Assembly (NCBI GenBank): GCA_017439185.1
Contig: JAFRTM010000015.1
Span: 1 to 63,324 of the forward strand
Direction of reading: 5' to 3'
DNA: 63,324 nt
From: Bacteroidales bacterium
GTDB taxonomy: Bacteria > Bacteroidota > Bacteroidia > Bacteroidales > P3
Shown here: in pieces, positions 1-63,324 of the stretch
Position numbering within the stretch: position 1 is the first letter of the stretch
How the letters are laid out: every line of letters starts with the position of its first letter
Position numbers and translations under genes: made by a program
The notes under the pieces: model-generated
The model's input: only the letters and a program-made list of their open reading frames with translations
What the model was told of the DNA's origin: nothing
Databases searched by the model: none

Positions 1-226
1 CAACCCCAAGGCCGAGATTTGTGCCTTCAAAGGTCTCACGCTGCGCATCGAATGCACCTTGGTGAAAGACAACCGCCCCGAAATCCAGAAGGCGTTGATT
101 GAAAAGATGCCCGTCCTGAAACCCGCCCTCGGCGAAAACGGCGAAAAAGGTGTGATGTATTACCTCAGCAACGCCACCGCCACATTCTACAAGATGATGG
201 AAACACAAGAAACAATCAAATTCTAA
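1..226 (+). CDS. C-terminal part of a split-barrel flavin protein, pyridoxamine 5'-phosphate oxidase-like (5' end outside window)
   Basis: The window opens inside this gene; about 74 codons remain, read in the frame starting at base 2 and ending at TAA 224-226. The residues (for example MYYLSNATATFYKM near the end) resemble the C-terminus of small pyridoxamine-phosphate-oxidase-like proteins of Bacteroidales, which bind FMN or heme in a split barrel. The start, the FMN-binding part and the promoter are not visible, so the exact activity cannot be given. The next gene starts 4 bases after the stop, so the two are probably co-transcribed. Confidence 0.5.
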   Translation, partial: NPKAEICAFKGLTLRIECTLVKDNRPEIQKALIEKMPVLKPALGENGEKGVMYYLSNATATFYKMMETQETIKF

Positions 227-230
227 AAAG

Positions 231-407
231 ATGAAAGAGCAAGTATTAAAAGCTATGCGCGAGGCCGGCAAGCCCGTCTCGGCTGGCGACGTCACCAAGG
301 CACTCGGTGCCGACCGCAAGGAAGTGGACAAGGCCTTCGCCGAGCTGAAGAAAGAGGGTGCCATCGTGTCGCCCATCCGCTGCAAGTGGGAGCCCGCCGC
401 AAAGTGA
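231..407 (+). CDS. Small winged-helix DNA-binding-like protein (58 aa)
   Basis: A 58-residue ORF starts 4 bases after the upstream stop. The sequence ([20 protein letters not shown], then an [13 protein letters not shown] segment and a short wing-like strand) fits a minimal winged helix-turn-helix: helix 1 about residues 2-12, helix 2 about 16-24, recognition helix about 27-41. Such one-domain proteins are usually annotated as transcriptional regulators in Bacteroides. It has no ligand domain. A terminator hairpin follows directly, making it the last gene of its unit. The regulatory role is inferred from fold only. Confidence 0.6.
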
Positions 408-416
408 GTTTAACAA

Positions 417-446
417 CGAGGAGGGCTGCGGTCCTCCTCGTTTAAT
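417..446 (+). terminator. Rho-independent terminator
   Basis: An 8-bp stem (CGAGGAGG at 417-424 pairing with CCTCCTCG at 433-440) is followed by TTTAATTTTA. It ends the unit of the split-barrel and winged-helix genes and lies only 11 bases before the next start codon. Confidence 0.7.
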
Positions 447-456
447 TTTATATGAT

Positions 457-1392
457 ATGGAAATCAAAGCAGTAAAATTCCGCAAAGACGGATTCTATAC
501 ACAGCCTTTCGTTATGGGAGGTGAAGGTGGTAACTACGACAAGAACGTCCGCTATCGCGGCAGTCTCCAGAACTATTTGATTGACACCGGGAAGGAGGTA
601 ATCCTGGTAGATACAGGCATCCCGGCAGGAACACCCGAGGAGGTGTCCGACGAGAACTCGGCCGGTTACACTGGCAAGGACATCTGCAGCTATATGGAAG
701 CATTCGCCGCACTCGGCTACAAACCCGAGCAGGTGACAAAGATTCTGCTCACCCACCGTCACGCCGACCACAGCGGCGAGTTGAAGAGCTTCCCCAATGC
801 TAAGATTTATGTGAGCCAAGAGGAGATGGGCGCTACCGAGCTGCAAGGCATCACAAACCTCGTGCCCGTTACGTTCACCGACGGCCCTTACTACAACTTC
901 CCTGAGGCGCAGAAGATTCAGGACGGCATCTACCTCGTCAAAGCCAAGGGACACACCAACGGCAACAGCATTATCATCGTGGAAAACGAAGGCCTGTTCT
1001 ATATGTTCCACGGCGACATCACCTACGTTGACGAAGCCCTGTACGAGGATAAGCTTTCCGTGGTCTTCGACGACCTGCCTGCCGCCCGCGAGACGCAGAA
1101 CCGCATCCGCGAGTTCATACGCAATCACCCCACCGTCTATTGCGGCACCCACACCCCGCAGGGATATGAGAACTTGGAGGCCAAGCGGGTGATGGACCTC
1201 GACAACCCCATTCCTACCGTTTTTGCCGAGGTGGACTTCAGCCAGCAGAGAGCCACCGGCAAGTACGTCTGCTCTATCTGCGGCTATGTCTACGACCCAG
1301 CGGAGCACGACGGCGTGGCCTTCGAGGACCTGCCCGACGACTGGCGCTGCCCCCGCTGCAAGCAAGGCAAGGAGAAATTCAACAAAGCGTAG
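457..1392 (+). CDS. Metallo-beta-lactamase-fold hydrolase fused to a C-terminal rubredoxin
   Basis: A 311-residue protein. Residues about 1-260 are a metallo-beta-lactamase fold with the metal motif H100-R-H102-A-D104-H105, a later GHTNG loop and a FHGD strand end, as in lactonase-like and flavodiiron-related hydrolases. Residues 269-311 are a rubredoxin: C272-x2-C275 and C298-x2-C301, with the GYVYDP and DDWRCP signatures. The start ATG 457 is chosen because the longer frame (from 358) would cross the terminator and overlap the upstream gene. A one-electron Fe centre fused to an MBL hydrolase suggests an electron-transfer or NO/O2-type reductase role, but the flavodoxin domain of true flavodiiron proteins is absent. 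Neighbouring flavin proteins fit a redox role. Confidence 0.85.
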
Positions 1393-1574
1393 ATGAAACG
1401 CATTGTATATGTCATTTCAGGCCTGATGTGCGTAGGTTTAGGGACTCTGGGTGTGGTAGTGCCGGGACCACCCTCATCCGTTTCAACCGCGACAACCCTG
1501 AGCCCTACATCGAGGATTTGCCCCGCTTCACAGCATTTACAGAAGACATTGCGTCGATTCTAAACCTGACGTAA
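1393..1574 (+). pseudogene. Remnant: start of a YbaN/DUF454 membrane protein joined to an unrelated out-of-frame tail
   Basis: An ATG directly after the previous stop opens MKRIVYVISGLMCVGLGTLG, which matches the first transmembrane segment of YbaN/DUF454 proteins up to the VVPG turn. The frame then runs into proline/serine-rich sequence and stops at 1561-1563. From about 1470 the +2-shifted frame reads a plausible protein end (LIRFNRDNPEPYIEDLPRF and on to a stop at 1572-1574) that I cannot assign. I read this as a deletion junction between two genes, leaving a dead composite. A functional 56-residue peptide is possible but unlikely. Confidence 0.55.
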
Positions 1575-1656
1575 ACAGGATCAAACAATTTTTTCTGCGA
1601 TTGTGCGTTTATTCTGCATAATCAAACATTCGTAACACAATAATACAGATACTACA

Positions 1657-2232
1657 ATGAAAAAAGACCTTGGAATTGTGCCGGCTGTGTACCCGATGCC
1701 GGTTTTGATGGTGGCCGCTTACGACGAGCATGGCCGCGTGAACGTAATGAATGCCGCCTGGGGCATGATCTGCGACATGGACAAGATAGCCCTCTTCATC
1801 GGCGAAGGCCACAAGACCACGCAGAATATCCTAAAGACAAAAGCCTTCACCGTCAGCATCGCCGACCGCGACCATATGGATGTGGCCGATTATTTCGGCA
1901 TTGCCACCGGCAACAAGACCCCCGACAAGTTTGAACGCACGGGCTACCACGCTGTCCGCAGCAGCCGTGTCAACGCCCCCGTCATCGACGAATTCCCCGT
2001 GGCGATGGAGTGCGAGCTGGCCGAGGTGGTGGAGACAGAGACGATGTACTGTATCGTGGGCAGGATTGTCAACGTCGCTGCCGAGGAGAGCGTCCTCAGC
2101 GAGAATGGCAAAGTAAACCCATCAAAGCTCAACGCCCTTATATTCGACCAGTTCCAGAACGGCTACTACGTCACTGGCGAGCAGGTGGGCCGTGCCTGGA
2201 ACGCTGGCGCCGCACTGGCCAAAGCGAGATAA
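1657..2232 (+). CDS. Flavin reductase-like (FMN split-barrel) family protein
   Basis: A 191-residue protein of the flavin_reduct type. It begins near VPAVYPMPVLMVAAYDEHGR, the strand that opens the split barrel, and contains NVMNAAWG and a KTTQNILKTKAFTVSI segment typical of FMN-binding flavoredoxin-like proteins of anaerobes. Such proteins move electrons from NAD(P)H or ferredoxin through FMN. Length matches the family. It is preceded by 80 bases of noncoding DNA and followed by a terminator hairpin, so it is probably monocistronic. The physiological partner is unknown. Confidence 0.85.
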   Translation: MKKDLGIVPAVYPMPVLMVAAYDEHGRVNVMNAAWGMICDMDKIALFIGEGHKTTQNILKTKAFTVSIADRDHMDVADYFGIATGNKTPDKFERTGYHAVRSSRVNAPVIDEFPVAMECELAEVVETETMYCIVGRIVNVAAEESVLSENGKVNPSKLNALIFDQFQNGYYVTGEQVGRAWNAGAALAKAR

Positions 2233-2261
2233 TCCACACCACTAGGCCTTGCAACCGACAA

Positions 2262-2308
2262 AACGCTGCTCAGTGGGCAATATTCCCCACCTTGCAGCGT
2301 TATTTATT
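2262..2308 (+). terminator. Terminator with nested stem
   Basis: AACGCTGC at 2262-2269 pairs with GCAGCGTT at 2294-2301. An inner GTGGG/CCCAC stem sits in the loop, and TATTTATTAT follows. It ends the flavin reductase-like gene. Confidence 0.7.
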
Positions 2309-2325
2309 ATAATTGACTTTGACTT

Positions 2326-2679
2326 ATGAACATCGAGGATTATCGCGACTACTGCCTTTCGTTGGGCGACGACGTAGAGGAACGGATGCCCTTTAGGGCT
2401 TTCTGCTACGCCAGCGAGGTGCTGGTCTTCTATGTCTATGGACACATGTTCTCTTTCTTCGACTGCAACAATTTCAGTGTTGTCACCCTCAAGTGCCAGC
2501 CCGACCGCATTGAAGAACTAAAGGAACAGCACTCCTGCATTGGCAAACCATTCAATGAGTCGCCCCGATACTGGATCGGCGTCGACCCTGCAATCGCCTC
2601 CGATGTCCTGTTGAGAGAGCTGACGCTGAACTCATACAACCTCGTCCGCGAGAAATACCATCAAAAAAATGAACCTTAA
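2326..2679 (+). CDS. MmcQ/YjbR family protein (117 aa)
   Basis: A 117-residue protein of the MmcQ/YjbR (CyaY-like fold) family. It has an N-terminal helix (MNIEDYRDYCLSL), an F..D strand with KCQPDRIEELKEQH, and a PRYWIGVD loop typical of the family. Family members are DNA-binding-like proteins of unknown role. The stop codon abuts the start of the next gene (2680), so translation is probably coupled. Function remains unassigned. Confidence 0.8.
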   Translation: MNIEDYRDYCLSLGDDVEERMPFRAFCYASEVLVFYVYGHMFSFFDCNNFSVVTLKCQPDRIEELKEQHSCIGKPFNESPRYWIGVDPAIASDVLLRELTLNSYNLVREKYHQKNEP

Positions 2680-3219
2680 ATGATAAATACACCCACAGGA
2701 AAGACATACGTCGGAAGCGACGAACTCTACGCTGAAGTGCAGCGCACTATGCGGCTCTGCGCCGAGATGAACAACGGCTGGCACACCGAGGCTGAGGTGC
2801 GCGAGTACCTGCGGCAAATCACCGCCTCGGAGGTGGACGATACCGTGCGCGTGTTCCCACCGTTCAACATCAATTATGGCCGTCGGACCACCTTCGGCAA
2901 GGGCAGTTTCGTTAACTTCGGCTGCACCTTCCTCGCCCTCGGCGGCATCACCATCGAGGAAGGAGTTTTCATCGCGCCGCACGTGGTGCTGGCCACCGAA
3001 TTCCATCCCGAAGACCCCGAGACAAGGCATTCGCTGCTCACCAAGCCCATCATCATCCGCCGCAACGCCTGGATTGGTGCCAACGCCACCATCCTCGCCG
3101 GTGTCACCATCGGCGAGAACGCCATCGTGGCCGCTGGCGCGGTGGTCAGCAAGGATGTACCCGACAATACGATAGTCGGCGGGGTGCCGGCGAAAGTGAT
3201 ACGTGAAATCAAAAAATAA
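2680..3219 (+). CDS. Sugar O-acetyltransferase, left-handed beta-helix (LacA/Maa type)
   Basis: A 179-residue acetyl-CoA-dependent O-acetyltransferase. The Mac domain (about 8-60) precedes hexapeptide repeats (about 65-170) such as GGITIEEGVFIAPHV and GVTIGENAIVAAGAVVSKDV. The likely catalytic His is H109 in ATEFHPED. The C-terminus shows the family hallmark DNTIVGGVPAKVIREIK. It probably acetylates a sugar or similar hydroxyl acceptor in the cytoplasm; the substrate is not evident. It follows the MmcQ gene with no gap and precedes the flavodoxin-type lipoprotein by 8 bases. A relic of a second copy of its tail lies at 5149-5236. Confidence 0.9.
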   Translation: MINTPTGKTYVGSDELYAEVQRTMRLCAEMNNGWHTEAEVREYLRQITASEVDDTVRVFPPFNINYGRRTTFGKGSFVNFGCTFLALGGITIEEGVFIAPHVVLATEFHPEDPETRHSLLTKPIIIRRNAWIGANATILAGVTIGENAIVAAGAVVSKDVPDNTIVGGVPAKVIREIKK

Positions 3220-3227
3220 AACAGACA

Positions 3228-4019
3228 ATGAAGAAGATAATGCTCCTCTGCGCGGCGGTGCTGACGCTGGTCGGCTGTCGGCAGGGCGGCGGAAACGACG
3301 ACAATCAACAACCCGAAACAATTAACAACACACATCAAATGGACACAAACTCACACAAAAGGATGGTAATCCTCAACGCCAGTCCCCGCAAGGACAAGAA
3401 CACTGCCACGCTCCTGAAGGAGGCGCAACGCGGCGCCGAAGAGGCGGGTGCCGAAGTGCAGTACATAGACCTTATCGACCTCCAGTTCACCGGCTGCCGC
3501 AGCTGCATGGCCTGCAAGCGGACGGGCAACCAGTGCGGCGGTGTCTGCGCCGTGCGCGACGACCTGCGTCCTGTGCTGGAGAGCATCCGCGATGCCGCCG
3601 CCCTCATCATCGGCTCGCCCATCTACTGGTCGTTCCCCACGGGGATGATGCGCAACGTCGTCGAGCGACTGCTCTTCCCGATGCTGAGCTACAACAGCGA
3701 CGGCAAGGGCGGCGTGCAGCGCTACCTCGACAAGCGGATGAACTGCGGCATCATCTACACGATGAACGTCACGCCCGAGGGCTACAAGGCGATGAACTAC
3801 GCCGCCCTCCACGAGCCCGACCGCGAGCACCTGGAGCAATACTATGGCCACTGCGAGGTCTACAACGCCTACGGCACCTGGCAGTTCTATCCCGACTACG
3901 AGAAATACGACCACAGCGCCGTCGACCTGGACGAGAAGCAATGGTACCGCGACAACCAGTGGCCCCGCGACAAGCAAGCCGCCTACGACATGGGCAAGCG
4001 GCTGGTGACGATGAACTGA
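3228..4019 (+). CDS. Flavodoxin-fold NAD(P)H-dependent oxidoreductase with lipoprotein signal
   Basis: A 263-residue protein. Residues 1-17 are a lipoprotein signal (MKKIMLLCAAVLTLVGC, lipobox LVGC), followed by a polar linker. From about residue 46 an NADPH-dependent FMN reductase/flavodoxin-2 domain starts (MVILNASPRKDKNTATLL). The CRSCMACKRTGNQCGGVC segment and GSPIYWSFPTGMM match iron-sulfur flavoprotein-like FMN reductases. Export of this fold is unusual, since FMN reductases are mostly cytosolic. An internal ATG at about 3339 (MDTNSHKRMV) could give a cytosolic form, and then the lipoprotein reading would be wrong. It lies in a tight accessory run. Confidence 0.8.
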   Translation: MKKIMLLCAAVLTLVGCRQGGGNDDNQQPETINNTHQMDTNSHKRMVILNASPRKDKNTATLLKEAQRGAEEAGAEVQYIDLIDLQFTGCRSCMACKRTGNQCGGVCAVRDDLRPVLESIRDAAALIIGSPIYWSFPTGMMRNVVERLLFPMLSYNSDGKGGVQRYLDKRMNCGIIYTMNVTPEGYKAMNYAALHEPDREHLEQYYGHCEVYNAYGTWQFYPDYEKYDHSAVDLDEKQWYRDNQWPRDKQAAYDMGKRLVTMN

Positions 4020-4032
4020 AACAGAAGGAACA

Positions 4033-4092
4033 ATGAACATATCAGTCTTCTGCGGGGCGTCGCTCACGAGCGCGGTGAAAATGCACGAATGA
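4033..4092 (+). pseudogene. Possible remnant of a LOG/TIGR00730-family gene start
   Basis: A 19-codon ORF starting 13 bases after the upstream stop reads MNISVFCGASLTSAVKMHE. The first nine residues match the opening strand of LOG-family (lysine decarboxylase-like, cytokinin-activating) Rossmann proteins. The rest is missing. Given other relics nearby, I read it as a deletion scar, with low confidence because the match is very short. Confidence 0.25.
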
Positions 4093-4131
4093 AACAATAA
4101 ATTGAATAGAAACAATAAACACAGACAGACA

Positions 4132-5100
4132 ATGAAGAAGATGTTTTATACCATGTCTATAGTATGCGCCATTGCAGCCTTGACCGCCTGCACAAGCAAA
4201 CAGCAACAAACAAAGGAGAACAATAGTATGAAGACCATCCGATTGATTTACCCACAGTGGCAGGGCGCAAGCGTCAGCCAGTGGATTCCCGAAGTGAAGA
4301 ACCCCGACGATGCCTCGCGCGGCTACTATCTCGGAGCGCAGCTGCTCGACTTCCTCGCCCCGAAGAACGACAGCCAGAAGACGGTCGTCGTGCCCGTGTC
4401 GCAGGAAGTGGGCGACCGATCGCCACAGGACGGTGTGATTGACCGCGACGTGATTGCCAGCCAGTCGGCAGCGGCAGTCAGCATCCTCGACGATGAGCAG
4501 CCCACGCGCATCATCACCCTCGGTGGCGAGTGCTCCGTCAGCGTGGTGCCGTTCACGTGGCTGGCCCGCAAATACGACGGCGACGTGGCCGTGCTGTGGA
4601 TTGACGCCCACCCCGACATCACGCTGCCCGGCGATGTCTATCCCGCCTACCACGCCATGGCCGTCACCGCCATGATGGGCAAGGGCGACGCGAAGATTCT
4701 CGCCACGCTGCCCGCACAGATTCCTGCCGACCGCTTCCTGTTAGTAGGTCTGCGCGACTGGGAGCGACAGCAGATTATCGACCGCCAGCAGGAGTACGGC
4801 ATGAAGCACCTCGGTGTGGCCGAAGTGCGCGACAGCAGCACCGCCATCCTCCAGTGGATTCAGCAGACGGGCGCGAAGCACGTGCTGATACATTTCGACA
4901 TGGACGTGCTCGACCCTGCCGAAATCATCCCCGCCGTCGGCGTGGTGAAGGACGGTCTGAAGATGGCCGATGTGGTGCGCATCATCAACGATGTCACTGC
5001 CGCCCACAGCGTTGAGGCTCTCACCATTGCCGAACCGATGCCCCGCACCGCCATCAACATCCGCAACATGCTTGGCGGCATCAAGATGTTTGAGGAGTGA
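4132..5100 (+). CDS. Arginase/ureohydrolase-family lipoprotein with an altered metal ligand
   Basis: A 322-residue protein from ATG 4132, which gives a clean lipoprotein signal (lipobox LTAC, Cys20); an in-frame ATG at 4102 only adds a polar extension. The ureohydrolase fold shows DAHPD, the metal loop FDMDVLDP, and a late AEPMPRT segment. In the first metal motif the usual GG-D/E-H reads GGEC, so the Mn-binding His is Cys. Arginases, agmatinases and formimidoylglutamases are normally cytosolic, so a lipid-anchored member is unusual. The substrate cannot be told from sequence. It may be a non-canonical hydrolase or a binding protein. Confidence 0.75.
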   Translation: MKKMFYTMSIVCAIAALTACTSKQQQTKENNSMKTIRLIYPQWQGASVSQWIPEVKNPDDASRGYYLGAQLLDFLAPKNDSQKTVVVPVSQEVGDRSPQDGVIDRDVIASQSAAAVSILDDEQPTRIITLGGECSVSVVPFTWLARKYDGDVAVLWIDAHPDITLPGDVYPAYHAMAVTAMMGKGDAKILATLPAQIPADRFLLVGLRDWERQQIIDRQQEYGMKHLGVAEVRDSSTAILQWIQQTGAKHVLIHFDMDVLDPAEIIPAVGVVKDGLKMADVVRIINDVTAAHSVEALTIAEPMPRTAINIRNMLGGIKMFEE

Positions 5101-5148
5101 TAGGACAAGCACCAGTTTTACAGATTTACACGCCTCCCCGTACCCATG

Positions 5149-5236
5149 CGCGGTGGTGAGCAAAGATGTACCAGACAACACGATTGTCGGCGGGGTGCCG
5201 GCAAAAACGATAAGAACAATTAAATCAAAAGAGTAA
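5149..5236 (+). pseudogene. Relic: C-terminal tail of a second O-acetyltransferase
   Basis: The frame ending at TAA 5234-5236 encodes AVVSKDVPDNTIVGGVPAKT and a short basic end, nearly identical to the C-terminus of the acetyltransferase at 2680-3219. About 48 of the first 53 bases agree with 3139-3191, and several differences are silent, so this looks like the tail of a separate acetyltransferase gene rather than a fresh copy. No start or beta-helix domain precedes it. It is a deletion remnant. Confidence 0.75.
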
Positions 5237-5242
5237 AATAGT

Positions 5243-5910
5243 ATGAAAGCAATGAATTGGTATCGAAACAATTGGTATTACGTGGGTGGCATCATCTTTG
5301 TCGTGCTTGCCATTGCTATGTCCCTTTTCGGCGAACACATCGACCCCGTGCGGAGAATTATGGTCGTGGGCTTTATGGGACTGCTCATCCATCAGTTTGA
5401 GGAGTATGTGCTGCCCAGCGGCTTCCCGATGGTGTGGAACATCGTCCAGTCGGGCGAACGCGAGCGCTACGACCGCTACCCGATGAACAAAAACACGTCG
5501 TTCGTCTGCAACGTGTGCATTATGTATCCGCTCTATATCGCGGGCATCATCTTCAGCGACTGCCATGTTTGGGGACTGATGCTGATGTTTTTCTCCATCG
5601 GACAGGTTGTCATCCACGGCATCATTTTCAACGTCAAGATGCGGCGGCTGTATAATCCCGGCGTGGCTACGTGTTGTTCATCCTCATCCCTGTGGGCATC
5701 TACTATATCTGGTATGTGGCGTCGCATTTCTCGTTGGCGTGGTGGCACTATGTGGCGGCGCTTGTCCTGCTGATGCCAGTGTCGTTCTGCAGCCTGATGC
5801 TGCCGATAAAACTGATGGCCGACAAGGACTCCAAGCACGTATGGCCAGCAGAGGAGTGCGAGAAGTTTCACGTGATGGAAAAGATGAAACAAATTGAATC
5901 GAAAAAATAA
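5243..5910 (+). pseudogene. HXXEE-domain membrane protein, frameshifted
   Basis: The first frame (from ATG 5243) encodes a hydrophobic protein with the family motif H50-Q-F-E53-E54 and several membrane segments. At about 5650-5670 it leaves the family pattern after MRRLYNP. The next frame then continues it (VLFILIPVGIYYIWYVASHF and on to MKQIESKK, stop 5910). One missing base near 5661 restores a single protein of about 222 residues, the family's usual size. This is either a real frameshift mutation or a sequencing error. HXXEE proteins are of unknown function. It sits 6 bases after the acetyltransferase relic and 6 before the next gene. Confidence 0.8.
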
Positions 5911-5916
5911 ACTGAA

Positions 5917-6453
5917 ATGAAGAAAGTAACCGTTATTTCAACCAGCCTCCGTCCGGGGTCGAACAGCCACGTGCTGGCGGAGCAGTTCGCCAAAGGTGCG
6001 AAAGCCGCAGCTCACGAGGTGGAACTCATCTCGCTGCGCGGCAAGGACATCAGGTTCTGCGTCGGCTGTCTGTCGTGCCAGCAGACAGGTGCCTGCATAT
6101 TCAAGGACGACGTGCCGGCCATTATGGAGAGTGTGCTCAACGCCGACGTGGTGTGCTGGGCGACGCCCATCTACTACTACGAGATGAGCGGCCAGATGAA
6201 GACTCTCATCGACCGTATGAACGCCATTTTCTCCAAGGACTACCGTTTCCGCGACATCTACCTGCTGACCACCGCTTTCGAGAACGAGGCACATGTCCCC
6301 GAGCGAGCCGAGAGCGGCCTGCAGGGCTGGATAGCCTGCTTTGGAAAGGCGACCCTTAAAGGCCACGTGTTCTGTGGCGGCGTGGGTGCCCCCAACGATA
6401 TAGCCGGCAACCCCAAGCTGCAACAAGCCTACCAGCTCGGGATGGGTGTCTGA
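5917..6453 (+). CDS. Flavodoxin-fold NAD(P)H-dependent oxidoreductase (cytosolic)
   Basis: A 178-residue FMN reductase-type protein. It starts at the first beta strand (MKKVTVISTSLRPGSNSHVL) with the FMN phosphate loop at SLRPGSNSH. The CVGCLSCQQTGAC segment and ATPIYYYEMSGQMKTLIDR are typical of iron-sulfur flavoprotein-like or NAD(P)H:quinone reductases. It differs from the gene at 3228 in lacking a signal peptide. It is the last gene of the plus-strand accessory run and faces the convergent redox operon 50 bases downstream. Confidence 0.88.
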   Translation: MKKVTVISTSLRPGSNSHVLAEQFAKGAKAAAHEVELISLRGKDIRFCVGCLSCQQTGACIFKDDVPAIMESVLNADVVCWATPIYYYEMSGQMKTLIDRMNAIFSKDYRFRDIYLLTTAFENEAHVPERAESGLQGWIACFGKATLKGHVFCGGVGAPNDIAGNPKLQQAYQLGMGV

Positions 6454-6505
6454 TCTCAATTAACAATACCTCCCACGCCCCCTACAACCGCCCGCCGCGA
6501 TTCGG

Positions 6506-7126
6506 CTATTTCAGCATCTGCTGTATGTCGCTTTCTATCGACTCGGGTGGTACCATCGGCTCGAAGCGGATGATGGTGTTGCCGTCGGCCGAGACGAGAA
6601 ACTTGCCAAAGTTCCACTTGATGGCGTCGCCTTTGTGGAACCCGCTTTTGGTCGTCTTGTGAATCATTGTCAGCTGCTTGGCGAACTTCTCGTAACCCTC
6701 GGGGTATCCCTTGAACGGAGCCTTTGCCTTGAGGAAGGTGTATAAGGGGCTTTCCTTCTTGCCGTTGACGTCTATCTTGTCGAACAGGGTGAAGGTGACG
6801 TCGTATTTGAGTGTGCAGAACTTCTCTATGGCCTCGTTGTCACCTGGCTCCTGTCCGAGGAACTGGTTGCACGGGAAGGCGAGTATCTCGAAGCCCTGAT
6901 CCTTGTATTTGCGATAGAGCGCCTCAAGTCCCTCGTATTGTGGCGTGAGGCCGCACTTGCTCGCCACGTTGACGATAAGCAGCACCTTGCCCTTGTAGGA
7001 GGCGAGGGAGACATCGTTGCCGTGGATGTCCTTAACGCTATAGTCGTAGATTGATTTGCCGTCTTGTGCGAAACCAGAGACGGAGAAGAGCAGCGCGAAG
7101 GCTGCGAGGAGAATCTGTTTTTTCAT
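6506..7126 (-). CDS. Glutathione peroxidase family protein, exported form
   Basis: A 206-residue thiol peroxidase. The start ATG at 7126 is chosen over a longer upstream frame because it gives a signal peptide (MKKQILLAAFALLFSVSGFA) just before the mature domain. The catalytic cysteine is C58 in NVASKCGLTP; the FPCNQF and KWNFGKF motifs complete the Cys/Gln/Trp/Asn site. In bacteria such enzymes usually use thioredoxin rather than glutathione. This copy should act in the periplasm, while its paralogue at 8087-8629 is cytosolic. It is the last gene of the minus-strand operon starting at 10733. Confidence 0.9.
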   Translation of the reverse strand: MKKQILLAAFALLFSVSGFAQDGKSIYDYSVKDIHGNDVSLASYKGKVLLIVNVASKCGLTPQYEGLEALYRKYKDQGFEILAFPCNQFLGQEPGDNEAIEKFCTLKYDVTFTLFDKIDVNGKKESPLYTFLKAKAPFKGYPEGYEKFAKQLTMIHKTTKSGFHKGDAIKWNFGKFLVSADGNTIIRFEPMVPPESIESDIQQMLK

Positions 7127-7149
7127 TTTTTTATGGGGGTGTGAAAAGG

Positions 7150-7605
7150 TTAATGATTGGTGTTTTTGCAAGCTTTGAACCAGCTGAAGAGGAACCGGAG
7201 TCCTGCCACGGCGAGGGCGGTGCCAAGCCCCGGATAGAAGCCTGCGAAGAATTCGACTGGCATGCCCGGCAGGTATTTCAGCCCTATGCCGAGCCCCATC
7301 ATGAAGGCTATGAGCAGGTAGCCGCGCAGGTCGAGAAAGGCGAGCAGCGACTTGCGTTCTTGGGGGAAATTGAGGATGCGAAGGGTGTAGCGTTTGACAA
7401 AGTTGTGGAACATCAAAGAGAAAGCCACAGCCACCGCCAAGGCCACCACCGCCAGCCACCAGACGCGGTCGGGATGCACCGCCGCCACGCCGCATAGGGC
7501 TTTGATGCCGGTGATGAATATCTTGATTCCTGGGGCGAGCCAGCAGAGCACCTGCATGAGTAGCAAGTGGTGGCGTCTGACGGGCAGAATGTGGTCGAAG
7601 GTCAT
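7150..7605 (-). CDS. Conserved four-helix membrane protein, unknown function
   Basis: A 151-residue protein with about four hydrophobic segments (about 17-45, 48-70, 92-115, 120-142) and basic loops (RRHH near residue 10, NFPQERKS near 80). I do not recognise a family. It lies 23 bases upstream of the exported glutathione peroxidase and 43 bases after the OhrR-type gene, in the same operon, so a link to envelope redox homeostasis is possible. That inference rests on position only. Confidence 0.7.
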   Translation of the reverse strand: MTFDHILPVRRHHLLLMQVLCWLAPGIKIFITGIKALCGVAAVHPDRVWWLAVVALAVAVAFSLMFHNFVKRYTLRILNFPQERKSLLAFLDLRGYLLIAFMMGLGIGLKYLPGMPVEFFAGFYPGLGTALAVAGLRFLFSWFKACKNTNH

Positions 7606-7648
7606 GAGGTTGGTTGTTTTATGTTTGGTGGGTGAAAAGGTGAGAACT

Positions 7649-8083
7649 CTATTTCAGCAGCTCAATGATGCCGTCGAGAGTGGAGGCACAGGAGCGCAGT
7701 TTGTCGAGCGGAAGGCTGTCCTTCGGCCAGTTGGCTGTGAGACAGAAGGGTATGTCCTTCGCCTTCGATTCCAGCAGTTTCCCCTTGTGCGAGAGTTCGA
7801 CAAGGGTTTGGCGCGAGTCAGCGGTGCCTTTGGTGCGGATTATGAACCCATCCTTCTCCATGCGCTGCAGAAGCGGCGTGAGGGTGTTGGATTCCAGCAG
7901 CAGCAGTTCCCCGATGGCGCCCACGGTGAGCTTGCGATGCTCCCAGAGTACGAGCATGACCAGGTATTTCGGATAGGTCAAGCCCAGCGGCTCGAGCAAC
8001 GGGCGGTAGGCCTGTGTGACGAGCCGCGTGGCAGAATAGAGTCGGAAACAGAGCTGGTTTTCGAGTTTCAGTTGTTCGTGCAT
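7649..8083 (-). CDS. MarR-family regulator, OhrR-type peroxide sensor
   Basis: A 144-residue winged-helix regulator. The N-terminus LENQLCFRLYSATRL carries the OhrR-type redox cysteine (C12), and the recognition region LTPLLQRMEKDGFIIRTKG with DSRQTLVELSHKG is typical of OhrR. Oxidation of this Cys by organic hydroperoxide normally releases the repressor from DNA. It is encoded 3 bases after the cytosolic glutathione peroxidase, so regulator and peroxidase are co-expressed. Candidate operators are the palindromes upstream of the operon (10766-10777 and 10842-10857). Confidence 0.9.
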   Translation of the reverse strand: MHEQLKLENQLCFRLYSATRLVTQAYRPLLEPLGLTYPKYLVMLVLWEHRKLTVGAIGELLLLESNTLTPLLQRMEKDGFIIRTKGTADSRQTLVELSHKGKLLESKAKDIPFCLTANWPKDSLPLDKLRSCASTLDGIIELLK

Positions 8084-8086
8084 CGC

Positions 8087-8629
8087 TTAGAGCATTGCTT
8101 CGATTTCGTTCTCAAACTCTTTGGGCTCGGTGGTGGGGGCGAAGCGCTTGACGGTGGTGCCGTCCTTGGCGACGAGGAATTTTGTGAAGTTCCACAGTAT
8201 GTCGCTCTCTTTCTTGGCTGTGTTGCTGATGCCTTTGAGCAGGGCGTGGGTGGCTTTAGCCTTGAGGCCTTTGTACTCTTCGGTCGGCGCTTGTGCTTTG
8301 AGCCATGTGAAGACGGGGTGCTCGTTTTCGCCGTTGACGTCGGTCTTCTTCATTATCTGGAAGGTGACGCCGTAGTTGAGGCGGCAGAACTCCTGAATCT
8401 CACCGTCGCTGCCCGGGTCCTGCTCCTTGAACTGGTTGCAGGGGAATCCGATGACAACGAGGCCGCGGTCGCGGTATTTCTCGTTGATGGCCTCGAGTCC
8501 GTCGAACTGGGGGGTGAAGCCGCACTTGCTGGCGGTGTTGACGATAAGCAGTACCTTGCCTTCGAATTGTTTGAAGTCAATCTCTTTGCCGTTGCTAGCG
8601 ATGGCTTTGTAGTCGTAAATTGTTGCCAT
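8087..8629 (-). CDS. Glutathione peroxidase family protein, cytosolic form
   Basis: A 180-residue thiol peroxidase without signal peptide. The catalytic Cys is C36 (NTASKCGFTP), followed by GFPCNQFKEQDPG and an ILWNFTKFLV segment holding the active-site Trp and Asn. Its stop lies 3 bases before the ohrR-type start. Its own start is 106 bases after the flavodoxin-like gene, so a secondary promoter there is possible, though no clear -7 box was seen. It should reduce organic hydroperoxides or H2O2, most likely with thioredoxin. Confidence 0.92.
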   Translation of the reverse strand: MATIYDYKAIASNGKEIDFKQFEGKVLLIVNTASKCGFTPQFDGLEAINEKYRDRGLVVIGFPCNQFKEQDPGSDGEIQEFCRLNYGVTFQIMKKTDVNGENEHPVFTWLKAQAPTEEYKGLKAKATHALLKGISNTAKKESDILWNFTKFLVAKDGTTVKRFAPTTEPKEFENEIEAML

Positions 8630-8735
8630 GATGAATGCTGTTTTTAATGATTATCTTTTTTTGTTTTTTCGGTTGAGTCTGTCCTCGCAGGTGTGTGTCC
8701 GGGGTGGGGCGTCCCGCTGGCTGCGGTAGCGGTCG

Positions 8736-9146
8736 TCACCGCTGTATTATCGATTGGGCAAACGTGCGGAAAGCCTCTATGTCCTCTGCGTTGGGGTGGC
8801 CGCTATGAAGAGGTCCCATCGAGCCTTTGCAACTGAACGACTTGTCGCATACCTTGATGCCGCGAGCCTCCAGGGCTTTGCGCATCTGCGGCACGGGAGA
8901 GTCGATGATTGCCGACGAGCCGAACAGGACGACCGTCTGCACCATCTCGGGGGTTAGGGTGCCGATGAATTCCGTGACGGCGCTGTTCACCTTGCCAAGG
9001 AAGAGGCCAGCACCCAGGAACAGCACCTCGACAGGTTGTCCCAGAGGCTCCGCCACCGTGGTGGCCTTCGCACCGACAATTTGTTCGATGGCTTCCGCCA
9101 TCTGTTTGGAGTGACCAAACTTGCTGAAATAACGTATTGCGTTCAT
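8736..9146 (-). CDS. Flavodoxin-domain protein
   Basis: A 136-residue flavodoxin-like protein. The FMN loop is expected at YFSKFGHSKQMAEAI; classical flavodoxins have T/S-G-N/T there, and GHSK is a variant. LFLGAGLFLGKVNS and VVLFGSSA match later strands. It likely carries low-potential electrons, perhaps to the neighbouring radical SAM enzyme (9 bases upstream in the same operon), which needs such a donor. That pairing is inferred from position. Confidence 0.82.
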   Translation of the reverse strand: MNAIRYFSKFGHSKQMAEAIEQIVGAKATTVAEPLGQPVEVLFLGAGLFLGKVNSAVTEFIGTLTPEMVQTVVLFGSSAIIDSPVPQMRKALEARGIKVCDKSFSCKGSMGPLHSGHPNAEDIEAFRTFAQSIIQR

Positions 9147-9155
9147 TTTTTTGTT

Positions 9156-10253
9156 TTATTCATTTAGCATTGATTCTATTTCGTCGCGGTGTTCGAACAG
9201 GGCGCAACCACCCGAGTGCTCGCCACCCACCAGCCGGGCTTTGCGTAACTTGTGGAAGAGAGGGGAACCGAGTGCCCCTTTGACTCCGAGTTCGACCACA
9301 TTGCTGTCGCTGAAGGGAGAGAACGGGCAGGGTTCGGCGCTTCCGTCAGGGCCGATGTGGAAAAATCCGCGACCAGCGGCCAGGCAGCCTCCAAGATGTT
9401 GTTCGTCGCCAGGGAAGGAGATGATGATGACATCCTTGTAGTGCTCGCGTTGATGGCTTTGTACCGATTCCATCTTCTTCAACTCCGCCTCGCCGAGTGC
9501 GAGGTGCTGGGTTGACGCTTCGGTGGGTACGTATTCGACATAGATGATGAGTTTGCATCCAAGGTTGCGCAGGTTGTCAACAAAAGCGTCGGAGGTCACG
9601 AGGTCGAAATTCTCTTTCGTGACGGTGATGCTTGTGCCGAAGAAAAGGTCCTCGTTGTGCAACATCTCTACCGAGAGCATGGCTCGTTTGTACATCCCTT
9701 TCCCTCGCCGCTCGTCGGTCGAGTGCTCCATGCCCTCGATGCTGATGACCGGCACCATATTGAGGTGCTGCTTGAGGAAAGAGATGTAGGAGGGGCCAAT
9801 GAGTGTGCCGTTGGTGAAGATGGGGAACACCATGTCCTCGACCTCGGCGGCACGTTCAAGGATGTCCCTGCGCATCATGGGTTCGCCTCCAGCCAGCAGT
9901 GCGAAATTGACGCCGAGAGAGGAGGCTTGCTCAAAAATGTCTTTCCATTGGTCGGGAGTGAGCGAGACTTTCTGATTTTCAGAGGCGTCGGCGGCGATGC
10001 CGTTGGAGCGGGCGTAGCACCCCTTGCAATGCAGGTTGCAGGAGGTGGAGATGGAGCATATAAGGAATGGCGGTATCTCCACCCCTTCGCCTTCTTTTAT
10101 CGCCGCTCGACGCTTTTCCGACTTCAGGAAGACTTGTTGCAACCTCCATACAGCCTTGGCTTCAATCGGATTGTTGAACACGTTGCGGTAAGCCTTCGTC
10201 ATGATTCGGCGGATGGCATCGCTCATGTAACTTTGAATGTTGTTTTCGCTCAT
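9156..10253 (-). CDS. Radical SAM protein with SPASM-like C-terminus
   Basis: A 365-residue protein from ATG 10253; the frame can start at a TTG 12 bases earlier, but ATG followed by MSENN is more likely. The [4Fe-4S]/SAM motif is C72-x3-C76-x2-C79 (SCNLHCKGCYAR). GGEP appears in strand 2 (LLAGGEPMMRRDIL). The C-terminal part has further cysteines (GGCLAAGR, EPCPFSPFSD, GGCALFEH) that fit an auxiliary cluster. The product is not assignable; similar stand-alone proteins are annotated only as radical SAM. It lies between a bacterioferritin-like gene (24 bases upstream) and a flavodoxin. Confidence 0.88.
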   Translation of the reverse strand: MSENNIQSYMSDAIRRIMTKAYRNVFNNPIEAKAVWRLQQVFLKSEKRRAAIKEGEGVEIPPFLICSISTSCNLHCKGCYARSNGIAADASENQKVSLTPDQWKDIFEQASSLGVNFALLAGGEPMMRRDILERAAEVEDMVFPIFTNGTLIGPSYISFLKQHLNMVPVISIEGMEHSTDERRGKGMYKRAMLSVEMLHNEDLFFGTSITVTKENFDLVTSDAFVDNLRNLGCKLIIYVEYVPTEASTQHLALGEAELKKMESVQSHQREHYKDVIIISFPGDEQHLGGCLAAGRGFFHIGPDGSAEPCPFSPFSDSNVVELGVKGALGSPLFHKLRKARLVGGEHSGGCALFEHRDEIESMLNE

Positions 10254-10277
10254 TGGTAATGTCAAAAATGGTTGTCT

Positions 10278-10733
10278 TTACATCTGACGGATAAGCCAGT
10301 TCTGCTTGCCTATGAGGCTGATGAGCTCCACCTGCTCCTCGTCCCAGTAGAGATCCTCCTCTTCGTCGGCGAGGTAGGCTTTCATGATGTCGTAGGTGGT
10401 GGGGTCGTTGGCGAGCGTGGGCATCATCTTGTAGAGAGCCTCCACACCTTCGCGCTGCAGCTTCATGTCGGCGTTGATATATTCGACGGCGTCACTGATG
10501 AGCGTTGTCTCGTTGCACACCTTCACCTGCGGCACGCATCCGAGGTCGAGCATACGGTCGGTGAATTTCTCAACCCACTCCATCTCCTCGGTGTAGTGGT
10601 CGATGTATTTCTGTCCGAGTTTGTCGAAACCCTGCGATTTGAAGAGCTGGCCCTGCATTTTGTGCACAAAGGCGCCGCCGCTGAGTCCGTTGACGATGAG
10701 TTGCATAAGTTGAAGACTGTTGTTGAATTCCAT
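10278..10733 (-). CDS. Bacterioferritin-like / ferritin-superfamily protein
   Basis: A 151-residue four-helix protein of the bacterioferritin type. Helix 2 has the EEMEWVEKFTDRMLDLG pattern with carboxylate spacing of a diiron site, and helix 4 has a DEEEDLYWDEEQVELI run. It would store or oxidise iron and limit Fenton chemistry. First gene of the seven-gene operon running to 6506, with the promoter and palindromes just upstream. The heme-ligand Met of true bacterioferritin was not assigned, so a non-heme ferritin-like protein is possible. Confidence 0.85.
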   Translation of the reverse strand: MEFNNSLQLMQLIVNGLSGGAFVHKMQGQLFKSQGFDKLGQKYIDHYTEEMEWVEKFTDRMLDLGCVPQVKVCNETTLISDAVEYINADMKLQREGVEALYKMMPTLANDPTTYDIMKAYLADEEEDLYWDEEQVELISLIGKQNWLIRQM

Positions 10734-11131
10734 TGTAATAATGTTTTAAATGGTTAATAATTTATATCGTTCACGATGCAAATATACATATAAATTTTAA
10801 TTGCAAAGCTTTTAACATAAAGATTTTTAAAATTTTAACAAATATCGTGTGCGATATATCTGATTATCAATCTATGAGAAAAAATAAAAAAAATGACACA
10901 AAATACTCTTCTCGTGTCGTATATATGTGAAAGTACCACTATGTTTGATAATTTTGCAGTACTAAAACAGCATCATTTGTTACCAAGAAGCCGGTCTTTG
11001 CGGCAACAACACCAATGGTCTCTGTATCTTTGATGATTACCTCCGTTGTTTTAGATGTTTTATATAACGAAAGATATTGGTCCTAGTGAGTCATAAATAA
11101 TTAAGACAAAAACATTATACAAGCTTTGGGT
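10734..11131. other. Intergenic region without a gene
   Basis: About 400 AT-rich bases between the bacterioferritin-like gene and the elbB terminator. Apart from the promoter/palindromes (10764-10858) I see no coding sequence. A short open stretch at about 10975-11084 on the plus strand lacks a start signal and codon bias. Confidence 0.6.
10764..10858 (-). promoter_or_regulatory. Promoter and two palindromic operators for the redox operon
   Basis: On the minus strand a TATATTTG -7 box lies at 10786-10779, with a TTTG element at 10807-10804, 17 bases upstream. A palindrome ATCG-TTCA-CGAT (10766-10777) lies just past the -7 box, overlapping the expected start point. A second, ATATCG-TGTG-CGATAT (10842-10857), lies further upstream. 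The two share the ATCG(N4)CGAT core. The likely binder is the OhrR-type MarR regulator encoded in the operon (inference). Confidence 0.6.
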
Positions 11132-11168
11132 AAAAAAAAATGGACAATTCCATAAAAATTGTCCATTT
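11132..11168 (-). terminator. Terminator of elbB
   Basis: TGGACAATT (11141-11149) pairs with AATTGTCCA (11157-11165). On the minus strand the stem is followed by a run of nine T (11140-11132). Confidence 0.85.
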
Positions 11169-11184
11169 TGTAATTTTTTATTCG

Positions 11185-11868
11185 CTAGAGCATTTTTTCG
11201 AGGGCGGTGACCATATTTTCGGCACCGTCGAAGATTTCGCTGATGCGTGTGGCGACCATATACGCCGGAGTGGTTACGATTTTATGGTCCGAGTCGACAC
11301 AGACCTCGGTGGCCTTGCAACCTTGTGTTTTGCAACCCAACTGGGCGGCGATCTGAGAAGCCTGGTTGTCGGCAGCGCCGAGCGTAATCTCAATCCCGTT
11401 GCGGCCCAACACCTTGGCCAATACCATCGGAGCGATGCACATTGCCATGATGGGCTTGCCTGCACGGTAAGTGGCGAGCAGTGCGTCGGCCACGCTGTCG
11501 ATGACGGTCATCTGGGGGCCGTCGAAGGCGAAGGTGGAGAGGTTGCGGGCGGCACCCATACCGCCAGGCAGAGCCAGGCAGTCGTAGTCGGCAGGCACGT
11601 AGTCATCGATGGGCAGCAAGTCGCCACGGGCTATGCGGGCGGACTCCACGAAGATGTCGCGCTGCTCGGTATCTTCCAGGCGCATCTCCTCTTCGTCTTC
11701 CTCCTCGGGCAGGTCTATATGAGGCACCACCTCGAACATGCCTTCGGGGGCGAAGCACTGATACTGCCACCCTTTACGGTCGATGGCGAGCATAAGAGAG
11801 AGACTTTCCTGCAGCTCGCTGCCGTCACGGTTACCGCAGCCGCTGAGTATAATAGCTATTTTTTTCAT
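11185..11868 (-). CDS. elbB: ElbB-type glyoxalase/DJ-1 superfamily protein
   Basis: A 227-residue DJ-1/PfpI-superfamily protein matching ElbB, from KKIAIILSGCGNRDGSELQE to KIVTTPAYM. The nucleophile elbow is AMCIAPMVLAK with the conserved Cys. ElbB has glyoxalase III-like activity in E. coli, and its link to isoprenoid synthesis is weak. The gene stands alone, with its own terminator downstream. The start MKKIAII is well placed at the first strand. Confidence 0.93.
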   Translation of the reverse strand: MKKIAIILSGCGNRDGSELQESLSLMLAIDRKGWQYQCFAPEGMFEVVPHIDLPEEEDEEEMRLEDTEQRDIFVESARIARGDLLPIDDYVPADYDCLALPGGMGAARNLSTFAFDGPQMTVIDSVADALLATYRAGKPIMAMCIAPMVLAKVLGRNGIEITLGAADNQASQIAAQLGCKTQGCKATEVCVDSDHKIVTTPAYMVATRISEIFDGAENMVTALEKML

Positions 11869-11905
11869 AAAGGGAACGTTGATAGGTTGATATGTTTATA
11901 TGTTG

Positions 11906-11966
11906 ATCAAAAAAAATGCTTGATTGTCTGAGCATGTACACTTACACATTCAAACAATCAAGCATT
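11906..11966 (-). terminator. Terminator of the trans-sulfuration gene
   Basis: A perfect 13-bp inverted repeat (11915-11927 with 11954-11966, AATGCTTGATTGT) is followed on the minus strand by a run of T at 11914-11907. It lies 14 bases after the stop codon of the gene at 11981. Confidence 0.88.
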
Positions 11967-11980
11967 AATTCAATCAATTA

Positions 11981-13183
11981 TTATTTGCAAGCGTCTACCG
12001 ACTCTTTGATGAGCTGGAATGTAGCTTCGATGTCGTTGTCGAGACCCATAGAGAATCGGATGAGGCCTTCGCTCATGCCCATCTCGCGCTGGATGTCCTC
12101 GGGGACTTCGCTGGAAGTGGACTTACCGCTATTGGAGAAGAGGGTCTTGAAGTAGCCGAGCGACACGGCGAGGTAGCCGACGCCTTTCTGCTGCATGATT
12201 TCCATGATCTTGCTGGCTTTGTCGGCAGTGCCCATGTCGATAGAGATCATGCCGCCGAAGCCGAAGCCCTCGTTCATCATGCTCTTGAAGAGCTCGTGGT
12301 CGGGGTGCTCGGGCAGACCGGGATAGTTGTATTTGAAGCCCACCTCTTTGAAGCGGTTGGCGAGGTACATGGCGTTCTCGCCGTGTTTCTTCATGCGGAT
12401 ATGGAGGGTGTGGAGGTTCTTGTTGATCGAGGCGCTGCGCATGGGGTCGAGCACGGGGCCGAGGAGCATGCAGGTGCCGTTGTTCACGTCGATGAGGCTG
12501 TTGATGTACTCAGCCGAGCCGCAGATGGCGCCAGCCACGCAGTCGTTGGTACCGTTGACGTATTTGGTCATGCTGTAGACGGTGATGTCGGCACCCAGCT
12601 GGCAGGGGCTGAAGATCATCGGGGTGAAGGTGTTGTCAACAATCAGCTTGGCACCGATGGAGTGGGCGATCTTGGAGAGCTCGGGCACGTTGGCGATGCG
12701 GAGCAGCGGGTTGTTCATGGTCTCGGTGTAGAGGACCTTGGTGTTGGGGTGTTCGGCGACGGCTTTCTTCACGGCGTCGAGGTCCTGCATGTTGACGAAG
12801 GTGGTCTCGACGTTGAACTTCTTGAGGTAGTTGGCCATGAAGGCGAAGGTGCCGCCGTAGGTGGTCATGGAGCTGATGATGTGGTCGCCGGCTTTCACCT
12901 CGTGGATGAGGGCGCTGGTGATGGCAGCAAGACCCGAACCGGTAACCCAAGCGGCCTCGGTGCCTTCCATGGCGGCGAGGTTCTGGCAGAGGGCGAGGTT
13001 GGAGGGATTCCAGTGACGGCTGTAGAGGAAGTAGCCTTCGGTCTCGCCGTGGAAGGTCTCAGTCATAAGATGAGCCTCGGGGAAGGTGAAGGTTGCACTG
13101 TCGCATATTGCGGGGTTAACACCACGGTTGGCGTCGCGTCCGTCGTGACGCTGAATTGCTGTTGCAGGGTCAAATTTTCTCAT
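11981..13183 (-). CDS. Cys/Met metabolism PLP-dependent enzyme, methionine gamma-lyase-like
   Basis: A 400-residue fold-type I PLP enzyme of the trans-sulfuration family. The PLP lysine lies in YSMTKYVNGTNDCVAGAI; the cofactor-phosphate region is GSGLAAITSAL. The family members (methionine gamma-lyase, cystathionine gamma-lyase/synthase) are hard to separate by eye. The active-site loop reads TTYGGTFAF, with Gly where the well-studied Pseudomonas methionine gamma-lyase has Cys, so MGL activity is not assured. Promoter: TACTTTTG at 13269-13262 on the minus strand, 78 bases before the start. It is monocistronic. Confidence 0.88.
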   Translation of the reverse strand: MRKFDPATAIQRHDGRDANRGVNPAICDSATFTFPEAHLMTETFHGETEGYFLYSRHWNPSNLALCQNLAAMEGTEAAWVTGSGLAAITSALIHEVKAGDHIISSMTTYGGTFAFMANYLKKFNVETTFVNMQDLDAVKKAVAEHPNTKVLYTETMNNPLLRIANVPELSKIAHSIGAKLIVDNTFTPMIFSPCQLGADITVYSMTKYVNGTNDCVAGAICGSAEYINSLIDVNNGTCMLLGPVLDPMRSASINKNLHTLHIRMKKHGENAMYLANRFKEVGFKYNYPGLPEHPDHELFKSMMNEGFGFGGMISIDMGTADKASKIMEIMQQKGVGYLAVSLGYFKTLFSNSGKSTSSEVPEDIQREMGMSEGLIRFSMGLDNDIEATFQLIKESVDACK

Positions 13184-13261
13184 ATTTTTTATATTTAACT
13201 TATTTATTATCTTCTACTTCGGCCGATGTCTTACGTTTTCGGCACCGGCAATTTCAGACTG

Positions 13262-13269
13262 CAAAAGTA
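13262..13269 (-). promoter_or_regulatory. -7 box for the trans-sulfuration gene
   Basis: TACTTTTG on the minus strand fits the Bacteroidota TAnnTTTG box. The transcribed leader of about 75 bases can fold a GC-rich hairpin (around 13220-13250), but I cannot assign a known riboswitch. Confidence 0.55.
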
Positions 13270-13332
13270 CTAATTTTTCTTCATATTATATAAATTTCTA
13301 CCACTTTTTTTTAAACAACACATATTTTTTTG

Positions 13333-13340
13333 TATTTTTG
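13333..13340 (+). promoter_or_regulatory. -7 box for the RsmI-like gene
   Basis: TATTTTTG 55 bases before the start at 13395, back to back with the minus-strand promoter at 13262-13269. Confidence 0.5.
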
Positions 13341-13394
13341 CAAAATGAAACGTAATGTCTTAACGGCTATTACTAAAGTGATAATCTGATTGTT

Positions 13395-14099
13395 ATGAAC
13401 GGACGACTGATACTTTTCCCTGTCCCCATCGGCGGCACACTCGCGGCCTCGCTGCCCGAAGGCAACGCCGAACTGCTCGCCAACTGCCACACCTTCATCG
13501 TCGAAGAGGTCCGCACCGCCCGCCGCTTCCTCTCCTCGGCAGGCTACCCCTTCCCTATCCCGTCGGTCGCCTTCTTCACCCTCAACGAACACACACGTCC
13601 CGAGGAAATCACCCATTACCTCGACTCCATATTTGAAGGCGAGGACATCGGGCTGCTGTCGGAGGCTGGCCTTCCCTGTGTGGCCGACCCGGGCTCGCTC
13701 GTCACCGCCGCCGCCCAGAGGCTCGGCATCGAGATAGTTCCGCTCGTAGGCCCTTCCTCCCTTATGCTCGCCCTTATGGCGTCGGGATTCAACGGACAGA
13801 ACTTCTGCTTCCTCGGCTACCTGCCGGTCGATAAAGCCCAACGCCGCCAGGCCGTCCTCTCACTCGAACAACGGGCATGGCGCGACAACCAGACCCAACT
13901 GTTCATCGAGGCTCCCTACCGCAACAACGCCCTCCTGCAGGCTCTCCTCGAAACGCTGAGGCACGACACCCTCCTGTGTGTCGCCACCGACATCATGCTG
14001 CCCTCCCAGTCCATCGTCACCCGCTCCGTAGCCCAATGGCGACGGAACCCTATAGATATCAACAAACGCAACACCGTGTTCCTCATCTCTAAATCATAA
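13395..14099 (+). CDS. RsmI-like SAM-dependent methyltransferase (tetrapyrrole methylase fold)
   Basis: A 234-residue protein of the tetrapyrrole-methylase superfamily, close to RsmI. It shows IVEEVRTARRFL, SEAGLPCVADPGS (the SAM-binding P-loop-like segment) and VPLVGPSSLMLALMASGFNG. RsmI 2'-O-methylates C1402 of 16S rRNA. Bacteroidota carry a shorter divergent paralogue like this one, so the substrate is uncertain. Its start lies 55 bases after a TATTTTTG -7 box, and it is followed by a secreted hypothetical protein 4 bases later. Confidence 0.85.
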   Translation: MNGRLILFPVPIGGTLAASLPEGNAELLANCHTFIVEEVRTARRFLSSAGYPFPIPSVAFFTLNEHTRPEEITHYLDSIFEGEDIGLLSEAGLPCVADPGSLVTAAAQRLGIEIVPLVGPSSLMLALMASGFNGQNFCFLGYLPVDKAQRRQAVLSLEQRAWRDNQTQLFIEAPYRNNALLQALLETLRHDTLLCVATDIMLPSQSIVTRSVAQWRRNPIDINKRNTVFLISKS

Positions 14100-14103
14100 C
14101 ACC

Positions 14104-15330
14104 ATGAAACGCCTCATTATAGCCCTTTTGCTCTTGGTTCCCTTCCTGGGTACGGCACAGGATTCGGTAGATATCGTGCGTATTCCTGCCGGACTGCGCT
14201 ACTCTCTCTCCTTCGACGACATCGAAGACCTCCCTCATCTCTGGGTCCAGTCATACCAGAGCACCGAGTCGTCATGGAAAGTAACCGCCGAAGGACGTGC
14301 GGGCAAAGGGCTCGTATTCTCCGACGGCTATGGCGAATATTCCGAGCTTATCTCCCCCTACTTCGACTTCTCGGCGTTCTCCGACGGAGTCCAGCTCCAC
14401 TTCTTCTTCAAAGACCCCGACAACGGCGACGGTGACCGCGCCTTCCTCGAATTCTTCTACCTCTCCACGCCCAAAAATCCCAACGGGTGGAAGGCTATCG
14501 ACGTCTATTTCGTAGAGGACGACTCCACCGGATGGGCCGAAGCCATAGTCCCTCTTCCCAACTCGGCCAAAGCTCCCTACTACAAAATCACACTACGCGC
14601 CACAGGTGCCCAGACTTCCCAGCCCGTGATGCTCTACCTCGACGACCTCGCCATCGAGCCGACGCCCGCCAACCTCTCCGACTCCTCATCGAACGTCCAG
14701 TCTCTTGTAAACGAATATATTGCCGACACCACCAAGACCATTAAATCCATCTCGGCCGAGGAAGTCCTCGACAACTACCTCTTCTCGCTCGTCGACCGCC
14801 ACCTCCGCGACGTACACATCAAACACTACCTCGATACCGTTTACCGCATCAAGAACGACAGCGAACACGTCTATGACAAAATAAAAGGAATAACCGGCGA
14901 CTCCTCCACCATATCCTTCAAGCTGCGAGGCGGCTCCGACGGCAAGAACACCAAATCCTACAACTTCGCCTTCGCCCGCTCCTATATCCTCGAGAAACAC
15001 CTCGACGCAGTGGTATTCTTCACGCCCGACACCAACACCGCTTACGTGACCTGCTGCTCGGACAAATACACATACAACTTCTACTCACTGCTCATCACCG
15101 ACCTTAAATCTTCCAGTCCACATGTCTACGAGTTCGAGTCCCGCAAAAATACCGACGTGGCCATGTTCAACTACTCCCTCGAATATCTCTCGCCCGACAT
15201 CTACCCCGCCACCGAACTCGTCAAAAAGCCACATCGCAAAGTTACCTTCGGCGACGTCATGCTGACCATCGGATACTCCATAGTCCTCGTCATCGTAGGT
15301 ATCGCGGCTCTCTTCCTCGCCCTTATCTAA
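14104..15330 (+). CDS. Secreted or anchored protein of unknown function (408 aa)
   Basis: Signal peptide at residues 1-18 (MKRLIIALLLLVPFLGTAQD). A beta-rich region about 30-190 contains FDDIEDLPHLWVQSYQ, GYGEYSELISPYFDFS and MLYLDDLAIEP, a pattern seen in jelly-roll/MAM-like domains. A helical/mixed segment (about 200-330) follows, and the last ~25 residues are a hydrophobic helix (VMLTIGYSIVLVIVGIAALF), so the protein is probably tail-anchored with its bulk in the periplasm. I recognise no family. It is probably co-transcribed with the RsmI-like gene 4 bases upstream. Confidence 0.75.
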   Translation: MKRLIIALLLLVPFLGTAQDSVDIVRIPAGLRYSLSFDDIEDLPHLWVQSYQSTESSWKVTAEGRAGKGLVFSDGYGEYSELISPYFDFSAFSDGVQLHFFFKDPDNGDGDRAFLEFFYLSTPKNPNGWKAIDVYFVEDDSTGWAEAIVPLPNSAKAPYYKITLRATGAQTSQPVMLYLDDLAIEPTPANLSDSSSNVQSLVNEYIADTTKTIKSISAEEVLDNYLFSLVDRHLRDVHIKHYLDTVYRIKNDSEHVYDKIKGITGDSSTISFKLRGGSDGKNTKSYNFAFARSYILEKHLDAVVFFTPDTNTAYVTCCSDKYTYNFYSLLITDLKSSSPHVYEFESRKNTDVAMFNYSLEYLSPDIYPATELVKKPHRKVTFGDVMLTIGYSIVLVIVGIAALFLALI

Positions 15331-15337
15331 TCTCAGA

Positions 15338-16231
15338 CTACCGCTCGGCGAGCACCCGTTTTAGTCCCTCTTCGTCGTCCCTCGCCAAAATCGTCAGACC
15401 CTCATAACGATTCAGCCAAGTCTGCTGTTTTTTGGCATATTGCCACGTGTGGAACTTCACCCTCTTCACCGCTTCCTCTCGACTGTAATCTCCATCCATA
15501 TAAGAGAACAACTCCTTATAACCCACCGTATTGAGTGGCGTTAGTTCACGTGATTCTTTAAGACTGGTCACCTCCTCTTCGAGGCCCTCTTCCATCATCA
15601 TATCCACCCTCCGGTCTATCCTCTCCCTCAACTCTTCCCGTTCGGTGACCAGCGCCACACGGCTGACCTCGAACTCCCTCGGCTCGACCGACTGGCTGAT
15701 CACCTCGCTGTACTTCCTGCCGGTGGTGATGATTACCTCCAACGCCCGCTGGACTCTTATAGGATTACGCAAATCGACTCGCTCATAATACTCTGGATCC
15801 AGATCCCTTAACCTCTTTTTCATGTCCTCGAGTCCCCCTTTGGCGATCTCCTCCTTCAGGCTCGCCCTCAGTTCCGGCGACGGGTCGGGCATCCTCGCCA
15901 TGCCGTCGGTCAAGGCGTCAAGGTACAGGCCGCTGCCTCCTACCGCAACCACAACATCGTGACTCTCAAACAATTGTCTCACTTTAGTCAACGCCTCATC
16001 TTCATATTGCGACACATTATAAGGATTTCTCACCGAGCGGCAGGCTATAAAATGGTGCCGCGCCGCCGAGAGCTCTTCCTCCGTCGGTCGCGCCACGCCA
16101 ATATTCAACTCCTCGTAAAACTGACGGGAGTCGAAGGAGACAATCTCCGTCCCCAGCCATTGCGCCATCTTGATCGCCATAGCCGTCTTCCCCACCGCCG
16201 TAGGTCCCATTATTGCCAACAACCTTTTCAT
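15338..16231 (-). CDS. miaA: tRNA dimethylallyltransferase
   Basis: A 297-residue enzyme that adds dimethylallyl to N6 of A37 in tRNAs reading U-starting codons. The P-loop is GPTAVGKT at residues 9-16. SFDSRQFYEELNIGVARP and GGSGLYLDAL are family signatures, and FHTWQYAKKQQTWLNR is at the C-terminus. Start ATG 16231 is chosen because it overlaps the aroA stop (TGATG) and places the P-loop at the usual position; the longer frame would begin inside aroA. It is the last gene of the dnaG-activator-aroA-miaA run. Confidence 0.95.
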   Translation of the reverse strand: MKRLLAIMGPTAVGKTAMAIKMAQWLGTEIVSFDSRQFYEELNIGVARPTEEELSAARHHFIACRSVRNPYNVSQYEDEALTKVRQLFESHDVVVAVGGSGLYLDALTDGMARMPDPSPELRASLKEEIAKGGLEDMKKRLRDLDPEYYERVDLRNPIRVQRALEVIITTGRKYSEVISQSVEPREFEVSRVALVTEREELRERIDRRVDMMMEEGLEEEVTSLKESRELTPLNTVGYKELFSYMDGDYSREEAVKRVKFHTWQYAKKQQTWLNRYEGLTILARDDEEGLKRVLAER

Positions 16232-17451
16232 CACAGCAACTTCTCCAGTTGGTCCCAAAATCCAGGAAACGACTTGTTTACCACCTCTTTATCCTCAATC
16301 ACCAAGTCGGGAAACATTATCTTCAATACTCCGAACGCCATCGCCATACGATGGTCGCCGTAGGTCCTTACGGTCTTCTGTGGATGCATGGCCGACGGAG
16401 GCAGGTGCATCACGTCCCCGTCCACCTCTACCTTACACCCCATCTTCTCCAGTTCCGTCATGACAGCTTCGGCCCTGTCGGACTCCTTATACTTAAGGTT
16501 GTCGATTCCTTTAATATAACAATCCACGCCCATAGCGGCACAAGCCACAGCCACCGTGGGCATCAGGTCGGGAGTGTCGTTCACGTTCAACGTAAGCTGC
16601 TTGGCGATCTCGCCTCCTCCTTCAATGGTCACCGAGCAGCCGTTCTTGTACGGCGACCGCACCTCCTTTGTGATTACTCCGAGCTTCTTGAACAGTTCCA
16701 CCGCAGCCACGTCGCCCTGCAGCGTGTTGAGACTCAAGCCCACAAGCCTGATCCTCCTCTTCGGCAGGAACAACGCCGCCATATAGAAATAAGCTGCCGC
16801 CGACCAGTCCCGTTCAATGGTCACCTCTCTCACCTTTCCAAACGGCAGCATCGACTGTTGCCTTATAGTCGTATGTGTTGCCTTATAGTCGTTTGAGGCC
16901 CCAGCCTCACTGAGAACCCTGCAGGTCATCTCTATATACGGCTTCGACGCCGGGCATCCTTTCATCCTCACAATCAGCCCTTCTTCCAATTGTGCCGCAC
17001 CGTAAAGCAGAGCCGACACAAACTGTCCACTCACAGCAGGCTCGACCACCGCTAGCTTCTTCTCCGGCACCGCTCCCACTATCCTCACCGGCAGGCAGCC
17101 CTTCTTGCCGAGATAAGTCACCTGTGGTCCTCCGAGCTGCACCAGGGCATCTACCAGCGGAGCTATGGGCCTCTCACACAAGCGCTTGTCGCCTTTTACG
17201 ACATATTCGCCTTCCCGCAGCGCCAATATCGCCACCAGAATACGCGACACCAGCCCCGACTCGCCACAGTCAAACTCACATTCCTTCCCTGCCTCCAACT
17301 TCCCTATTACCCGCTGGGCCACCTCTACATCCTCCGCCTTCGACAAATTCTTTATGTGAAAATTGTAGGGCGACAGACAATTGGCAAACAACCATCTAAT
17401 CGAATGACTCTTTGACGGTGGAAGTTCTATCCTTATATCGTTGGTTTTCAT
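16231..17451 (-). CDS. aroA: 3-phosphoshikimate 1-carboxyvinyltransferase (EPSP synthase)
   Basis: A 406-residue enzyme of the shikimate pathway that joins PEP to shikimate 3-phosphate. It shows PPSKSHSIRWLFAN (substrate Lys), the CGESGLVSRILVA loop in place of the common GNAGTAMR, RDWSAAAYFY and the C-terminal YGDHRMAMAFGV. It is slightly shorter than the 427-residue E. coli enzyme. Its stop overlaps miaA by one base, and its start is 19 bases after the sigma-54 activator gene, so the genes form an operon. Confidence 0.95.
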   Translation of the reverse strand: MKTNDIRIELPPSKSHSIRWLFANCLSPYNFHIKNLSKAEDVEVAQRVIGKLEAGKECEFDCGESGLVSRILVAILALREGEYVVKGDKRLCERPIAPLVDALVQLGGPQVTYLGKKGCLPVRIVGAVPEKKLAVVEPAVSGQFVSALLYGAAQLEEGLIVRMKGCPASKPYIEMTCRVLSEAGASNDYKATHTTIRQQSMLPFGKVREVTIERDWSAAAYFYMAALFLPKRRIRLVGLSLNTLQGDVAAVELFKKLGVITKEVRSPYKNGCSVTIEGGGEIAKQLTLNVNDTPDLMPTVAVACAAMGVDCYIKGIDNLKYKESDRAEAVMTELEKMGCKVEVDGDVMHLPPSAMHPQKTVRTYGDHRMAMAFGVLKIMFPDLVIEDKEVVNKSFPGFWDQLEKLL

Positions 17452-17470
17452 CTTCTGCTATCTCTTTTCT

Positions 17471-18742
17471 TCAGCCAAGACCATATTCTTTCAACTTGCG
17501 GTAGAGCGTTCTCTCCGAAATGTGGAGTTCCTTGGCCGTCAGGCGACGGTTGCCAAGATTGTGAGCCAATGCCTTCTCTATTACCGTACGTTCGTGCCGT
17601 GTGGAGGTTCCAGGCAAATCGACTTCCACCACCTCGGTTGGGGTAAACTCGTTTTCGTTATATTCCTCGGCCTCGGCGAACTCCTCGGTTTCCTCTATGG
17701 GATGAGCCGGCTGGGTTATAGTCTGGTAGTGCTCCATAGGTTCGGCCTGTACCGGTACCTGGCCTCCGGGAATGCTCGACGCCAGATGGGCCACCGCTTG
17801 CCTCAGGTTGTTCAACTCTCCTCTCATCTCGTTTATCATCTGCCCCATACTCAGCGCCTTAAGCAGCAACTCGCGGTCGGAAATCTCGGCCGTACCCATC
17901 ACATTAGGCGACACCAGCACCGGCATCTTCTCGTCGGGGACACTGGTCAGATAGTTCTGCAGGATGTCCCGCGTGATGGTACGCTCGGTCTCGACCACCG
18001 AGATCTGCTCGGTTATGTTTTTCAGCTCTCTCACGTTTCCGTACCACGGATATTTCATCAGCAACTCCTGGGCGTCTTCGGTCAGGAATATCGGCTGCAT
18101 CTTGTATTTCTCCGCCACATCTGACGAGAACTTGCGGAACAGCAACGGAATGTCCTCCCTCCTCTCACGCAACGCAGGAATGGCTATGGTTATCTGATTT
18201 ATACGGTAATACAGGTCTTCCCTGAACTTCCCGGCTTTTACAGCCTGAAGCAGGTCGACATTGGTGGCGGTCACCACCCTTACGTCCACCTTCCTCGGCA
18301 TCGACGAGCCCACGGGCAATATCTCCCCGTTCTCCAGCACCCTCAGCAGCTTCACCTGCGTGGCCAGCGGCAACTCCCCTACCTCGTCGAGGAATATCGT
18401 TCCTCCGTTGGCCTCTTCGAAATAACCTTTCCTGTCCTTATCGGCTCCCGTGAACGAGCCTTTTATATGTCCGAACAACTCACTCTCTATCGTCCCTTCG
18501 GGTATTGCCCCGCAGTTTACAGCTATCAGGCCGTTCTTCTGGTGCCGGCGCTCGCTGTTGTCGTGTATCACCTTCGAGAACACATCCTTTCCCACTCCAC
18601 TCTCACCGGTTATCAGTATCGTCAAATCGGTCGGCGCCACCTGTATGGCTTTCGACAAGGCCATAAGCAGCTTCGGGTTTTTCCCTATTATGCCGTACCG
18701 TTTCATTATATTATTAAGTTCCATATCTTTGCTTTTCATCAT
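17471..18742 (-). CDS. Sigma-54-dependent transcriptional activator without receiver domain
   Basis: A 423-residue AAA+ activator. Walker A is GESGVGKD (about 47-54). The sigma-54 contact loop reads GSFTGA (usual GAFTGA, with the key Thr kept), Walker B is GGTIFLDEVGELP, and R-fingers lie in FREDLYYRINQ. The C-terminal Fis-type helix-turn-helix is at about 385-420 (NRRLTAKELHISERTLYRKL). No N-terminal sensor domain is present, so activity may be set by expression or a partner. A low-complexity acidic linker (about 335-370) separates AAA+ and DNA-binding parts. Located between dnaG and aroA. Confidence 0.93.
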   Translation of the reverse strand: MMKSKDMELNNIMKRYGIIGKNPKLLMALSKAIQVAPTDLTILITGESGVGKDVFSKVIHDNSERRHQKNGLIAVNCGAIPEGTIESELFGHIKGSFTGADKDRKGYFEEANGGTIFLDEVGELPLATQVKLLRVLENGEILPVGSSMPRKVDVRVVTATNVDLLQAVKAGKFREDLYYRINQITIAIPALRERREDIPLLFRKFSSDVAEKYKMQPIFLTEDAQELLMKYPWYGNVRELKNITEQISVVETERTITRDILQNYLTSVPDEKMPVLVSPNVMGTAEISDRELLLKALSMGQMINEMRGELNNLRQAVAHLASSIPGGQVPVQAEPMEHYQTITQPAHPIEETEEFAEAEEYNENEFTPTEVVEVDLPGTSTRHERTVIEKALAHNLGNRRLTAKELHISERTLYRKLKEYGLG

Positions 18743-18780
18743 CGAAGCCTGTTAATAGTTCCTTAATGGTTGGTTCGTGT

Positions 18781-20799
18781 TTATCCTATCACAATTCTCA
18801 AGTCTTTTCCCAAAGCCAGCCGCTGCGCCATCAACACGCTCCGTTCCCTCATCAGCTCCATCTGCAGCTCGGGGTCGTCGGCCTCTTTCAGGTCTTTGGC
18901 GTTACGCTCCAGGAGCTGGTCCAGCCTCCGCAACCTGAAACTCATAAGCGACTCCTTGACATCCTGCTGGAGCCTCTTCCGCTCCGACGGCACGCCTATT
19001 CCCTTCTCTGCCCACATGGGACTCAGCTCCTTGGGCTCTATCATAAGCGAGATTGCCGTGTTGCGGACGTTTTCGTCGTCGAGTCCGGTGAAGAAGGTGG
19101 AGTCGGGCAGCGTTCCATGCTGCAGGCTCTCTTCGTATATGGAATATATCTTCTTGTACACCGGATTTTCAAGTTCTATGCCGTCGCGCCTCAACACGTT
19201 CACTATCACGCTCGCCACATCCCAGTCGCACTCCTCCTCCTTGCCGTCGGCGGTCGGAACTGGCCACATTATCTTCTCGTTGCCGCTCCTCACCAGAAGC
19301 TCCATTATGTGTTTCTCGTAATGCTCGTTATGCTGGGCCTCCTGGAGAATCTCCTCCACCCGTGCCATCGATTCCGCCTCTTGCGGCGACTGCTGCGCCG
19401 ACTCCGTCGGGGCGGCGGGCTGGGATTGGCCCTCGGCACTTTGCGCTTCCTGACCGGCTTGTGCCTCTTGCTGCTGCTTCCACTGCTTCTGTTTCTGGTT
19501 TCTTATGGCACGCGCCACACTGGTCGCCATCGCCTGCTCAGGAATGTTGAAGATATTGGCGCATTGGGCGATATATTCGGTCCTTTCCATAAGGTCGGGA
19601 ACCAGCGCAATGGTGTTTATGATGTCCTGCAGCAGTTCGCTCTTCCTTATCGGGTCGCGCCTGATGTCCATATTGGTGATGCGCGCCTTGTAGAGCATGT
19701 AGTTTTCTTCGTGTTCGGCGAGGTATTTCTGCAATGCCGTCGAGCCGTTGTGCTGGGCATAGCTGTCGGGGTCGTCGCCGTCGGGGAACAGCACACACCT
19801 CACTTTCATGCCCTCTTCGAACATCATGTTGGCGGCCCGCTGGGTGGCTTTGATGCCTGCCGCGTCGGAGTCATAGACTATCGTGACGTTCTGTGTGTAA
19901 CGCTTTATGAGTCTCACCTGCTCCACCGTGAGCGAGGTGCCGCAGCTGGCCACAGTGTTCTCCACGCCGCTCTGGTGCATGCTCACCACGTCGAGGTTGC
20001 CTTCCACCAGATAGCACTTGTCGGCTTTGCTTATAGCCGTCTTCGCCTGATAGAGTCCGTAGAGTATGTGGCTTTTGTTGTATATCGCCGAGTCGGGCGA
20101 GTTCACATATTTCGCCGCCTGCTTCTCTTTGCTCAATATGCGGCAGCTCCAGCCGAGCACCCTTCCGCTGATGCTGTATATCGGGAAGGTCACCCTTCCG
20201 CGGAAACGGTCGTAGTATTTCCCGTCTTCCTTGAATATGGTCAGACCGGTCTTCTCCAGCATGTCCTTCGAGTAGCCGCTTTTCAGCGCGTGGTCGCTGA
20301 ACGCCTGCCACGCCTCGGGACTGTAGCCCAAGCCGAAACGTGCTATGATCTCGTCGGTGAGTCCGCGCTCGTGGTAGTAGCCCAAGCCTACCGCCTGCCC
20401 CGTCTCGTCGTGGTTCAGGATTTCCACGAACCATTTCTGGGCAAACTCCGTCAGGTTGTACAGCGACTCTCTCTCCGACTTGGCCTCTTTGGCCTCCGGC
20501 GTCATCTCCTCCTCTTCGACGGCGATGTTGTATTTTGCCGCAAGCCATTTCAGCGCCTCGGGATAGGTGTAGTGTTCGTGCTTCATCAGGAAACTCACCG
20601 CGTCGCCAGCCTCGCCGCAGCCGAAACACTTGAAGATGCCTTTCGACGGACTGACATAGAACGACGGGGTCTTCTCGTTATGGAACGGGCAACAGCCTAT
20701 ATGGTTGGCTCCCCTCTTCTTCAGCGACACGAAATCCCCTACCACTTCCTCAATCCGGGTGGCGTCCAATATCCGTTGCTTGGTCTCATGACTAATCAT
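18781..20799 (-). CDS. dnaG: DNA primase
   Basis: A 672-residue primase making RNA primers for replication. The N-terminal CHC2 zinc site is C37-PFH40 with C58-x2-C61. The catalytic core carries a TOPRIM domain near residues 257-340 (CYLVEGNLDVVSMH, IVYDSDAAG). A Q/A-rich linker (about 430-470) precedes the C-terminal helicase-binding region. Length is usual for Bacteroidota. It is the first gene of a minus-strand set with the sigma-54 activator. The upstream spacer holds a palindromic repeat (20871-20950). Confidence 0.96.
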   Translation of the reverse strand: MISHETKQRILDATRIEEVVGDFVSLKKRGANHIGCCPFHNEKTPSFYVSPSKGIFKCFGCGEAGDAVSFLMKHEHYTYPEALKWLAAKYNIAVEEEEMTPEAKEAKSERESLYNLTEFAQKWFVEILNHDETGQAVGLGYYHERGLTDEIIARFGLGYSPEAWQAFSDHALKSGYSKDMLEKTGLTIFKEDGKYYDRFRGRVTFPIYSISGRVLGWSCRILSKEKQAAKYVNSPDSAIYNKSHILYGLYQAKTAISKADKCYLVEGNLDVVSMHQSGVENTVASCGTSLTVEQVRLIKRYTQNVTIVYDSDAAGIKATQRAANMMFEEGMKVRCVLFPDGDDPDSYAQHNGSTALQKYLAEHEENYMLYKARITNMDIRRDPIRKSELLQDIINTIALVPDLMERTEYIAQCANIFNIPEQAMATSVARAIRNQKQKQWKQQQEAQAGQEAQSAEGQSQPAAPTESAQQSPQEAESMARVEEILQEAQHNEHYEKHIMELLVRSGNEKIMWPVPTADGKEEECDWDVASVIVNVLRRDGIELENPVYKKIYSIYEESLQHGTLPDSTFFTGLDDENVRNTAISLMIEPKELSPMWAEKGIGVPSERKRLQQDVKESLMSFRLRRLDQLLERNAKDLKEADDPELQMELMRERSVLMAQRLALGKDLRIVIG

Positions 20800-20870
20800 A
20801 GTAATTTTTATAACGCCGAAACTCTAATATTATTGTATCTATAAATAAAAAAATATTCTTGTGCCCGAAA

Positions 20871-20950
20871 AATTCTAAACCTCACGAGAATCGCTTATAC
20901 CGACCCGATACTCAACCGGACGTCAAATAAGCGATTCTCGTGCAGTTTGG
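20871..20950. repeat. Dispersed palindromic repeat, copy 1
   Basis: A perfect 16-bp inverted repeat (CACGAGAATCGCTTAT at 20883-20898 with 20927-20942) encloses 28 bases; with two mismatches the arms extend to 22 bp. Flanking base run 20871-20893 is identical to 40380-40402. The loop shares a CAACCGG core with the inverted second copy at 40380-40458. It lies between hydG and dnaG. It is not followed by a T tract on either strand, so it is not a plain terminator. Confidence 0.75.
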
Positions 20951-20996
20951 GTTTCCATGCCGCCAAACAACTCATGTTCAGCGACTTACCTTTATC

Positions 20997-22388
20997 TTAG
21001 AAATACAGGTCTCTCTCTCCGTCGCCTATCTTGCAGAGGTTGCCTTCCACCCTCTTCTTCAGTTCCTCCTTCGGGAAGGTCTGAGTGAGCTTCTTCAGCA
21101 GTTCGAGGCCTTTGGCTTTGGTCTCGGGACTTGCATAGTCTTCCAGATACTCGCGGAAGGTGAACATGGCGTTGGGCTTGCAGTATTCCTTAATCAGGCC
21201 GGGCTTCGCCAAATCCATGAAGTCGGCTCCTACCCTGCCCTTGCGGTAACATCCCGTGCAGAAACTCGGGATATAGCCGCCGTCGATCATCATCGAGATA
21301 ACCTCGTCCAGCGAGCGGTGGTCGCCCAGGGTGAACTGTGCTCCGGTGTTGTCCTCCTCGTAGCCGCCAGGGTTGGTCTCCGAGGCCGCCGATATCTGGC
21401 TCACACCGTACTTCACCAGCTGGTCTCTCATCTCGGGACGCTCACGCGTTGAGATGATGATGCCGGTGTAAGGCATGGCTATCCTTATGATGGCTATGAT
21501 CTTCATGAAGTCCTTGTCGGCCACGGGATGTGGAATGTTCTCGGGCAGCGAGAACGGCGTACCCTCGGCCGGCTCTATTCTCGGGAAGCTCACGGTGTGC
21601 GGGCCGCAGCCGTAGTCATCTTCCAGGTGGCGGGCATGCTCCATGATGGCGAGGATCTCGAAGCGGTAGTCCACCAGTCCGAACAGCACTCCCAGTCCCA
21701 CGTCGTTGATGCCACCTTCCATGGCGCGGTCCATGCAGGTCAGGCGGTAGAGATAGTCGCCCTTGGGCGTGCCGGCGGGGTGGAACTTGACATATTCCAC
21801 CGGGTCGTAGGTCTCCTGGAAGCAGACGTAGGTGCCAATCTTCTCGGCTTTCAACTTGGCGAAGTCCTCCACACTCATAGGAGCCAGCTCCACGTTGATT
21901 CTTCTGATGGTGCTGCCCTTCTCGTCCTTGGCGGCGTAGGTTCTCCGGATGGCCTCCACCATATAGTCGGCGTCGTTCCTCGGGCTCTCGCCGCATATCA
22001 GCAGCGCCCTCTTGTGACCCATCCTCAGCAGCTGCAGGGTCTCCTGCTCTATCTCGTCCATCGTCAGCACTTTGCGCTTCAGTCCTTTGTTGTCCCTGCG
22101 GAAGCCGCAATAGACGCAGTTGTTCACGCAGGCGTTGCCCGTATATATTGGGGCGAACAGCACCAGGCGCTTGCCGTAGATCTCGTCTTTGCAGTATTCG
22201 GCGGTGTCGAGAATCTTCTTTATGTCGCCTTCGTCCTCTACGCAGAGCAGCTTGGCCACATCTTCGAGGTTCAGCCCCTTCAGCTTCCTCGCCTTGTTCA
22301 ATATTTCGTTCAACTCGTCGGCAACCGGTGCCTTCTGATCCAGCAGACCATAGAGTTTCTCCCTGTCTATAAAATTCTGATTTCTCAT
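20997..22388 (-). CDS. hydG: [FeFe] hydrogenase H-cluster radical SAM maturase
   Basis: A 463-residue tyrosine lyase that makes the CO and CN ligands of the H-cluster. The radical SAM motif is C87-x3-C91-x2-C94 (CVNNCVYCGF). HydG features include SAASETNPGGYEEDN and the C-terminal FCTGCYRKGRVG cluster-binding region. Start ATG 22388 (MRNQNFIDREKLYG) is preferred over a longer frame that would overlap the upstream regulator gene. hydE, hydF and the hydrogenase itself are not in the window. It implies fermentative H2 metabolism and anaerobic life. Confidence 0.95.
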   Translation of the reverse strand: MRNQNFIDREKLYGLLDQKAPVADELNEILNKARKLKGLNLEDVAKLLCVEDEGDIKKILDTAEYCKDEIYGKRLVLFAPIYTGNACVNNCVYCGFRRDNKGLKRKVLTMDEIEQETLQLLRMGHKRALLICGESPRNDADYMVEAIRRTYAAKDEKGSTIRRINVELAPMSVEDFAKLKAEKIGTYVCFQETYDPVEYVKFHPAGTPKGDYLYRLTCMDRAMEGGINDVGLGVLFGLVDYRFEILAIMEHARHLEDDYGCGPHTVSFPRIEPAEGTPFSLPENIPHPVADKDFMKIIAIIRIAMPYTGIIISTRERPEMRDQLVKYGVSQISAASETNPGGYEEDNTGAQFTLGDHRSLDEVISMMIDGGYIPSFCTGCYRKGRVGADFMDLAKPGLIKEYCKPNAMFTFREYLEDYASPETKAKGLELLKKLTQTFPKEELKKRVEGNLCKIGDGERDLYF

Positions 22389-22419
22389 ATTATATAATGT
22401 TTTATGGATTAATATTCTA

Positions 22420-22683
22420 TTATTGGTTGACGGCATAGCCGCTTTTGGTGACCACGGCCTTGGCCTCCACCCCTGCAATGCGACCGCTTTTGCCGCAGAG
22501 GCCGTTGATACGGTCCACCGAACCCAAGACTATCAGCGAGATGACCGACACCGGCTCACCCTGCAACGGCAATCCCTGACGACACAATATTATGTCGCCA
22601 TATTCCGACAATAAATGATTTACTTCTTCCGCCCTACGACGGTCACTGACCAGCAGTGTTATGGTTCCTATTCTCTTTCCCAT
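22420..22683 (-). CDS. TM1266-type iron-only hydrogenase system regulator
   Basis: An 87-residue ACT-like small protein (GKRIGTITLLVSDRRRAEEV, then SEYGDIILCRQGLPLQ and GLCGKSGRIAGVEAKAVV) matching the putative regulator found beside hydrogenase maturases. It lies 31 bases upstream of hydG with the same orientation, which supports the assignment. Biochemical function is not established. A TATCTTTG -7 box at 22763-22756 on the minus strand probably drives both genes. Confidence 0.88.
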   Translation of the reverse strand: MGKRIGTITLLVSDRRRAEEVNHLLSEYGDIILCRQGLPLQGEPVSVISLIVLGSVDRINGLCGKSGRIAGVEAKAVVTKSGYAVNQ

Positions 22684-22755
22684 CAGGTGTTAAGCTTTTG
22701 GATTAGACGTTATTACACTGTTCAACGGACCTCCTTATCGTCCGCTATCAAAATG

Positions 22756-22763
22756 CAAAGATA
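22756..22763 (-). promoter_or_regulatory. -7 box for the TM1266-like/hydG unit
   Basis: TATCTTTG on the minus strand, 73 bases before the start at 22683, in an AT-rich spacer. Confidence 0.55.
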
Positions 22764-22852
22764 CAAATTATTTTTTACATCGCAAGATTTTTTGTAATAA
22801 AATTATCAACAATTCCTCCATGCCAATGGTACGATGCACTGCAATAACGACA

Positions 22853-22878
22853 GAGGGCGGCACTTGTGCCGCCCTCTG
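22853..22878 (-). terminator. Strong GC-rich hairpin after the LRR gene
   Basis: A perfect 12-bp stem (AGAGGGCGGCAC at 22853-22864 with 22867-22878) with a two-base gap lies 25 bases after the stop of the 919-residue gene. The following T tract is weak. Confidence 0.7.
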
Positions 22879-22902
22879 CTTATGCGCGTTTTCTCTGTTC
22901 TT

Positions 22903-25662
22903 TTATCTTACTACCACCTTGTGTGCCGGGCTATTGCCCACTTTCACCATATAGACTCCGAGGTGAGGGACCTGAACCGAGAGCTCGCCGCCCTGTGGGC
23001 GAGTCTTGGAAATCAGCCTACCCGTTATGTCATAGACATAAACCGGCTCGTCTCCCGAGGTGGTAATCACTATACGATTCCCAAGTGTGGAAATATTATA
23101 GTTATCAGTTTCCACAGACGATATCCCCGCCGGTATCTGACGGAAATATGCCGTGTAGGTCGCGTTGCCAGTGACCGCCACTGTGCGAATACGGCTTGCG
23201 CTGTGGTCGTCACCCCAATAATCGAAAGCAAAGCCGCTCTTAGGCTCTGCCGAAATAGTGACACTTGTGCCATACTCGTATGTGCCACTGCCCGTAGTGG
23301 TTCCCATTGAGTTGTTGTGCGAATTCACGGTAATTGTATAGCTCTTCAGTGAGAACTGGGCTGTATAGGTTGCATTGCCCGTAACGGTTATTGTCCTTGG
23401 ATTCGATGTATTACCATCACTCCATTGCCTAAATTCATAACCATCATTTGGCGTTGCCGTTATGATTCTCTGTGAGTTGTAGGGGTATGTACCACCACCC
23501 GATGCAGTGCCCATTGTCGGGTCTTCAGAATTGACCGTTATAGTATAATCAATAGGGACAAAAGTTGCTGTATATGTAGCATTCCCCATCACCGTTACCG
23601 TTCTTGGGTTTGCCGTGTTGCCATCATCCCACTGCGTAAACCTGTATCCTTGATTGGCCGTAGCGGAAATTGTAGCAGTTGTGTTATATGCATATGTACC
23701 ACCACCCGAAACCGTTCCGTATGCCGGATTATTAGGTTGTACTGTTATTATATGTTGGTTAGAAAAATATGCAGTATATGTCACATTTCCTGTCACTGTT
23801 ACAGTTCGAGGATTGGACGTATTACCGTCATTCCACCCCGTAAATCTACAGCCTTGATTGGGTATTGCAGTTATCTGTGCCTGTGTTCCGTATGGGAACG
23901 TGCCACCTCCAGAAACACTGCCCAACGAAGCATTATCCGAAGCAACCGCAATTGTATAGTTTATTGGAGTGAAGTATGCAATAAGCGTCGTATCGCTAGT
24001 AACTGAGAGTGTATACGGATTTGACGTAGAACCATTGCTCCAATGGTCGAAAAGGTAACCATTATTTGCCGTAGCCCGAACTTGTGCATTTGAATTTGTG
24101 CATGATGGCTCTGTCACAATACTTACACTACCTCGTGTGCCATTGGACGAAGTCGCTGACAAAGTATACGGAAATTCCTCATTTATATTTGTAAAATAAG
24201 ACCAGTTAGTGTAGTATAAATCCAAGCAGCCACAAGGAACGTATACTGGAGTATTGGTCGGTACATTATAAAATGAAGGGTAACTTCCACTATTAGTCAT
24301 TACAGGAGGCGTTGTAGGTCTCAAATGAATCTCTGCTATTGATGTGCATCGTGCAAAAGCATAGTTTGATATTGTCGTAACCGAACTTGGAATAATAAGC
24401 GTTGTCAAATTATTGCAATTATAGAATGCAGCATTGGGTATCCGCGTCACATTATTGCCAATATTAAGCGTTGTAAATGACGTGCAACCATTAAACACAA
24501 GAGAATCGGTGGAAATATTACCACTTCCCATACTAGTGCAATTAGTCGCATTGTAATTCACCGTAGTGAGCCCTGTACAATTCGCAAACGCATTAGCATA
24601 TATGGCTGTTATTGATTCTGGAATCGTGACACTTGTCAGCGAAGAACAACCATAAAATGTGCGTCTATATATTTTCGTTAATGTATTAGGAAGCACCAGT
24701 GAACCACTCAATGAAGAACAACCAGAGAACGCATAAGCTGCTATATTTGTCACCGAACTAGGAATAACCAGTTCTCCTGTCAAATATGGACAGCCACGGA
24801 ATGCCCCCCAAGGAATATTCGTCACATTATTACCAATATTAAGCGTTGTGAAAGATGTGCAGCCATAAAATACAAGAGAATCATTGCTAGAATTACCGCT
24901 CCCCATTCCTGTACAATTAGTCGCATTAAAATTCACCACGGTGAGCCCTGTACAATTCGCAAATGCATTAGCATATATGACTGTTATCGATTCTGGTATC
25001 GTAACGCTTGTCAACGAAGAACAACCCTTAAATGAGAATCTACTGATTTTGGTTAATGAATTAGGCAGAACCAACGAACCACTTAATGACGAGCAGCCAT
25101 AGAATGCATAATTCCCTATCTTTGTCACCGAACTAGGAATAACCAGTTCTCCTGCTATATGTGAACAATTATAAAAAGCCACATTAGGAATATTTGTAAC
25201 ATTATTGCCAATATTAAGCGTCGTGAAAGACGTGCATCCATTAAACACAAGAGAATCGGTGGAAAAATAACCACTTCCCATACAAGTACAATTTGTCGCG
25301 TTGTAATTCACCGTAGTGAGCCCTGTACAATTCGCAAACGCATTAGCATATATGGCTGTTATCGATTCTGGTATCGTGACACTTGTCAACGAAGGACATC
25401 CTTTAAATGCCCATTTCCCGATTTTGGTAACATTATATGTTGTACCATTATATGTTACCGCTGATGGTATTTCCACCGCTCCCGAGAGGTTCGTGTATCT
25501 TGGATTTGACGTATTTTGATAGGTTACCATCACTGTGTGGGTTGAACTATTTGTTATATTGTAGAACAACGTCTTGCCCTCGTAGGTATAGGCGAAGTCG
25601 TATGCCCAAGACAGCTGCACCATCGCCAATATAAAAATGGTTATTGATAGTATCTTTTTCAT
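22903..25662 (-). CDS. BspA-type LRR / InlB-repeat surface protein with T9SS sorting domain (919 aa)
   Basis: Signal peptide at residues 1-20. Residues about 60-480 are BspA/TpLRR-like leucine-rich repeats (AFKGCPSLTSVTIPESIT) arranged in near-identical 125-residue blocks. Residues about 490-850 are about six 65-75-residue divergent InlB/Listeria-Bacteroides repeats (for example GYEFRQWSDGNTSNPRTITV). The last ~75 residues are a type A T9SS C-terminal domain (VYVYDITGRLISKTRPQGGE, ending MVKVGNSPAHKVVVR). It is therefore exported, sorted through the T9SS and anchored or released at the surface. Adhesin or substrate-binding roles are typical of such proteins. It is AT-richer than its neighbours and is third in an operon with two VWA lipoproteins. 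Confidence 0.92.
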   Translation of the reverse strand: MKKILSITIFILAMVQLSWAYDFAYTYEGKTLFYNITNSSTHTVMVTYQNTSNPRYTNLSGAVEIPSAVTYNGTTYNVTKIGKWAFKGCPSLTSVTIPESITAIYANAFANCTGLTTVNYNATNCTCMGSGYFSTDSLVFNGCTSFTTLNIGNNVTNIPNVAFYNCSHIAGELVIPSSVTKIGNYAFYGCSSLSGSLVLPNSLTKISRFSFKGCSSLTSVTIPESITVIYANAFANCTGLTVVNFNATNCTGMGSGNSSNDSLVFYGCTSFTTLNIGNNVTNIPWGAFRGCPYLTGELVIPSSVTNIAAYAFSGCSSLSGSLVLPNTLTKIYRRTFYGCSSLTSVTIPESITAIYANAFANCTGLTTVNYNATNCTSMGSGNISTDSLVFNGCTSFTTLNIGNNVTRIPNAAFYNCNNLTTLIIPSSVTTISNYAFARCTSIAEIHLRPTTPPVMTNSGSYPSFYNVPTNTPVYVPCGCLDLYYTNWSYFTNINEEFPYTLSATSSNGTRGSVSIVTEPSCTNSNAQVRATANNGYLFDHWSNGSTSNPYTLSVTSDTTLIAYFTPINYTIAVASDNASLGSVSGGGTFPYGTQAQITAIPNQGCRFTGWNDGNTSNPRTVTVTGNVTYTAYFSNQHIITVQPNNPAYGTVSGGGTYAYNTTATISATANQGYRFTQWDDGNTANPRTVTVMGNATYTATFVPIDYTITVNSEDPTMGTASGGGTYPYNSQRIITATPNDGYEFRQWSDGNTSNPRTITVTGNATYTAQFSLKSYTITVNSHNNSMGTTTGSGTYEYGTSVTISAEPKSGFAFDYWGDDHSASRIRTVAVTGNATYTAYFRQIPAGISSVETDNYNISTLGNRIVITTSGDEPVYVYDITGRLISKTRPQGGELSVQVPHLGVYMVKVGNSPAHKVVVR
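24561..25399. repeat. 375-bp direct repeats inside the LRR gene
   Basis: Near-identical segments recur with a 375-base period, as seen from equivalent points at 24561, 24936 and 25311 (shared AGCCCTGTACAATTCGCAAA). Each unit encodes 125 residues of LRR. Such repeats can expand or contract by recombination. Confidence 0.85.
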
Positions 25663-25698
25663 AATTAATAATCAATTCTTAATTAATAATCAATTCTT
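25663..25698. repeat. Tandem 18-bp duplication at the LRR gene start
   Basis: The unit AATTAATAATCAATTCTT occurs twice, head to tail (25663-25680, 25681-25698), abutting the start codon of the LRR gene on the minus strand. It replaces the usual initiation region. Confidence 0.9.
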
Positions 25699-25760
25699 AC
25701 TTATTATTTCTCTTATAAGAAATCATGCAGGCTTACTTCTAATTAGAAGTCTCCATCTAT

Positions 25761-26483
25761 TTAATTAAGTAACGCCTCCACAAAACCTTTAGCTGCGTTC
25801 TGCATATTGCCAAAGTCATTGCCAAGCGATGTTGTGCAGTCAAGCACAAGAATAATTAGTGTGCTGCTTTTCTCTTCATTATTGATCTTGCTTGCAATTG
25901 TTACAAACGCTTGCTGGACTTGACCCATATAGGACATATCAAAAACATTACTATTGTCGCTTGATAAACTTCTTAACGATTCTATAAAGACATTAGCATC
26001 AGAAACATCATTGCCCCTCAATCCAATTGAGTATGCAGAGACATTAACCCCATGGATTGGTGTTAGAATACGGCTATGTAAAGCCTCTCTGTATTCCACA
26101 TTATTGCTATAATGTTCTGGATTGAGCGCATCATCAAGGGAGCAATTGTCAAAACCGTCTGTAAACGTAACCAGTACTACATTTTTAAGATTTGGCGGCA
26201 TATCATATTCATTCAGCATATTCAACGCCATATAGTCTGCATAATATAGCCCCGTTCCGTTACCCATTGTTAAATTGTCAATAAAACGATTGAAATCGCT
26301 TTGGTTGGATTTTGTCAGCAACGAAATGTCTTTTACATCTTGTTCATAGTTGAACCCAATAATACCAAGATATATACCACAAGAATCCACCATCTCCGGA
26401 TCCGCCACATCGTCTTTTTTGCAGCCATAGAACGCTGACAATGCAAATGCTATAAGACTCAACAATAAGAATATCTTACGCAT
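25761..26483 (-). CDS. Lipoprotein with a circularly permuted VWA-like domain (240 aa)
   Basis: Lipoprotein signal with FYGC, Cys21. The mature part starts at what would be strand 2 of a VWA fold (CGIYLGIIGFN). It runs through a GTGLYYAD loop (MIDAS Thr position), VVLVTFTDGFDN (strand 4 and its metal Asp) and VNVSAYSIGLRG (strand 5), and a last helix. After a short charged linker (NNEEKSS) it ends with LIILVLDCTTSLG plus a helix, which is strand 1 with a D-x-T-x-S MIDAS motif and helix 1. The order 2-3-4-5-6-1 means a circular permutation. It probably binds a divalent metal and a protein ligand at the cell surface. It is a paralogue of the gene 11 bases upstream, and AT-rich. Confidence 0.7.
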   Translation of the reverse strand: MRKIFLLLSLIAFALSAFYGCKKDDVADPEMVDSCGIYLGIIGFNYEQDVKDISLLTKSNQSDFNRFIDNLTMGNGTGLYYADYMALNMLNEYDMPPNLKNVVLVTFTDGFDNCSLDDALNPEHYSNNVEYREALHSRILTPIHGVNVSAYSIGLRGNDVSDANVFIESLRSLSSDNSNVFDMSYMGQVQQAFVTIASKINNEEKSSTLIILVLDCTTSLGNDFGNMQNAAKGFVEALLN

Positions 26484-26494
26484 AATCCTTTCCT

Positions 26495-27634
26495 TTATTT
26501 CTTAGTAATAATCTTCTTTTTATTGCTGGACGCGTTAAGTAGTGTCTCTATAAAGCTTTTTCCGGCACGCTGCATATCTTGAAATTTGTCTGCACCGAGG
26601 GATCTTGTGCAGTCCAGAACAAGCATAATCATCGCACTGCTCTTCTTTTCGACTGGCTTAACGTCTTGATCCGGATGAAATTCGGCCTCAATGTGCCAGT
26701 TGGGGTCTTCTATCCAACACTCCAAACTTTTAATATCATTGGGATCGACATTGCTGCCATCGGAATATTTCATATCTGGGAAAGTAAAATAAACACCTTT
26801 ATAAGTTATTGAGTCGGAATGCAAAGTTGCTGTCCTTTCCTGAAGTCCATAGTAGTTGATATCTTCAAGAATTCTACCGCCTTCGACACGTCTATATGTT
26901 GCCTGTATATACGCAGGGGGATTTGAGCGAACATTAAACCTAATATGCATTAAATCATCATAACCACCTCGAACCGCTACAACCATATCAACCATGGAAC
27001 TTAGGGTATGGAGACTATCGGCTATATCGTTAAATGTTTGTAGCACTTGGTTCATATTGTCAACGAGATAAACGTTATTATTGTCGCTGGAAATATTCCT
27101 TAATGTATTAGTGAATTTTTCATTATCTTGACTTGCCCCCTCACTCATCAATCCAATGGAGAACGACGAAACATTTAATCCGTGAATCTGTTGGTTGAGA
27201 ATGCGGTTGTGTATGGCATCACCATACCCTTCTCCATAATGCTCTGGATCGTGTATGACACCGGCATCATTGTTTGTAGATTCGTTGTCAAGACCATCGG
27301 TAAAAGTGACCAAAAATACATTCTGTAACTCTGGCGGTTTACTGTATGCTTGCATCATATTCAAAGCCGTGTAGTCAGCATAATACAAGGCTGTGCCATC
27401 GTTGTCGAATGTAAAGTTGTCGATAAACGAGTAAAATTCATTTTTGTTGGCGTTGGTCAATTGGCAGATGTCTTTTGTCTGCAAAAAGAAGTTGAAGCCT
27501 ACTACTCCAAGATAGATTCCACAGGGGTCCACCTCTTCGGGTTCTGGTGTCGGGGAGGTCGGTTCGTCTTTTTTGCAGCCGTAAAACAACGACATTGTAA
27601 GTGCGATTGCCAATAAATAGATAGTTTTGCGCAT
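26495..27634 (-). CDS. Larger lipoprotein with a permuted VWA-like domain and an inserted beta domain (379 aa)
   Basis: Start ATG 27634 gives a lipoprotein signal with FYGC, Cys20; the longer frame upstream lies in the leader RNA. The mature protein repeats the order of its neighbour: IYLGVVGFNF, then DGTALYYAD, VFLVTFTDGLDN, VSSFSIGL and a final helix. It ends with AMIMLVLDCTRSLG and a helix, the expected first strand and MIDAS-like loop. Between last helix and C-terminal strand 1 sits an extra ~110-residue beta-rich segment (about 228-335, with RGGYDDLMHIRFNVRSN and ECWIEDPNWHIEAEF) absent from the 240-residue paralogue. It heads the operon behind the structured leader. A surface-exposed binding role is inferred. 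Confidence 0.7.
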   Translation of the reverse strand: MRKTIYLLAIALTMSLFYGCKKDEPTSPTPEPEEVDPCGIYLGVVGFNFFLQTKDICQLTNANKNEFYSFIDNFTFDNDGTALYYADYTALNMMQAYSKPPELQNVFLVTFTDGLDNESTNNDAGVIHDPEHYGEGYGDAIHNRILNQQIHGLNVSSFSIGLMSEGASQDNEKFTNTLRNISSDNNNVYLVDNMNQVLQTFNDIADSLHTLSSMVDMVVAVRGGYDDLMHIRFNVRSNPPAYIQATYRRVEGGRILEDINYYGLQERTATLHSDSITYKGVYFTFPDMKYSDGSNVDPNDIKSLECWIEDPNWHIEAEFHPDQDVKPVEKKSSAMIMLVLDCTRSLGADKFQDMQRAGKSFIETLLNASSNKKKIITKK

Positions 27635-27905
27635 AATTTTTCCTCTTTTGTGTGTCGAGGGCAACTTTTTTTTTATCTCTCCAGCGCCAAAAGAGACAAT
27701 ATCCAAAAAGAAGCGTGGCACCGTATACCACTTCTTCCGATGGAGGTCCTGAGAAAACCCTGTAATGCAGAAATAGCAACAGTCCACGCTATATGCGTGA
27801 ACCATTATACACCTCTTGCATTACATAGAAATTTCTCAGGTTTCCGTCGGCAAGAGTCGAGCATAACGCTTCGTGATTTCCCTCTCGAAATCGGCTGCAA
27901 AGATA
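27635..27905 (-). promoter_or_regulatory. Promoter and long structured 5' leader, copy A
   Basis: On the minus strand a TATCTTTG -7 box (27905-27898) is followed by a ~260-base leader to the ATG at 27634. Visible stems: 27887-27892 with 27875-27880 (loop GAGAGG); CCTGAGAAA/TTTCTCAGG (27832-27840 with 27748-27756); TGTAATGCA/TGCATTACA (27817-27825 with 27761-27769); apical CACGC/GCGTG (27785-27799); hairpin 27708-27736. A competing 7-bp pairing joins 27866-27872 to 27710-27716. It ends with GTTG-CCCT-CGAC (27665-27654) before the start. Architecture is shared with 39988-40302. Confidence 0.65.
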
Positions 27906-28302
27906 CGAAAAATTTTCAACTTGCAAACTTTTCGCAACATTTTTTTCAACACCCCTCCCATTTTTTAACATTCCCACCCTCCAAAAAACTTTCAATTTTC
28001 AACGTTTCCGAAAGCGAGAGTAGAAGAACTTGTTCTTATACCGAGCAAAGGAAACGTCTTTTGCAAAGCAAAAAATTCTCAATTTTCAATTAAATTAGCC
28101 TTAGCCTTACCATAGACTTGATACCTATTTGTGTCCTATGTATCAGCTATTTAGCTTTATATAATTTTTACTCCCTCCTCTCTTTTTTATCAAAAAAAGT
28201 TACATATATATAATATTCTGATTATCAGATATTATACTGCATTTTTAACACTTCTCCGTCTCAAATTCCCCTCTCTTCGAATCTAATGTGATTGATAATT
28301 CA
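27906..28302. other. AT-rich intergenic region with hairpins
   Basis: About 400 bases with no convincing gene. It holds a stem ACGTTTCC/GGAAACGT (28002-28009 with 28050-28057) enclosing AAGAAC-TT-GTTCTT, the 49-bp repeat copy 1 (28107-28155), and an AT-rich palindrome around 28207-28234. A plus-strand open frame across 27650-28093 covers the leader and lacks protein-like composition. Confidence 0.6.
28107..28155 (+). repeat. 49-bp dispersed repeat, copy 1
   Basis: Matches the reverse complement of 40566-40614 at 44 of 49 positions (shared core TTGTGTCCTATG). It lies 147 bases past the stop of the minus-strand methyltransferase gene; copy 2 lies 138 bases past the proS stop in opposite orientation. 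Confidence 0.75.
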
Positions 28303-28992
28303 TCAGAGGTAAAAACCTCCCGTAGTCTTTCCGTACCATTCCGACCGACTGCCGTCCGCTTCTTTTAAATAGTGAACCTCCGCCACCCATTCCGCCACCT
28401 CCGTCTTCACCATTTCAAAATACACCCTCTTGGGTTTCTGTCCTTCCCTGTCCGACACCGCCACCCGGCGGCTTACCTTCAGCCCCACATCCTCACCCAT
28501 CTCTCTCATCTTCTCCGCACCCTCCACCGGCAGCACACACCAGAATCTTCCCTCTTCGGCCAGCAGACGGCTGACGCACTGCAGGAGCTCGGCGGTGGAG
28601 AGGGTGTCGTTGTGGCGGGCAAGGGTGCGGCGTGCCTCGGGCGACTTGAGGGACTGGGCAAAGAAAGGTGGATTGGAAACCACCAAATCGTAGGAACAGG
28701 CTGGTTTATAAAGTCTTGCGTCGGCGACAATGGCAGTGAGGCGGTCGCCCCACGGGGAGCGTTGGAAGTTCTCGCGGGCCTGGAGGACCGATGCCTCATC
28801 GACGTCTATAGCATCGATAGTTGCCTTTTGATAACGCTGGGCGAGCATCAGGGCTATGAGTCCCGATCCGGTGCCGAGGTCAAGGATGCGGGTGCCGTGG
28901 CATAGTGCCAAAGCGCCGAGGAGGACTCCGTCGGTGCCGACCTTCATGGTGCTGCGGTCATCTTCTATCGAGAACTGCCTGAATCGGAACAC
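28303..28992 (-). CDS. tRNA1(Val) (adenine37-N6)-methyltransferase-like protein
   Basis: A 229-residue class I SAM methyltransferase of the TrmN6/YfiC type. It opens with FRFRQFSIEDDRSTMKVGTD, typical of the family. Motif I is LDLGTGSGLIAL (about 37-48), the acidic loop is DAIDVDEASV, and the N6-adenine motif is SNPPFF (about 103-108). It would methylate A37 of tRNA-Val. The gene stands alone. Downstream is the AT-rich island boundary; upstream is the exbD terminator. Confidence 0.9.
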   Translation of the reverse strand: MFRFRQFSIEDDRSTMKVGTDGVLLGALALCHGTRILDLGTGSGLIALMLAQRYQKATIDAIDVDEASVLQARENFQRSPWGDRLTAIVADARLYKPACSYDLVVSNPPFFAQSLKSPEARRTLARHNDTLSTAELLQCVSRLLAEEGRFWCVLPVEGAEKMREMGEDVGLKVSRRVAVSDREGQKPKRVYFEMVKTEVAEWVAEVHYLKEADGSRSEWYGKTTGGFYL

Positions 28993-29031
28993 CTATATTT
29001 TGTTATTATATATTAATCCTTATTATATAAT

Positions 29032-29065
29032 AGGAAAAGGTCGCCATCGGGAGGATGACGACCTT
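29032..29065 (-). terminator. Terminator of the exbB-exbD operon
   Basis: AAGGTCG (29037-29043) pairs with CGACCTT (29059-29065). On the minus strand TTTTCC follows. It lies about 37 bases after the last exbD stop. Confidence 0.7.
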
Positions 29066-29102
29066 GAAAATGTCTGTTTAGTGTTTCCCAAACCTGAGGG
29101 GC

Positions 29103-29573
29103 TTACTGGCGGACACCTTTACGTGCGTTGTAGAATATACGGTAAGCGCCGGCCTTGCGAAGCTCCTGCTTGATGTCGCTGATCATACCCATCTTCACTG
29201 CCATATCGGCTTTGATGGCGGTGGTGATGTAGGGGCGGTCAGCCGGCTGACGGTCGGCTTTCTCAAGTTCCACCCACTGCATGATATCCGACACGTCGGC
29301 AATCTGGTCGTTGAGCTGGATACGGGGTTCCTTGCCGTATTTGGCCTGGAAACTCTCCTGTGGCACTCCGACGTTCACGTAGCTCACCAGCGATTTCTTC
29401 TCGAGCTTGCTGGTCTCGGTTCCCTGAGGCACCTGTATCTTCACGTACAGCGAGCTTTCACGCATGGTGGTGATCACCATGAAGAAGAACAGCAACATAA
29501 AGATGATGTCCGACATCGATCCCATATTGAGGCCGGGGGTCTCTTTTACTTTCTTTCCGGTAAATCTTGCCAT
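29103..29573 (-). CDS. ExbD/TolR-family proton-channel subunit (second copy)
   Basis: A 156-residue protein with one N-terminal transmembrane helix (about 18-40, MGSMSDIIFMLLFFFMVITT) carrying the conserved Asp that conducts protons, then a periplasmic domain. With ExbB/TolQ it converts the proton gradient into motion for TonB-dependent uptake or envelope functions. Bacteroidota usually have two unlike ExbD proteins in tandem, as here. Its start is 2 bases from the stop of the first exbD. Confidence 0.92.
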   Translation of the reverse strand: MARFTGKKVKETPGLNMGSMSDIIFMLLFFFMVITTMRESSLYVKIQVPQGTETSKLEKKSLVSYVNVGVPQESFQAKYGKEPRIQLNDQIADVSDIMQWVELEKADRQPADRPYITTAIKADMAVKMGMISDIKQELRKAGAYRIFYNARKGVRQ

Positions 29574-29574
29574 T

Positions 29575-30150
29575 CTAGTTTCCTCCTACATTTTTAGGTT
29601 CGGCCTCGGAGATGGCAATAGGAATTGCCTCGTCGATGGCGTCACGTTGTGCGTTAGAAATGTCGGCATAGCCTTTGCCGAATTTGTTCTTGGCCAGCTC
29701 GTTGCGCATCTCGTTGATGGCTGCCGTAAGCTCGTTCTGCACCTGGATATACATGTCGTAGGAAGTTCCGCGGTCGTTCTGGAGGGAAATCACACCTTTG
29801 GACACGGGATAGGTCTCGCCGAATCCTTTGATGAATTTCTCGTCCTTCTCGGGGAGGTCTTCCTTATTCTGGGGGTTGCCCAAAAACTCTTTGGCCCTCT
29901 CCTTCAGGTTGCGGACGTCGCCAATCTCACCGTTGAAGAGCAGCTTGTCCTTGCTGTTAATCTTCACGATAAAGATGTTCCTTTCCCTTACCTCAGGCGG
30001 TTTCTCCTGATTTTGCAGCAGGGGGGGCAGACGACGAGCGATACCCTGGTCGGTGTTGATGCTCGACGTCAAAAGGAAGAACGTCAGGAGCAGGAACGAG
30101 ATGTCGGCCATCGAGCTCGTATTCAGTCCGGGAGTTTTTCTTTTACCCAT
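29575..30150 (-). CDS. ExbD/TolR-family proton-channel subunit (first copy)
   Basis: A 191-residue protein with an N-terminal transmembrane helix (SSMADISFLLLTFFLLTSSI, about 12-33) holding the proton-relay Asp, then a longer periplasmic region than the second copy (LPPLLQNQEKPPEVRERNIF and on). The N-terminus MGKRKTPGLNTSSMADISF is the classic Bacteroidota form. It is translated after the small membrane protein (6-base gap) and before the second exbD. Confidence 0.92.
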   Translation of the reverse strand: MGKRKTPGLNTSSMADISFLLLTFFLLTSSINTDQGIARRLPPLLQNQEKPPEVRERNIFIVKINSKDKLLFNGEIGDVRNLKERAKEFLGNPQNKEDLPEKDEKFIKGFGETYPVSKGVISLQNDRGTSYDMYIQVQNELTAAINEMRNELAKNKFGKGYADISNAQRDAIDEAIPIAISEAEPKNVGGN

Positions 30151-30156
30151 TGTTAT

Positions 30157-30579
30157 TTACTTTTTAAAAAATTTCGCTACTTCAACATAAACTATCGACA
30201 ACACCGAAAGGGCAACCAGCACATAGGTGGTGATGCAGGCCGTACCCACAAGTTTCGAGGTGTTCTCGGTAGCTCCGTTCTTCTGGAGGAAGATGGGGCT
30301 CACGTCGTTGCCTTTCGAAAGGAAGTAGGCCACAACCACGAGCACCACCAGCACGCCCAGTCCGATGAGGAACTTCCAGCCTTTACCTTTTATTATACGC
30401 ATAACAAGGAAGGCAAGGATTGCTGCACCGCTGATTCCGATGAAACCAACGAGCATCCAGAATGCTGTGTCGAAGAACGCATCGCTGCCCTTCAGTGCGA
30501 ACAGGATGGCAAACACCGATCCGATGATCGCAAGGCAGAGGCAGATGATCGTTATGAGTTTATCTGTTTTCTCTTTCAT
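30157..30579 (-). CDS. Conserved membrane protein of the exb cluster (140 aa)
   Basis: A 140-residue protein with about four hydrophobic helices (about 8-28, 38-60, 70-90, 110-132). It has no known domain that I recognise. A protein of this size and topology regularly lies between exbB and the exbD pair in Bacteroidota, so it is probably a part of, or assembly factor for, the channel complex. Gap to exbB is 53 bases, to exbD 6. Confidence 0.8.
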   Translation of the reverse strand: MKEKTDKLITIICLCLAIIGSVFAILFALKGSDAFFDTAFWMLVGFIGISGAAILAFLVMRIIKGKGWKFLIGLGVLVVLVVVAYFLSKGNDVSPIFLQKNGATENTSKLVGTACITTYVLVALSVLSIVYVEVAKFFKK

Positions 30580-30632
30580 AATAGTTCAAGGATTTTTAGT
30601 TCAACAATTTTGTTTATCGGTCCTCAATACTA

Positions 30633-31448
30633 TTATTTCTGATTCTTTACGAGGATATCCATGAATGAGATTGAACCATCTTCCATCTGAGCAACCAGGC
30701 TCTCGATTTTCGTCACCAGATAGTTGTAGAAAATCTGCAGGATGATTGCAACGATAAGACCGAACACGGTAGTCAACAGAGCAACCTTCATACCGCCTGC
30801 CACAACCGTCGGGCTGATATCACCGGCAGCCTCGATAGCGTCGAATGCACCGACCATACCGATAACCGTTCCGAGGAATCCGAAAGAAGGAGCCAGGGCG
30901 ATGAACAGGGCAATCCAAGTCATGTTGCTCTCCAAGCGGGCCATCTGAACGCCACCATAGGAAACAACGGCTTTCTCCACATTGTCGAGACCTGAGTCGA
31001 TACGGTCGAGACCCTGGTAGAAAATGCTGGCCACAGGTCCGCGGGTATTGCGGCAAACCTCTTTGGCTGCATCATAGTTGCCGGCTTTCACATTCTCTTC
31101 GATCTTGCCCAAGAGTTTCTTGATGTTGGTGGTAGCCATATTCAGATAGAGAACGCGCTCGATAACGAGGGCCATACCAAGAATCAAGCACAGAAGCACC
31201 GGGGTCATCCAGCCTGCGCCACCTTCTATATATTTCTCTTTCAGAACCTGGTGGAACGATTTGGTCTCGCTAACCTGCTCGGGGGCCTCTTCTGCTGCGA
31301 CTACCTCTTCGGGTACTGTCGAATCGGTTGCCTCGACCTGTTCTGTTGCAGTAGCTTCTGCGTTTGCTGCTTCCTGAGCTCTCAGCTCGTTGAAACTGGC
31401 GAATGTCAATAAACCAACGATTGACATCAAAGCAATTACTTTTTTCAT
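30633..31448 (-). CDS. MotA/TolQ/ExbB proton-channel family protein
   Basis: A 271-residue protein. A signal-like N-terminus (MKKVIALMSIVGLLTFASF) is followed by an acidic/Ala-rich segment and a transmembrane helix about 82-105. The conserved TolQ/ExbB pair of helices has APSFGFLGTVIGMVGAFDAI and VALLTTVFGLIVAIILQIFY near the C-terminus, including the Thr residues lining the proton path. It forms the pentameric stator around ExbD. Promoter: TATATTTG at 31516-31509 on the minus strand. The N-terminal extension is typical of Bacteroidota. Confidence 0.93.
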   Translation of the reverse strand: MKKVIALMSIVGLLTFASFNELRAQEAANAEATATEQVEATDSTVPEEVVAAEEAPEQVSETKSFHQVLKEKYIEGGAGWMTPVLLCLILGMALVIERVLYLNMATTNIKKLLGKIEENVKAGNYDAAKEVCRNTRGPVASIFYQGLDRIDSGLDNVEKAVVSYGGVQMARLESNMTWIALFIALAPSFGFLGTVIGMVGAFDAIEAAGDISPTVVAGGMKVALLTTVFGLIVAIILQIFYNYLVTKIESLVAQMEDGSISFMDILVKNQK

Positions 31449-31508
31449 TTTGTTTAGTGTGTTAATTATTAATTAGTTAATATTATTCCATTATTTGAAA
31501 CTCGTTTG

Positions 31509-31516
31509 CAAATATA
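31509..31516 (-). promoter_or_regulatory. -7 box for the exbB operon
   Basis: TATATTTG on the minus strand, 61 bases before the exbB start. Confidence 0.6.
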
Positions 31517-31555
31517 CGATATTTTTTTTATCTGCCTAAATTTTTTTCATTTTTT

Positions 31556-32542
31556 TTATTTTTCTCTCCCCAAAAGTCCCTGCATTATCCTCATTAACGG
31601 CAATTTACACTCTTCACTCTTTTTTATCTCCTCCATCGCCTTTTGGGCTTGTCCGTAATATTTTTCTATCTCTATCTCCGTTTTTTTCTTTATCTCCAAC
31701 CTCTCGTATGCCTCCAAAAGGGTTCCGATGGTCTCTTCGCTGTGCTGCGGAGTCTGGTATAGCTCCACCATCTTTGCCTTTTCCTCGGGCGTAGAATCCT
31801 CCAGAGCACGCAGTATGAGATAAGTTTTCTTGTGGTCGCGGATGTCCTGGCCGGTCGGCTTGCCGAACACGCGGCTGTCGCCGTAAGCGTCGAGCCAATC
31901 GTCCTGCAGCTGGAACGCCAGTCCCATGGCATAGCCTGCCGCCGCCACCTTCTCCTCCTCGGCCCGCTCCTCGGCGGTGCCCTCTTTGTGGGCATACATC
32001 GCGCCAAGCCTCATCGCACAGCTCAGCAACTCGGCGGTCTTGTCCCCTATCATCTCCACATATTCTTTCAGCATCACATCTTTCCGCTGCTCGAAATTCA
32101 TATCCAGCTGCTGCCCACGGCAAACCTTTATCGCCGACTCGTTGAAACTCTCCAGCAGTTCCCTCAACCTCGGATGCTCCCTCCTCAGAAAATATCTCCA
32201 GCACATGGCATACATCGTGTCGCCCGAAAGCACCGCCCGGTTCGTACCCCACCGGTGCCACACCGTCGGCTTGCCCCTCCTCAGTGGCGACTCGTCCATC
32301 AAATCGTCGTGCAGCAAAGTGAAGTTGTGGAAAGTCTCTATTCCCAGCGCGCCGCCGTAGGCCTCTTCCAACTCGCCGCCCATCATCTGCGCTGTAGCCA
32401 GCAGCAGCAATGGCCGCAACCTCTTGCCGCCGTCTCGCAGCGTATATTCTATCGGTTCGAACAGCTCGTCGGGATAAAACCGAAACTCCTCCCTCTCGAA
32501 CAGCTGTCCCACCAATTCCTGTAATTCTTCAAGCGTCTTCAT
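31556..32542 (-). CDS. Polyprenyl (geranylgeranyl/farnesyl-type) diphosphate synthase
   Basis: A 328-residue trans-prenyltransferase. The first aspartate-rich motif is DDLMD at 79-83, the second DDWLD near 217-221, with GGKRLRP at about 38-44 binding IPP. Two residues before the first motif are L-H, without the bulky aromatic pair of FPP synthases, so a C20 or longer product is possible. It supplies precursors for menaquinone side chains or undecaprenyl phosphate. Monocistronic, divergent from yebC. Confidence 0.9.
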   Translation of the reverse strand: MKTLEELQELVGQLFEREEFRFYPDELFEPIEYTLRDGGKRLRPLLLLATAQMMGGELEEAYGGALGIETFHNFTLLHDDLMDESPLRRGKPTVWHRWGTNRAVLSGDTMYAMCWRYFLRREHPRLRELLESFNESAIKVCRGQQLDMNFEQRKDVMLKEYVEMIGDKTAELLSCAMRLGAMYAHKEGTAEERAEEEKVAAAGYAMGLAFQLQDDWLDAYGDSRVFGKPTGQDIRDHKKTYLILRALEDSTPEEKAKMVELYQTPQHSEETIGTLLEAYERLEIKKKTEIEIEKYYGQAQKAMEEIKKSEECKLPLMRIMQGLLGREK

Positions 32543-32647
32543 ATAATATATAATGTATATAGCAACTAAAATAACGCAAATCCCCTAATTTTATTGCCAC
32601 AACTCAAAAAAAACGCCATTTTTTTCTCTCTCTCAATATTATTTTTG

Positions 32648-32655
32648 TATATTTG
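32648..32655 (+). promoter_or_regulatory. -7 box for yebC
   Basis: TATATTTG 53 bases upstream of the ATG at 32708. Confidence 0.6.
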
Positions 32656-32707
32656 CACCAGATTTCAAGACATCAAAAACATATATAATCACCTAATACA
32701 CAACACA

Positions 32708-33418
32708 ATGGGAAGAGCTTTTGAATACCGCAAGGCACGCAAACTGAAACGCTGGGGCAACATGGCACGCACCTTCACCCGCATCGGCAAAGAAATCGAG
32801 ATTGCCGTCAAAGCCGGCGGCCCCGACCCCTCAGCAAACCTGCGCCTCCGACTCCTTATGCAGACCGCCAAGAACGAGAGCATGCCGAAGGAAAACGTCG
32901 AACGCGCCATCAAACGTGCCACCTCCAAAGACACTTCCGACTACAAAGAGGTGGTCTATGACGGAAAAGGCCCTCACGGCATCGCCATAGTGGTGGAGAC
33001 CGCCACCGACAACCCAACACGCACCGTTGCCAACCTCCGCGCTGCCTTCGTACGCGGCAAAGGCGAACTCGGCACCATGGGCATGAACGACTTCCTCTTC
33101 GAGCGCAAATGCTCCTTCGTCGTGGCCTACAAAGACGGCATCGACATGGACCAACTCGAACTCGAACTCATTGACTGCGACATTGACGAACTCTTCCGCG
33201 ACGAGGACGAAATCATGATCTACGCCGACTTCAAAAACTACGGCCCCATATCCAAATACCTTGAGGATAACAACTACGAGATCAAGTCCTTCAAATTCGA
33301 GCGCATCCCGCTCACTCTCCGCGAACTCTCTCCCGAGGAGCAGGAAGACGTCAACGGACTCATCGAACGCCTCGAAAACGACGACGACGTCGTCAACGTG
33401 TTCCACAACATGGCATAA
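32708..33418 (+). CDS. YebC/PmpR/TACO1-family protein
   Basis: A 236-residue protein. ATG 32708 (MGRAFEYRKARKLKRWGNMA) is the conserved family start; the longer frame would begin upstream of the promoter. Family features: FTRIGKEIEIAVKAGGPDP, NLRLRLLMQTAKNESMPKEN and YDGKGPHGIAIVVE. YebC proteins were long called transcription regulators. More recent work places them on the ribosome, relieving stalls at polyproline. It is followed 10 bases later by a DUF1294 gene. Confidence 0.93.
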   Translation: MGRAFEYRKARKLKRWGNMARTFTRIGKEIEIAVKAGGPDPSANLRLRLLMQTAKNESMPKENVERAIKRATSKDTSDYKEVVYDGKGPHGIAIVVETATDNPTRTVANLRAAFVRGKGELGTMGMNDFLFERKCSFVVAYKDGIDMDQLELELIDCDIDELFRDEDEIMIYADFKNYGPISKYLEDNNYEIKSFKFERIPLTLRELSPEEQEDVNGLIERLENDDDVVNVFHNMA

Positions 33419-33428
33419 TCCCTTACCG

Positions 33429-33704
33429 ATGAAGCCATTTCTAATATACTTGCTTGCGGTCAACCTGGTCGCAAGCATTTTTTTCATATCCGACAAACAA
33501 CGCGCCCTCCACGGCCGCCGCCGTATTCCCGAGCTGGTGCTTCACCTCCTCGAAGCTCTCGGCGGCGTTTTCCTCGTCATTCCTCTGATGTATATCATAC
33601 GTCACAAAAACCGCAAATTTTCCTATTTTATCATAACTTACCTACTCTTTTTCGCATGGATTGCCGCCGCCTACTTCCTCAAACTCTACCTAAAGTTATT
33701 CTAA
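33429..33704 (+). CDS. DUF1294 small membrane protein
   Basis: A 91-residue protein with three hydrophobic segments. The DUF1294 signature is FISDKQRALHGRRRIPE, followed by LHLLEALGGV and MYIIRHKNRKFSY. Function is unknown in the family. It starts 10 bases after yebC and is probably co-transcribed. Start ATG 33429 matches the family's usual length. Confidence 0.88.
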   Translation: MKPFLIYLLAVNLVASIFFISDKQRALHGRRRIPELVLHLLEALGGVFLVIPLMYIIRHKNRKFSYFIITYLLFFAWIAAAYFLKLYLKLF

Positions 33705-33772
33705 TTATCAGCTACTTATAAAAATAATTCATTTTTTTTCGCAAAAATAGTTTGTAAAATAAAAAAACTTCG

Positions 33773-33780
33773 TACCTTTG
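33773..33780 (+). promoter_or_regulatory. -7 box for tRNA-Glu
   Basis: TACCTTTG 35 bases before the mature tRNA 5' end. Confidence 0.55.
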
Positions 33781-33815
33781 CACCCGCTTTTGAGAGAAAA
33801 AAAGTAGAGCAACCT

Positions 33816-33889
33816 GCCGCATTCGTCTAGTGGTCCAGGACATCTGCCTCTCACGCAGAAGATCGCCGGTTCGACTCCGGCATGCGGTA
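33816..33889 (+). tRNA. tRNA-Glu (anticodon CTC)
   Basis: A complete cloverleaf: acceptor GCCGCAT/ATGCGGT (33816-33822 with 33882-33888, G-U at the first pair), anticodon stem TCTGC/GCAGA with loop CTCTCAC, and T arm GCCGG-TTCGACT-CCGGC (33865-33881). The D region TTCGTCTAGTGGTCCAGGA matches E. coli tRNA-Glu closely. Anticodon CTC reads GAG. CCA is not encoded. A terminator and an 11-nt repeat array follow. Confidence 0.95.
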
Positions 33890-33900
33890 CAAACCCAACG

Positions 33901-33928
33901 AAAAGACTTGCCAATCGCAAGTCTTTTT
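33901..33928 (+). terminator. Terminator after tRNA-Glu
   Basis: AAAAGACTTGC (33901-33911) pairs with GCAAGTCTTTT (33917-33927), ending in a T run. Confidence 0.88.
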
Positions 33929-33949
33929 CTTTTCCCCATTTCTCGAATT

Positions 33950-33982
33950 TGCCTCCTACTTGCCTCCTATATGCCTCCAGTG
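33950..33982 (+). repeat. Three 11-nt direct repeats after tRNA-Glu
   Basis: TGCCTCCT units start at 33950, 33961 and 33972 (TGCCTCCTACT, TGCCTCCTATA, TGCCTCCAGTG). The 15-mer TGCCTCCTATATGCC recurs at 63207-63221 in a second 11-nt phased array. The spacer from here to 34324 holds no gene, only the promoter of the DUF4234 gene. Confidence 0.75.
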
Positions 33983-34270
33983 TTTCCGCTAAGCAAAACA
34001 CTTATAACTCATAACTCAAAACTCAAATTTCCCTTAATCAATAAAAACATAAATGAACCATTAATGGGATATTAATAGACCTCATACAAAAAACAGCACA
34101 TTCTTACTCTCTAAATAGTCCTCTTTTTCTCCTTACCTCTTCCTCTTTTTGTCCCTTTTCGGCAAAAAAGCACCAACTTTCTGCACAAAATAATCCACTA
34201 TAAGACAACAAGATATTAATATTTCTAAAAAATTTTAACATAAATATTGTCTCACAATAAAAAAATTTAG

Positions 34271-34278
34271 TATCTTTG
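34271..34278 (+). promoter_or_regulatory. -7 box for the DUF4234 gene
   Basis: TATCTTTG, with a TTG about 21 bases upstream (34247-34249). It gives a short 5' leader of about 40 bases. Confidence 0.65.
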
Positions 34279-34324
34279 CACTCGATAACGAAATTCAATT
34301 ATTAACCATTAAAACACACAAACA

Positions 34325-34723
34325 ATGGAACAACTTCGTACAAACAGAACTTGGGTTAAGTATTGGCTCCTTTCTGCAGTCACTTGCGGTATCTATGGTC
34401 TCGTTATGAACTATCACCTCGTTCAGGAGATCAACAAGACCGGTAAAGACGGCAAGACCACCAAGAACTTCTGGCTGGTATTCTTCGTCCTGGCTCCCAT
34501 CACCCTGGGTATCTATGGATGGATTTACAATGCAGGTATCGCTCAGCGCTATGGTGACGAGGCTCGTCGTCGTGGCATGGACACCAAACTCAACAGCAGC
34601 ACCTTCTGGGGCTGGGGCTTCTTCGGCACCCTCCTCTGCGGCATTGGACCTCTCGTCTTCGCCCACAAGCTGCTCCAGGCTGCTAACTACGTTAACGCTG
34701 ACTACAACCAGAAAGGCGAATAA
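34325..34723 (+). CDS. DUF4234 membrane protein
   Basis: A 132-residue protein. The N-terminus (LRTNRTWVKYWLLSAVTCGI) and the repeated GIYG turns (about 22 and 63) match DUF4234. About three transmembrane segments are predicted (14-30, 48-70, 92-112). Function unknown. It has its own promoter and a strong terminator, so it is monocistronic. Many GCT/GGT codons suggest it may be well expressed. Confidence 0.85.
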   Translation: MEQLRTNRTWVKYWLLSAVTCGIYGLVMNYHLVQEINKTGKDGKTTKNFWLVFFVLAPITLGIYGWIYNAGIAQRYGDEARRRGMDTKLNSSTFWGWGFFGTLLCGIGPLVFAHKLLQAANYVNADYNQKGE

Positions 34724-34746
34724 TCCCTGTCTGATTATAATCAATA

Positions 34747-34782
34747 AAGCAAGCCTGCCTCTCGCAGGCTTGCTTGTTTTTT
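34747..34782 (+). terminator. Strong terminator of the DUF4234 gene
   Basis: A perfect 12-bp stem (34747-34758 with 34764-34775, AAGCAAGCCTGC) and a following T tract. Confidence 0.93.
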
Positions 34783-34857
34783 ACCACTCCCCTGCCCCAA
34801 AAACCACTGCCGAAAAATATTTTTCTATATAAATATTGTTTTATAATATTATTATCG

Positions 34858-34865
34858 TATATTTG
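34858..34865 (+). promoter_or_regulatory. -7 box for the carbamate kinase operon
   Basis: TATATTTG, 63 bases before the ATG at 34929. Confidence 0.65.
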
Positions 34866-34928
34866 CATTTTCTTAATTTAACACACATTTATAGTTAACT
34901 ATCTAATACACAAAAGATAAACCCGAAT

Positions 34929-35864
34929 ATGAGAAAACTCGCAGTGGTAGCATTTGGAGGCAACGCCCTCCTTCGCAGCGGCCAGAAAGGCACCTACCAG
35001 GAACAACTCGGCAACGTGGAGCAGACTTGCGAAAGCCTTTGCAACCTCCTTGAGCGCAACTACAATATAGTCATCGGACACGGCAACGGCCCCCAGGTGG
35101 GCAACGTGATGCTCCAGCACGAAGAAGGCAAGCGCGCCGGAATCGAAGCCATGCCAATGGATTTCTGCGTGGCTGAGACACAAGGCTCCATCGCCTACAT
35201 GATCGAGATGGGCCTCCGCAACGTGATGGCCCGCCACGACATCCAGCGCCAGGTGGTGACCCTCGTCACCCAGGTCGCCGTCAACAAGCTCGACCCGATG
35301 TTCCAAAACCCCACCAAGCCAGTGGGACCTTACTACACCAAGGAGCAGGCCGACGAACTCGCCAAGACCACCGGCGCCGTATATAAGGAAGACCCCAAAG
35401 GCCGCGGCTGGCGCAAAGTGGTGGCTTCTCCCAAACCCACCCGTATCAACAACATCAAGATTGTCCAACAGCTCGCCAAAGCCGGCAACATCGTCGTAAC
35501 CGTCGGCGGTGGCGGAATCCCCGTGGTGGAGGAAAGCGACTACGTGCGTGGCGTCGAGGCAGTCATCGACAAAGACCTCGCCTCGGCTCTCTGCGCTGTG
35601 CAGATCGGTGCCGACGAGTTCTACATACTCACCGACGTGCCCAAGGTTTATATCAACTTCCGCAAGGAAAACGAGAAAGCGCTCGACACCATTACCATCG
35701 CCGAAGCCAAGAAATACCTCGAAGAGGGACAGTTTGCCGAAGGCTCTATGGCTCCCAAGGTACGCGCCGCCATCATGTTCGTCGAGAACGGCGGCAAGGA
35801 GTGCATCATCACCGAGGCTGGCCAGCTGGACAACCCCAACTGCGGAACCCGCATCGTAAAATAA
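34929..35864 (+). CDS. arcC: Carbamate kinase
   Basis: A 311-residue amino-acid-kinase-fold enzyme: VVAFGGNALL at the start, GHGNGPQVGNVM, VTVGGGGIPVVEES and DKDLASALCAVQIGAD, all carbamate-kinase hallmarks. It makes ATP and CO2 plus ammonia from carbamoyl phosphate in fermentative arginine, citrulline or agmatine use. First gene of an operon with a GldL-like protein, ornithine carbamoyltransferase and a transporter. No arginine deiminase is in the window. Confidence 0.95.
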   Translation: MRKLAVVAFGGNALLRSGQKGTYQEQLGNVEQTCESLCNLLERNYNIVIGHGNGPQVGNVMLQHEEGKRAGIEAMPMDFCVAETQGSIAYMIEMGLRNVMARHDIQRQVVTLVTQVAVNKLDPMFQNPTKPVGPYYTKEQADELAKTTGAVYKEDPKGRGWRKVVASPKPTRINNIKIVQQLAKAGNIVVTVGGGGIPVVEESDYVRGVEAVIDKDLASALCAVQIGADEFYILTDVPKVYINFRKENEKALDTITIAEAKKYLEEGQFAEGSMAPKVRAAIMFVENGGKECIITEAGQLDNPNCGTRIVK

Positions 35865-35876
35865 CTCTGCCAACCG

Positions 35877-36284
35877 ATGAGCTGCCTTACAAAGAAATCC
35901 AAATTCGCCACGGCATTGGTAGTCCTTGCGGCACTTGACGCCATCACAATACTTCTTGGCGCAATGTTCCGCATCAACCACTGGCCCGGTGGCTCTATCA
36001 TGCTGATTCTTGGAATGGGTGGCGCCGTTTGGATTTGGTGTGCCGGAATAATTTACCGCTGCATCTCCAGTGATATGTTCTCTCTGCCATCTGGCAGTCT
36101 GTTGCTCCACATCTTCGTCGGACTTTTGCTCCTCGGGGCCGGATTTTTCCTTTTGATGGGAACCCTTTTCTGCATCAACCACTGGCCCGGCGGGCATATC
36201 ATGGTCACCGTCGGTGCTGCCGCAATGATTGTCGCCATCTTGGCCGAGTTGATTCTTTATTTGCACAAAAAGAAAACAAATTAA
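35877..36284 (+). CDS. GldL-related membrane protein with two HWPGG motifs (135 aa)
   Basis: A 135-residue protein with four hydrophobic helices and an internal duplication. Residues 31-41 (FRINHWPGGSI) and 98-108 (FCINHWPGGHI) repeat the helix-KI-HWPG motif found in the membrane part of GldL, the T9SS/gliding motor subunit. It lacks the long cytoplasmic C-terminus of GldL. It sits between carbamate kinase (12-base gap) and ornithine carbamoyltransferase (30-base gap), an unexpected place. Its function is unknown; a small paralogue used as a channel or spacer subunit is possible. Confidence 0.7.
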   Translation: MSCLTKKSKFATALVVLAALDAITILLGAMFRINHWPGGSIMLILGMGGAVWIWCAGIIYRCISSDMFSLPSGSLLLHIFVGLLLLGAGFFLLMGTLFCINHWPGGHIMVTVGAAAMIVAILAELILYLHKKKTN

Positions 36285-36314
36285 TTCATAATTCAAAATT
36301 CAAAATTAAGTATC

Positions 36315-37316
36315 ATGGCTTACAATTTAAGAAACCGTAACTTTCTGAAGATTTTGGACTTCAGCCCGAAGGAGTTGAACTATCTGCTCGACCTGGCCCG
36401 CGACCTCAAGCGCGCCAAATATGCTGGCTGCGAGCAGCCCACCATGACCGGCAAGAACATTGCCCTCATATTCGAGAAGACCTCCACCCGCACCCGCTGC
36501 GCTTTCGAGGTGGCCGCTAAAGACCAGGGTGCTCACGTCACCTATCTCGGTCCTACCGGCAGCCAGATCGGAGTGAAAGAGAGCATGAAGGACACCGCTC
36601 GCGTGCTCGGCCGCATGTACGACGGTATCGAATATCGTGGCTTCAAGCAGGACACCGTCGAGGAACTCGCCGCCTACGCTGGCGTTCCCGTCTGGAACGG
36701 TCTTACCAATGAGGCTCACCCCACCCAGATCCTCGCCGACTTCCTCACCATGCAGGAACATGCCGGCAAGCCCCTCAACGAGGTAACTTTCGCTTATGTT
36801 GGCGACGCTCGCTTCAACATGGGCAACAGCCTCATGGTCGGCGGTGCCAAGATGGGCATGGATGTCCGCATCATCGCCCCCAAGAAACTCCAGCCCGCTA
36901 AGGACCTCATCAAGAAATGCCAGGAGATAGCCAAAGAGACCGGCGCCAAGGTGACCGTCACCGACGACCCCGTAAAGGGCGTGAAAGGCTGCGACTTCAT
37001 CTACACCGACGTTTGGGTGTCGATGGGTGAGCCCGAGAAGGTCTGGAAAGAGCGTATCGACCTGCTGAAACCCTACCAGGTGAACGCCAAGATGATGAAA
37101 AACACCGGCAACAAGAACTGCAAGTTCATGCACTGCCTGCCCGCTTACCACAACCTCGAGACTCAGGTGGGTCGCGACGTCCACGAGAAATTCGGTCTCG
37201 ACGGCATCGAGGTGACCGAGGAGGTGTTCGAGAGCGAGAACAGCATCGTCTTCGACGAGGCTGAGAACCGCATGCACACCATCAAGGCCGTCATGGTGGC
37301 AACACTGGGCGACTAA
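36315..37316 (+). CDS. Ornithine carbamoyltransferase
   Basis: A 333-residue enzyme. The carbamoyl-phosphate site is STRTR at 57-61, with [11 protein letters not shown] and MHCLPAYHN for ornithine/carbamoyl phosphate. Length and the absence of the N-acetyl- or N-succinyl-ornithine Bacteroidetes signatures (those enzymes are more divergent) point to true OTC (ArgF/ArcB). With carbamate kinase it could run catabolically, citrulline to ornithine plus carbamoyl phosphate. An anabolic role cannot be excluded. A terminator follows at 37349. Confidence 0.92.
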
Positions 37317-37348
37317 GCAATTGAAAATCTTTGTTTTCAATAATACCG

Positions 37349-37378
37349 AAGGGGCTTCCCGTGATGGACGCCCCTTTG
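37349..37378 (+). terminator. Terminator after ornithine carbamoyltransferase
   Basis: AAGGGGC (37349-37355) pairs with GCCCCTT (37370-37376), followed by TTG. The T run is weak, so read-through into the transporter gene is possible. Confidence 0.6.
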
Positions 37379-37415
37379 CTATGGGAAAATCCCGATAAAT
37401 TCTCAATTAAACAAT

Positions 37416-38609
37416 ATGGAATGGGTTACTAATCTTTTCACCGGCGAAGGTCTTGCTCCAACGATTCTCTACTTGGCCGTCTCCGTCTTTGCCGGTCTCC
37501 TGCTCGGCAAAATCAAGATCAAAGGCATCACACTCGGCATCACATGGGTGCTCTTCGCCGGCATCGCCATCAGCGCACTCGGCATAACTCTCAACCACGA
37601 CATGCTCCATATCGTCAAAGAGTTTGGACTGATTCTCTTTGTCACCGCCGTCGGGCTGCAGGTAGGTCCCGGTTTCTTCCGTTCTTTCAAGAAAGGCGGA
37701 CTTGCACTGAACCTTATGGCTGTCGTCAACGTGGCTTTAGGTGTCGGTATCACTTGGCTTTTGGCAAAACTCGCCCACGAGAGTCTCACCGATATGGCTG
37801 GCGTCTATACCGGAGCCATCACCAACACTCCCGGACTCTCGGCTGCCCAGCAAGCAGTCAACGACCTCGCCATCGACGGCGCTTCCGAACGCCTCGCCGC
37901 GGGCTATGCCGTAGCCTACCCGCTCGCCGTGGTGGGCATGATTCTCTCTTGCATCATCCTCCGTCCCCTCTGCCGCATAGACATGAAAAAAGAGCCTTCG
38001 GTAGCCGCTTTCGAGTCCGCTCAGACCACAACCACGCCGAAACGCAAAGCACGGAAAATCAATGGACTCATTCCCATTTTCATAATCATCGCTCTCGGCA
38101 TCATCCTCGGCTCCATCCCCATTCCCGTGGGAATGAAAGCTCCCGTGAAGCTCGGTCTCGCCGGAGGCCCGCTCGTCGTCGCACTCCTCGTGGGCTGGCT
38201 GGGCGTCAAACGCAACTGGTTCTCCACCGACTTCACTGACGGACAAGGTGTCCACACTCTCCGCGAGGTGGGCATTGCCCTCTTCCTGGCCGGCGTGGGT
38301 CTCGGTGCCGGTCAAGCTTTCACCTCCACCATTCAGGAACATTATATGTGGCTCGCCTATGGCGTCATTATCACCATCGTCCCGCCTTTGGTCATCGGCA
38401 TATTCAGCCGTCTGGTCTTGAAAGTCAATTACTACACCCTTATGGGCTTCATCGGCGGTTCCCACACCGACCCTCCCACCCTCGCCTTTGCCAACACCAT
38501 GGCTCCCGAGGGCTGCAAACTCCCTAACACCGGCTACGCCACCGTCTATCCCCTCACCATGTTCCTCCGCATCTTTACCGCCCAACTCCTCGTACTCCTT
38601 TCGGTATGA
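37416..38609 (+). CDS. AspT/YidE/YbjL-family transporter lacking the RCK_C domains
   Basis: A 397-residue membrane protein with about ten helices in two homologous halves. LFVTAVGLQVGPGFF (about 74-88) and LFLAGVGLGAGQAF (about 288-301) are the paired Asp-Al-exchanger motifs, as are GAITNTPGLSAA and GGSHTDPPTLAF. YidE/YbjL proteins (about 550 aa) have two central TrkA_C/RCK_C domains. Here a short basic linker (about 200-215) replaces them. Substrate unknown; from the operon an amino acid such as citrulline, ornithine or arginine is possible. Its stop overlaps the next start (ATGA). Confidence 0.85.
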   Translation: MEWVTNLFTGEGLAPTILYLAVSVFAGLLLGKIKIKGITLGITWVLFAGIAISALGITLNHDMLHIVKEFGLILFVTAVGLQVGPGFFRSFKKGGLALNLMAVVNVALGVGITWLLAKLAHESLTDMAGVYTGAITNTPGLSAAQQAVNDLAIDGASERLAAGYAVAYPLAVVGMILSCIILRPLCRIDMKKEPSVAAFESAQTTTTPKRKARKINGLIPIFIIIALGIILGSIPIPVGMKAPVKLGLAGGPLVVALLVGWLGVKRNWFSTDFTDGQGVHTLREVGIALFLAGVGLGAGQAFTSTIQEHYMWLAYGVIITIVPPLVIGIFSRLVLKVNYYTLMGFIGGSHTDPPTLAFANTMAPEGCKLPNTGYATVYPLTMFLRIFTAQLLVLLSV

Positions 38610-39274
38610 AGAAGCCACCTCTGTTTTTCCTGATACTCCTCCTCCCCTGCCTTGCCTTTTCTCAGGAGTCTTCGCCCGACAACGACTTCGGCATCTGGGG
38701 CTCCATCGACATGTCCTACACCTTCAAGCAGCGCCCCTCCGACTCTGCCGCAGAGAGGCAACCCACCCGCTGGTCCATCGGCACTCGCTTTGAATACCGT
38801 AGCCGCGACCTCTCGCGGCAGACAAACCTCTGGTTTGTCCGTCCCTACATCGGTTACAAAGCCACCAGCTGGCTGAAGCTCAACCTCTATTACGACTATT
38901 TCAAAAACCAATATAAAGGCTACTACCAGCACCGCATCCTCTTCGACGCCACCGAGAGCCTCTCCCGCAACGGCCTGACCGTGAGTCTGCGCGAGCGTTT
39001 CATCGTCGCCTACGCTCCCCAGAGCGGCAAGTGGTCCTGGCTTCTACGTCCCAAGCTGACTGCCAAATACAAAATCCCCAACACTCCCCTCTCCCCCTAT
39101 CTCGCCTTCGAACTCTACGCCAACAGACACTGGACCATGATGCACAACTTCGCCGGCCTCGGCATCGACCTCGGTAAAGGTTCATCCCTCGACCTCTTCT
39201 ACATGTTCGGCCTCAACAACGGAACCAACCGACAAGACCACATAGCCGGCATAGGCTACGCCCTGAGACTCTAG
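38606..39274 (+). CDS. DUF2490 outer-membrane-barrel-like protein
   Basis: Signal peptide at residues 1-19 (KKPPLFFLILLLPCLAFSQ). The remaining ~200 residues alternate hydrophobic and polar, with aromatic girdles (YKATSWLKLNLYYDYFKN, YFKNQYKGYYQHRILFD) as in DUF2490 beta-barrels. It ends in GIGYALRL, a beta-signal-like terminus. Function unknown. Translation is coupled to the transporter by a 4-base overlap, so the two may move the same solute across inner and outer membranes. Confidence 0.8.
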   Translation: MKKPPLFFLILLLPCLAFSQESSPDNDFGIWGSIDMSYTFKQRPSDSAAERQPTRWSIGTRFEYRSRDLSRQTNLWFVRPYIGYKATSWLKLNLYYDYFKNQYKGYYQHRILFDATESLSRNGLTVSLRERFIVAYAPQSGKWSWLLRPKLTAKYKIPNTPLSPYLAFELYANRHWTMMHNFAGLGIDLGKGSSLDLFYMFGLNNGTNRQDHIAGIGYALRL

Positions 39275-39276
39275 AA

Positions 39277-39987
39277 TCAGAACGACAAAGTCATTCCCAA
39301 TCCGTAACAATAGCTATTGCTTCCTGCAATATTGGGACTGCTTATTAACGACGGATGAAATGTCATTGACACCGTTTCTCCGTTGACTCTTGCATTATAA
39401 TTCCTTACAACCCAATTCATTCTGCCATTCCCTATGAAAACAAACGGAAGCCCTATATCTGTGATAATCTCACCAGCAATTAGACAAATTATGCCGCCAG
39501 TGGGATTATTGGCCATAATTACGCCACCTATAACACACACTCCAAGTCCTGCGCAGAAACCCGCCACTCCAAATTTCCTTTGATTTCTTGCAGACATAAA
39601 TGTTTTATATTCATCCGGTGTCAACAAAAATCTCAAATCCTCATCAGTTAATTGTTTTCCATTAATACCCAAATAAGACCGGTTCCTCGTCATCACATTA
39701 TTTTCTCTCAAAGAAGGAATATATGATTTATTATACGAATCGTTTTTTACCTTATCATATACTTCTTTGTAACCGCTACTATATTTTACCATAAAAATAT
39801 CAGAAATGTTTTTCTTATAAACAGGACCATTGAGGTTGTCCCATAAATAATACTTCATTTCTGTGTCGCTAACCTCAAGTATCTTTGCCTGGACTTCGTC
39901 TCCGTTCCTAAAAACGATAGTGTCCTGCGCATAAGACGAAACAGCGGCGAAAAATAAAATCACAAAAAAGAAATATAATTTCTTCAT
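39277..39987 (-). CDS. Secreted membrane-associated protein of unknown function, AT-rich (236 aa)
   Basis: Signal peptide at residues 1-20 (MKKLYFFFVILFFAAVSSYA). An N-terminal domain (about 21-80, QDTIVFRNGDEVQAKILEV, then a YYLWDNLNGP and KKNISDIFMVKYSSGYKE segment) is a recurrent Bacteroidota module found at the start of many hypothetical proteins. A glycine-rich hydrophobic pair of helices follows (about 138-180) and the end (SYCYGLGMTLSF) resembles a barrel strand. Function unknown. Codon use is AT-rich compared with flanking genes, suggesting acquisition. It has its own promoter and a ~300-base structured leader. Confidence 0.75.
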   Translation of the reverse strand: MKKLYFFFVILFFAAVSSYAQDTIVFRNGDEVQAKILEVSDTEMKYYLWDNLNGPVYKKNISDIFMVKYSSGYKEVYDKVKNDSYNKSYIPSLRENNVMTRNRSYLGINGKQLTDEDLRFLLTPDEYKTFMSARNQRKFGVAGFCAGLGVCVIGGVIMANNPTGGIICLIAGEIITDIGLPFVFIGNGRMNWVVRNYNARVNGETVSMTFHPSLISSPNIAGSNSYCYGLGMTLSF

Positions 39988-40302
39988 TTCCTTGCCCTCT
40001 TACGTGTCGGGCACAACTTTTATCCGCCACCTCCAAGCGAAATTTATACATATATAATAAAGAAAGGCATGAGGTTATGTGCTCTCATCGTCTTCATTGA
40101 GGTATCGCCAAACACCTTTACTGGAACGATTTCTGGGGTACATATCTCACACCTGTAGTTATGCTAATATCAATAGCATACAACCAAGCGCAAGCCATAC
40201 GCACTTTCCCCCAGTTTAGTATTTTGGCGAACTTTCAATGAAGGGTCAGTATCGCAATGCTTTTCTTGCAGCCTACTTCTCTCGTAAGCGACTGCAAAAT
40301 TA
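39988..40302 (-). promoter_or_regulatory. Promoter and long structured 5' leader, copy B
   Basis: On the minus strand a TAATTTTG -7 box (40302-40295) precedes a ~300-base leader. Visible stems: 5' hairpin 40284-40288 with 40272-40276 (loop containing GAGAG); 40257-40267 with 40060-40070 (10 of 11); 40235-40243 with 40092-40100 (9 bp); 40223-40230 with 40105-40112 (8 bp); CTGGGG/CCCCAG (40209-40214 with 40133-40138); apical TATGCTA/TAGCATA (40160-40180). It ends with GTTG-TGCC-CGAC (40017-40006). Same order as copy A, with different stem sequences. Confidence 0.65.
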
Positions 40303-40379
40303 CGAATATTTTTCTATTCCACAATTCCTCCCCTATTTTTTAACATTTCAACCAGGAAAAAAGTGATTTCTGGGCACTG

Positions 40380-40458
40380 AATTCTAAACCTCACGAGAAT
40401 CGAAAATTTGGGTGCCGGTTGGATATTTGTACTGTATAAACGATTCTCGTGAGGTTCA
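40380..40458. repeat. Dispersed palindromic repeat, copy 2
   Basis: A perfect 16-bp inverted repeat (AACCTCACGAGAATCG at 40387-40402 with 40441-40456). Bases 40380-40402 equal 20871-20893. Read on the minus strand the loop aligns with that of copy 1 (TTATAC then CAACCGG), so the whole ~80-bp unit is related, in inverted orientation. Confidence 0.75.
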
Positions 40459-40565
40459 GGGGTAATTTAGAGTTTTTACGCTGATTTACAATGGATTAAT
40501 GGCCGATAACGAAATTTGTTCCAAAAAAAGAAAAATTTTTAGGAAGAGGGCTATTTTTGACAAAT

Positions 40566-40614
40566 GCTAACTTGCTGACACATAGGACACAACTAGGTAT
40601 CAACTCTATGGTAA
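40566..40614 (-). repeat. 49-bp dispersed repeat, copy 2
   Basis: Inverted copy of 28107-28155 with 44 of 49 identical positions. It lies downstream of proS. Apart from it, the two repeats and leader B, the stretch 39988-40752 holds no gene. Confidence 0.75.
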
Positions 40615-40680
40615 GTCTATGGTTATTTTTTGACAAAAATGATGCTGTTTTTTGTAACTTACCACTCAAGCACCATACAA

Positions 40681-40715
40681 AACGGAAGCGGCCGGACTTC
40701 GTAGCCGGCCGCTTC
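40681..40715 (-). terminator. Terminator of proS
   Basis: A perfect 11-bp GC-rich stem (GAAGCGGCCGG at 40685-40695 with 40705-40715). On the minus strand CGTTTTG follows. It is 38 bases after the proS stop. Confidence 0.8.
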
Positions 40716-40752
40716 TTAGACTATATACTTGATAGTATGATTCTTACGATAC

Positions 40753-42225
40753 TTAATAAGCTCTTGCGAATATCACGCGGCGCTTCGAGGGCTTGCCGCT
40801 GTAGATGCAAGTGCCTTCCTCTTCCACCGCGTCGAACGGAATGCAGCGGATCGTGGCTTTCGTCTCTGCCTTGATGGCCTCCTCTGTCTCCGTGGTGCCG
40901 TCCCAGTGGCACATCAGGTAGCCGCCCTTCTCGATCTCGCTCTTGAAGTCCTCCCAGGTGTCCACCTTACGCGTCTGGGCCGTACGGAAGTCGGCCGCCT
41001 TCACAAAGAGGTTTTTCTGTATGTCGGACAAAAGCTGCTCAATGTGCTCCACTATGCCCTCTATCGGCATAGTCACCTTCTCCAGCGTGTCTCTTCTGCA
41101 CACCTCGCAGGTGCCGTTCTCCAGGTCTCTCTGTCCTATGGCCAACCTCACCGGAACTCCTTTGAACTCATATTCGGTGAACTTCCAGCCGGGCTTGTAC
41201 TCCGGACGGTTGTCGTACTTCACCGAGATGCCTCTCTGCTTCAGCGCCTCCACTATCGGAGCTACCTTCGCATCGACCATCGCCATCTGCTCGTCGCTCT
41301 TGCTAATGGGCACTATCGCCACCTGTATCGGAGCCAGCTTCGGCGGCAGCACCAGACCGTTGTCGTCGGAGTGGGTCATGATCAAGGCTCCCATCAACCT
41401 CGTGGAAACTCCCCACGACGTCGCCCACACATACTCCAGCTTGTTCTCGTTGTTGAGGAACTGCACGTCGAACGCCTTGGCGAAGTTCTGTCCCAGGAAG
41501 TGAGACGTGCCAGCCTGCAAGGCCTTGCCGTCCTGCATCAGCGCTTCGATGCAATAAGTGTCGAGGGCTCCGGCAAAACGCTCGTTAGGCGACTTGGTTC
41601 CTTTCACCACCGGCACCGCCATCCAGTTCTCGGCAAAGTCGGCATAGACTTCCAGCATCTTCTTGGCCTCGGCTTCGGCCTCCTCTTTCGTGGCGTGGGC
41701 GGTATGGCCTTCCTGCCACAGGAACTCGGCGGTCCTCAGGAACATCCTCGTCCTCATCTCCCACCTCACCACGTTGGCCCACTGGTTGCAGAGTATCGGC
41801 AGGTCCCGGTACGACTTCACCCAGTTTTTGTAGGTGCTCCAAATGATGGTCTCCGATGTCGGCCTCACAATCAGCGGCTCTTCCAGCTCCGCCTCGGGAT
41901 CAACCACCACGCCGCTACCGTCGGGGTTGGTCTTCAGCCTGTAGTGCGTAACCACGGCGCACTCCTTAGCAAAACCCTCTACGTGGTCCGCCTCACGGCT
42001 AAGGAACGACTTCGGGATAAACAACGGGAAATAGGCATTCGAGTGTCCCGTAGCCTTGAACATGTCGTCAAGGGCTCTCTGCATCTTTTCCCATATAGCA
42101 TAACCGTAGGGTTTGATTACCATACAGCCGCGTACCGCCGAATTTTCTGCCAAATCGGCTCGCACCACCAGTTCATTATACCATTCCGAGTAGTTTTCTG
42201 ACCTTTTTGTGAAATCTTTTGCCAT
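40753..42225 (-). CDS. proS: Proline--tRNA ligase (archaeal/eukaryotic type)
   Basis: A 490-residue class II synthetase of the short ProRS group without the bacterial INS editing domain. It shows [40 protein letters not shown] (motif 2 region), [20 protein letters not shown] and a C-terminal zinc-type domain ending in FARAY. The enzyme charges tRNA-Pro. Lacking INS, it would depend on a free-standing editing protein for Ala-tRNA-Pro. Possible promoter: TATCTTTG at 42369-42362 on the minus strand. Confidence 0.96.
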
Positions 42226-42333
42226 AGTCCTTCAAGTGTTGTAAATGCCTAAAAATAGGCACTTTTTTATTGTTTAATGAAATATTTTTTTACTTTTTTT
42301 ATTAATTATTACTCTAATATTAAATAAAATGCG

Positions 42334-42341
42334 TATCTTTG
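42334..42341 (+). promoter_or_regulatory. -7 box for the alkaline phosphatase gene
   Basis: TATCTTTG, 38 bases before ATG 42379. A minus-strand TATCTTTG at 42369-42362 faces it, forming overlapping divergent promoters for proS and this gene. Confidence 0.6.
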
Positions 42342-42378
42342 CATTTTCAAAAATTGCGCTGCAAAGATACAAATAAAA

Positions 42379-43509
42379 ATGAAATTGCAAGAAAAGACGA
42401 TGAAAAAAATAATGATTCTCCTGCTGCTGGTTGCCGTTGTTGCGCCTTACAGCGAAGCTCGCAAACGTGACCCCCACCAGGCTCCGAAGAATGTCATTCT
42501 CATTATTGGCGACGGAATGGGCACCGCCCAAGTTTACAGTTCTATCGTCGCCCAAAAGGGCAACTCTCAGTTTATGAGATTTCCCTATACCGGTTTTTCC
42601 CGCACCTATTCGCGCAACAGCTACACCACCGACTCGGGTGCCGGCGGCAGTGCCCTCACCACTATGCACAAGGTAAACAACCGCCATATCGCCATGTCCG
42701 ACGAAGGCACCGAATACTGCTCGTTCTTCGAGCGTGCCGTAAAAAGAGGCAAAAAGGTCGGCTTCGTGGTGACCAGCAGCGTCCTCGACGCAACCCCGGC
42801 CGCCACCTATGCCCATGTGACTGACCGCAAGATGTTCGACACCATAAGCATGCAGATGGCCAAGTGCCAATATTCCTTCATGATGGGTGGCGGACACGAC
42901 GCTTTCCTCCCCGAAAACCGCCACGACGGTAAGGCTCCGCTCGACACACTCGCCAACAAAGGATACACCCTCGCCTTCACCCTCGACGAGATGGAACAGG
43001 CCTCCCGCCTCCCCATCTGCGCCTTGGTCGCCCCCGGCGATCCCGACAAGGCTCCGGCCCGTAACAACATGCTCTGCCGCGGTGTAGAGAAAGCCCTGAA
43101 ACTCCTCGGAAGCAAACGCAACAAGAACGGCTTCGTCTTGATGATCGAAGGCTCCCAGATCGACTGGGCTTGCCACAACAACGACGAAGAATACCTGAAA
43201 GCCGAGCTCTCCGACTTCGAAAAGATGCTGAAGATTGTCCTCGACTTCGCCGAGATGAACCGTGAAACCCTTGTGGTGGTCACCGCCGACCACGAAACCG
43301 GTGGCGTAACGCTCCACGACGGCAATATAGAACGCGGCGTCAGCGAACATCACTTCTCCACCGGCTCCCACACCGGCGTGATGGTGCCCGTCTTCGCCTT
43401 CGGCCCCCGCGCCTACCACTTCACCGGCATCAAGCAGAACATCGACATTCCCGACCTGATTTGGCAGGCCATGTGGAAGAAGAGCGGCAAGAAAGGTAGC
43501 AAAAAATAA
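42379..43509 (+). CDS. Alkaline phosphatase (exported)
   Basis: A 376-residue phosphatase. The signal peptide is best read from the second Met (42400, MKKIMILLLLVAVVAPYSEA). Metal and nucleophile motifs: IIGDGMG (about 42-48), catalytic S86 in TTDSGAGGSAL, and VTADHETGG plus HHFSTGSHTG toward the C-terminus, the zinc ligands. It releases phosphate from periplasmic monoesters. The DSGAGG loop differs from E. coli DSAAS but is common in this group. A Lys-rich tail (KKSGKKGSKK) ends the protein. Confidence 0.92.
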   Translation: MKLQEKTMKKIMILLLLVAVVAPYSEARKRDPHQAPKNVILIIGDGMGTAQVYSSIVAQKGNSQFMRFPYTGFSRTYSRNSYTTDSGAGGSALTTMHKVNNRHIAMSDEGTEYCSFFERAVKRGKKVGFVVTSSVLDATPAATYAHVTDRKMFDTISMQMAKCQYSFMMGGGHDAFLPENRHDGKAPLDTLANKGYTLAFTLDEMEQASRLPICALVAPGDPDKAPARNNMLCRGVEKALKLLGSKRNKNGFVLMIEGSQIDWACHNNDEEYLKAELSDFEKMLKIVLDFAEMNRETLVVVTADHETGGVTLHDGNIERGVSEHHFSTGSHTGVMVPVFAFGPRAYHFTGIKQNIDIPDLIWQAMWKKSGKKGSKK

Positions 43510-43557
43510 ATCGGGAACTCCTTAACACTCCTGCTAATCCGATAAAGAATCCCTCCT

Positions 43558-44382
43558 ATGAAGAAATTGCTTGCCCTACTGCTGTTGGCTTCCTTCGCCT
43601 CCGGGGCATTGGCTCAGGAGAAACTCACCCAGGACACTCTGCAATGCCACATCGTAGGGTTCAACTTCGCCACCATCTTCCCTTCCAAAGGCGGTAGCTT
43701 CGGCACCCTGCCCGACGGCACCCGCTCCAACCTCGGAACGATGTACGGCCTCTACAAGATGCCTTACCTCAACTTCGGTATCAACGCTATTTACAAATAC
43801 AAGTCCAACTGGTTGGTAACTCTCGACGGCGACTTCCTTTTCGGAAGCGACAACCTCAAGTCGCGTGAGGAGCGCATGACCCATCTCTTCACCGCCGAGA
43901 GCACAATCATCGGCACCAATGGTACCGACGCCGTGGTCACATGCTACAACCGTGGGTTTATAGTCAGAGGCGGCTTCGGCAAGGTGTTCCGCCTCTCCCG
44001 CAAAAACCCCAATTCGGGCATTATGCTGAAACTCTCGGGCGGCTGGATTCAGCAACAAACCGTATTCTTCAAAAACGAAGTGGAAGCCCCCCAAATCGAC
44101 AACGAATACGAACACCTATACGACCACCAGCGTATGGGCGGTATTCTTACCGAGTCGGTGGGATACTGGTTTATGAGCAATAAGCTCAATCTTGTGAATT
44201 TCTACGTAGCCTTCGAACTGTCGGAAAGTTGGATGAACTCAACCCGCACCTACACGATCGACGACCTTATGGGCCTGCGCGGAAAAGACCAAAGCCGCTA
44301 TTTCGACCTCACCTATACCATCAAGTTCTGCTGGATGTTCCCGCTGAAAGGCAAGACTGCCTACGACTACTACTATTACTAG
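43558..44382 (+). CDS. Exported beta-barrel-like protein of unknown function (274 aa)
   Basis: Signal peptide at residues 1-19 (MKKLLALLLLASFASGALA). The rest is rich in alternating strands and aromatic residues (YLNFGINAIYKYKSNWLVTL, ending FCWMFPLKGKTAYDYYYY). It resembles outer-membrane or OmpW-like barrels of Bacteroidota, of which I recognise no named family. It lies 48 bases after the alkaline phosphatase and 58 before waaA. It is probably involved in the envelope. Confidence 0.75.
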   Translation: MKKLLALLLLASFASGALAQEKLTQDTLQCHIVGFNFATIFPSKGGSFGTLPDGTRSNLGTMYGLYKMPYLNFGINAIYKYKSNWLVTLDGDFLFGSDNLKSREERMTHLFTAESTIIGTNGTDAVVTCYNRGFIVRGGFGKVFRLSRKNPNSGIMLKLSGGWIQQQTVFFKNEVEAPQIDNEYEHLYDHQRMGGILTESVGYWFMSNKLNLVNFYVAFELSESWMNSTRTYTIDDLMGLRGKDQSRYFDLTYTIKFCWMFPLKGKTAYDYYYY

Positions 44383-44440
44383 GACTTCGCAGCCCTTGTC
44401 CAGCGATTGAAAAAGAATGATTTGAAAATAAAACAACCCC

Positions 44441-45664
44441 GTGCATCTGCTCTACAACATAGCCATCTTCTTTTACACCACTGCCTTGCGACTCGCCGCT
44501 CCTTTCCTCTCCAAGGCAAGACTGATGGTCAACGGATGGGGTAAGACATGGCAAACTGCACCGCTGGAGGGTTCTGTAGTATGGTTCCACGTGTCGTCGT
44601 TGGGCGAATTTGAGCAGGCACGACCGGTAATCGAAGCTCTCAAAGCCTCTCACCCGGAGTATAAGATATGGCTCACATTCTTCTCTCCTTCTGGCTATGA
44701 AGTAAGGCACAACTACCCGTTGGCGGACCGCGTAACCTATCTCCCTATGGACTCTCCCCTCAATGCCAGACATCTCGTATCGCTGATAAACCCTTCGTTG
44801 GTATTCTTTGTCAAATACGATTTCTGGTTCAACATACTCGGAGAATTGGGCAACCGCAAGGTCCCTACCTACATATTCTCGTCGATATTCCGCCCTTCCC
44901 AATATTTCTTCAAACCATGGGGTGGATGGTTTCTCCGTCGGCTCGGCTCGTTCAATCATATATTTGTCCAGAACGACGAATCGCTCTCGCTGCTGAAGAG
45001 CCACGGCATTTCACAGTGCAGCAAAGCCGGCGACACCCGCTTCGACCGGGTATGGAGTATAGTGTACAATGCCGAAGGGGTACCTGCCGTCAGCGATTTC
45101 CTGCAAGGGAGGAAATGCGTAGTCTGCGGCAGCACATGGCCACCCGACGAAGAAAACCTGGCCCGGTTTCTCGCCACGGCCGACAACGACATCTGTATGG
45201 TAATTGCGCCCCATGAGGTCCACGAATCCCACATCCTCAAAATAGAACAGATGTTCGGCAAGTCCACCTGTGTAAGGCTCTCCTCGGTCGGGAATCACAG
45301 CGTCTCCAGCGACTGCCGTGTACTCATCGTGGACTCCATCGGCCTGCTATCCCGTATTTACCGATACGGCACCGTCGCCTATATCGGAGGCGGTTTCGGC
45401 AAAGGAATACACAACACCCTCGAAGCTATAGCCTACGGACTACCCGTGGCATTCGGTCCCAACTATACCAAGTTCCAGGAAGCAAAAGACATCATCGCCG
45501 TAAATGGCGGTATCTCCTATTGCGACTACGACACCCTCCACAGCTGGCTCACCCTGATGCTTTGCGACCCCGACAGCCGCAACGCAAGTGCGGAGGCTTG
45601 CCGGAAATACGTAGAAAGCAATCTTGGCAGCACCAGTCAAATCCTTAAAACCATAGGACTATGA
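44441..45664 (+). CDS. waaA: 3-deoxy-D-manno-octulosonic acid (Kdo) transferase
   Basis: A 407-residue GT30 glycosyltransferase adding Kdo to lipid A precursor at the inner membrane. Start is a GTG at 44441 (MHLLYNIAIFFYTTALRLAA), with the usual N-terminal membrane helix; no ATG fits. WFHVSSLGEFEQARPVIEAL is the catalytic region (Glu in the SLGEFEQ segment), and IGGGFGKGIHNTLEAIAYGL is the CMP-Kdo-binding segment. Its stop overlaps tamL by 4 bases. It indicates LPS or lipooligosaccharide in the outer membrane. Confidence 0.94.
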   Translation: MHLLYNIAIFFYTTALRLAAPFLSKARLMVNGWGKTWQTAPLEGSVVWFHVSSLGEFEQARPVIEALKASHPEYKIWLTFFSPSGYEVRHNYPLADRVTYLPMDSPLNARHLVSLINPSLVFFVKYDFWFNILGELGNRKVPTYIFSSIFRPSQYFFKPWGGWFLRRLGSFNHIFVQNDESLSLLKSHGISQCSKAGDTRFDRVWSIVYNAEGVPAVSDFLQGRKCVVCGSTWPPDEENLARFLATADNDICMVIAPHEVHESHILKIEQMFGKSTCVRLSSVGNHSVSSDCRVLIVDSIGLLSRIYRYGTVAYIGGGFGKGIHNTLEAIAYGLPVAFGPNYTKFQEAKDIIAVNGGISYCDYDTLHSWLTLMLCDPDSRNASAEACRKYVESNLGSTSQILKTIGL

Positions 45665-48045
45665 GACGGCTGAAGTGGGTGATATTGGTATTGATGGCCA
45701 TGAGCCTTGCCAGCTGCAAAGTCGGGCGTTTCCTCGAAGACGACCAGTATGTCCTCTACCGCAATATCTATGAGGTTACAATGGCCGACAGCAGCAAAGT
45801 GGGCGACGAGGTAAAAGCCGCGGCAGCCAACAGCAAGCAATATGCCCGGCAGAAACCCAACAGCAAGGTTTTAGGAATTCACCCTATCCGACTAAAGCTG
45901 GGAATATACACACTCTCATCTCCCAAGAAGGACAATTGGTGGAACAGATGGTTGCGCAAGAGAGGCCAGGCCCCTGTCGTATATGACGAAGTGGCAGCCA
46001 AGGTAACCGTGGGACAGCTGGAAGGATTAATGGACTCGAAAGGATGTTTCAAATCAAAGGTAACTTTCGACACGGTCAAGATAAAGAAACGCGACATTAC
46101 TATCAAATATAGCATCGCCGCCACTCCTCGCTACCATATCGAGCAACTGAACTCACACATAGAAACGCCCGAAGTCGCCGCCATATATGAACAATGTATC
46201 TCTGAGAGTTTTCTCAAAGTTGGCGACTATTTTGACAAGGACAACCTCGCCAAGGAACGATCGAGACTCTCGGAAAAGCTGTTGGCAGAAGGTTATTATA
46301 GAGCCACAAAAGACTTGATATCCTTTATTGTTGACACTACCGACTACGGCAACCACGGACTCTCCATAATCACCCGGATAGCCAATCCACGGGACGCTGA
46401 AGGACATAGCATGCCACTGCAGAAATACCACATCGACCAAGTATATATCTATCCCCATGCCTCGTCCGATGTCAATGCGGACTATGACACAATACACTTC
46501 CCTTACAAGTCGCGCAACTATATGACCGACTATCTGTTCTTCGTGACGGAAAAGCCGAGGGTAAAACCAAAAGTGCTCAGCCATACGGTAACCCTCTTCC
46601 ACAATCAACTGTACCGTCCACGCAACATAACGAACACTTACAACTCACTGATGTCGCTGCGGAACTTCAAGTTTATCGACATCAAACTCACGGAATCACC
46701 TATGAGCAGCGACAGCCTGCGTCTCATCGATGCAAGCATCCGACTTCTTCCGTCTGACCGCCGCAGAATATCTGGATCGTTGGAACTCAACAACGCTTCT
46801 TCTCTCGGAACCTCGAATGGCTCTAATTTCTTCAACTCGGGCAACTTCGGTATCGAAGGGAAACTTGCCTATCAAAACAAGAATCTTTTCGGCGGTGCCG
46901 AATTGCTGAAAGTCGAAGGTTCCATCCTGCTGGAACTGCCCAAGCTGGTGTTCCGCAACCACTCGGCACAGTTCCACGATGTGTTCTCGGCCTTTGAGGC
47001 TGGACTGAACATCTCGCTCGATGTGCCAGACTTCCTGCTGCCTTTTACCCGCAATATTGTGTGGCAACGTATGCGTCCCCACACAATTTTTGCCGTAGGC
47101 GGAAGTTATCAGTACCGTCCCTACTACGAGCGCGTGCCCGTCAACATCTCCTTCGGTTACACTTGGCGCCACTCTCGCAGGGCTCAGAACCAATTGATTC
47201 CGATTGAGATGACGTTTGTCCGGTTCTTCAACCTTGACGAATCCCTTATCCACAGATTGAACGCCACAAGCGACTTGCGTCTGAAATACCAGTACTCCAA
47301 CCACTTCATTATGGACGCCCGCTACGACTACCTCTACAGCACCCAGGAACTCTCTTCGCGCAAAAACTTCCACTACGTACACCTCACTGCCGAAACGGCC
47401 GGCAACCTCCTCCACGGACTTTCCCATGCCGTCAATGGACCTGTTGACGAGAACGGAACACGTGAAGTGTGGGGCGTTCCCTATTCGCAATATGCGAAAG
47501 TGTCGGCAGAATACAAATACTACCTTTACTTCGGGAAAAAAAGCACCTTTGTGACCCGTGCCATGGTCGGAGTCGGTATTCCCTACGGCAACTCCACTGC
47601 CCTGCCCTACGAAAAAGGATTCTTCGGCGGCGGCCCCACCACCATGAGGGCATGGCAGCTGCGTCATCTCGGTCCCGGCTCTTACAGAAGCTCGAGCACC
47701 GTATTCGAACGTATGGGCGATATTTCCCTTACCCTCAACGTCGAGCAGCGATTCCCCATTGTTTGGATATTTGAAGGAGCCGTGTTCGCCGATGTCGGCA
47801 ACGTATGGCTCTTCAACCCGAGCGAACAGTTCCCCGGCGGCGAGTTTTCATTCTCCAACTTCTTTTCCTCACTGGCGGCCGGCATCGGACTCGGTCTTCG
47901 TGCCAATATCTCCATATTGACCATCCGTGCCGATTTCGCCATACCGCTCTACGACCCATCCTACTCGCCCGAGCAACGCTGGCGTCCTGCCCACTGGCGG
48001 TTCAACCAGATTGTAACCAATTTCGGTATCGACTACCCATTCTAA
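45661..48045 (+). CDS. TamL-type BamA/TamA-family outer-membrane lipoprotein
   Basis: A 794-residue Omp85 protein. The N-terminus is a lipoprotein signal (LASC, Cys19), which distinguishes Bacteroidota TamL from BamA. POTRA domains (about 95-400, with YHIEQLNSHIETPEVAAIY, and EKLLAEGYYRATKDLI) lead into a 16-strand barrel (about 400-794) with the L6 loop motif in FFGGGPTTMRAWQLRHLGPG and the C-terminal strand IVTNFGIDYPF. It assists folding of outer-membrane proteins. tamB is not adjacent here. It is translationally coupled to waaA. Confidence 0.92.
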   Translation: MRRLKWVILVLMAMSLASCKVGRFLEDDQYVLYRNIYEVTMADSSKVGDEVKAAAANSKQYARQKPNSKVLGIHPIRLKLGIYTLSSPKKDNWWNRWLRKRGQAPVVYDEVAAKVTVGQLEGLMDSKGCFKSKVTFDTVKIKKRDITIKYSIAATPRYHIEQLNSHIETPEVAAIYEQCISESFLKVGDYFDKDNLAKERSRLSEKLLAEGYYRATKDLISFIVDTTDYGNHGLSIITRIANPRDAEGHSMPLQKYHIDQVYIYPHASSDVNADYDTIHFPYKSRNYMTDYLFFVTEKPRVKPKVLSHTVTLFHNQLYRPRNITNTYNSLMSLRNFKFIDIKLTESPMSSDSLRLIDASIRLLPSDRRRISGSLELNNASSLGTSNGSNFFNSGNFGIEGKLAYQNKNLFGGAELLKVEGSILLELPKLVFRNHSAQFHDVFSAFEAGLNISLDVPDFLLPFTRNIVWQRMRPHTIFAVGGSYQYRPYYERVPVNISFGYTWRHSRRAQNQLIPIEMTFVRFFNLDESLIHRLNATSDLRLKYQYSNHFIMDARYDYLYSTQELSSRKNFHYVHLTAETAGNLLHGLSHAVNGPVDENGTREVWGVPYSQYAKVSAEYKYYLYFGKKSTFVTRAMVGVGIPYGNSTALPYEKGFFGGGPTTMRAWQLRHLGPGSYRSSSTVFERMGDISLTLNVEQRFPIVWIFEGAVFADVGNVWLFNPSEQFPGGEFSFSNFFSSLAAGIGLGLRANISILTIRADFAIPLYDPSYSPEQRWRPAHWRFNQIVTNFGIDYPF

Positions 48046-48116
48046 CAAACACGAACAAAACACGGCTTTGATATATCTTTGATACGAAGGAACCCTAAAG
48101 CAAAAAACATCGAAAA

Positions 48117-49046
48117 GTGAAAAAAGTAGCACCAAAAAATAAGTCTCCCAAGAAAAAAGCACCAGCCAAACCCAAGTCCCGTTCCAAGTCCAAGAAAAAC
48201 GGCCGCCGCCTAAAACGGTGGAAAGAACTCGGTTGGCTCCGCAAAATCATCCGTTTCCTGTGGGTTTCCATACTCACCCTGTGGCTCCTCTCACTGGCTC
48301 TTGTCATACTCTACAAGTGGGTCAACCCAGTGGTCACACCTCTCATGACCCAACGTTTCTTCCAGCAGATGTTCCAACCCCACAGGCCAATCAATTTCGA
48401 ACACGAGAGTGTGCCAATCGACAGCATCTCGCACTATATGATAGATTGTGTCGTAGCCTCCGAAGACGGCCTGTTCCTCTACCACAAAGGTTTCGACGTC
48501 AAGCAGCTGAAAATCTCCTACCGCGAGAACCACCAAGGCCGGCGTATGCGTGGAGGCAGCACCATCAGTATGCAGACAGCCAAAAACGCCTTCCTTCCCC
48601 ACCGCCGCTCGATGGTACGCAAAGCAGCCGAAGCCTATTACACACAACTGATAGAGTGGATGTGGGGCAAACGCCGCATAATGGAAGTATATCTCAACAT
48701 CATAGAGTTCGGCGACGGCATCTATGGCGTAGAGGCCGCCAGTCAGCATTATTTTGGTCATTCAGCCAAGACGCTTACCCGCCATGAAGCCGCCCAACTG
48801 GCAGTCACACTTCCCAGCCCCCTGAAAGAAAATCCCGCCAACCCGACTGCCCACTTCCGTAGACGAACCTCCTCGATCGTGGCACGTTCCTCGAAGTACG
48901 GCAAAATCAACCTCGACGCGAAACCCAAAGACCTCAACCCAAAATACCGCGACCAGGAAGACATCATAGACTTCCTGAAATGGTATCGCGAGCAGGAGAA
49001 AATAGAGAAAGAAAAGGAGGAGGCCAAGGCCAAGAAGAAAAAATAG
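48117..49046 (+). CDS. mtgA: Monofunctional peptidoglycan glycosyltransferase
   Basis: A 309-residue GT51 enzyme starting at a GTG at 48117. A Lys-rich N-terminus (about 1-37) precedes a transmembrane helix (about 46-68). The catalytic Glu is E116 in VVASEDGLFLYHKGFD. RGGSTISMQTAKNAF and EWMWGKRRIMEVYLNIIEFG are GT51 motifs 2 and 3-4. It polymerises lipid II in the periplasm. The C-terminal Lys/Glu tail is coiled-coil-like and unusual. It lies 71 bases after tamL. Confidence 0.92.
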   Translation: MKKVAPKNKSPKKKAPAKPKSRSKSKKNGRRLKRWKELGWLRKIIRFLWVSILTLWLLSLALVILYKWVNPVVTPLMTQRFFQQMFQPHRPINFEHESVPIDSISHYMIDCVVASEDGLFLYHKGFDVKQLKISYRENHQGRRMRGGSTISMQTAKNAFLPHRRSMVRKAAEAYYTQLIEWMWGKRRIMEVYLNIIEFGDGIYGVEAASQHYFGHSAKTLTRHEAAQLAVTLPSPLKENPANPTAHFRRRTSSIVARSSKYGKINLDAKPKDLNPKYRDQEDIIDFLKWYREQEKIEKEKEEAKAKKKK

Positions 49047-49080
49047 ATACTATTTTTTTCGCTGTTTCATAATTTCTTTG

Positions 49081-49130
49081 TATCTTTGCACGTTTTTTAA
49101 GAAAGGAGATTCTTATGCAAAATATTCGCA
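49081..49130 (+). promoter_or_regulatory. typA promoter -7 box and Shine-Dalgarno site
   Basis: TATCTTTG (49081-49088) is followed by a short leader and AAGGAGA (about 49103-49109), 5 bases before ATG 49115. A near-consensus Shine-Dalgarno sequence is rare in Bacteroidota, where most starts lack one. Confidence 0.65.
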
Positions 49131-50953
49131 ATGTGGCAATTATCGCACACGTGGACCACGGCAAGACTACGCTCGTGGACCGTATGCTCCACCAGGCCAA
49201 GCTTTTTCGTGAAAATCAGGAGACCGGCGACCTTATCCTCGACAACAACGACCTCGAGCGTGAGCGCGGCATCACCATTCTCTCCAAGAACGTCAGCATC
49301 CGCTACCGCGACCACAAGATAAACATCATCGATACTCCGGGCCACAGTGACTTCGGCGGCGAGGTGGAGCGAGTGCTGAACATGGCCGACGGAGTCCTCC
49401 TCGTGGTTGACGCGTTCGAAGGGCCAATGCCGCAGACCCGTTTTGTGCTGCAGAAAGCCATAGAGCTGGGTCTCAAACCGATTGTGGTGGTCAACAAGGT
49501 GGACAAGCCCAACTGCGACCCCGAGCAGACTCAAGAAGCAGTATTCGACCTTATGTTCAACCTCGGAGCCACTAATGACCAGCTCGACTTCCCCACCGCC
49601 TACGGCAGTGCCAAGAACGGATGGATGGGCGAAGACTGGAACACCCCGACCGAGGATATCTCCTACCTTATGGACCTCATCATCAAGCACATTCCAGCCC
49701 CGAAAGTCGACGAGGGAAACCTGCAGATGATGATTTCCTCGCTCGACTACAGCTCCTACCTAGGACGCATCGCCGTAGGTCGCCTCCACCGCGGAACCCT
49801 GCAGGCGGGACAGTCCATCTGCCTCGTAAAGCGTGACGGCACCAAGATACAAAGCAAGATAAAAGAGCTCTACACCTTCGAAGGTCTTGGAAAAGAACGC
49901 ACCAAGACACCTGTCGAGGCTGGAGAGATATGCGCTGTACTGATGGACTTGGACAAGAACGTGATGTTTGAAATCGGCGACACCATCTGCGATGCCGAGA
50001 ATCCCGAGGCACTGCCTCCCATCAAAGTGGACGAACCTACTATGTCTATGCTCTTCACCATCAACAACTCCCCTTTCTTCGGCAAAGAGGGCAAATATGT
50101 TACCAGCCGCCACCTCCGCGACCGTCTCTTTCATGAATTGGAGAAGAACCTCGCCATGAGGATAGAAGAGACCGGCTCACCCGACGCACTGCTGGTCTAT
50201 GGCCGTGGAATCATGCACCTCAGCGTGCTGATAGAGACCATGCGCCGCGAGGGCTACGAGCTCCAAGTGGGACAGCCGAAGGTGATAATCAAAGAGATAG
50301 ACGGACAGAAGTGCGAACCTATAGAGCAACTCACGGTACTTGTGCCCGAGGAGTTCAGTTCCAAGGTCATTGATGTGGTCACTCGACGCAAAGGCGAAGT
50401 GGGCACCATCGACACCAAAGGCGACCGAGTACAACTCGACTTCACAATCCCCTCGCGCGGCATCATAGGTCTCCGCAACACTCTCCTCACTGCCACCAAC
50501 GGCGAAGCTGTCATTGCCCACCGATTCCTCGAGTTCCAACCTTGGAAGGGCGACATCGACGACCACAAATATGGTGCCCTCATAGCCAAGGAGACCGGCG
50601 AAGCCACCGCTTACAGCATCAGCAAGCTGCAAGACCGCGGACCTTTCTTTATCGAGCCCGGCGATATGGTTTACACCGGCGAAGTAATCGGAGAGAGCCT
50701 GCGTCCTGGCAACGACATTGTTATCAACGTGGTAACGGCCAAGAACCTCACCAATATGCGTACCAAGAGTGCCGACGAGAAGAGCACCTGCTCGCCCGCC
50801 ATCAAGTTCAGCTTGGAGGAGGCAATGGAATATATTCGCGAGGACGAATACCTGGAAATTACACCTACAAACCTGAGAATCCGCAAGATAATACTCGACG
50901 AGATAGAGCGCAAGCGTGCCAGGATAGCCGCCGGCTACAAAGACGAACAATAG
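49115..50953 (+). CDS. typA: Translational GTPase TypA/BipA
   Basis: A 612-residue ribosome-associated GTPase. G1 is [10 protein letters not shown]2 region is [13 protein letters not shown]3 is DTPGHSDF, G4 is NKVDK. The EF-G-like domains and TypA-specific C-terminal domain ([20 protein letters not shown]) follow. It helps 50S assembly and stress or low-temperature growth. It has its own promoter and an unusually strong ribosome-binding site. It converges with the next gene, 14 bases downstream. Confidence 0.97.
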
Positions 50954-50967
50954 GTTCCTCCCCTATT

Positions 50968-51648
50968 TTAGCGGGATATTACTTTTACGCCATCGATTTC
51001 CATCTGCTGATTGGGAGGATTGGCTGGCATGGGATCTCTTTCGCCGTCGATTATTCCTATCATCTGTAAGGGTACCAGCCCGGTGGTGTTGTATCCGAGG
51101 GAGACTGATAGGATATTGAAACCTTCATTATCGATTTTTACCTCACCGATAAAGGGCTCAAAACCCGTAGTTTTGATTTCAACGGTGTATTCTCCGAGAG
51201 GGACCGACTTGATTGTGTAAATGCCGTCAAAGTCTGTATAGGCTGTGGTTATGGCCTTATCGCCTTGCTTGAGGACCACTTGGCAGAAGGCAAGCGGCTC
51301 CTGGGTCTTGCTGTCGGTGACCATACCTTTGAGGGTTCCGGTGCCTATTATCTTATGAGTCGCAGAAGTGTCTTGGTCGGACGGGGTAACTTTTATTATA
51401 TTTTGAGCCTGCAGGGTGGTGGTGGCGAGGCCGAGTGCTAGTCCTGCCACTGTGGCCACTTTTCCGAGACTCATACGTTCGGCCAAGGCTTTTTCGAGGT
51501 AGCGCACCTCGGCTTCGCAGTGGGGGCAAGTGCCGATGCACTCGCCTTCGTAGGTGCATTTCTCCGTTTTCAGTGGGATGCCGTTCTCCTCTGCTATCCG
51601 CTGCCGCACCTCTTTCAAATACTTGCAAACATCTTTCCCGTGGCCCAT
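50968..51648 (-). CDS. CarboxypepD_reg-like protein with an N-terminal cysteine cluster (226 aa)
   Basis: Residues 1-60 form a soluble helical segment with C-x5-C-x3-C-x2-C spacing (KCTYEGECIGTCPHCEAE), likely a zinc or redox-active site. A hydrophobic stretch (about 62-80, KVATVAGLALGLATTTLQAQ) follows. Residues about 100-180 are a carboxypeptidase-regulatory-like beta sandwich (GTLKGMVTDSKTQEPLAFCQ, FDGIYTIKSVPLGEYTVEIK). Such sandwich domains are usually periplasmic, so the cysteine domain would be cytosolic. The arrangement recurs in Bacteroidales, but the function is unknown. Confidence 0.75.
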   Translation of the reverse strand: MGHGKDVCKYLKEVRQRIAEENGIPLKTEKCTYEGECIGTCPHCEAEVRYLEKALAERMSLGKVATVAGLALGLATTTLQAQNIIKVTPSDQDTSATHKIIGTGTLKGMVTDSKTQEPLAFCQVVLKQGDKAITTAYTDFDGIYTIKSVPLGEYTVEIKTTGFEPFIGEVKIDNEGFNILSVSLGYNTTGLVPLQMIGIIDGERDPMPANPPNQQMEIDGVKVISR

Positions 51649-51795
51649 AATTTTGAATTTTCAACCAAAATAATAACGCCGCAGAAGCGATTTTATTGCC
51701 TACGGAAGGTGTTTTTATGTTAGGATGAGGTAATCGGGTCGGGGTGATATGTACTATATGGTATTAATATATAATGGTTGTGCGGGAAATATGAG

Positions 51796-51822
51796 AAGAG
51801 CCGCACTGGTGGTGCGGCTCTT
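51796..51822 (-). terminator. Terminator of glyS
   Basis: A perfect 11-bp stem AAGAGCCGCAC (51796-51806 with 51812-51822), 54 bases after the stop. The minus-strand T run is weak. The spacer 51649-51876 has no gene. Confidence 0.7.
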
Positions 51823-51876
51823 GGAATATAAGATTGTAGTGTTGTCGCTGAGCATGTGGGAGGATTGGTGCGGGAG

Positions 51877-53403
51877 TTAGGGCTTGGGATGGAGGTTGTC
51901 CATGAGGTAGTGGCGGAGGTTGTCTATGGGGATGCGCTCTTGCTGCATGGTGTCGCGGTTGCGGACGGTAACAGCGTTGTCGGTGAGTGTGTCGTTATCG
52001 ACGGTAAGGCAGAATGGTGTACCGATGGCGTCCTGACGGCGATAGCGGCGACCGATGGCGTCTTTCTCGTCGTATTGGAGCATGTAGTCGTGCTTGAGGA
52101 GGTCCACTATCTCGCGTGCTTTCTCGGGGAGGCCGTCTTTCTTAACCAAGGGGAGCACGGCGACTTTGTAGGGTGCGAGGACTGCGGGGAGACGGAGGAC
52201 TGTACGAGTGGAGCCGTCTTCGAGCTGCTCTTCTTCGAGGGCGTGGGAGAAGATGGCGAGGAATGTGCGGTCAAGTCCGATGGAGGTCTCGATGACGTAT
52301 GGCGTGTAGGACTCGTTGAGTTCGGAGTCAAAATATTGGAGTTTACGGCCTGAGAACTCGCTGTGGCGCGAGAGGTCGAAGTCGGTGCGTGAGTGGATGC
52401 CTTCGAGTTCTTTGAATCCGAAGGGGAACTGAAACTCGATGTCGGTGGCTGCGTTGGCGTAGTGTGCGAGTTTCTCGTGGTCGTGGAAGCGGTAGTTTTC
52501 GGCCGGTATGCCGAGAGAGAGGTGCCAGTTGAGGCGTTCCTGTTTCCAGTATTTGAACCATTCGAGCTCGGTTCCGGGGCGGACGAAGAACTGCATCTCC
52601 ATCTGCTCGAACTCGCGCATGCGGAAGATGAACTGGCGAGCGACTATCTCGTTGCGGAAAGCTTTTCCGATCTGTGCTATGCCGAAGGGGATTTTCATGC
52701 GGCCGGACTTCTGGACGTTGAGGAAGTTGACGAAGATGCCTTGAGCGGTCTCGGGACGGAGGTAGAGGGTGTCGGAGTCGTCGATGACGGAGCCCATCTT
52801 GGTGGCGAACATAAGGTTGAACTGACGCACGTCGGTCCAGTTGCGGGTGCCGGAGACGGGACATACGATGCCGAGGTCGAGGATGAGCTGTTTGAGGCCG
52901 TCGAGGTCGTTGGCGTTCAGCAGTTCGGCATATTTGGCTCGGATTTCGTCGATTTGTTTCTGGTGTTCGAGCACGCGGGCGTTGGTGGTGACGAACTGGT
53001 TGCGGTCGAAGGCGTCGCCGAAACGTTTGTGGGCCTTTTCGCATTCTTTGTTTATCTTGTCTTCGATCTTGGCGATATGGTCTTCGATGAGGACGTCGGC
53101 ACGGTAGCGTTTCTTGGAGTCTTTGTTGTCAATCAGCGGGTCGTTGAAAGCGTCGACATGACCAGATGCTTTCCAGATCTTGGGGTGCATGAAGATGGCG
53201 GAGTCAAGACCTACGATGTTTTCGTGGAACTGGACCATGGCACGCCACCAGTATTGTTTGATATTGTTTTTGAGTTCGACGCCCAGCTGACCGTAGTCAT
53301 AGACGGCTGCGAGGCCGTCGTAGATTTCGCTGGAGGGAAAGATGAAACCATACTCTTTGGCATGGGCCACTACCTTTTTGAAAATATCTTCTTGATTTGC
53401 CAT
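51877..53403 (-). CDS. glyS: Glycine--tRNA ligase (alpha2 type)
   Basis: A 508-residue class II synthetase of the single-chain dimeric type. It shows GFIFPSSEIYDGLAAVYDYG at the N-terminus, FNLMFATKMG and LRPETAQGIFVNFLNVQKSG, FRNEIVARQFIFRMREFEQM (motif 2) and ETSIGLDRTFLAIF (motif 3). The C-terminal anticodon-binding domain is at about 400-505. It charges tRNA-Gly. Downstream of a secreted hypothetical protein; monocistronic by spacing. Confidence 0.97.
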   Translation of the reverse strand: MANQEDIFKKVVAHAKEYGFIFPSSEIYDGLAAVYDYGQLGVELKNNIKQYWWRAMVQFHENIVGLDSAIFMHPKIWKASGHVDAFNDPLIDNKDSKKRYRADVLIEDHIAKIEDKINKECEKAHKRFGDAFDRNQFVTTNARVLEHQKQIDEIRAKYAELLNANDLDGLKQLILDLGIVCPVSGTRNWTDVRQFNLMFATKMGSVIDDSDTLYLRPETAQGIFVNFLNVQKSGRMKIPFGIAQIGKAFRNEIVARQFIFRMREFEQMEMQFFVRPGTELEWFKYWKQERLNWHLSLGIPAENYRFHDHEKLAHYANAATDIEFQFPFGFKELEGIHSRTDFDLSRHSEFSGRKLQYFDSELNESYTPYVIETSIGLDRTFLAIFSHALEEEQLEDGSTRTVLRLPAVLAPYKVAVLPLVKKDGLPEKAREIVDLLKHDYMLQYDEKDAIGRRYRRQDAIGTPFCLTVDNDTLTDNAVTVRNRDTMQQERIPIDNLRHYLMDNLHPKP

Positions 53404-53426
53404 TGCTGTAATGTTTTATTCGTGTA

Positions 53427-54317
53427 CTATTGCCATTCTATCGGCATGTTGTGTATCTCTATGTTACCTATGTCAGCTTTCCCGTTATGACAGCTGAAAT
53501 CATTCTGGTTGTTCGAGAACGAGAACTCAAACACCATCACGTTGATGGTTGGCTCGCCGGGAGTGAACTGACAAGTAAAAGTGTATTTCAGCGGAGTGTT
53601 GGACGGAGCTGTCTTGGCTGCCGCCTTAGCACGGCTTATTTCATACACATTGCCCTGACGATCGTATGCCTTGTTGTTATAAGAGGTAGCACCCAAGTCG
53701 AGTTTGGATTCACCGCCCATTCGGCTCAGCACGGTTATTTCCATCGTCACAAGGCCTGTTGACTTGTCCCCGAAACAGCTGACCGGCGTGACCACAAAAT
53801 CGTCCTGAACTTCGAACGGAAGCCTAATATAGGTCTTGCTCACACGGGGTTTCCATGCGATTGGAACATTGCGTAGCTGCATAGGTCCATTGTTGCCACT
53901 ATGAACCAAGAAATCGTAGTTTCCACCACTCACGTGATAGGGAAGCGTGATAGAAGCAAAGGCATGCAATACGGCCGGAACACCCTCCATTGCATATTTG
54001 AAAATACACGGCACTCCATGGGGCACATTTGACACAGCCAGAGAACCACCAGGTTTAAACCGTCTCATCTTGTACACCCTTCCGTCTGGTCCATAGGCAT
54101 TGCCTTCCCAACCGCCGGCTATGTTTATGCTCAGCATGTAATTACGTGGCGTTGCCGACAAAGTGAGCACAACCTGACCCGTCTGTTGGTCGCCTTCACA
54201 CGAGAGCACCGTCAAGTCCACCGCCTCCACAAACTTCGGCACAGTCACAATGTCAATCTGAGCCGATACTGCCACCGACAGCATCAATGCAATAATTGCA
54301 GCAAATATTCTTTTCAT
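53427..54317 (-). CDS. Secreted protein of unknown function with two similar halves (296 aa)
   Basis: Signal peptide at residues 1-19 (MKRIFAAIIALMLSVAVSA). Two beta-rich halves (about 25-155 and 165-296) repeat a pattern: a strand with a cysteine in VLSCEGDQQTG and VSCFGDKSTG, a YGPDGRVYKMRR versus YDRQGNVYEISRAK strand, and closing LRNVPIAWKP versus IHNMPIEWQ. It is therefore an internal duplication of a ~130-residue sandwich. I recognise no family. It follows a small lipoprotein gene by 17 bases. Confidence 0.75.
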   Translation of the reverse strand: MKRIFAAIIALMLSVAVSAQIDIVTVPKFVEAVDLTVLSCEGDQQTGQVVLTLSATPRNYMLSINIAGGWEGNAYGPDGRVYKMRRFKPGGSLAVSNVPHGVPCIFKYAMEGVPAVLHAFASITLPYHVSGGNYDFLVHSGNNGPMQLRNVPIAWKPRVSKTYIRLPFEVQDDFVVTPVSCFGDKSTGLVTMEITVLSRMGGESKLDLGATSYNNKAYDRQGNVYEISRAKAAAKTAPSNTPLKYTFTCQFTPGEPTINVMVFEFSFSNNQNDFSCHNGKADIGNIEIHNMPIEWQ

Positions 54318-54334
54318 CGGTCTATGTTTTTTGA

Positions 54335-54763
54335 TTATTGATGTTCTATCTTCTCCCTCATCGTCACATCCAGGTGCACCTCGCCCGAACCAAGGTACCA
54401 GTGTCCATCGGCGCCATGCAGTTCCACGTCATTAGTACCCACTCTGACCAAGGTGTCCTCATACGAACCATGCTCCGCACCGTCGATATCGCGGAACTCC
54501 ACCTCTATCGTATCGCCAGGGAAGTTGTCCCACACGGTGGTATTGTAGCGTCCTTCGGCATCGGTTGTGTCGCCATGGCACACATCGATGCCAGATATGC
54601 CGTTGCCTGTGCCATTTGTCACTCGCCCCGACACTCTGTACGTAACCTCTGGACAACCATATTCCGAAACTATCGAATTACGGTCACACCCTACGTTTAT
54701 CCCCAACACGGCAGACGTGATACCCAGCAACCATGCTTTAACATTAAGATACTTTATTTTCAT
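54335..54763 (-). CDS. Radical SAM-associated-type small lipoprotein (142 aa)
   Basis: The N-terminus has a long hydrophobic signal ending at NVGC (Cys26). The mature start contains EYGCPEVTY, resembling the YG-x-P region of Bacteroidota lipoproteins that co-occur with a SPASM radical SAM enzyme. A carboxypeptidase-regulatory-like beta sandwich follows (YRVSGRVTNGTGNGISGIDV, DTTDAEGRYNTTV). No radical SAM gene is next to it here. Co-transcribed with the secreted protein at 53427 (17-base gap). The assignment is from memory of the family pattern. Confidence 0.65.
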   Translation of the reverse strand: MKIKYLNVKAWLLGITSAVLGINVGCDRNSIVSEYGCPEVTYRVSGRVTNGTGNGISGIDVCHGDTTDAEGRYNTTVWDNFPGDTIEVEFRDIDGAEHGSYEDTLVRVGTNDVELHGADGHWYLGSGEVHLDVTMREKIEHQ

Positions 54764-54780
54764 AAAGAAATTTTATGCCA

Positions 54781-54813
54781 ATGGTTGGCGGCTATAAAAT
54801 GACCGCCAACCAT
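54781..54813 (-). terminator. Hairpin after pta
   Basis: A perfect 11-bp stem ATGGTTGGCGG (54781-54791 with 54803-54813), 14 bases after the pta stop. The T run on the minus strand is weak. Confidence 0.7.
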
Positions 54814-54827
54814 ACATGGTATATCTT

Positions 54828-55835
54828 TTATTTCTTGGCAGCAGCTTGAGTCGCTGTGATAGCCACTACGTTGACCACGTCCTCGACGCTGCAGCCACGG
54901 CTGAGGTCGTTGATAGGAGCCGCCATGCCCTGCATCACGGGACCTACTGCCTCGGCGCCGGCGAGACGCTGGACGAGTTTGTAGCATATATTGCCGCTCT
55001 GGAGGTCGGGGAATACGAGCACGTTGGCACGGCCGGCGATGTCGCTGTTGGGAGCCTTGCTGGCGCCAACCTTAGGAACGATAGCCGCATCAGCCTGCAG
55101 CTCGCCGTCGAGTTTCACAGAGGGGTCGAGTTCGTGAGCCACCTTGGTAGCCGCGATGACCTTGTCCACCAGTTCATGCTTGGCACTGCCTTTGGTGCTG
55201 AAGCTTAGGATAGCAACACGGGGCTCCTCGAAGCCGGCGATAGCCTTGGCGGTCTGAGCGCTCACCACGGCGATCTGGCCCAGCTCTTCTGCTTTGGGGC
55301 AAGGAGTGGCAGCACAGTCGGCAAAGACGAACATGCCGTTCTCGCCATAGGTCTTGTCTTTCAGTATCATGATGAAAGCGCCGCTCACCACGCTGATGCC
55401 GGGGAGAGTTTTCACAATCTGGAAGGCGGGACGCAGCACGTCGCCAGTGGCGTTGCGGGCACCAGCCACTTCACCGTCGGCGTCGCCGTTCTTGATGAGC
55501 ATGCAGGCGAGATACAACGGGTCTTGAACCAGACGCATAGCCTCGTCCATCTGTAAGCCTTTACTTTTGCGGATCTCGCAGAGCATCTCGGCAAAATATT
55601 CTTTGCGGGGATTGGTGACGGGGTCGATGATTTGGGCTTTGTCGATATTCTTCAAGCCCCACTGGCTTGCCAAACCTTTGATTTCTGCCTCGTTGCCGAG
55701 GAGGATGAGACGGGCAATGCCTTCGCCGAGGATGATGTCGGCGGCTTTGAGAGTTCTTTCTTCGGTGCCTTCTGCCAGCACAATGCATTTGTTGGCAGCC
55801 TTGGCGTTTGCACGAATTTGTTCAAGAAGTGTCAT
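54828..55835 (-). CDS. pta: Phosphate acetyltransferase
   Basis: A 335-residue short-form enzyme interconverting acetyl-CoA and acetyl phosphate. It contains IVLAEGTEERTLKAADIILG, NGDADGEVAGARNATGDVLR, VLVFPDLQSGNICYKLVQRL and the family end VMQGMAAPINDLSRGCSVED. It feeds fermentative ATP formation through an acetate kinase not seen in the window. It starts 71 bases downstream of the porin gene and may be a separate unit. Confidence 0.96.
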   Translation of the reverse strand: MTLLEQIRANAKAANKCIVLAEGTEERTLKAADIILGEGIARLILLGNEAEIKGLASQWGLKNIDKAQIIDPVTNPRKEYFAEMLCEIRKSKGLQMDEAMRLVQDPLYLACMLIKNGDADGEVAGARNATGDVLRPAFQIVKTLPGISVVSGAFIMILKDKTYGENGMFVFADCAATPCPKAEELGQIAVVSAQTAKAIAGFEEPRVAILSFSTKGSAKHELVDKVIAATKVAHELDPSVKLDGELQADAAIVPKVGASKAPNSDIAGRANVLVFPDLQSGNICYKLVQRLAGAEAVGPVMQGMAAPINDLSRGCSVEDVVNVVAITATQAAAKK

Positions 55836-55906
55836 AATCGTTATGTTTTATGTTTATATTTTGTTTATGTTTGAGATATACTTGAGATATGTTTTGTTTG
55901 TGTTCG

Positions 55907-58021
55907 TCAATCGAAGAATTTCCAAATCATGCCGTAGAAAAAGCCGAAATTGTTGGCGGGATAAGAGGGCAGCAGGTAGTAGTTGGGGTGCATCTCCCAA
56001 AGGGCGTTGAGGTGGCCCACTTTGGCATAGATGCTCGCCCGCTTGACCTGCAGGTTTATGAAGATGTCGCCGAGGAAGTAGTTGCCGATCTTCTGGGAGT
56101 TCTGTCGGTAGAAGACGCCGAGGTAGGGGTTGTAGGCGTCGGCGTAGAAGGCGGTGTGGTAGCGGATGTCCACGCCCACCTGCATGCGCAAGGCTTTCTT
56201 GAAGACGAAGACGTCGGCATAGAGGGAGTTCTTGGTGGCGAAGAGCGGCACACGCACCTGGTTCTGGTCGGTGCTGTATTGGAAGAGGTGCTGCATGTCG
56301 TAGTGGAACCACGACCAGTGGAGCGTGGCGTTGAGGCGAGCCTGGAAGAGCCACGCGCTGCCGCCGTTCTGCACCACACGGTTGCTGTCCTCGACCCATA
56401 TATTGTTGACCACGTGGCGTGCGGTGACCGCCGCGTCGAGCCATTGGCGGAAGGTGTAGCGCAACTCGAACTTCTGGATGTTCGTCACGCCCAGCTTGCG
56501 GCTGTTTCCTGCCATATGGTCGATGGTGTAGTAGATGAGCAACGGTTCCTGACCCTGGAACGCCACGTCGGCTCTGAGGGTGTGGCGGTGGAGGGTGTCG
56601 AGATAGACCCTGAGGTCGCCAGCCAGGCGGTAGTTGCCGCCGAAGTACTGGCCGCCGATAGACTTCTCCCCTACCACGCTGACCGAGCCGATCTTGGTGT
56701 CAATGTCGAGACGGGCGTTGGGGACGAGGGCGAACTCTCGGGCGTTGAAATCGTTGTACATCACCGAATACATCAACAACGGCCTTACCCCTATCAGCAG
56801 CTTCACAGGATTGCGCCAGCGGCTGTCGAGATATGCGTCGTTGGTCCAGTAGAGGTCGCCTTTCATCACCCGCGTCACGGTCGAGTCGGCGAAGACATGC
56901 TTCTCTTTGTCGTATTGGAAGTCGAAGCCGAAGACGCCCGTGTTGAACACTCGCGGCTTCAGCGGCGCTATGGTGTCGTAGGTGACTACCGTGTCGTAAA
57001 CCATCACCTCGCGGAATTCCAGTTTCTGCACCTCCACATACGACGAGTCGGTATGATACAACCGCTCCGTCACCGTGTCGGCCACCGTGTCGCACCTCAC
57101 GAACTTTATCTCTTCGCGACGGCGGTATTTTTCCAGCGGCCTCACCGTGTTGTATGTGTGCTTGGTGAAGGCTGTGAGGTTCTTGTCGATGCTACCCATG
57201 CCGCTGAGGCGTACCGGTATTCCGCCTTCGTTGGTCTGGGTGCGGTTGATGAATATGCTGTCGTTGGCGAGTCCTCCGTTCTCGTCCATACGGAACTTCT
57301 CCCATATAAATCCCGCCGAAGCCTGATAGCGTGCATCGCGGGAGTAGTAGTTGGTGGTAGCGTCGATATAATGGTTAGCGAGCGAGGAGTAGCTGTAGTT
57401 GCCTTCAGCGTTGTAGAGCTTGTAGTTGAACGAGGCGTTCCAGCGTGGTAAGATGTTTTGGGTGTGCGACACCAAGAGCCGCCGTTCCCTCTCGAGGGTG
57501 CTGGAATAGCCTAGGTAGCTGTAAGGTCGTCGAGTCTGGAAGAATCCTATATTCTCGGGGCGTTTGCGGTAAACGCTGTTGAGGTCGGGCGCCATACGCC
57601 ACTGCAGGTCGTCGCCGAAGGTGTGGAAGAGAGCCAGGTGCTGCTGTCCCATCACGCCACGGTTGAGGTAATAGTTCCCGTTCATGGCGTCGAGTTCATC
57701 GACGAACTGCACCCCGGTGGGGTCGAGCGAGGGATAGTCTATCACCTTGATCTTTACGGCGTATGGGTCATAGCGGAACTGGAACACGCTATGCTGCAAG
57801 GTTGTGTCGGGAATATCCTCGTGGTATTCTATGCCCTGGGGCTGCCATCCGGTGGTGTCGGAAAACAGGGTGTCGTTCTCGTCGGTCGGAATGTTTAGCG
57901 GCATATTGTTCTGAAAGCGCGCATCCCGCGTCTTCAGATTCCTGTCTAACTGGGCCTCGGCACTATATGCCGTGCCGAGCACGAGCAGGACTGTGAGCAA
58001 TATTTTGGAGAACGACGACAC
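55907..58021 (-). CDS. Putative outer-membrane porin (Porin_10 family)
   Basis: A 704-residue exported protein. Signal peptide at residues 1-23, then a ~100-residue leader with NTYNTV-type polar stretches and a large barrel rich in alternating aromatic strands (FNYKLYNAEGNYSYSSLANH; YNPYLGVFYRQNSQKIGNYF). It ends in a barrel strand FGFFYGMIWKFFD with terminal aromatic residues. It matches the Bacteroidota Porin_10 group by size and texture. Last gene of the operon that starts with the DUF3127 gene at 61829. Solute unknown. Confidence 0.85.
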   Translation of the reverse strand: MSSFSKILLTVLLVLGTAYSAEAQLDRNLKTRDARFQNNMPLNIPTDENDTLFSDTTGWQPQGIEYHEDIPDTTLQHSVFQFRYDPYAVKIKVIDYPSLDPTGVQFVDELDAMNGNYYLNRGVMGQQHLALFHTFGDDLQWRMAPDLNSVYRKRPENIGFFQTRRPYSYLGYSSTLERERRLLVSHTQNILPRWNASFNYKLYNAEGNYSYSSLANHYIDATTNYYSRDARYQASAGFIWEKFRMDENGGLANDSIFINRTQTNEGGIPVRLSGMGSIDKNLTAFTKHTYNTVRPLEKYRRREEIKFVRCDTVADTVTERLYHTDSSYVEVQKLEFREVMVYDTVVTYDTIAPLKPRVFNTGVFGFDFQYDKEKHVFADSTVTRVMKGDLYWTNDAYLDSRWRNPVKLLIGVRPLLMYSVMYNDFNAREFALVPNARLDIDTKIGSVSVVGEKSIGGQYFGGNYRLAGDLRVYLDTLHRHTLRADVAFQGQEPLLIYYTIDHMAGNSRKLGVTNIQKFELRYTFRQWLDAAVTARHVVNNIWVEDSNRVVQNGGSAWLFQARLNATLHWSWFHYDMQHLFQYSTDQNQVRVPLFATKNSLYADVFVFKKALRMQVGVDIRYHTAFYADAYNPYLGVFYRQNSQKIGNYFLGDIFINLQVKRASIYAKVGHLNALWEMHPNYYLLPSYPANNFGFFYGMIWKFFD

Positions 58022-58027
58022 CGGCTG

Positions 58028-58960
58028 TTAGTTATTGTTTTGCAGGAAACGTTCCACGTCGATTGCCGCCACACATCCTTTGGCCGCAGCCACGACTGCC
58101 TGGCGGTAGTTGGGGTCACAGACGTCGCCGGCGGCAAACACGCCGTCCACACTCGTCGCCGAGCTGGGGTTCTTCACTTTTATGTAGCCTGCCTCGTCGA
58201 GGTCCAGCTGCCCTTTCACTATGTCGGTATTGGGCTGGTGACCTATGGCGACGAAGAATCCGGCTATGTCGAGAGTTCTCTCCTCGCCGGTCTTCACGTT
58301 GCGGAGCCTTGCTCCGGTCACTCCGTCGAGGTCGCTGCCGATAATCTCCTCGGTGACCGAGTTCCAGCAGACCTCGATCTTGGGGTTGTTGAGCACGCGG
58401 TGCTGCATCGCCTTCGAGGCTCTCAGCTCGTCGCGGCGCACTATCTGGTACACCTTGGAGCAGAGCGTGGCGAGGTAGCTGGCTTCCTCACATGCCGTGT
58501 CGCCGCCGCCTACCACCGCCACCGGCATGTTCTTGTAGAAATAGCCGTCACAGGTGGCGCAGGCCGAAACTCCCTGACCGTAGTATTTCTTCTCGCTGTC
58601 GAGTCCCAGCCATCGTGCCGAGGCTCCTGTGGCCAGTATCACCGTCTCGGCTTCTATCTCGTTGCCGCGGTCGTCAACGGCCTTGAAGGGCCTGTGTGAG
58701 AGGTCGAGGGTCGCGATGGTGCCGTTCCTCACCTCGGTGCCGAAACGCTCGGCTTGCTGCCTCAGGTCTTCCATCATAGCCTTGCCGCCCACTCCCTGGG
58801 GATAGCCGGGGAAGTTCTCGATGTCGGTGGTGATGGTCAGCTGGCCGCCCGGCTGCATGCCGGTGTACAAGATAGATTTTATATCGGCACGCGAAGTGTA
58901 GATTCCTGCGGTGTAACCGGCAGGACCCGAGCCGACGATAAGACATTTTGTGTGTTCCAT
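58028..58960 (-). CDS. trxB: Thioredoxin-disulfide reductase
   Basis: A 310-residue FAD/NADPH enzyme. FAD motif GSGPAGYTAGIY (about 10-21), redox pair C134-A-T-C137 in SACATCDGYF, NADPH motif VGGGDTACEEASYLA, and C-terminal FAD motif VFAAGDVCD. It reduces thioredoxin and, through it, the two glutathione-peroxidase-type enzymes encoded elsewhere in the window. Part of a tight operon (gaps of 3 and 6 bases). Confidence 0.96.
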   Translation of the reverse strand: MEHTKCLIVGSGPAGYTAGIYTSRADIKSILYTGMQPGGQLTITTDIENFPGYPQGVGGKAMMEDLRQQAERFGTEVRNGTIATLDLSHRPFKAVDDRGNEIEAETVILATGASARWLGLDSEKKYYGQGVSACATCDGYFYKNMPVAVVGGGDTACEEASYLATLCSKVYQIVRRDELRASKAMQHRVLNNPKIEVCWNSVTEEIIGSDLDGVTGARLRNVKTGEERTLDIAGFFVAIGHQPNTDIVKGQLDLDEAGYIKVKNPSSATSVDGVFAAGDVCDPNYRQAVVAAAKGCVAAIDVERFLQNNN

Positions 58961-58963
58961 ATT

Positions 58964-60010
58964 CTATGCTTTGTTTGTTTCTGTATTTATTTTCTTCTTC
59001 TTCACGGCGAAATAGACCATATAGGCCATGCCCACCACGAGGACCACAGCCTGCTGCGACGACCAGAGGAGCCATCCGTAAGCCAGGCCGCCCACCTCGC
59101 TCACGTCGTAGATGTCCAGTGCCTGCCAGCACAACACGGGATAGGCACCCAGTCCTCCTTGCGATATCATCATGCCCACCGAGCCGAAGAGGTAAATCAC
59201 GAAGGCGGCCCGCAGCCCCAGTCCGGCGGTCTCTTCCATGGCCTGGAATATCACGAAGCCGCCGAGGATGTAGAGGAAATAGAGCACCACGCTGTAGAGG
59301 AGGAAGAGCACCAGCTGGCGCCGGCTGAGCTGGAATATGCTTTTGAGTCCGGCGAGGGCGCCGGTGATTATCTTGTCGATTTTGGCGAACCATTTGTACT
59401 TCAGCAGCTTCTTGCGCTGGCTCACGTAGAGTATCACCGCTGCGGCGACCACCGCCACTCCTATCGCTATCACGAGCCAGAGGCTCGGAAGCGTGGCGAA
59501 CTTCTGCGACAGGGCGTCGTAGAGCCAGTCCTTGGCCTTGCCGAACATCACCAGCAGGCCTATCACCACTATGATGCCGAAGCAGAGCACGTCGAAAAGG
59601 CGCTCGCTCACCACCGTGCCCAGGGATTTCTCCACCGCTATCTTGTCGCTGTTGCGCAGCATGGCGCACCTCATCACCTCGCCCAGGCGTGGAAACGCCA
59701 GGTTGGAGAGGTAGGCGACCATCACGGCTCCGAACACGTTGTTGCGGCTCGGGTTCTCTCCCAGCGGCGAGAAGAGCAGTTTCCACCGTAGCGCGCGTAC
59801 ATAGTGGCTCAGCAGCGACACGGCCATCGCCAACGCCACCCACCAGTAGTTCGCGCCGGAAAACGACTCCCATATCGCCTGTTTCTGCTCGCTGTCGAGC
59901 TTCAACAGGAACCAATAGACGAACAGCACGCCGATGCCGAAGAACACCACGAATTTCAGCAGGTCCTTCCACCACGTCTTTTTCTCTTTCTGTCGTCCGT
60001 TGTCGCCCAT
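58964..60010 (-). CDS. Lysylphosphatidylglycerol-synthase-like membrane protein (UPF0104/AglD type)
   Basis: A 348-residue protein with about eight transmembrane helices. Family landmarks: LLSHYVRALRWKLLF, AYLSNLAFPRLGEVMRCAML, VVSERLFDVLCFG and SVGMMISQGGLGAYP. It is the membrane flippase-like part of LPG synthase without the catalytic domain. Bacteroidota members are of unknown substrate, maybe lipid or polyprenyl-linked. Between panD (7 bases) and trxB (3 bases). Confidence 0.9.
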   Translation of the reverse strand: MGDNGRQKEKKTWWKDLLKFVVFFGIGVLFVYWFLLKLDSEQKQAIWESFSGANYWWVALAMAVSLLSHYVRALRWKLLFSPLGENPSRNNVFGAVMVAYLSNLAFPRLGEVMRCAMLRNSDKIAVEKSLGTVVSERLFDVLCFGIIVVIGLLVMFGKAKDWLYDALSQKFATLPSLWLVIAIGVAVVAAAVILYVSQRKKLLKYKWFAKIDKIITGALAGLKSIFQLSRRQLVLFLLYSVVLYFLYILGGFVIFQAMEETAGLGLRAAFVIYLFGSVGMMISQGGLGAYPVLCWQALDIYDVSEVGGLAYGWLLWSSQQAVVLVVGMAYMVYFAVKKKKINTETNKA

Positions 60011-60017
60011 TTCCGCG

Positions 60018-60362
60018 TTATTTCAGTTTGTTGTTTTCGGGGAAGATCACCGTCGGGTGCCATTTCTTGGCCTCTTCGAAGTCGAGCTGGCAGTAGGAGG
60101 CGATGATGAGCAGGTTGCCCACCAGGGCCTTATGGGCGGCGGCTCCGTTGATGCCTATCACGCCGCTTCCGCGCTCGCCTTTGATGGCGTAGGTGCTGAA
60201 ACGCTCGCCGTTGGTGATGTTATAGACATCGACCCGTTCGTTCTCTATGATGTTGGCGGCCTCCATAAGAGCCTCGTCGATCGTTATGCTTCCGATGTAG
60301 TCGAGGTCGGCTTCGGTGACCGTCACCCTGTGTATTTTTGACTTTAGAACTTCTATCTGCAT
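60018..60362 (-). CDS. panD: Aspartate 1-decarboxylase
   Basis: A 114-residue pyruvoyl enzyme giving beta-alanine for pantothenate and CoA. The self-cleavage site is G24-S25 in DYIGSITID. Start ATG 60362 ([16 protein letters not shown]) is the conserved family start; a longer frame adds six residues. [17 protein letters not shown] is the second hallmark. In the DUF3127-to-porin operon. Confidence 0.95.
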
Positions 60363-60386
60363 CGTTCTATGTTTTATCATGATCGG

Positions 60387-60857
60387 TTAGAAAAGAATCC
60401 AATAGAGGAGCAGGCAGGTCAGCAGGACGTAGAGCACAATCCTGCCGCCCGACACGGGCTTCATGTACTCGGTGTCGCCCACGTCGAAACGGCGTCTGAT
60501 CTTTATTCTCTTCTTGAGGTTTGCCTCGTTGTATTTCTCCTCCACCTGCGCCGGCTGCACTTCCTGGGCGCCCTCTCCCCCACCCTGAAAGCGTGGGGTG
60601 TAGTGGAACTCGGGCATCTTACGCTTGCGGAAGAGGTCAGCGAAACCGAGTTTCTTGCTCTTTCCCTTCTCCGCCCTTTCCATCTCGGCCACTTTGCGCT
60701 CGAAGTACTCCAGTTCGGCGTCGCTGACGCCCTCGGAGGACTCGGCGTGCTCGGCGGCATATTTGCGCTTCATCTCCTCCCAACGTTCCTTCTCGGGGTC
60801 GTAGAAGCGCGGCGTATAGTGGAACTGGCGCGGCTTGGGGGTATAGAACATCGGCAT
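60387..60857 (-). CDS. Conserved Bacteroidota protein with two FHYTPRF motifs (156 aa)
   Basis: A 156-residue protein. An N-terminal QFHYTPRFYDPEKERWE recurs as EFHYTPRFQGGG at about residue 83. Between them lies a charged helical stretch (about 26-72). The C-terminus has a single transmembrane helix (about 139-155, IVLYVLLTCLLLYWILF), so it is a tail-anchored protein with a cytoplasmic bulk. I do not know a function. Its steady place with 5-FCL and panD suggests a conserved core operon. Confidence 0.8.
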   Translation of the reverse strand: MPMFYTPKPRQFHYTPRFYDPEKERWEEMKRKYAAEHAESSEGVSDAELEYFERKVAEMERAEKGKSKKLGFADLFRKRKMPEFHYTPRFQGGGEGAQEVQPAQVEEKYNEANLKKRIKIRRRFDVGDTEYMKPVSGGRIVLYVLLTCLLLYWILF

Positions 60858-60875
60858 TTCTTCGGTCTCCTTTCT

Positions 60876-61421
60876 TTAATTTGATTCGGTTACCACCACG
60901 TCCATCATCTTGTCGTGAGGCTCCACGGGCACTTGCGGCACCATCTGGAAATCGAACGCCACACCAATCTTGTAGGCGTTCGGCGTCGAGGCGAGGAGTC
61001 GGTCGTAGAACCCTCTGCCGCGTCCCATACGGTGGCCCTGGCGGTCGAACGCCACGCCCGGCACCACTATCGCACCCACCTTCCCGAGGTCGTCGAATAT
61101 GGCGCCTGTGGGCTCGCCTATGCCGAACTGCTCGCCGGCTTTCATCTGCTCCAGGCCGGTATATTGCCTGAGGACTAGGTCGTCGCCATCGACGCAGGGC
61201 AGCAGCACGGTCTTGCCTGCACGGTACTGCTCCTCGACAAAACGGTGGGTCTGGACCTCGTCATCCATCGACCAGTAGAGCAGCACCACCCCGGCGTCGG
61301 CGAAGGGCTTGAGCTCCGCAACCTGGCTCATGATGCCTTGCGAGCGGCGAAGTTTCTCCTCCAGCGGCACAGCCGCCTTGGCGGCCTTAATCTGTCGGCG
61401 CAGTTCTTTCTTTTCTGTCAT
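60876..61421 (-). CDS. 5-formyltetrahydrofolate cyclo-ligase family protein
   Basis: A 181-residue enzyme converting 5-formyl-THF to 5,10-methenyl-THF with ATP. Features: basic N-terminus KKELRRQIKAAK, LLPCVDGDDLVLRQYTG, and VVPGVAFDRQGHRMGRGRGF with the ATP-site RxGxGxGxYD loop. Starts 3 bases after the DUF3127 stop. Confidence 0.94.
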   Translation of the reverse strand: MTEKKELRRQIKAAKAAVPLEEKLRRSQGIMSQVAELKPFADAGVVLLYWSMDDEVQTHRFVEEQYRAGKTVLLPCVDGDDLVLRQYTGLEQMKAGEQFGIGEPTGAIFDDLGKVGAIVVPGVAFDRQGHRMGRGRGFYDRLLASTPNAYKIGVAFDFQMVPQVPVEPHDKMMDVVVTESN

Positions 61422-61424
61422 CGT

Positions 61425-61829
61425 TTAGAAAGGCAAGTCGTCTTCGGGGCTTTGGGGAGCAGCGGCGAACGCCGTGTTGTCGGCTGCGGGGGCGGCGGGA
61501 GCTGCTGCGGGAGCGGCTGCCGGAGCCTGGGGAGTCCACGCCTGGGTGGGAGCGGCCTGGCCGGCGGGCTGCACGTCCCAGCACCTGAGGTCGGTGTACC
61601 AGCGGTCGTTGAACTCGCGGCTTTCGGGGTGGAACTTCACCAGCACGCTCGAGCCCATCGGCAGGTTCTTCAGCATCGCCAGCTTGTCGGCTCCGAACAT
61701 CATAAATGCACACTGTCTCGGATACTCGCCTTCGGTCTCGATTACGAATCCTCCTTTTACCCATGGTCCACGTGCGCTCTCGCCCGACACTTCGGGCAGA
61801 ATCTTGATCAATTTTCCTGTAATTTCCAT
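61425..61829 (-). CDS. DUF3127 OB-fold-like protein with SSB-type tail (134 aa)
   Basis: A 134-residue protein. Residues 1-90 match DUF3127 (MEITGKLIKILPEVSGESAR, then KHPESREFN-type and RWYTDLRCW strands), an OB-fold-like module. An Ala/Pro-rich linker (about 91-122) leads to a C-terminal acidic DDLPF, the same type of tail by which SSB binds repair proteins. It may act at DNA or recruit SSB partners. First gene of a seven-gene operon; -7 box TATCTTTG at 61904-61897 on the minus strand. Confidence 0.85.
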   Translation of the reverse strand: MEITGKLIKILPEVSGESARGPWVKGGFVIETEGEYPRQCAFMMFGADKLAMLKNLPMGSSVLVKFHPESREFNDRWYTDLRCWDVQPAGQAAPTQAWTPQAPAAAPAAAPAAPAADNTAFAAAPQSPEDDLPF

Positions 61830-61896
61830 TTCTTTATCTTTTTTATATATTAATATTCAATTTATTATACGAGAAATGCTCTCTTTTGCAGAAATA

Positions 61897-61904
61897 CAAA
61901 GATA
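61897..61904 (-). promoter_or_regulatory. -7 box for the DUF3127-to-porin operon
   Basis: TATCTTTG on the minus strand, 68 bases before the start at 61829. Confidence 0.6.
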
Positions 61905-61973
61905 GCACTTTTTTTTCACTCCACACTATTCCCCTGCAATTTTTTTTCAACAATTGTGGTTCGCCGCTGAATG

Positions 61974-62912
61974 TCAGCGGTTTGTGCGGTTACGGAAATA
62001 AATTATCATAGCGATGGTCACCGCCACCATCACACTCACTATCGTCCAGAAGGCCACCGTCGTGGCACCCGTCTCGAACGGGAAAAGGACGTTCATGCCG
62101 AAGAGGCCCGTAATCACCGTCAGTGGCAGCATGATGGTGTTGAAGTAGGTAAGCACCTTCATGATCTCATTGGTCTTGTTGGCCTGCAACGAGTCGAACG
62201 TCTTGCTCAAACCCTCCACCAGTTCGCCGTAGTCCTCGACCGAGTCGTACATCTTCTGGTACTGGTCCAGGATGTCGCCCCAGTAGTCTTCCATGTCCAT
62301 CTCCTCGGGATCTACAAAGCCTTTGACGCCGCCGCTTTCAAACATGTGCAGCACCCTCAGCTGCGGCTTGAACGTAGTGTTGAGGAGTATGATGTTTTTT
62401 CGGGTCACCGATATCAATTCGATGATGGCCCTGGCGCGCTTGTTGAAGATGTCGTAGTTGATCATCTCCAGCTCGCTTCCCACCTTGGCTATCAGCGTCT
62501 TGCTCTCGCTCATCAGGCGGTCCAGGATGTTGTAGAGCAGCAGGTCGCTACTCGACACCACCTCGTCGAGGTCGTCGGCACCCTTGGCGATGTCCTCCTG
62601 CAGGTCCTCGAACAGCTTTTTCACTGCCCAGTGGCTCTTGCCTATGGTGATGATAAAATTCTTGCCCCAGAATATCTTCAGCTCACGGATACGCAGTTCC
62701 TTGCTCCCCTTGTCGAAATAGGGAAACTGGAAGATAAGGAAATAATAGTCGTCGTAGTCGTCGATTTTAGCACGTTGGTTGGCGGTAGCATGGCAGTCTT
62801 CAATCGCCAAAGGGTGGAAGTCGTATTTTTCTATCAGATAGTCGTAGTCGTTTTCGACGGGATTGGTGATCAGTTCCCAGCGCAAGCCTTTATATTCCAA
62901 GTTTTCTATCAT
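61974..62912 (-). CDS. corA: Magnesium/cobalt transporter CorA
   Basis: A 312-residue pentameric Mg2+ channel. The signature GMN lies in TGLFGMNVLFPFE at the end of the first of two C-terminal helices (about 250-312). The N-terminal soluble domain (about 1-245) has the HPLAIEDCHATANQRAKIDD pattern. -7 box TATCTTTG at 63000-62993 on the minus strand. Monocistronic. Confidence 0.95.
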   Translation of the reverse strand: MIENLEYKGLRWELITNPVENDYDYLIEKYDFHPLAIEDCHATANQRAKIDDYDDYYFLIFQFPYFDKGSKELRIRELKIFWGKNFIITIGKSHWAVKKLFEDLQEDIAKGADDLDEVVSSSDLLLYNILDRLMSESKTLIAKVGSELEMINYDIFNKRARAIIELISVTRKNIILLNTTFKPQLRVLHMFESGGVKGFVDPEEMDMEDYWGDILDQYQKMYDSVEDYGELVEGLSKTFDSLQANKTNEIMKVLTYFNTIMLPLTVITGLFGMNVLFPFETGATTVAFWTIVSVMVAVTIAMIIYFRNRTNR

Positions 62913-62992
62913 TGGCGGTTCCTCCCTTTTTATGGCGCAGAGTATTGAAAGACAGTATTCTACATTCCGGTATTAATATTAAATTCAAATTG

Positions 62993-63000
62993 CAAAGATA
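62993..63000 (-). promoter_or_regulatory. -7 box for corA
   Basis: TATCTTTG on the minus strand, 81 bases before the start at 62912. Confidence 0.55.
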
Positions 63001-63150
63001 CAAAAAACGAATAAAATAGCAAGAAAATAGAATATTTTTTTGATATTTTTGAGTCAAAGCATCTTCTTTCCGACAGGAAAAAAGATACTATTTTTTAAGA
63101 AACTGACAAAAAAAAAAAGTTTTTTTAGCATATTTTAACTCCTGCGCATA

Positions 63151-63232
63151 TAGGAGGCACATAGGAGGCACATTCGATGCAAATAGGAGTTATGAGCCAC
63201 AACTTATGCCTCCTATATGCCACTGCTATGAT
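63151..63232. repeat. 11-nt phased repeat array near the window end
   Basis: TAGGAGGCACA starts at 63151 and 63162, then TAGGAG again in phase at 63184. ATGCCTCCTAT at 63206 and ATGCCACTGCT at 63217 keep the same 11-base phase on the other strand. The 15-mer TGCCTCCTATATGCC (63207-63221) equals 33961-33975. Confidence 0.7.
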
Positions 63233-63236
63233 ATGC

Positions 63237-63261
63237 GCTACAGTTGCTACAGTGCTACAGT
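63237..63261 (+). repeat. Three GCTACAG direct repeats
   Basis: GCTACAG occurs at 63237, 63246 and 63254. No gene is visible in 62913-63324; it holds the corA promoter, this repeat and the 11-nt array, then AT-rich DNA to the window end. Confidence 0.8.
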
Positions 63262-63324
63262 TCCATTTTATTCCATTTCACAACCAGACTACACCTTTAT
63301 ATTTATATAATATATAAATATATA

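What the first reader, a model, noticed from the sequence alone, without database searches (positions are those of the whole stretch)
25761..27634. Two neighbouring lipoproteins with an apparently circularly permuted VWA domain
Seen: in both proteins the mature part begins with strand 2 (IYLG-x-x-GFN), continues through the Thr loop, the TFTDG-x-DN strand and the later strands, and ends with I-x-LVLDC-T-x-SLG plus a helix. In a normal VWA domain that last piece (strand 1 with D-x-S/T-x-S and helix 1) comes first. In the 240-aa copy the ends are joined by a ~7-residue linker, so the whole protein is one permuted domain. The 379-aa copy carries a ~110-residue beta insert at the join. Inference: a new surface metal-dependent binding module, with the lipid anchor relocated to the start of strand 2.
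Basis: partly seen in the sequence, partly recalled or inferred. Interest (0 to 1): 0.75.

Follow-up and report, generated by a model that had tools for sequence, protein, structure and literature searches.

The report
Circularly permuted VWA surface lipoproteins
Two neighbouring bacterial lipoproteins carry a von Willebrand A (integrin-like, metal-binding) domain whose first strand and helix have moved to the protein's end, a rearrangement shared by about thirty related genomes and probably made once in evolution.

Summary
Both window proteins (S, 240 aa; L, 379 aa) run from strand 2 to helix 6 and end with strand 1 (D-x-S/T-x-S) plus helix 1. An HMM built only from 22 canonical-order VWA domains finds 34 of 35 such proteins as body first, strand-1 piece last, and none the other way round. 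Canonical-order close relatives exist, some in the window's own genus: there the strand-1 piece precedes strand 2 by 0-7 residues, and the same beta insert is cut open at the module's ends. The two groups are circular permutations of one ring. Permuted rows form one side of a branch with 100/100 support, consistent with one event. MIDAS motifs are kept in 33 of 33 long and 2 of 3 insert-less copies. The paper searches made here showed no permuted VWA domain (partial listings). Structure prediction was too weak to test the fold, and Pfam does not recognise S. Surface location and metal-dependent ligand binding are inferences; the ligand is unknown. New variant of a known kind.

The parts
25761..26483 (-). 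S: 240-aa insert-less permuted VWA lipoprotein
   Evidence: ORF; canonical-VWA HMM matches body then strand-1 piece
26421..26483 (-). S signal peptide and lipobox Cys21; mature start C-K-K-D-D-V
   Evidence: sequence; fits C-X-K-(D/E)2-X of PMC5080379 (passages)
25875..26378 (-). S body: strand 2 (GIYLGIIGFN) to helix 6; MIDAS Thr77 (26253-26255) and Asp109 (26157-26159)
   Evidence: canonical-VWA HMM positions 41-209, E 2e-32
25764..25865 (-). S C-terminal strand 1 and helix 1; D-C-T-T-S at 25827-25841
   Evidence: canonical-VWA HMM positions 5-36, E 1e-7; 4-residue gap to body
26495..27634 (-). L: 379-aa permuted VWA lipoprotein with beta insert
   Evidence: ORF; PF00092 and VWA_2 matches in swapped order
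27575..27634 (-). L signal peptide and lipobox Cys20; mature start C-K-K-D-E-P
   Evidence: sequence; same signal as S
26990..27520 (-). L body: strand 2 to helix 6; MIDAS Thr81 (27392-27394) and Asp113 (27296-27298)
   Evidence: PF00092 positions 34-171, whole-protein E 1.3e-7; canonical HMM 42-211, E 2e-34
26642..26989 (-). L beta insert, about 115-119 aa, continuous here but split around the VWA domain in the canonical-order relatives
   Evidence: gap of 119 aa between HMM pieces; type B two-piece matches; weak match of this part of the family profile to BsuPI 3isy_A, E 0.0095
26534..26641 (-). L C-terminal strand 1 and helix 1; D-C-T-R-S at 26600-26614
   Evidence: VWA_2 positions 1-35 at residues 336-365; canonical HMM 4-40, E 7e-10
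22903..25662 (-). Downstream 919-aa BspA-type leucine-rich-repeat protein with divergent InlB B-repeats; possibly one transcription unit with L and S
   Evidence: same strand, 98 bp after S; LRR_5 E 1.1e-97, Flg_new_2 E 4.3e-52. Co-transcription is inferred

Best explanation
L and S are lipid-anchored VWA domains that are circularly permuted between helix 1 and strand 2. The chain starts at strand 2, runs to helix 6, passes a beta domain (L) or a 4-residue joint (S), and finishes with strand 1, the D-x-S/T-x-S loop and helix 1. The metal site would therefore be assembled from both chain ends: Thr and the DG Asp from the N-terminal half, D-x-T-x-S from the last 35 residues or so.

Origin (inferred): an ancestral VWA domain inserted in a beta domain, as still seen in canonical-order relatives, was permuted once. 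Permutation by tandem duplication and truncation at both ends would give this order. Later copies lost the beta domain.

Function (inferred, about 0.5 likely): an outer-membrane, probably surface-exposed, divalent-metal-dependent ligand-binding domain. In the VWA fold as I recall it, the helix 1-strand 2 loop lies on the face opposite the metal, as the normal termini do. The new lipid anchor would thus keep the metal face pointing away from the membrane. A role in adhesion together with the co-directional leucine-rich-repeat protein is a guess. The confidence below is for the permuted architecture, not for the function.
For: (1) Pfam order is swapped in L. Of 15 permuted relatives scanned, 9 show a VWA family at E <= 1. 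The profile start (about the first 32-39 positions) matches the C-terminal side of the module in L019 (393-422), L035 (396-427), L036 (355-385), L041 (361-389) and L074 (546-577), with E 0.0059-0.22; the rest (from about position 34 on) matches N-terminally in L010, L012, L021 and L062, and L019 shows both halves.
(2) HMM from 22 canonical rows: 34 of 35 permuted ORFs show body then strand-1 piece, 0 canonical; L050 shows only the body.
(3) Type B relatives match the type A profile as 212-220..345-347 and then 25-28..199-231, with 0-7 residues between (14 of 14 full-length type B ORFs), so the ring closes.
(4) Rotating 8 permuted domains into canonical order improves the best PDB match (complement factor B) from E 0.1 to 0.005 and lets 7 factor B entries of the list align over 2-197 (E 0.15-0.45); unrotated, the best stretch with factor B is the strand-1 piece alone.
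(5) One group in two trees: 98/91 with 35 permuted of 57 rows, 100/100 with 34 of 67.
(6) MIDAS motifs in 33 of 33 long and 2 of 3 short copies.
(7) Gap from body to strand 1 is 119-130 aa in 31 of 32 long forms (168 in L041), 4 in S and 11 in L021.
(8) Both window lipoproteins fit C-X-K-(D/E)2-X.
Against: No structure confirms the fold. Predictions had mean pLDDT 48.6 and 59.7, with residues 1-53 (strand 2 included) below 50 in the better model, and no row named as a VWA domain stood among the 50 shown of either Foldseek search. Foldseek is sequential as far as I know, so it could miss a permuted match.
Pfam is weak here: S has no hit, native or rotated; rotating L raised PF00092 only from 32.7 to 33.2 bits; 6 of 15 permuted relatives scanned (L009, L034, L047, L050, L066, L077) show no VWA family at E <= 1, and only L021 and L062 pass a VWA cut-off.
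The export signal fits only 4 of 35 rows exactly (with a crude lipobox rule), so surface location of the whole family is unproven.
No recurrent gene neighbours point to a function.
No partly duplicated intermediate was seen (0 of 60), so the duplication route is not shown.
Confidence: 0.88

Rival explanations
1. The C-terminal strand 1 and helix 1 complete a VWA domain in a neighbouring molecule (strand exchange), so the proteins form head-to-tail assemblies instead of self-contained permuted domains.
For: The two halves are separate along the chain, with 119-130 residues between them in most long forms, and L and S are adjacent genes. Nothing here measures intra- against intermolecular pairing.
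Against: In S and L021 only 4 and 11 residues separate the pieces, which favours pairing within the chain. The better S model forms strand 208-215 and helix 223-239 in a monomer, in blocks of pLDDT 67-83, at low overall confidence; their contacts could not be read.
Confidence: 0.07
2. The C-terminal piece is a decayed start of a second VWA domain, and the first strand of the main domain is lost or replaced: degenerate fragments, not a permutation.
For: L050 has lost the MIDAS motifs, so decay does occur in the family.
Against: The strand-1 piece is kept with D-x-S/T-x-S in 35 of 36 permuted rows, 20 of 35 proteins end within 9 residues of helix 1, and no ORF has two strand-1 pieces (0 of 60).
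Confidence: 0.03
3. Assembly error, frameshift or wrong gene boundaries produced the apparent order.
For: Most genomes in the sample are in many contigs.
Against: The order is found in 35 distinct open frames from 30 genomes, with a nearly constant spacing.
Confidence: 0.01

Closest known systems
VWA / integrin I-like domain (Pfam PF00092, PF13519)
   Same: Homologous over the whole domain; MIDAS D-x-S-x-S, Thr and Asp motifs
   Different: Strand 1 and helix 1 come last; chain termini lie between helix 1 and strand 2
Canonical-order close relatives found here (type B, e.g. L014, L015, L018, L082)
   Same: Same VWA and same beta domain, alignable column by column
   Different: Canonical VWA order; the beta domain is split over both ends of the module; the tail looks like an outer-membrane barrel (inferred by eye; no barrel family over its cut-off in the four scanned). 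Whether type B is one group is unsettled (86/77, not one group)
Canonical-order lipoproteins L042 and L044 (type C)
   Same: Lipobox-like start and distant two-piece match to the type A profile in canonical order
   Different: Not permuted; PF00092 in one stretch 1-166 for L042
TIGR03436 acidobact_VWFA
   Same: VWA with upstream segment in L043 and L055, both below the cut-off
   Different: S and L and the four permuted relatives scanned (L010, L012, L034, L066) do not match it
Circularly permuted GTPases (YRG/YlqF, cpRAS; PMC2430557, passages)
   Same: Natural permutation of a common alpha/beta fold with motif order changed and residues kept
   Different: Different fold and function; the VWA domain of cpRAS proteins is not described as permuted in the passages seen

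Membership tests
VWA domain (PF00092/PF13519) | Sequence match over curated cut-off | tested here: met
   L: 32.5 bits against 23.8. S: not met, no family; S is placed by the in-session HMM
VWA domain (PF00092/PF13519) | MIDAS residues D-x-S-x-S, T, D | tested here: met
   33 of 33 long and 2 of 3 short permuted rows; D-x-T-x-S in both window proteins
VWA domain (PF00092/PF13519) | Canonical order strand 1 to strand 6 | tested here: not met
   Order is strands 2-6 then 1 in 34 of 35. It is therefore filed as a permuted variant, not a canonical member
VWA domain (PF00092/PF13519) | Rossmann-like fold with sheet order 3-2-1-4-5-6 (recalled) | tested here: inconclusive
   AlphaFold2 mean pLDDT 48.6 and 59.7; no Foldseek hit at E <= 0.001
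VWA domain (PF00092/PF13519) | Divalent-metal-dependent ligand binding | not testable with these tools
   needs purified protein
Circular permutant of a canonical family | Two segments swapped, both homologous to a collinear canonical form | tested here: met
Circular permutant of a canonical family | Superposition with the sequence break between strands 1 and 2 | tested here: inconclusive
   no usable model; second aligner not installed
Bacteroidetes surface lipoprotein | Signal peptide, lipobox, export signal C-X-K-(D/E)2-X | tested here: met
   CKKDDV and CKKDEP (motif from PMC5080379 passages). Phylum inferred from gene content, not named by any search; surface location not tested
TIGR03436 acidobact_VWFA | Score over curated cut-off | tested here: not met
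   no match in S or L, nor in the permuted L010, L012, L034, L066

The most novel reading that the evidence does not exclude
This is the first natural circular permutation of the VWA/integrin-I fold to be described, and it has a mechanical meaning. Because half of the metal site sits on the last 35 residues, the site forms only when the chain end docks, and that docking can happen between molecules: L and S, or chains of L, could complete each other's metal sites and so build or switch a surface assembly. Tension from the lipid anchor would act on strand 2 instead of on the last helix, which I recall as the moving part of integrin I domains.
Probability: 0.08. Interest if true: 0.85.

Novelty: new variant of a known kind. 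Interest (0 to 1): 0.64.

Why it matters
VWA domains are among the most widespread protein-binding domains, and their allostery is usually explained by movement of the last helix (recalled). A natural permutant that keeps the metal-site residues but moves the chain ends lets one ask which connections that allostery needs. The family also gives a clean evolutionary pair: canonical and permuted forms of the same two-domain ring in the same genus and, in four cases, the same genome (G634, G847, G863, G1052). In practice, profile libraries miss these domains or call half of them: S has no Pfam match at all, and 6 of 15 permuted relatives scanned show no VWA family.

Tried and rejected
Neighbours as a clue to function: 20 loci from 15 other genomes (16 with a permuted gene, 4 with type B) and part of the window were compared. 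Apart from close relatives with shared synteny (L090/L096, L104/L105) and scattered pairs, no neighbour recurs. Six loci from the window's own family (L129 permuted, L130-L134 type B) share no gene order with the window; besides the VWA genes there were single hits only (a methyltransferase-like gene in L133, 37%; an LRR gene and one other gene in L134).

Viral and plasmid collections: four scans of viral contigs and one plasmid search found no relative. The one genome-contig scan returned a single locus that matches only over residues 7-38, the signal-peptide region (L004); it was dropped.

Pfam rotation test of S: native, rotated, two wrongly rotated and tail-shuffled S gave no family, and the doubled S gave ten chance families, none VWA. 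Of the nine constructs printed, eight were scanned; the doubled L was not.

Structure: S alone and S with L gave weak models; both Foldseek searches were without meaning.

Rows dropped before counts: 8 of 60 ORFs (fragments or weak hits: L080, L017 twice, L022 twice, L043, L045, L006); L041 was called permuted by hand. Seven rows were left out of the tree (L006, L025, L026, L041, L045, L050, L058); all seven are in the tree. Of the 19 new loci L110-L128, 17 entered; my motif rule missed L114 and L115. The Thr rule was too strict for types B and C (14 of 30 and 2 of 8) and is not relied on there.

Promoter and terminator scan: counts within the shuffled range.

Full report
What is there. Two adjacent minus-strand genes encode lipoproteins: L (26495-27634, 379 aa) followed after 11 bp by S (25761-26483, 240 aa), both preceded by Shine-Dalgarno-like purine runs. 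A 919-aa BspA-type leucine-rich-repeat protein with divergent InlB B-repeats lies 98 bp downstream on the same strand. S and L are 56% identical where they align. No call names the organism; from its genes I take it for a member of the Bacteroidota.

The permutation within Pfam. In L the VWA profile PF00092 matches from position 34 to 171 at residues 36-201, and the first 35 positions of VWA_2 match at residues 336-365. I scanned 15 permuted relatives; 9 show a VWA family at E <= 1 and 6 (L009, L034, L047, L050, L066, L077) do not. Where seen, the cut is the same: the profile start (about the first 32-39 positions) lies on the C-terminal side of the module in L019, L035, L036, L041 and L074 (E 0.0059-0.22), and the remainder (from about 34 on) N-terminally in L010, L012, L021 and L062; L019 shows both. 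Only L021 and L062 pass a VWA cut-off. Canonical relatives L014, L042, L051, L055, L082 and L086 have one collinear PF00092 stretch starting at position 1, 2 or 3, and L045 one VWA_2 stretch 1-106. S gives no Pfam hit in native or rotated form; rotating L makes the PF00092 match one stretch, 2-171, but raises its score only from 32.7 to 33.2 bits.

An independent yardstick. I built an HMM from 22 canonical-order rows alone and searched 35 permuted ORFs and 35 shuffles. In 34 of 35 the body (about positions 38-212, E 2e-34 to 4e-12) comes first and positions about 3-43 come last (E 8e-11 to 2e-3); none is canonical. L050 shows only the body. One hit in the shuffles fell below 0.1. E-values refer to that small set.

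Canonical-order relatives close the ring. The genome search with the permuted profile A1 found matches in 20 of 393 genomes of the order, 2 of 395 in a phylum sample (one of them the window's genome and the other weak), 5 of 31 in one family, 49 of 104 in another, 27 of 149 in the window's own family and 2 of 8 in a fourth. With protein L as query the counts were 11 of 295 (order) and 2 of 296 (phylum, again the window's genome and one weak hit). These samples overlap. From the first 89 loci I took 60 distinct ORFs: 35 permuted, from 30 genomes, 17 canonical and 8 not classed. In the 14 full-length type B ORFs the profile matches 212-220..345-347 first and 25-28..199-231 next, with 0-7 residues between, so helix 1 leads into strand 2 as in other VWA domains. 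Type B is cut elsewhere: its mature protein begins inside the beta insert (KYYIEGDY, the counterpart of the third strand of the insert in type A), and after the VWA domain come the first two strands of the insert (YVPPRFKGKVRWTLD in L014, counterpart of IPGQSNGTVIRFTFD in L012), then a tail that looks like an outer-membrane barrel (alignments A1 and A2; strands and barrel are inferred). Types A and B are thus circular permutations of the same two-domain ring. No ORF has two strand-1 pieces (0 of 60).

How often it happened. On rotated VWA sequences the permuted rows form one group: 98/91 (35 permuted of 57 rows) and 100/100 (34 of 67 rows, seven rows left out). The trees are unrooted (drawn at the midpoint). 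Distant canonical VWA domains fall outside the permuted group, so canonical order is the likely ancestral state and a single event is the simplest reading. Type B is one group (86/77) but not. In the window's own family two of the 27 matching genomes are permuted (G000 and G1015, same genus); 24 show the two pieces in canonical order and one (G1046) shows only the body. No type B match was found in the window's genome (about 92% complete). Four genomes hold both types (G634, G847, G863, G1052). Three genomes carry an insert-less copy besides a long one: the window, G487 (in a duplicated gene block) and G395 (another contig, MIDAS lost). The tree needs three changes for the short form, at least two of them forced by well-supported branches. 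The place of S is weak: with L009 (85/27), with L (94/53).

Metal site. All three MIDAS motifs are present in 33 of 33 long and 2 of 3 short permuted rows. Their conservation argues that the permuted domain still binds metal; binding itself is untested.

Rotation against solved structures. A profile of 8 of the 36 permuted domains, rotated to canonical order, matches 17 PDB sequences at E <= 1. The best is complement factor B at 0.005 (stretch 2-114), and seven other factor B sequences, E 0.15-0.45, align over 2-197. The same pieces unrotated match 8, best 0.1, and there the best stretch with factor B is the strand-1 piece. The gain is real but modest.

Structure prediction. S alone gave mean pLDDT 48.6, pTM 0.54. 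With L as second row it gave 59.7 and 0.66, with helix 186-203, a 4-residue turn, strand 208-215 and helix 223-239 as the permutation predicts, but residues 1-53, strand 2 included, were below 50. Foldseek found nothing at E <= 0.001 with either model. This neither supports nor refutes the fold.

Location and function. Both mature proteins begin CKKDDV or CKKDEP, which fits the optimal export signal C-X-K-(D/E)2-X reported for Capnocytophaga surface lipoproteins (PMC5080379, passages). Only 4 of 35 permuted rows fit it exactly by a crude rule; L110 fits too. Tails of other permuted members carry fibronectin III, FGE-sulfatase-like, Fib_succ_major or InlB B-repeat domains, in keeping with cell-surface proteins. 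There is no recurrent gene neighbourhood. I therefore commit to a surface, metal-dependent ligand-binding domain at about 0.5, with the ligand unknown.

Known or new. Searches of the held paper library showed no permuted VWA domain: 327 papers, 20 listed; passages of two; six phrasings, no paper; 27 papers, 20 listed; no paper; 549 papers, 12 listed; 13 papers, 10 listed. Three papers on circular permutation hold none of the words Willebrand, vWA or integrin in their main text, and a fourth does not hold Willebrand. Most subscription papers are not in that library, so a description elsewhere is possible.

Changes made on checking: the number of genomes (15), the Pfam results of the 15 permuted relatives told in full, the doubled-S result, the factor B alignments, and the standing of type B as a group.

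Noticed in passing
window 22903-25662 (-): 919-aa BspA-type leucine-rich-repeat protein with five divergent InlB B-repeat stretches and a C-terminal end that looks like a secretion sorting signal (inferred). The same repeat family forms the tail of the permuted relative L047.
   Followed up: partly
L094 (G487:C104), about 2350-10220: Block of three genes present twice (permuted VWA gene, a small lipoprotein-like gene, a barrel-like gene by eye), one VWA copy with and one without the beta insert.
   Followed up: partly
L020/L050 (G395:C13): Insert-less permuted copy that has lost the three MIDAS motifs: a probable non-metal-binding relative.
   Followed up: partly
L074 and L075 (G867:C31, G861:C78): Permuted VWA inside open frames of 2525 and 2752 aa; fibronectin III repeats in the part of L074 that was scanned.
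   Followed up: no
window 25658-25693: Two 18-bp direct repeats (TTCATAATTAATAATCAA, second copy 94%) at the start of the leucine-rich-repeat gene and in the gap before it.
   Followed up: no
L041 (G676:C34): Very divergent permuted relative: 168 residues between body and strand 1, strand 2 hard to recognise; long branch.
   Followed up: partly
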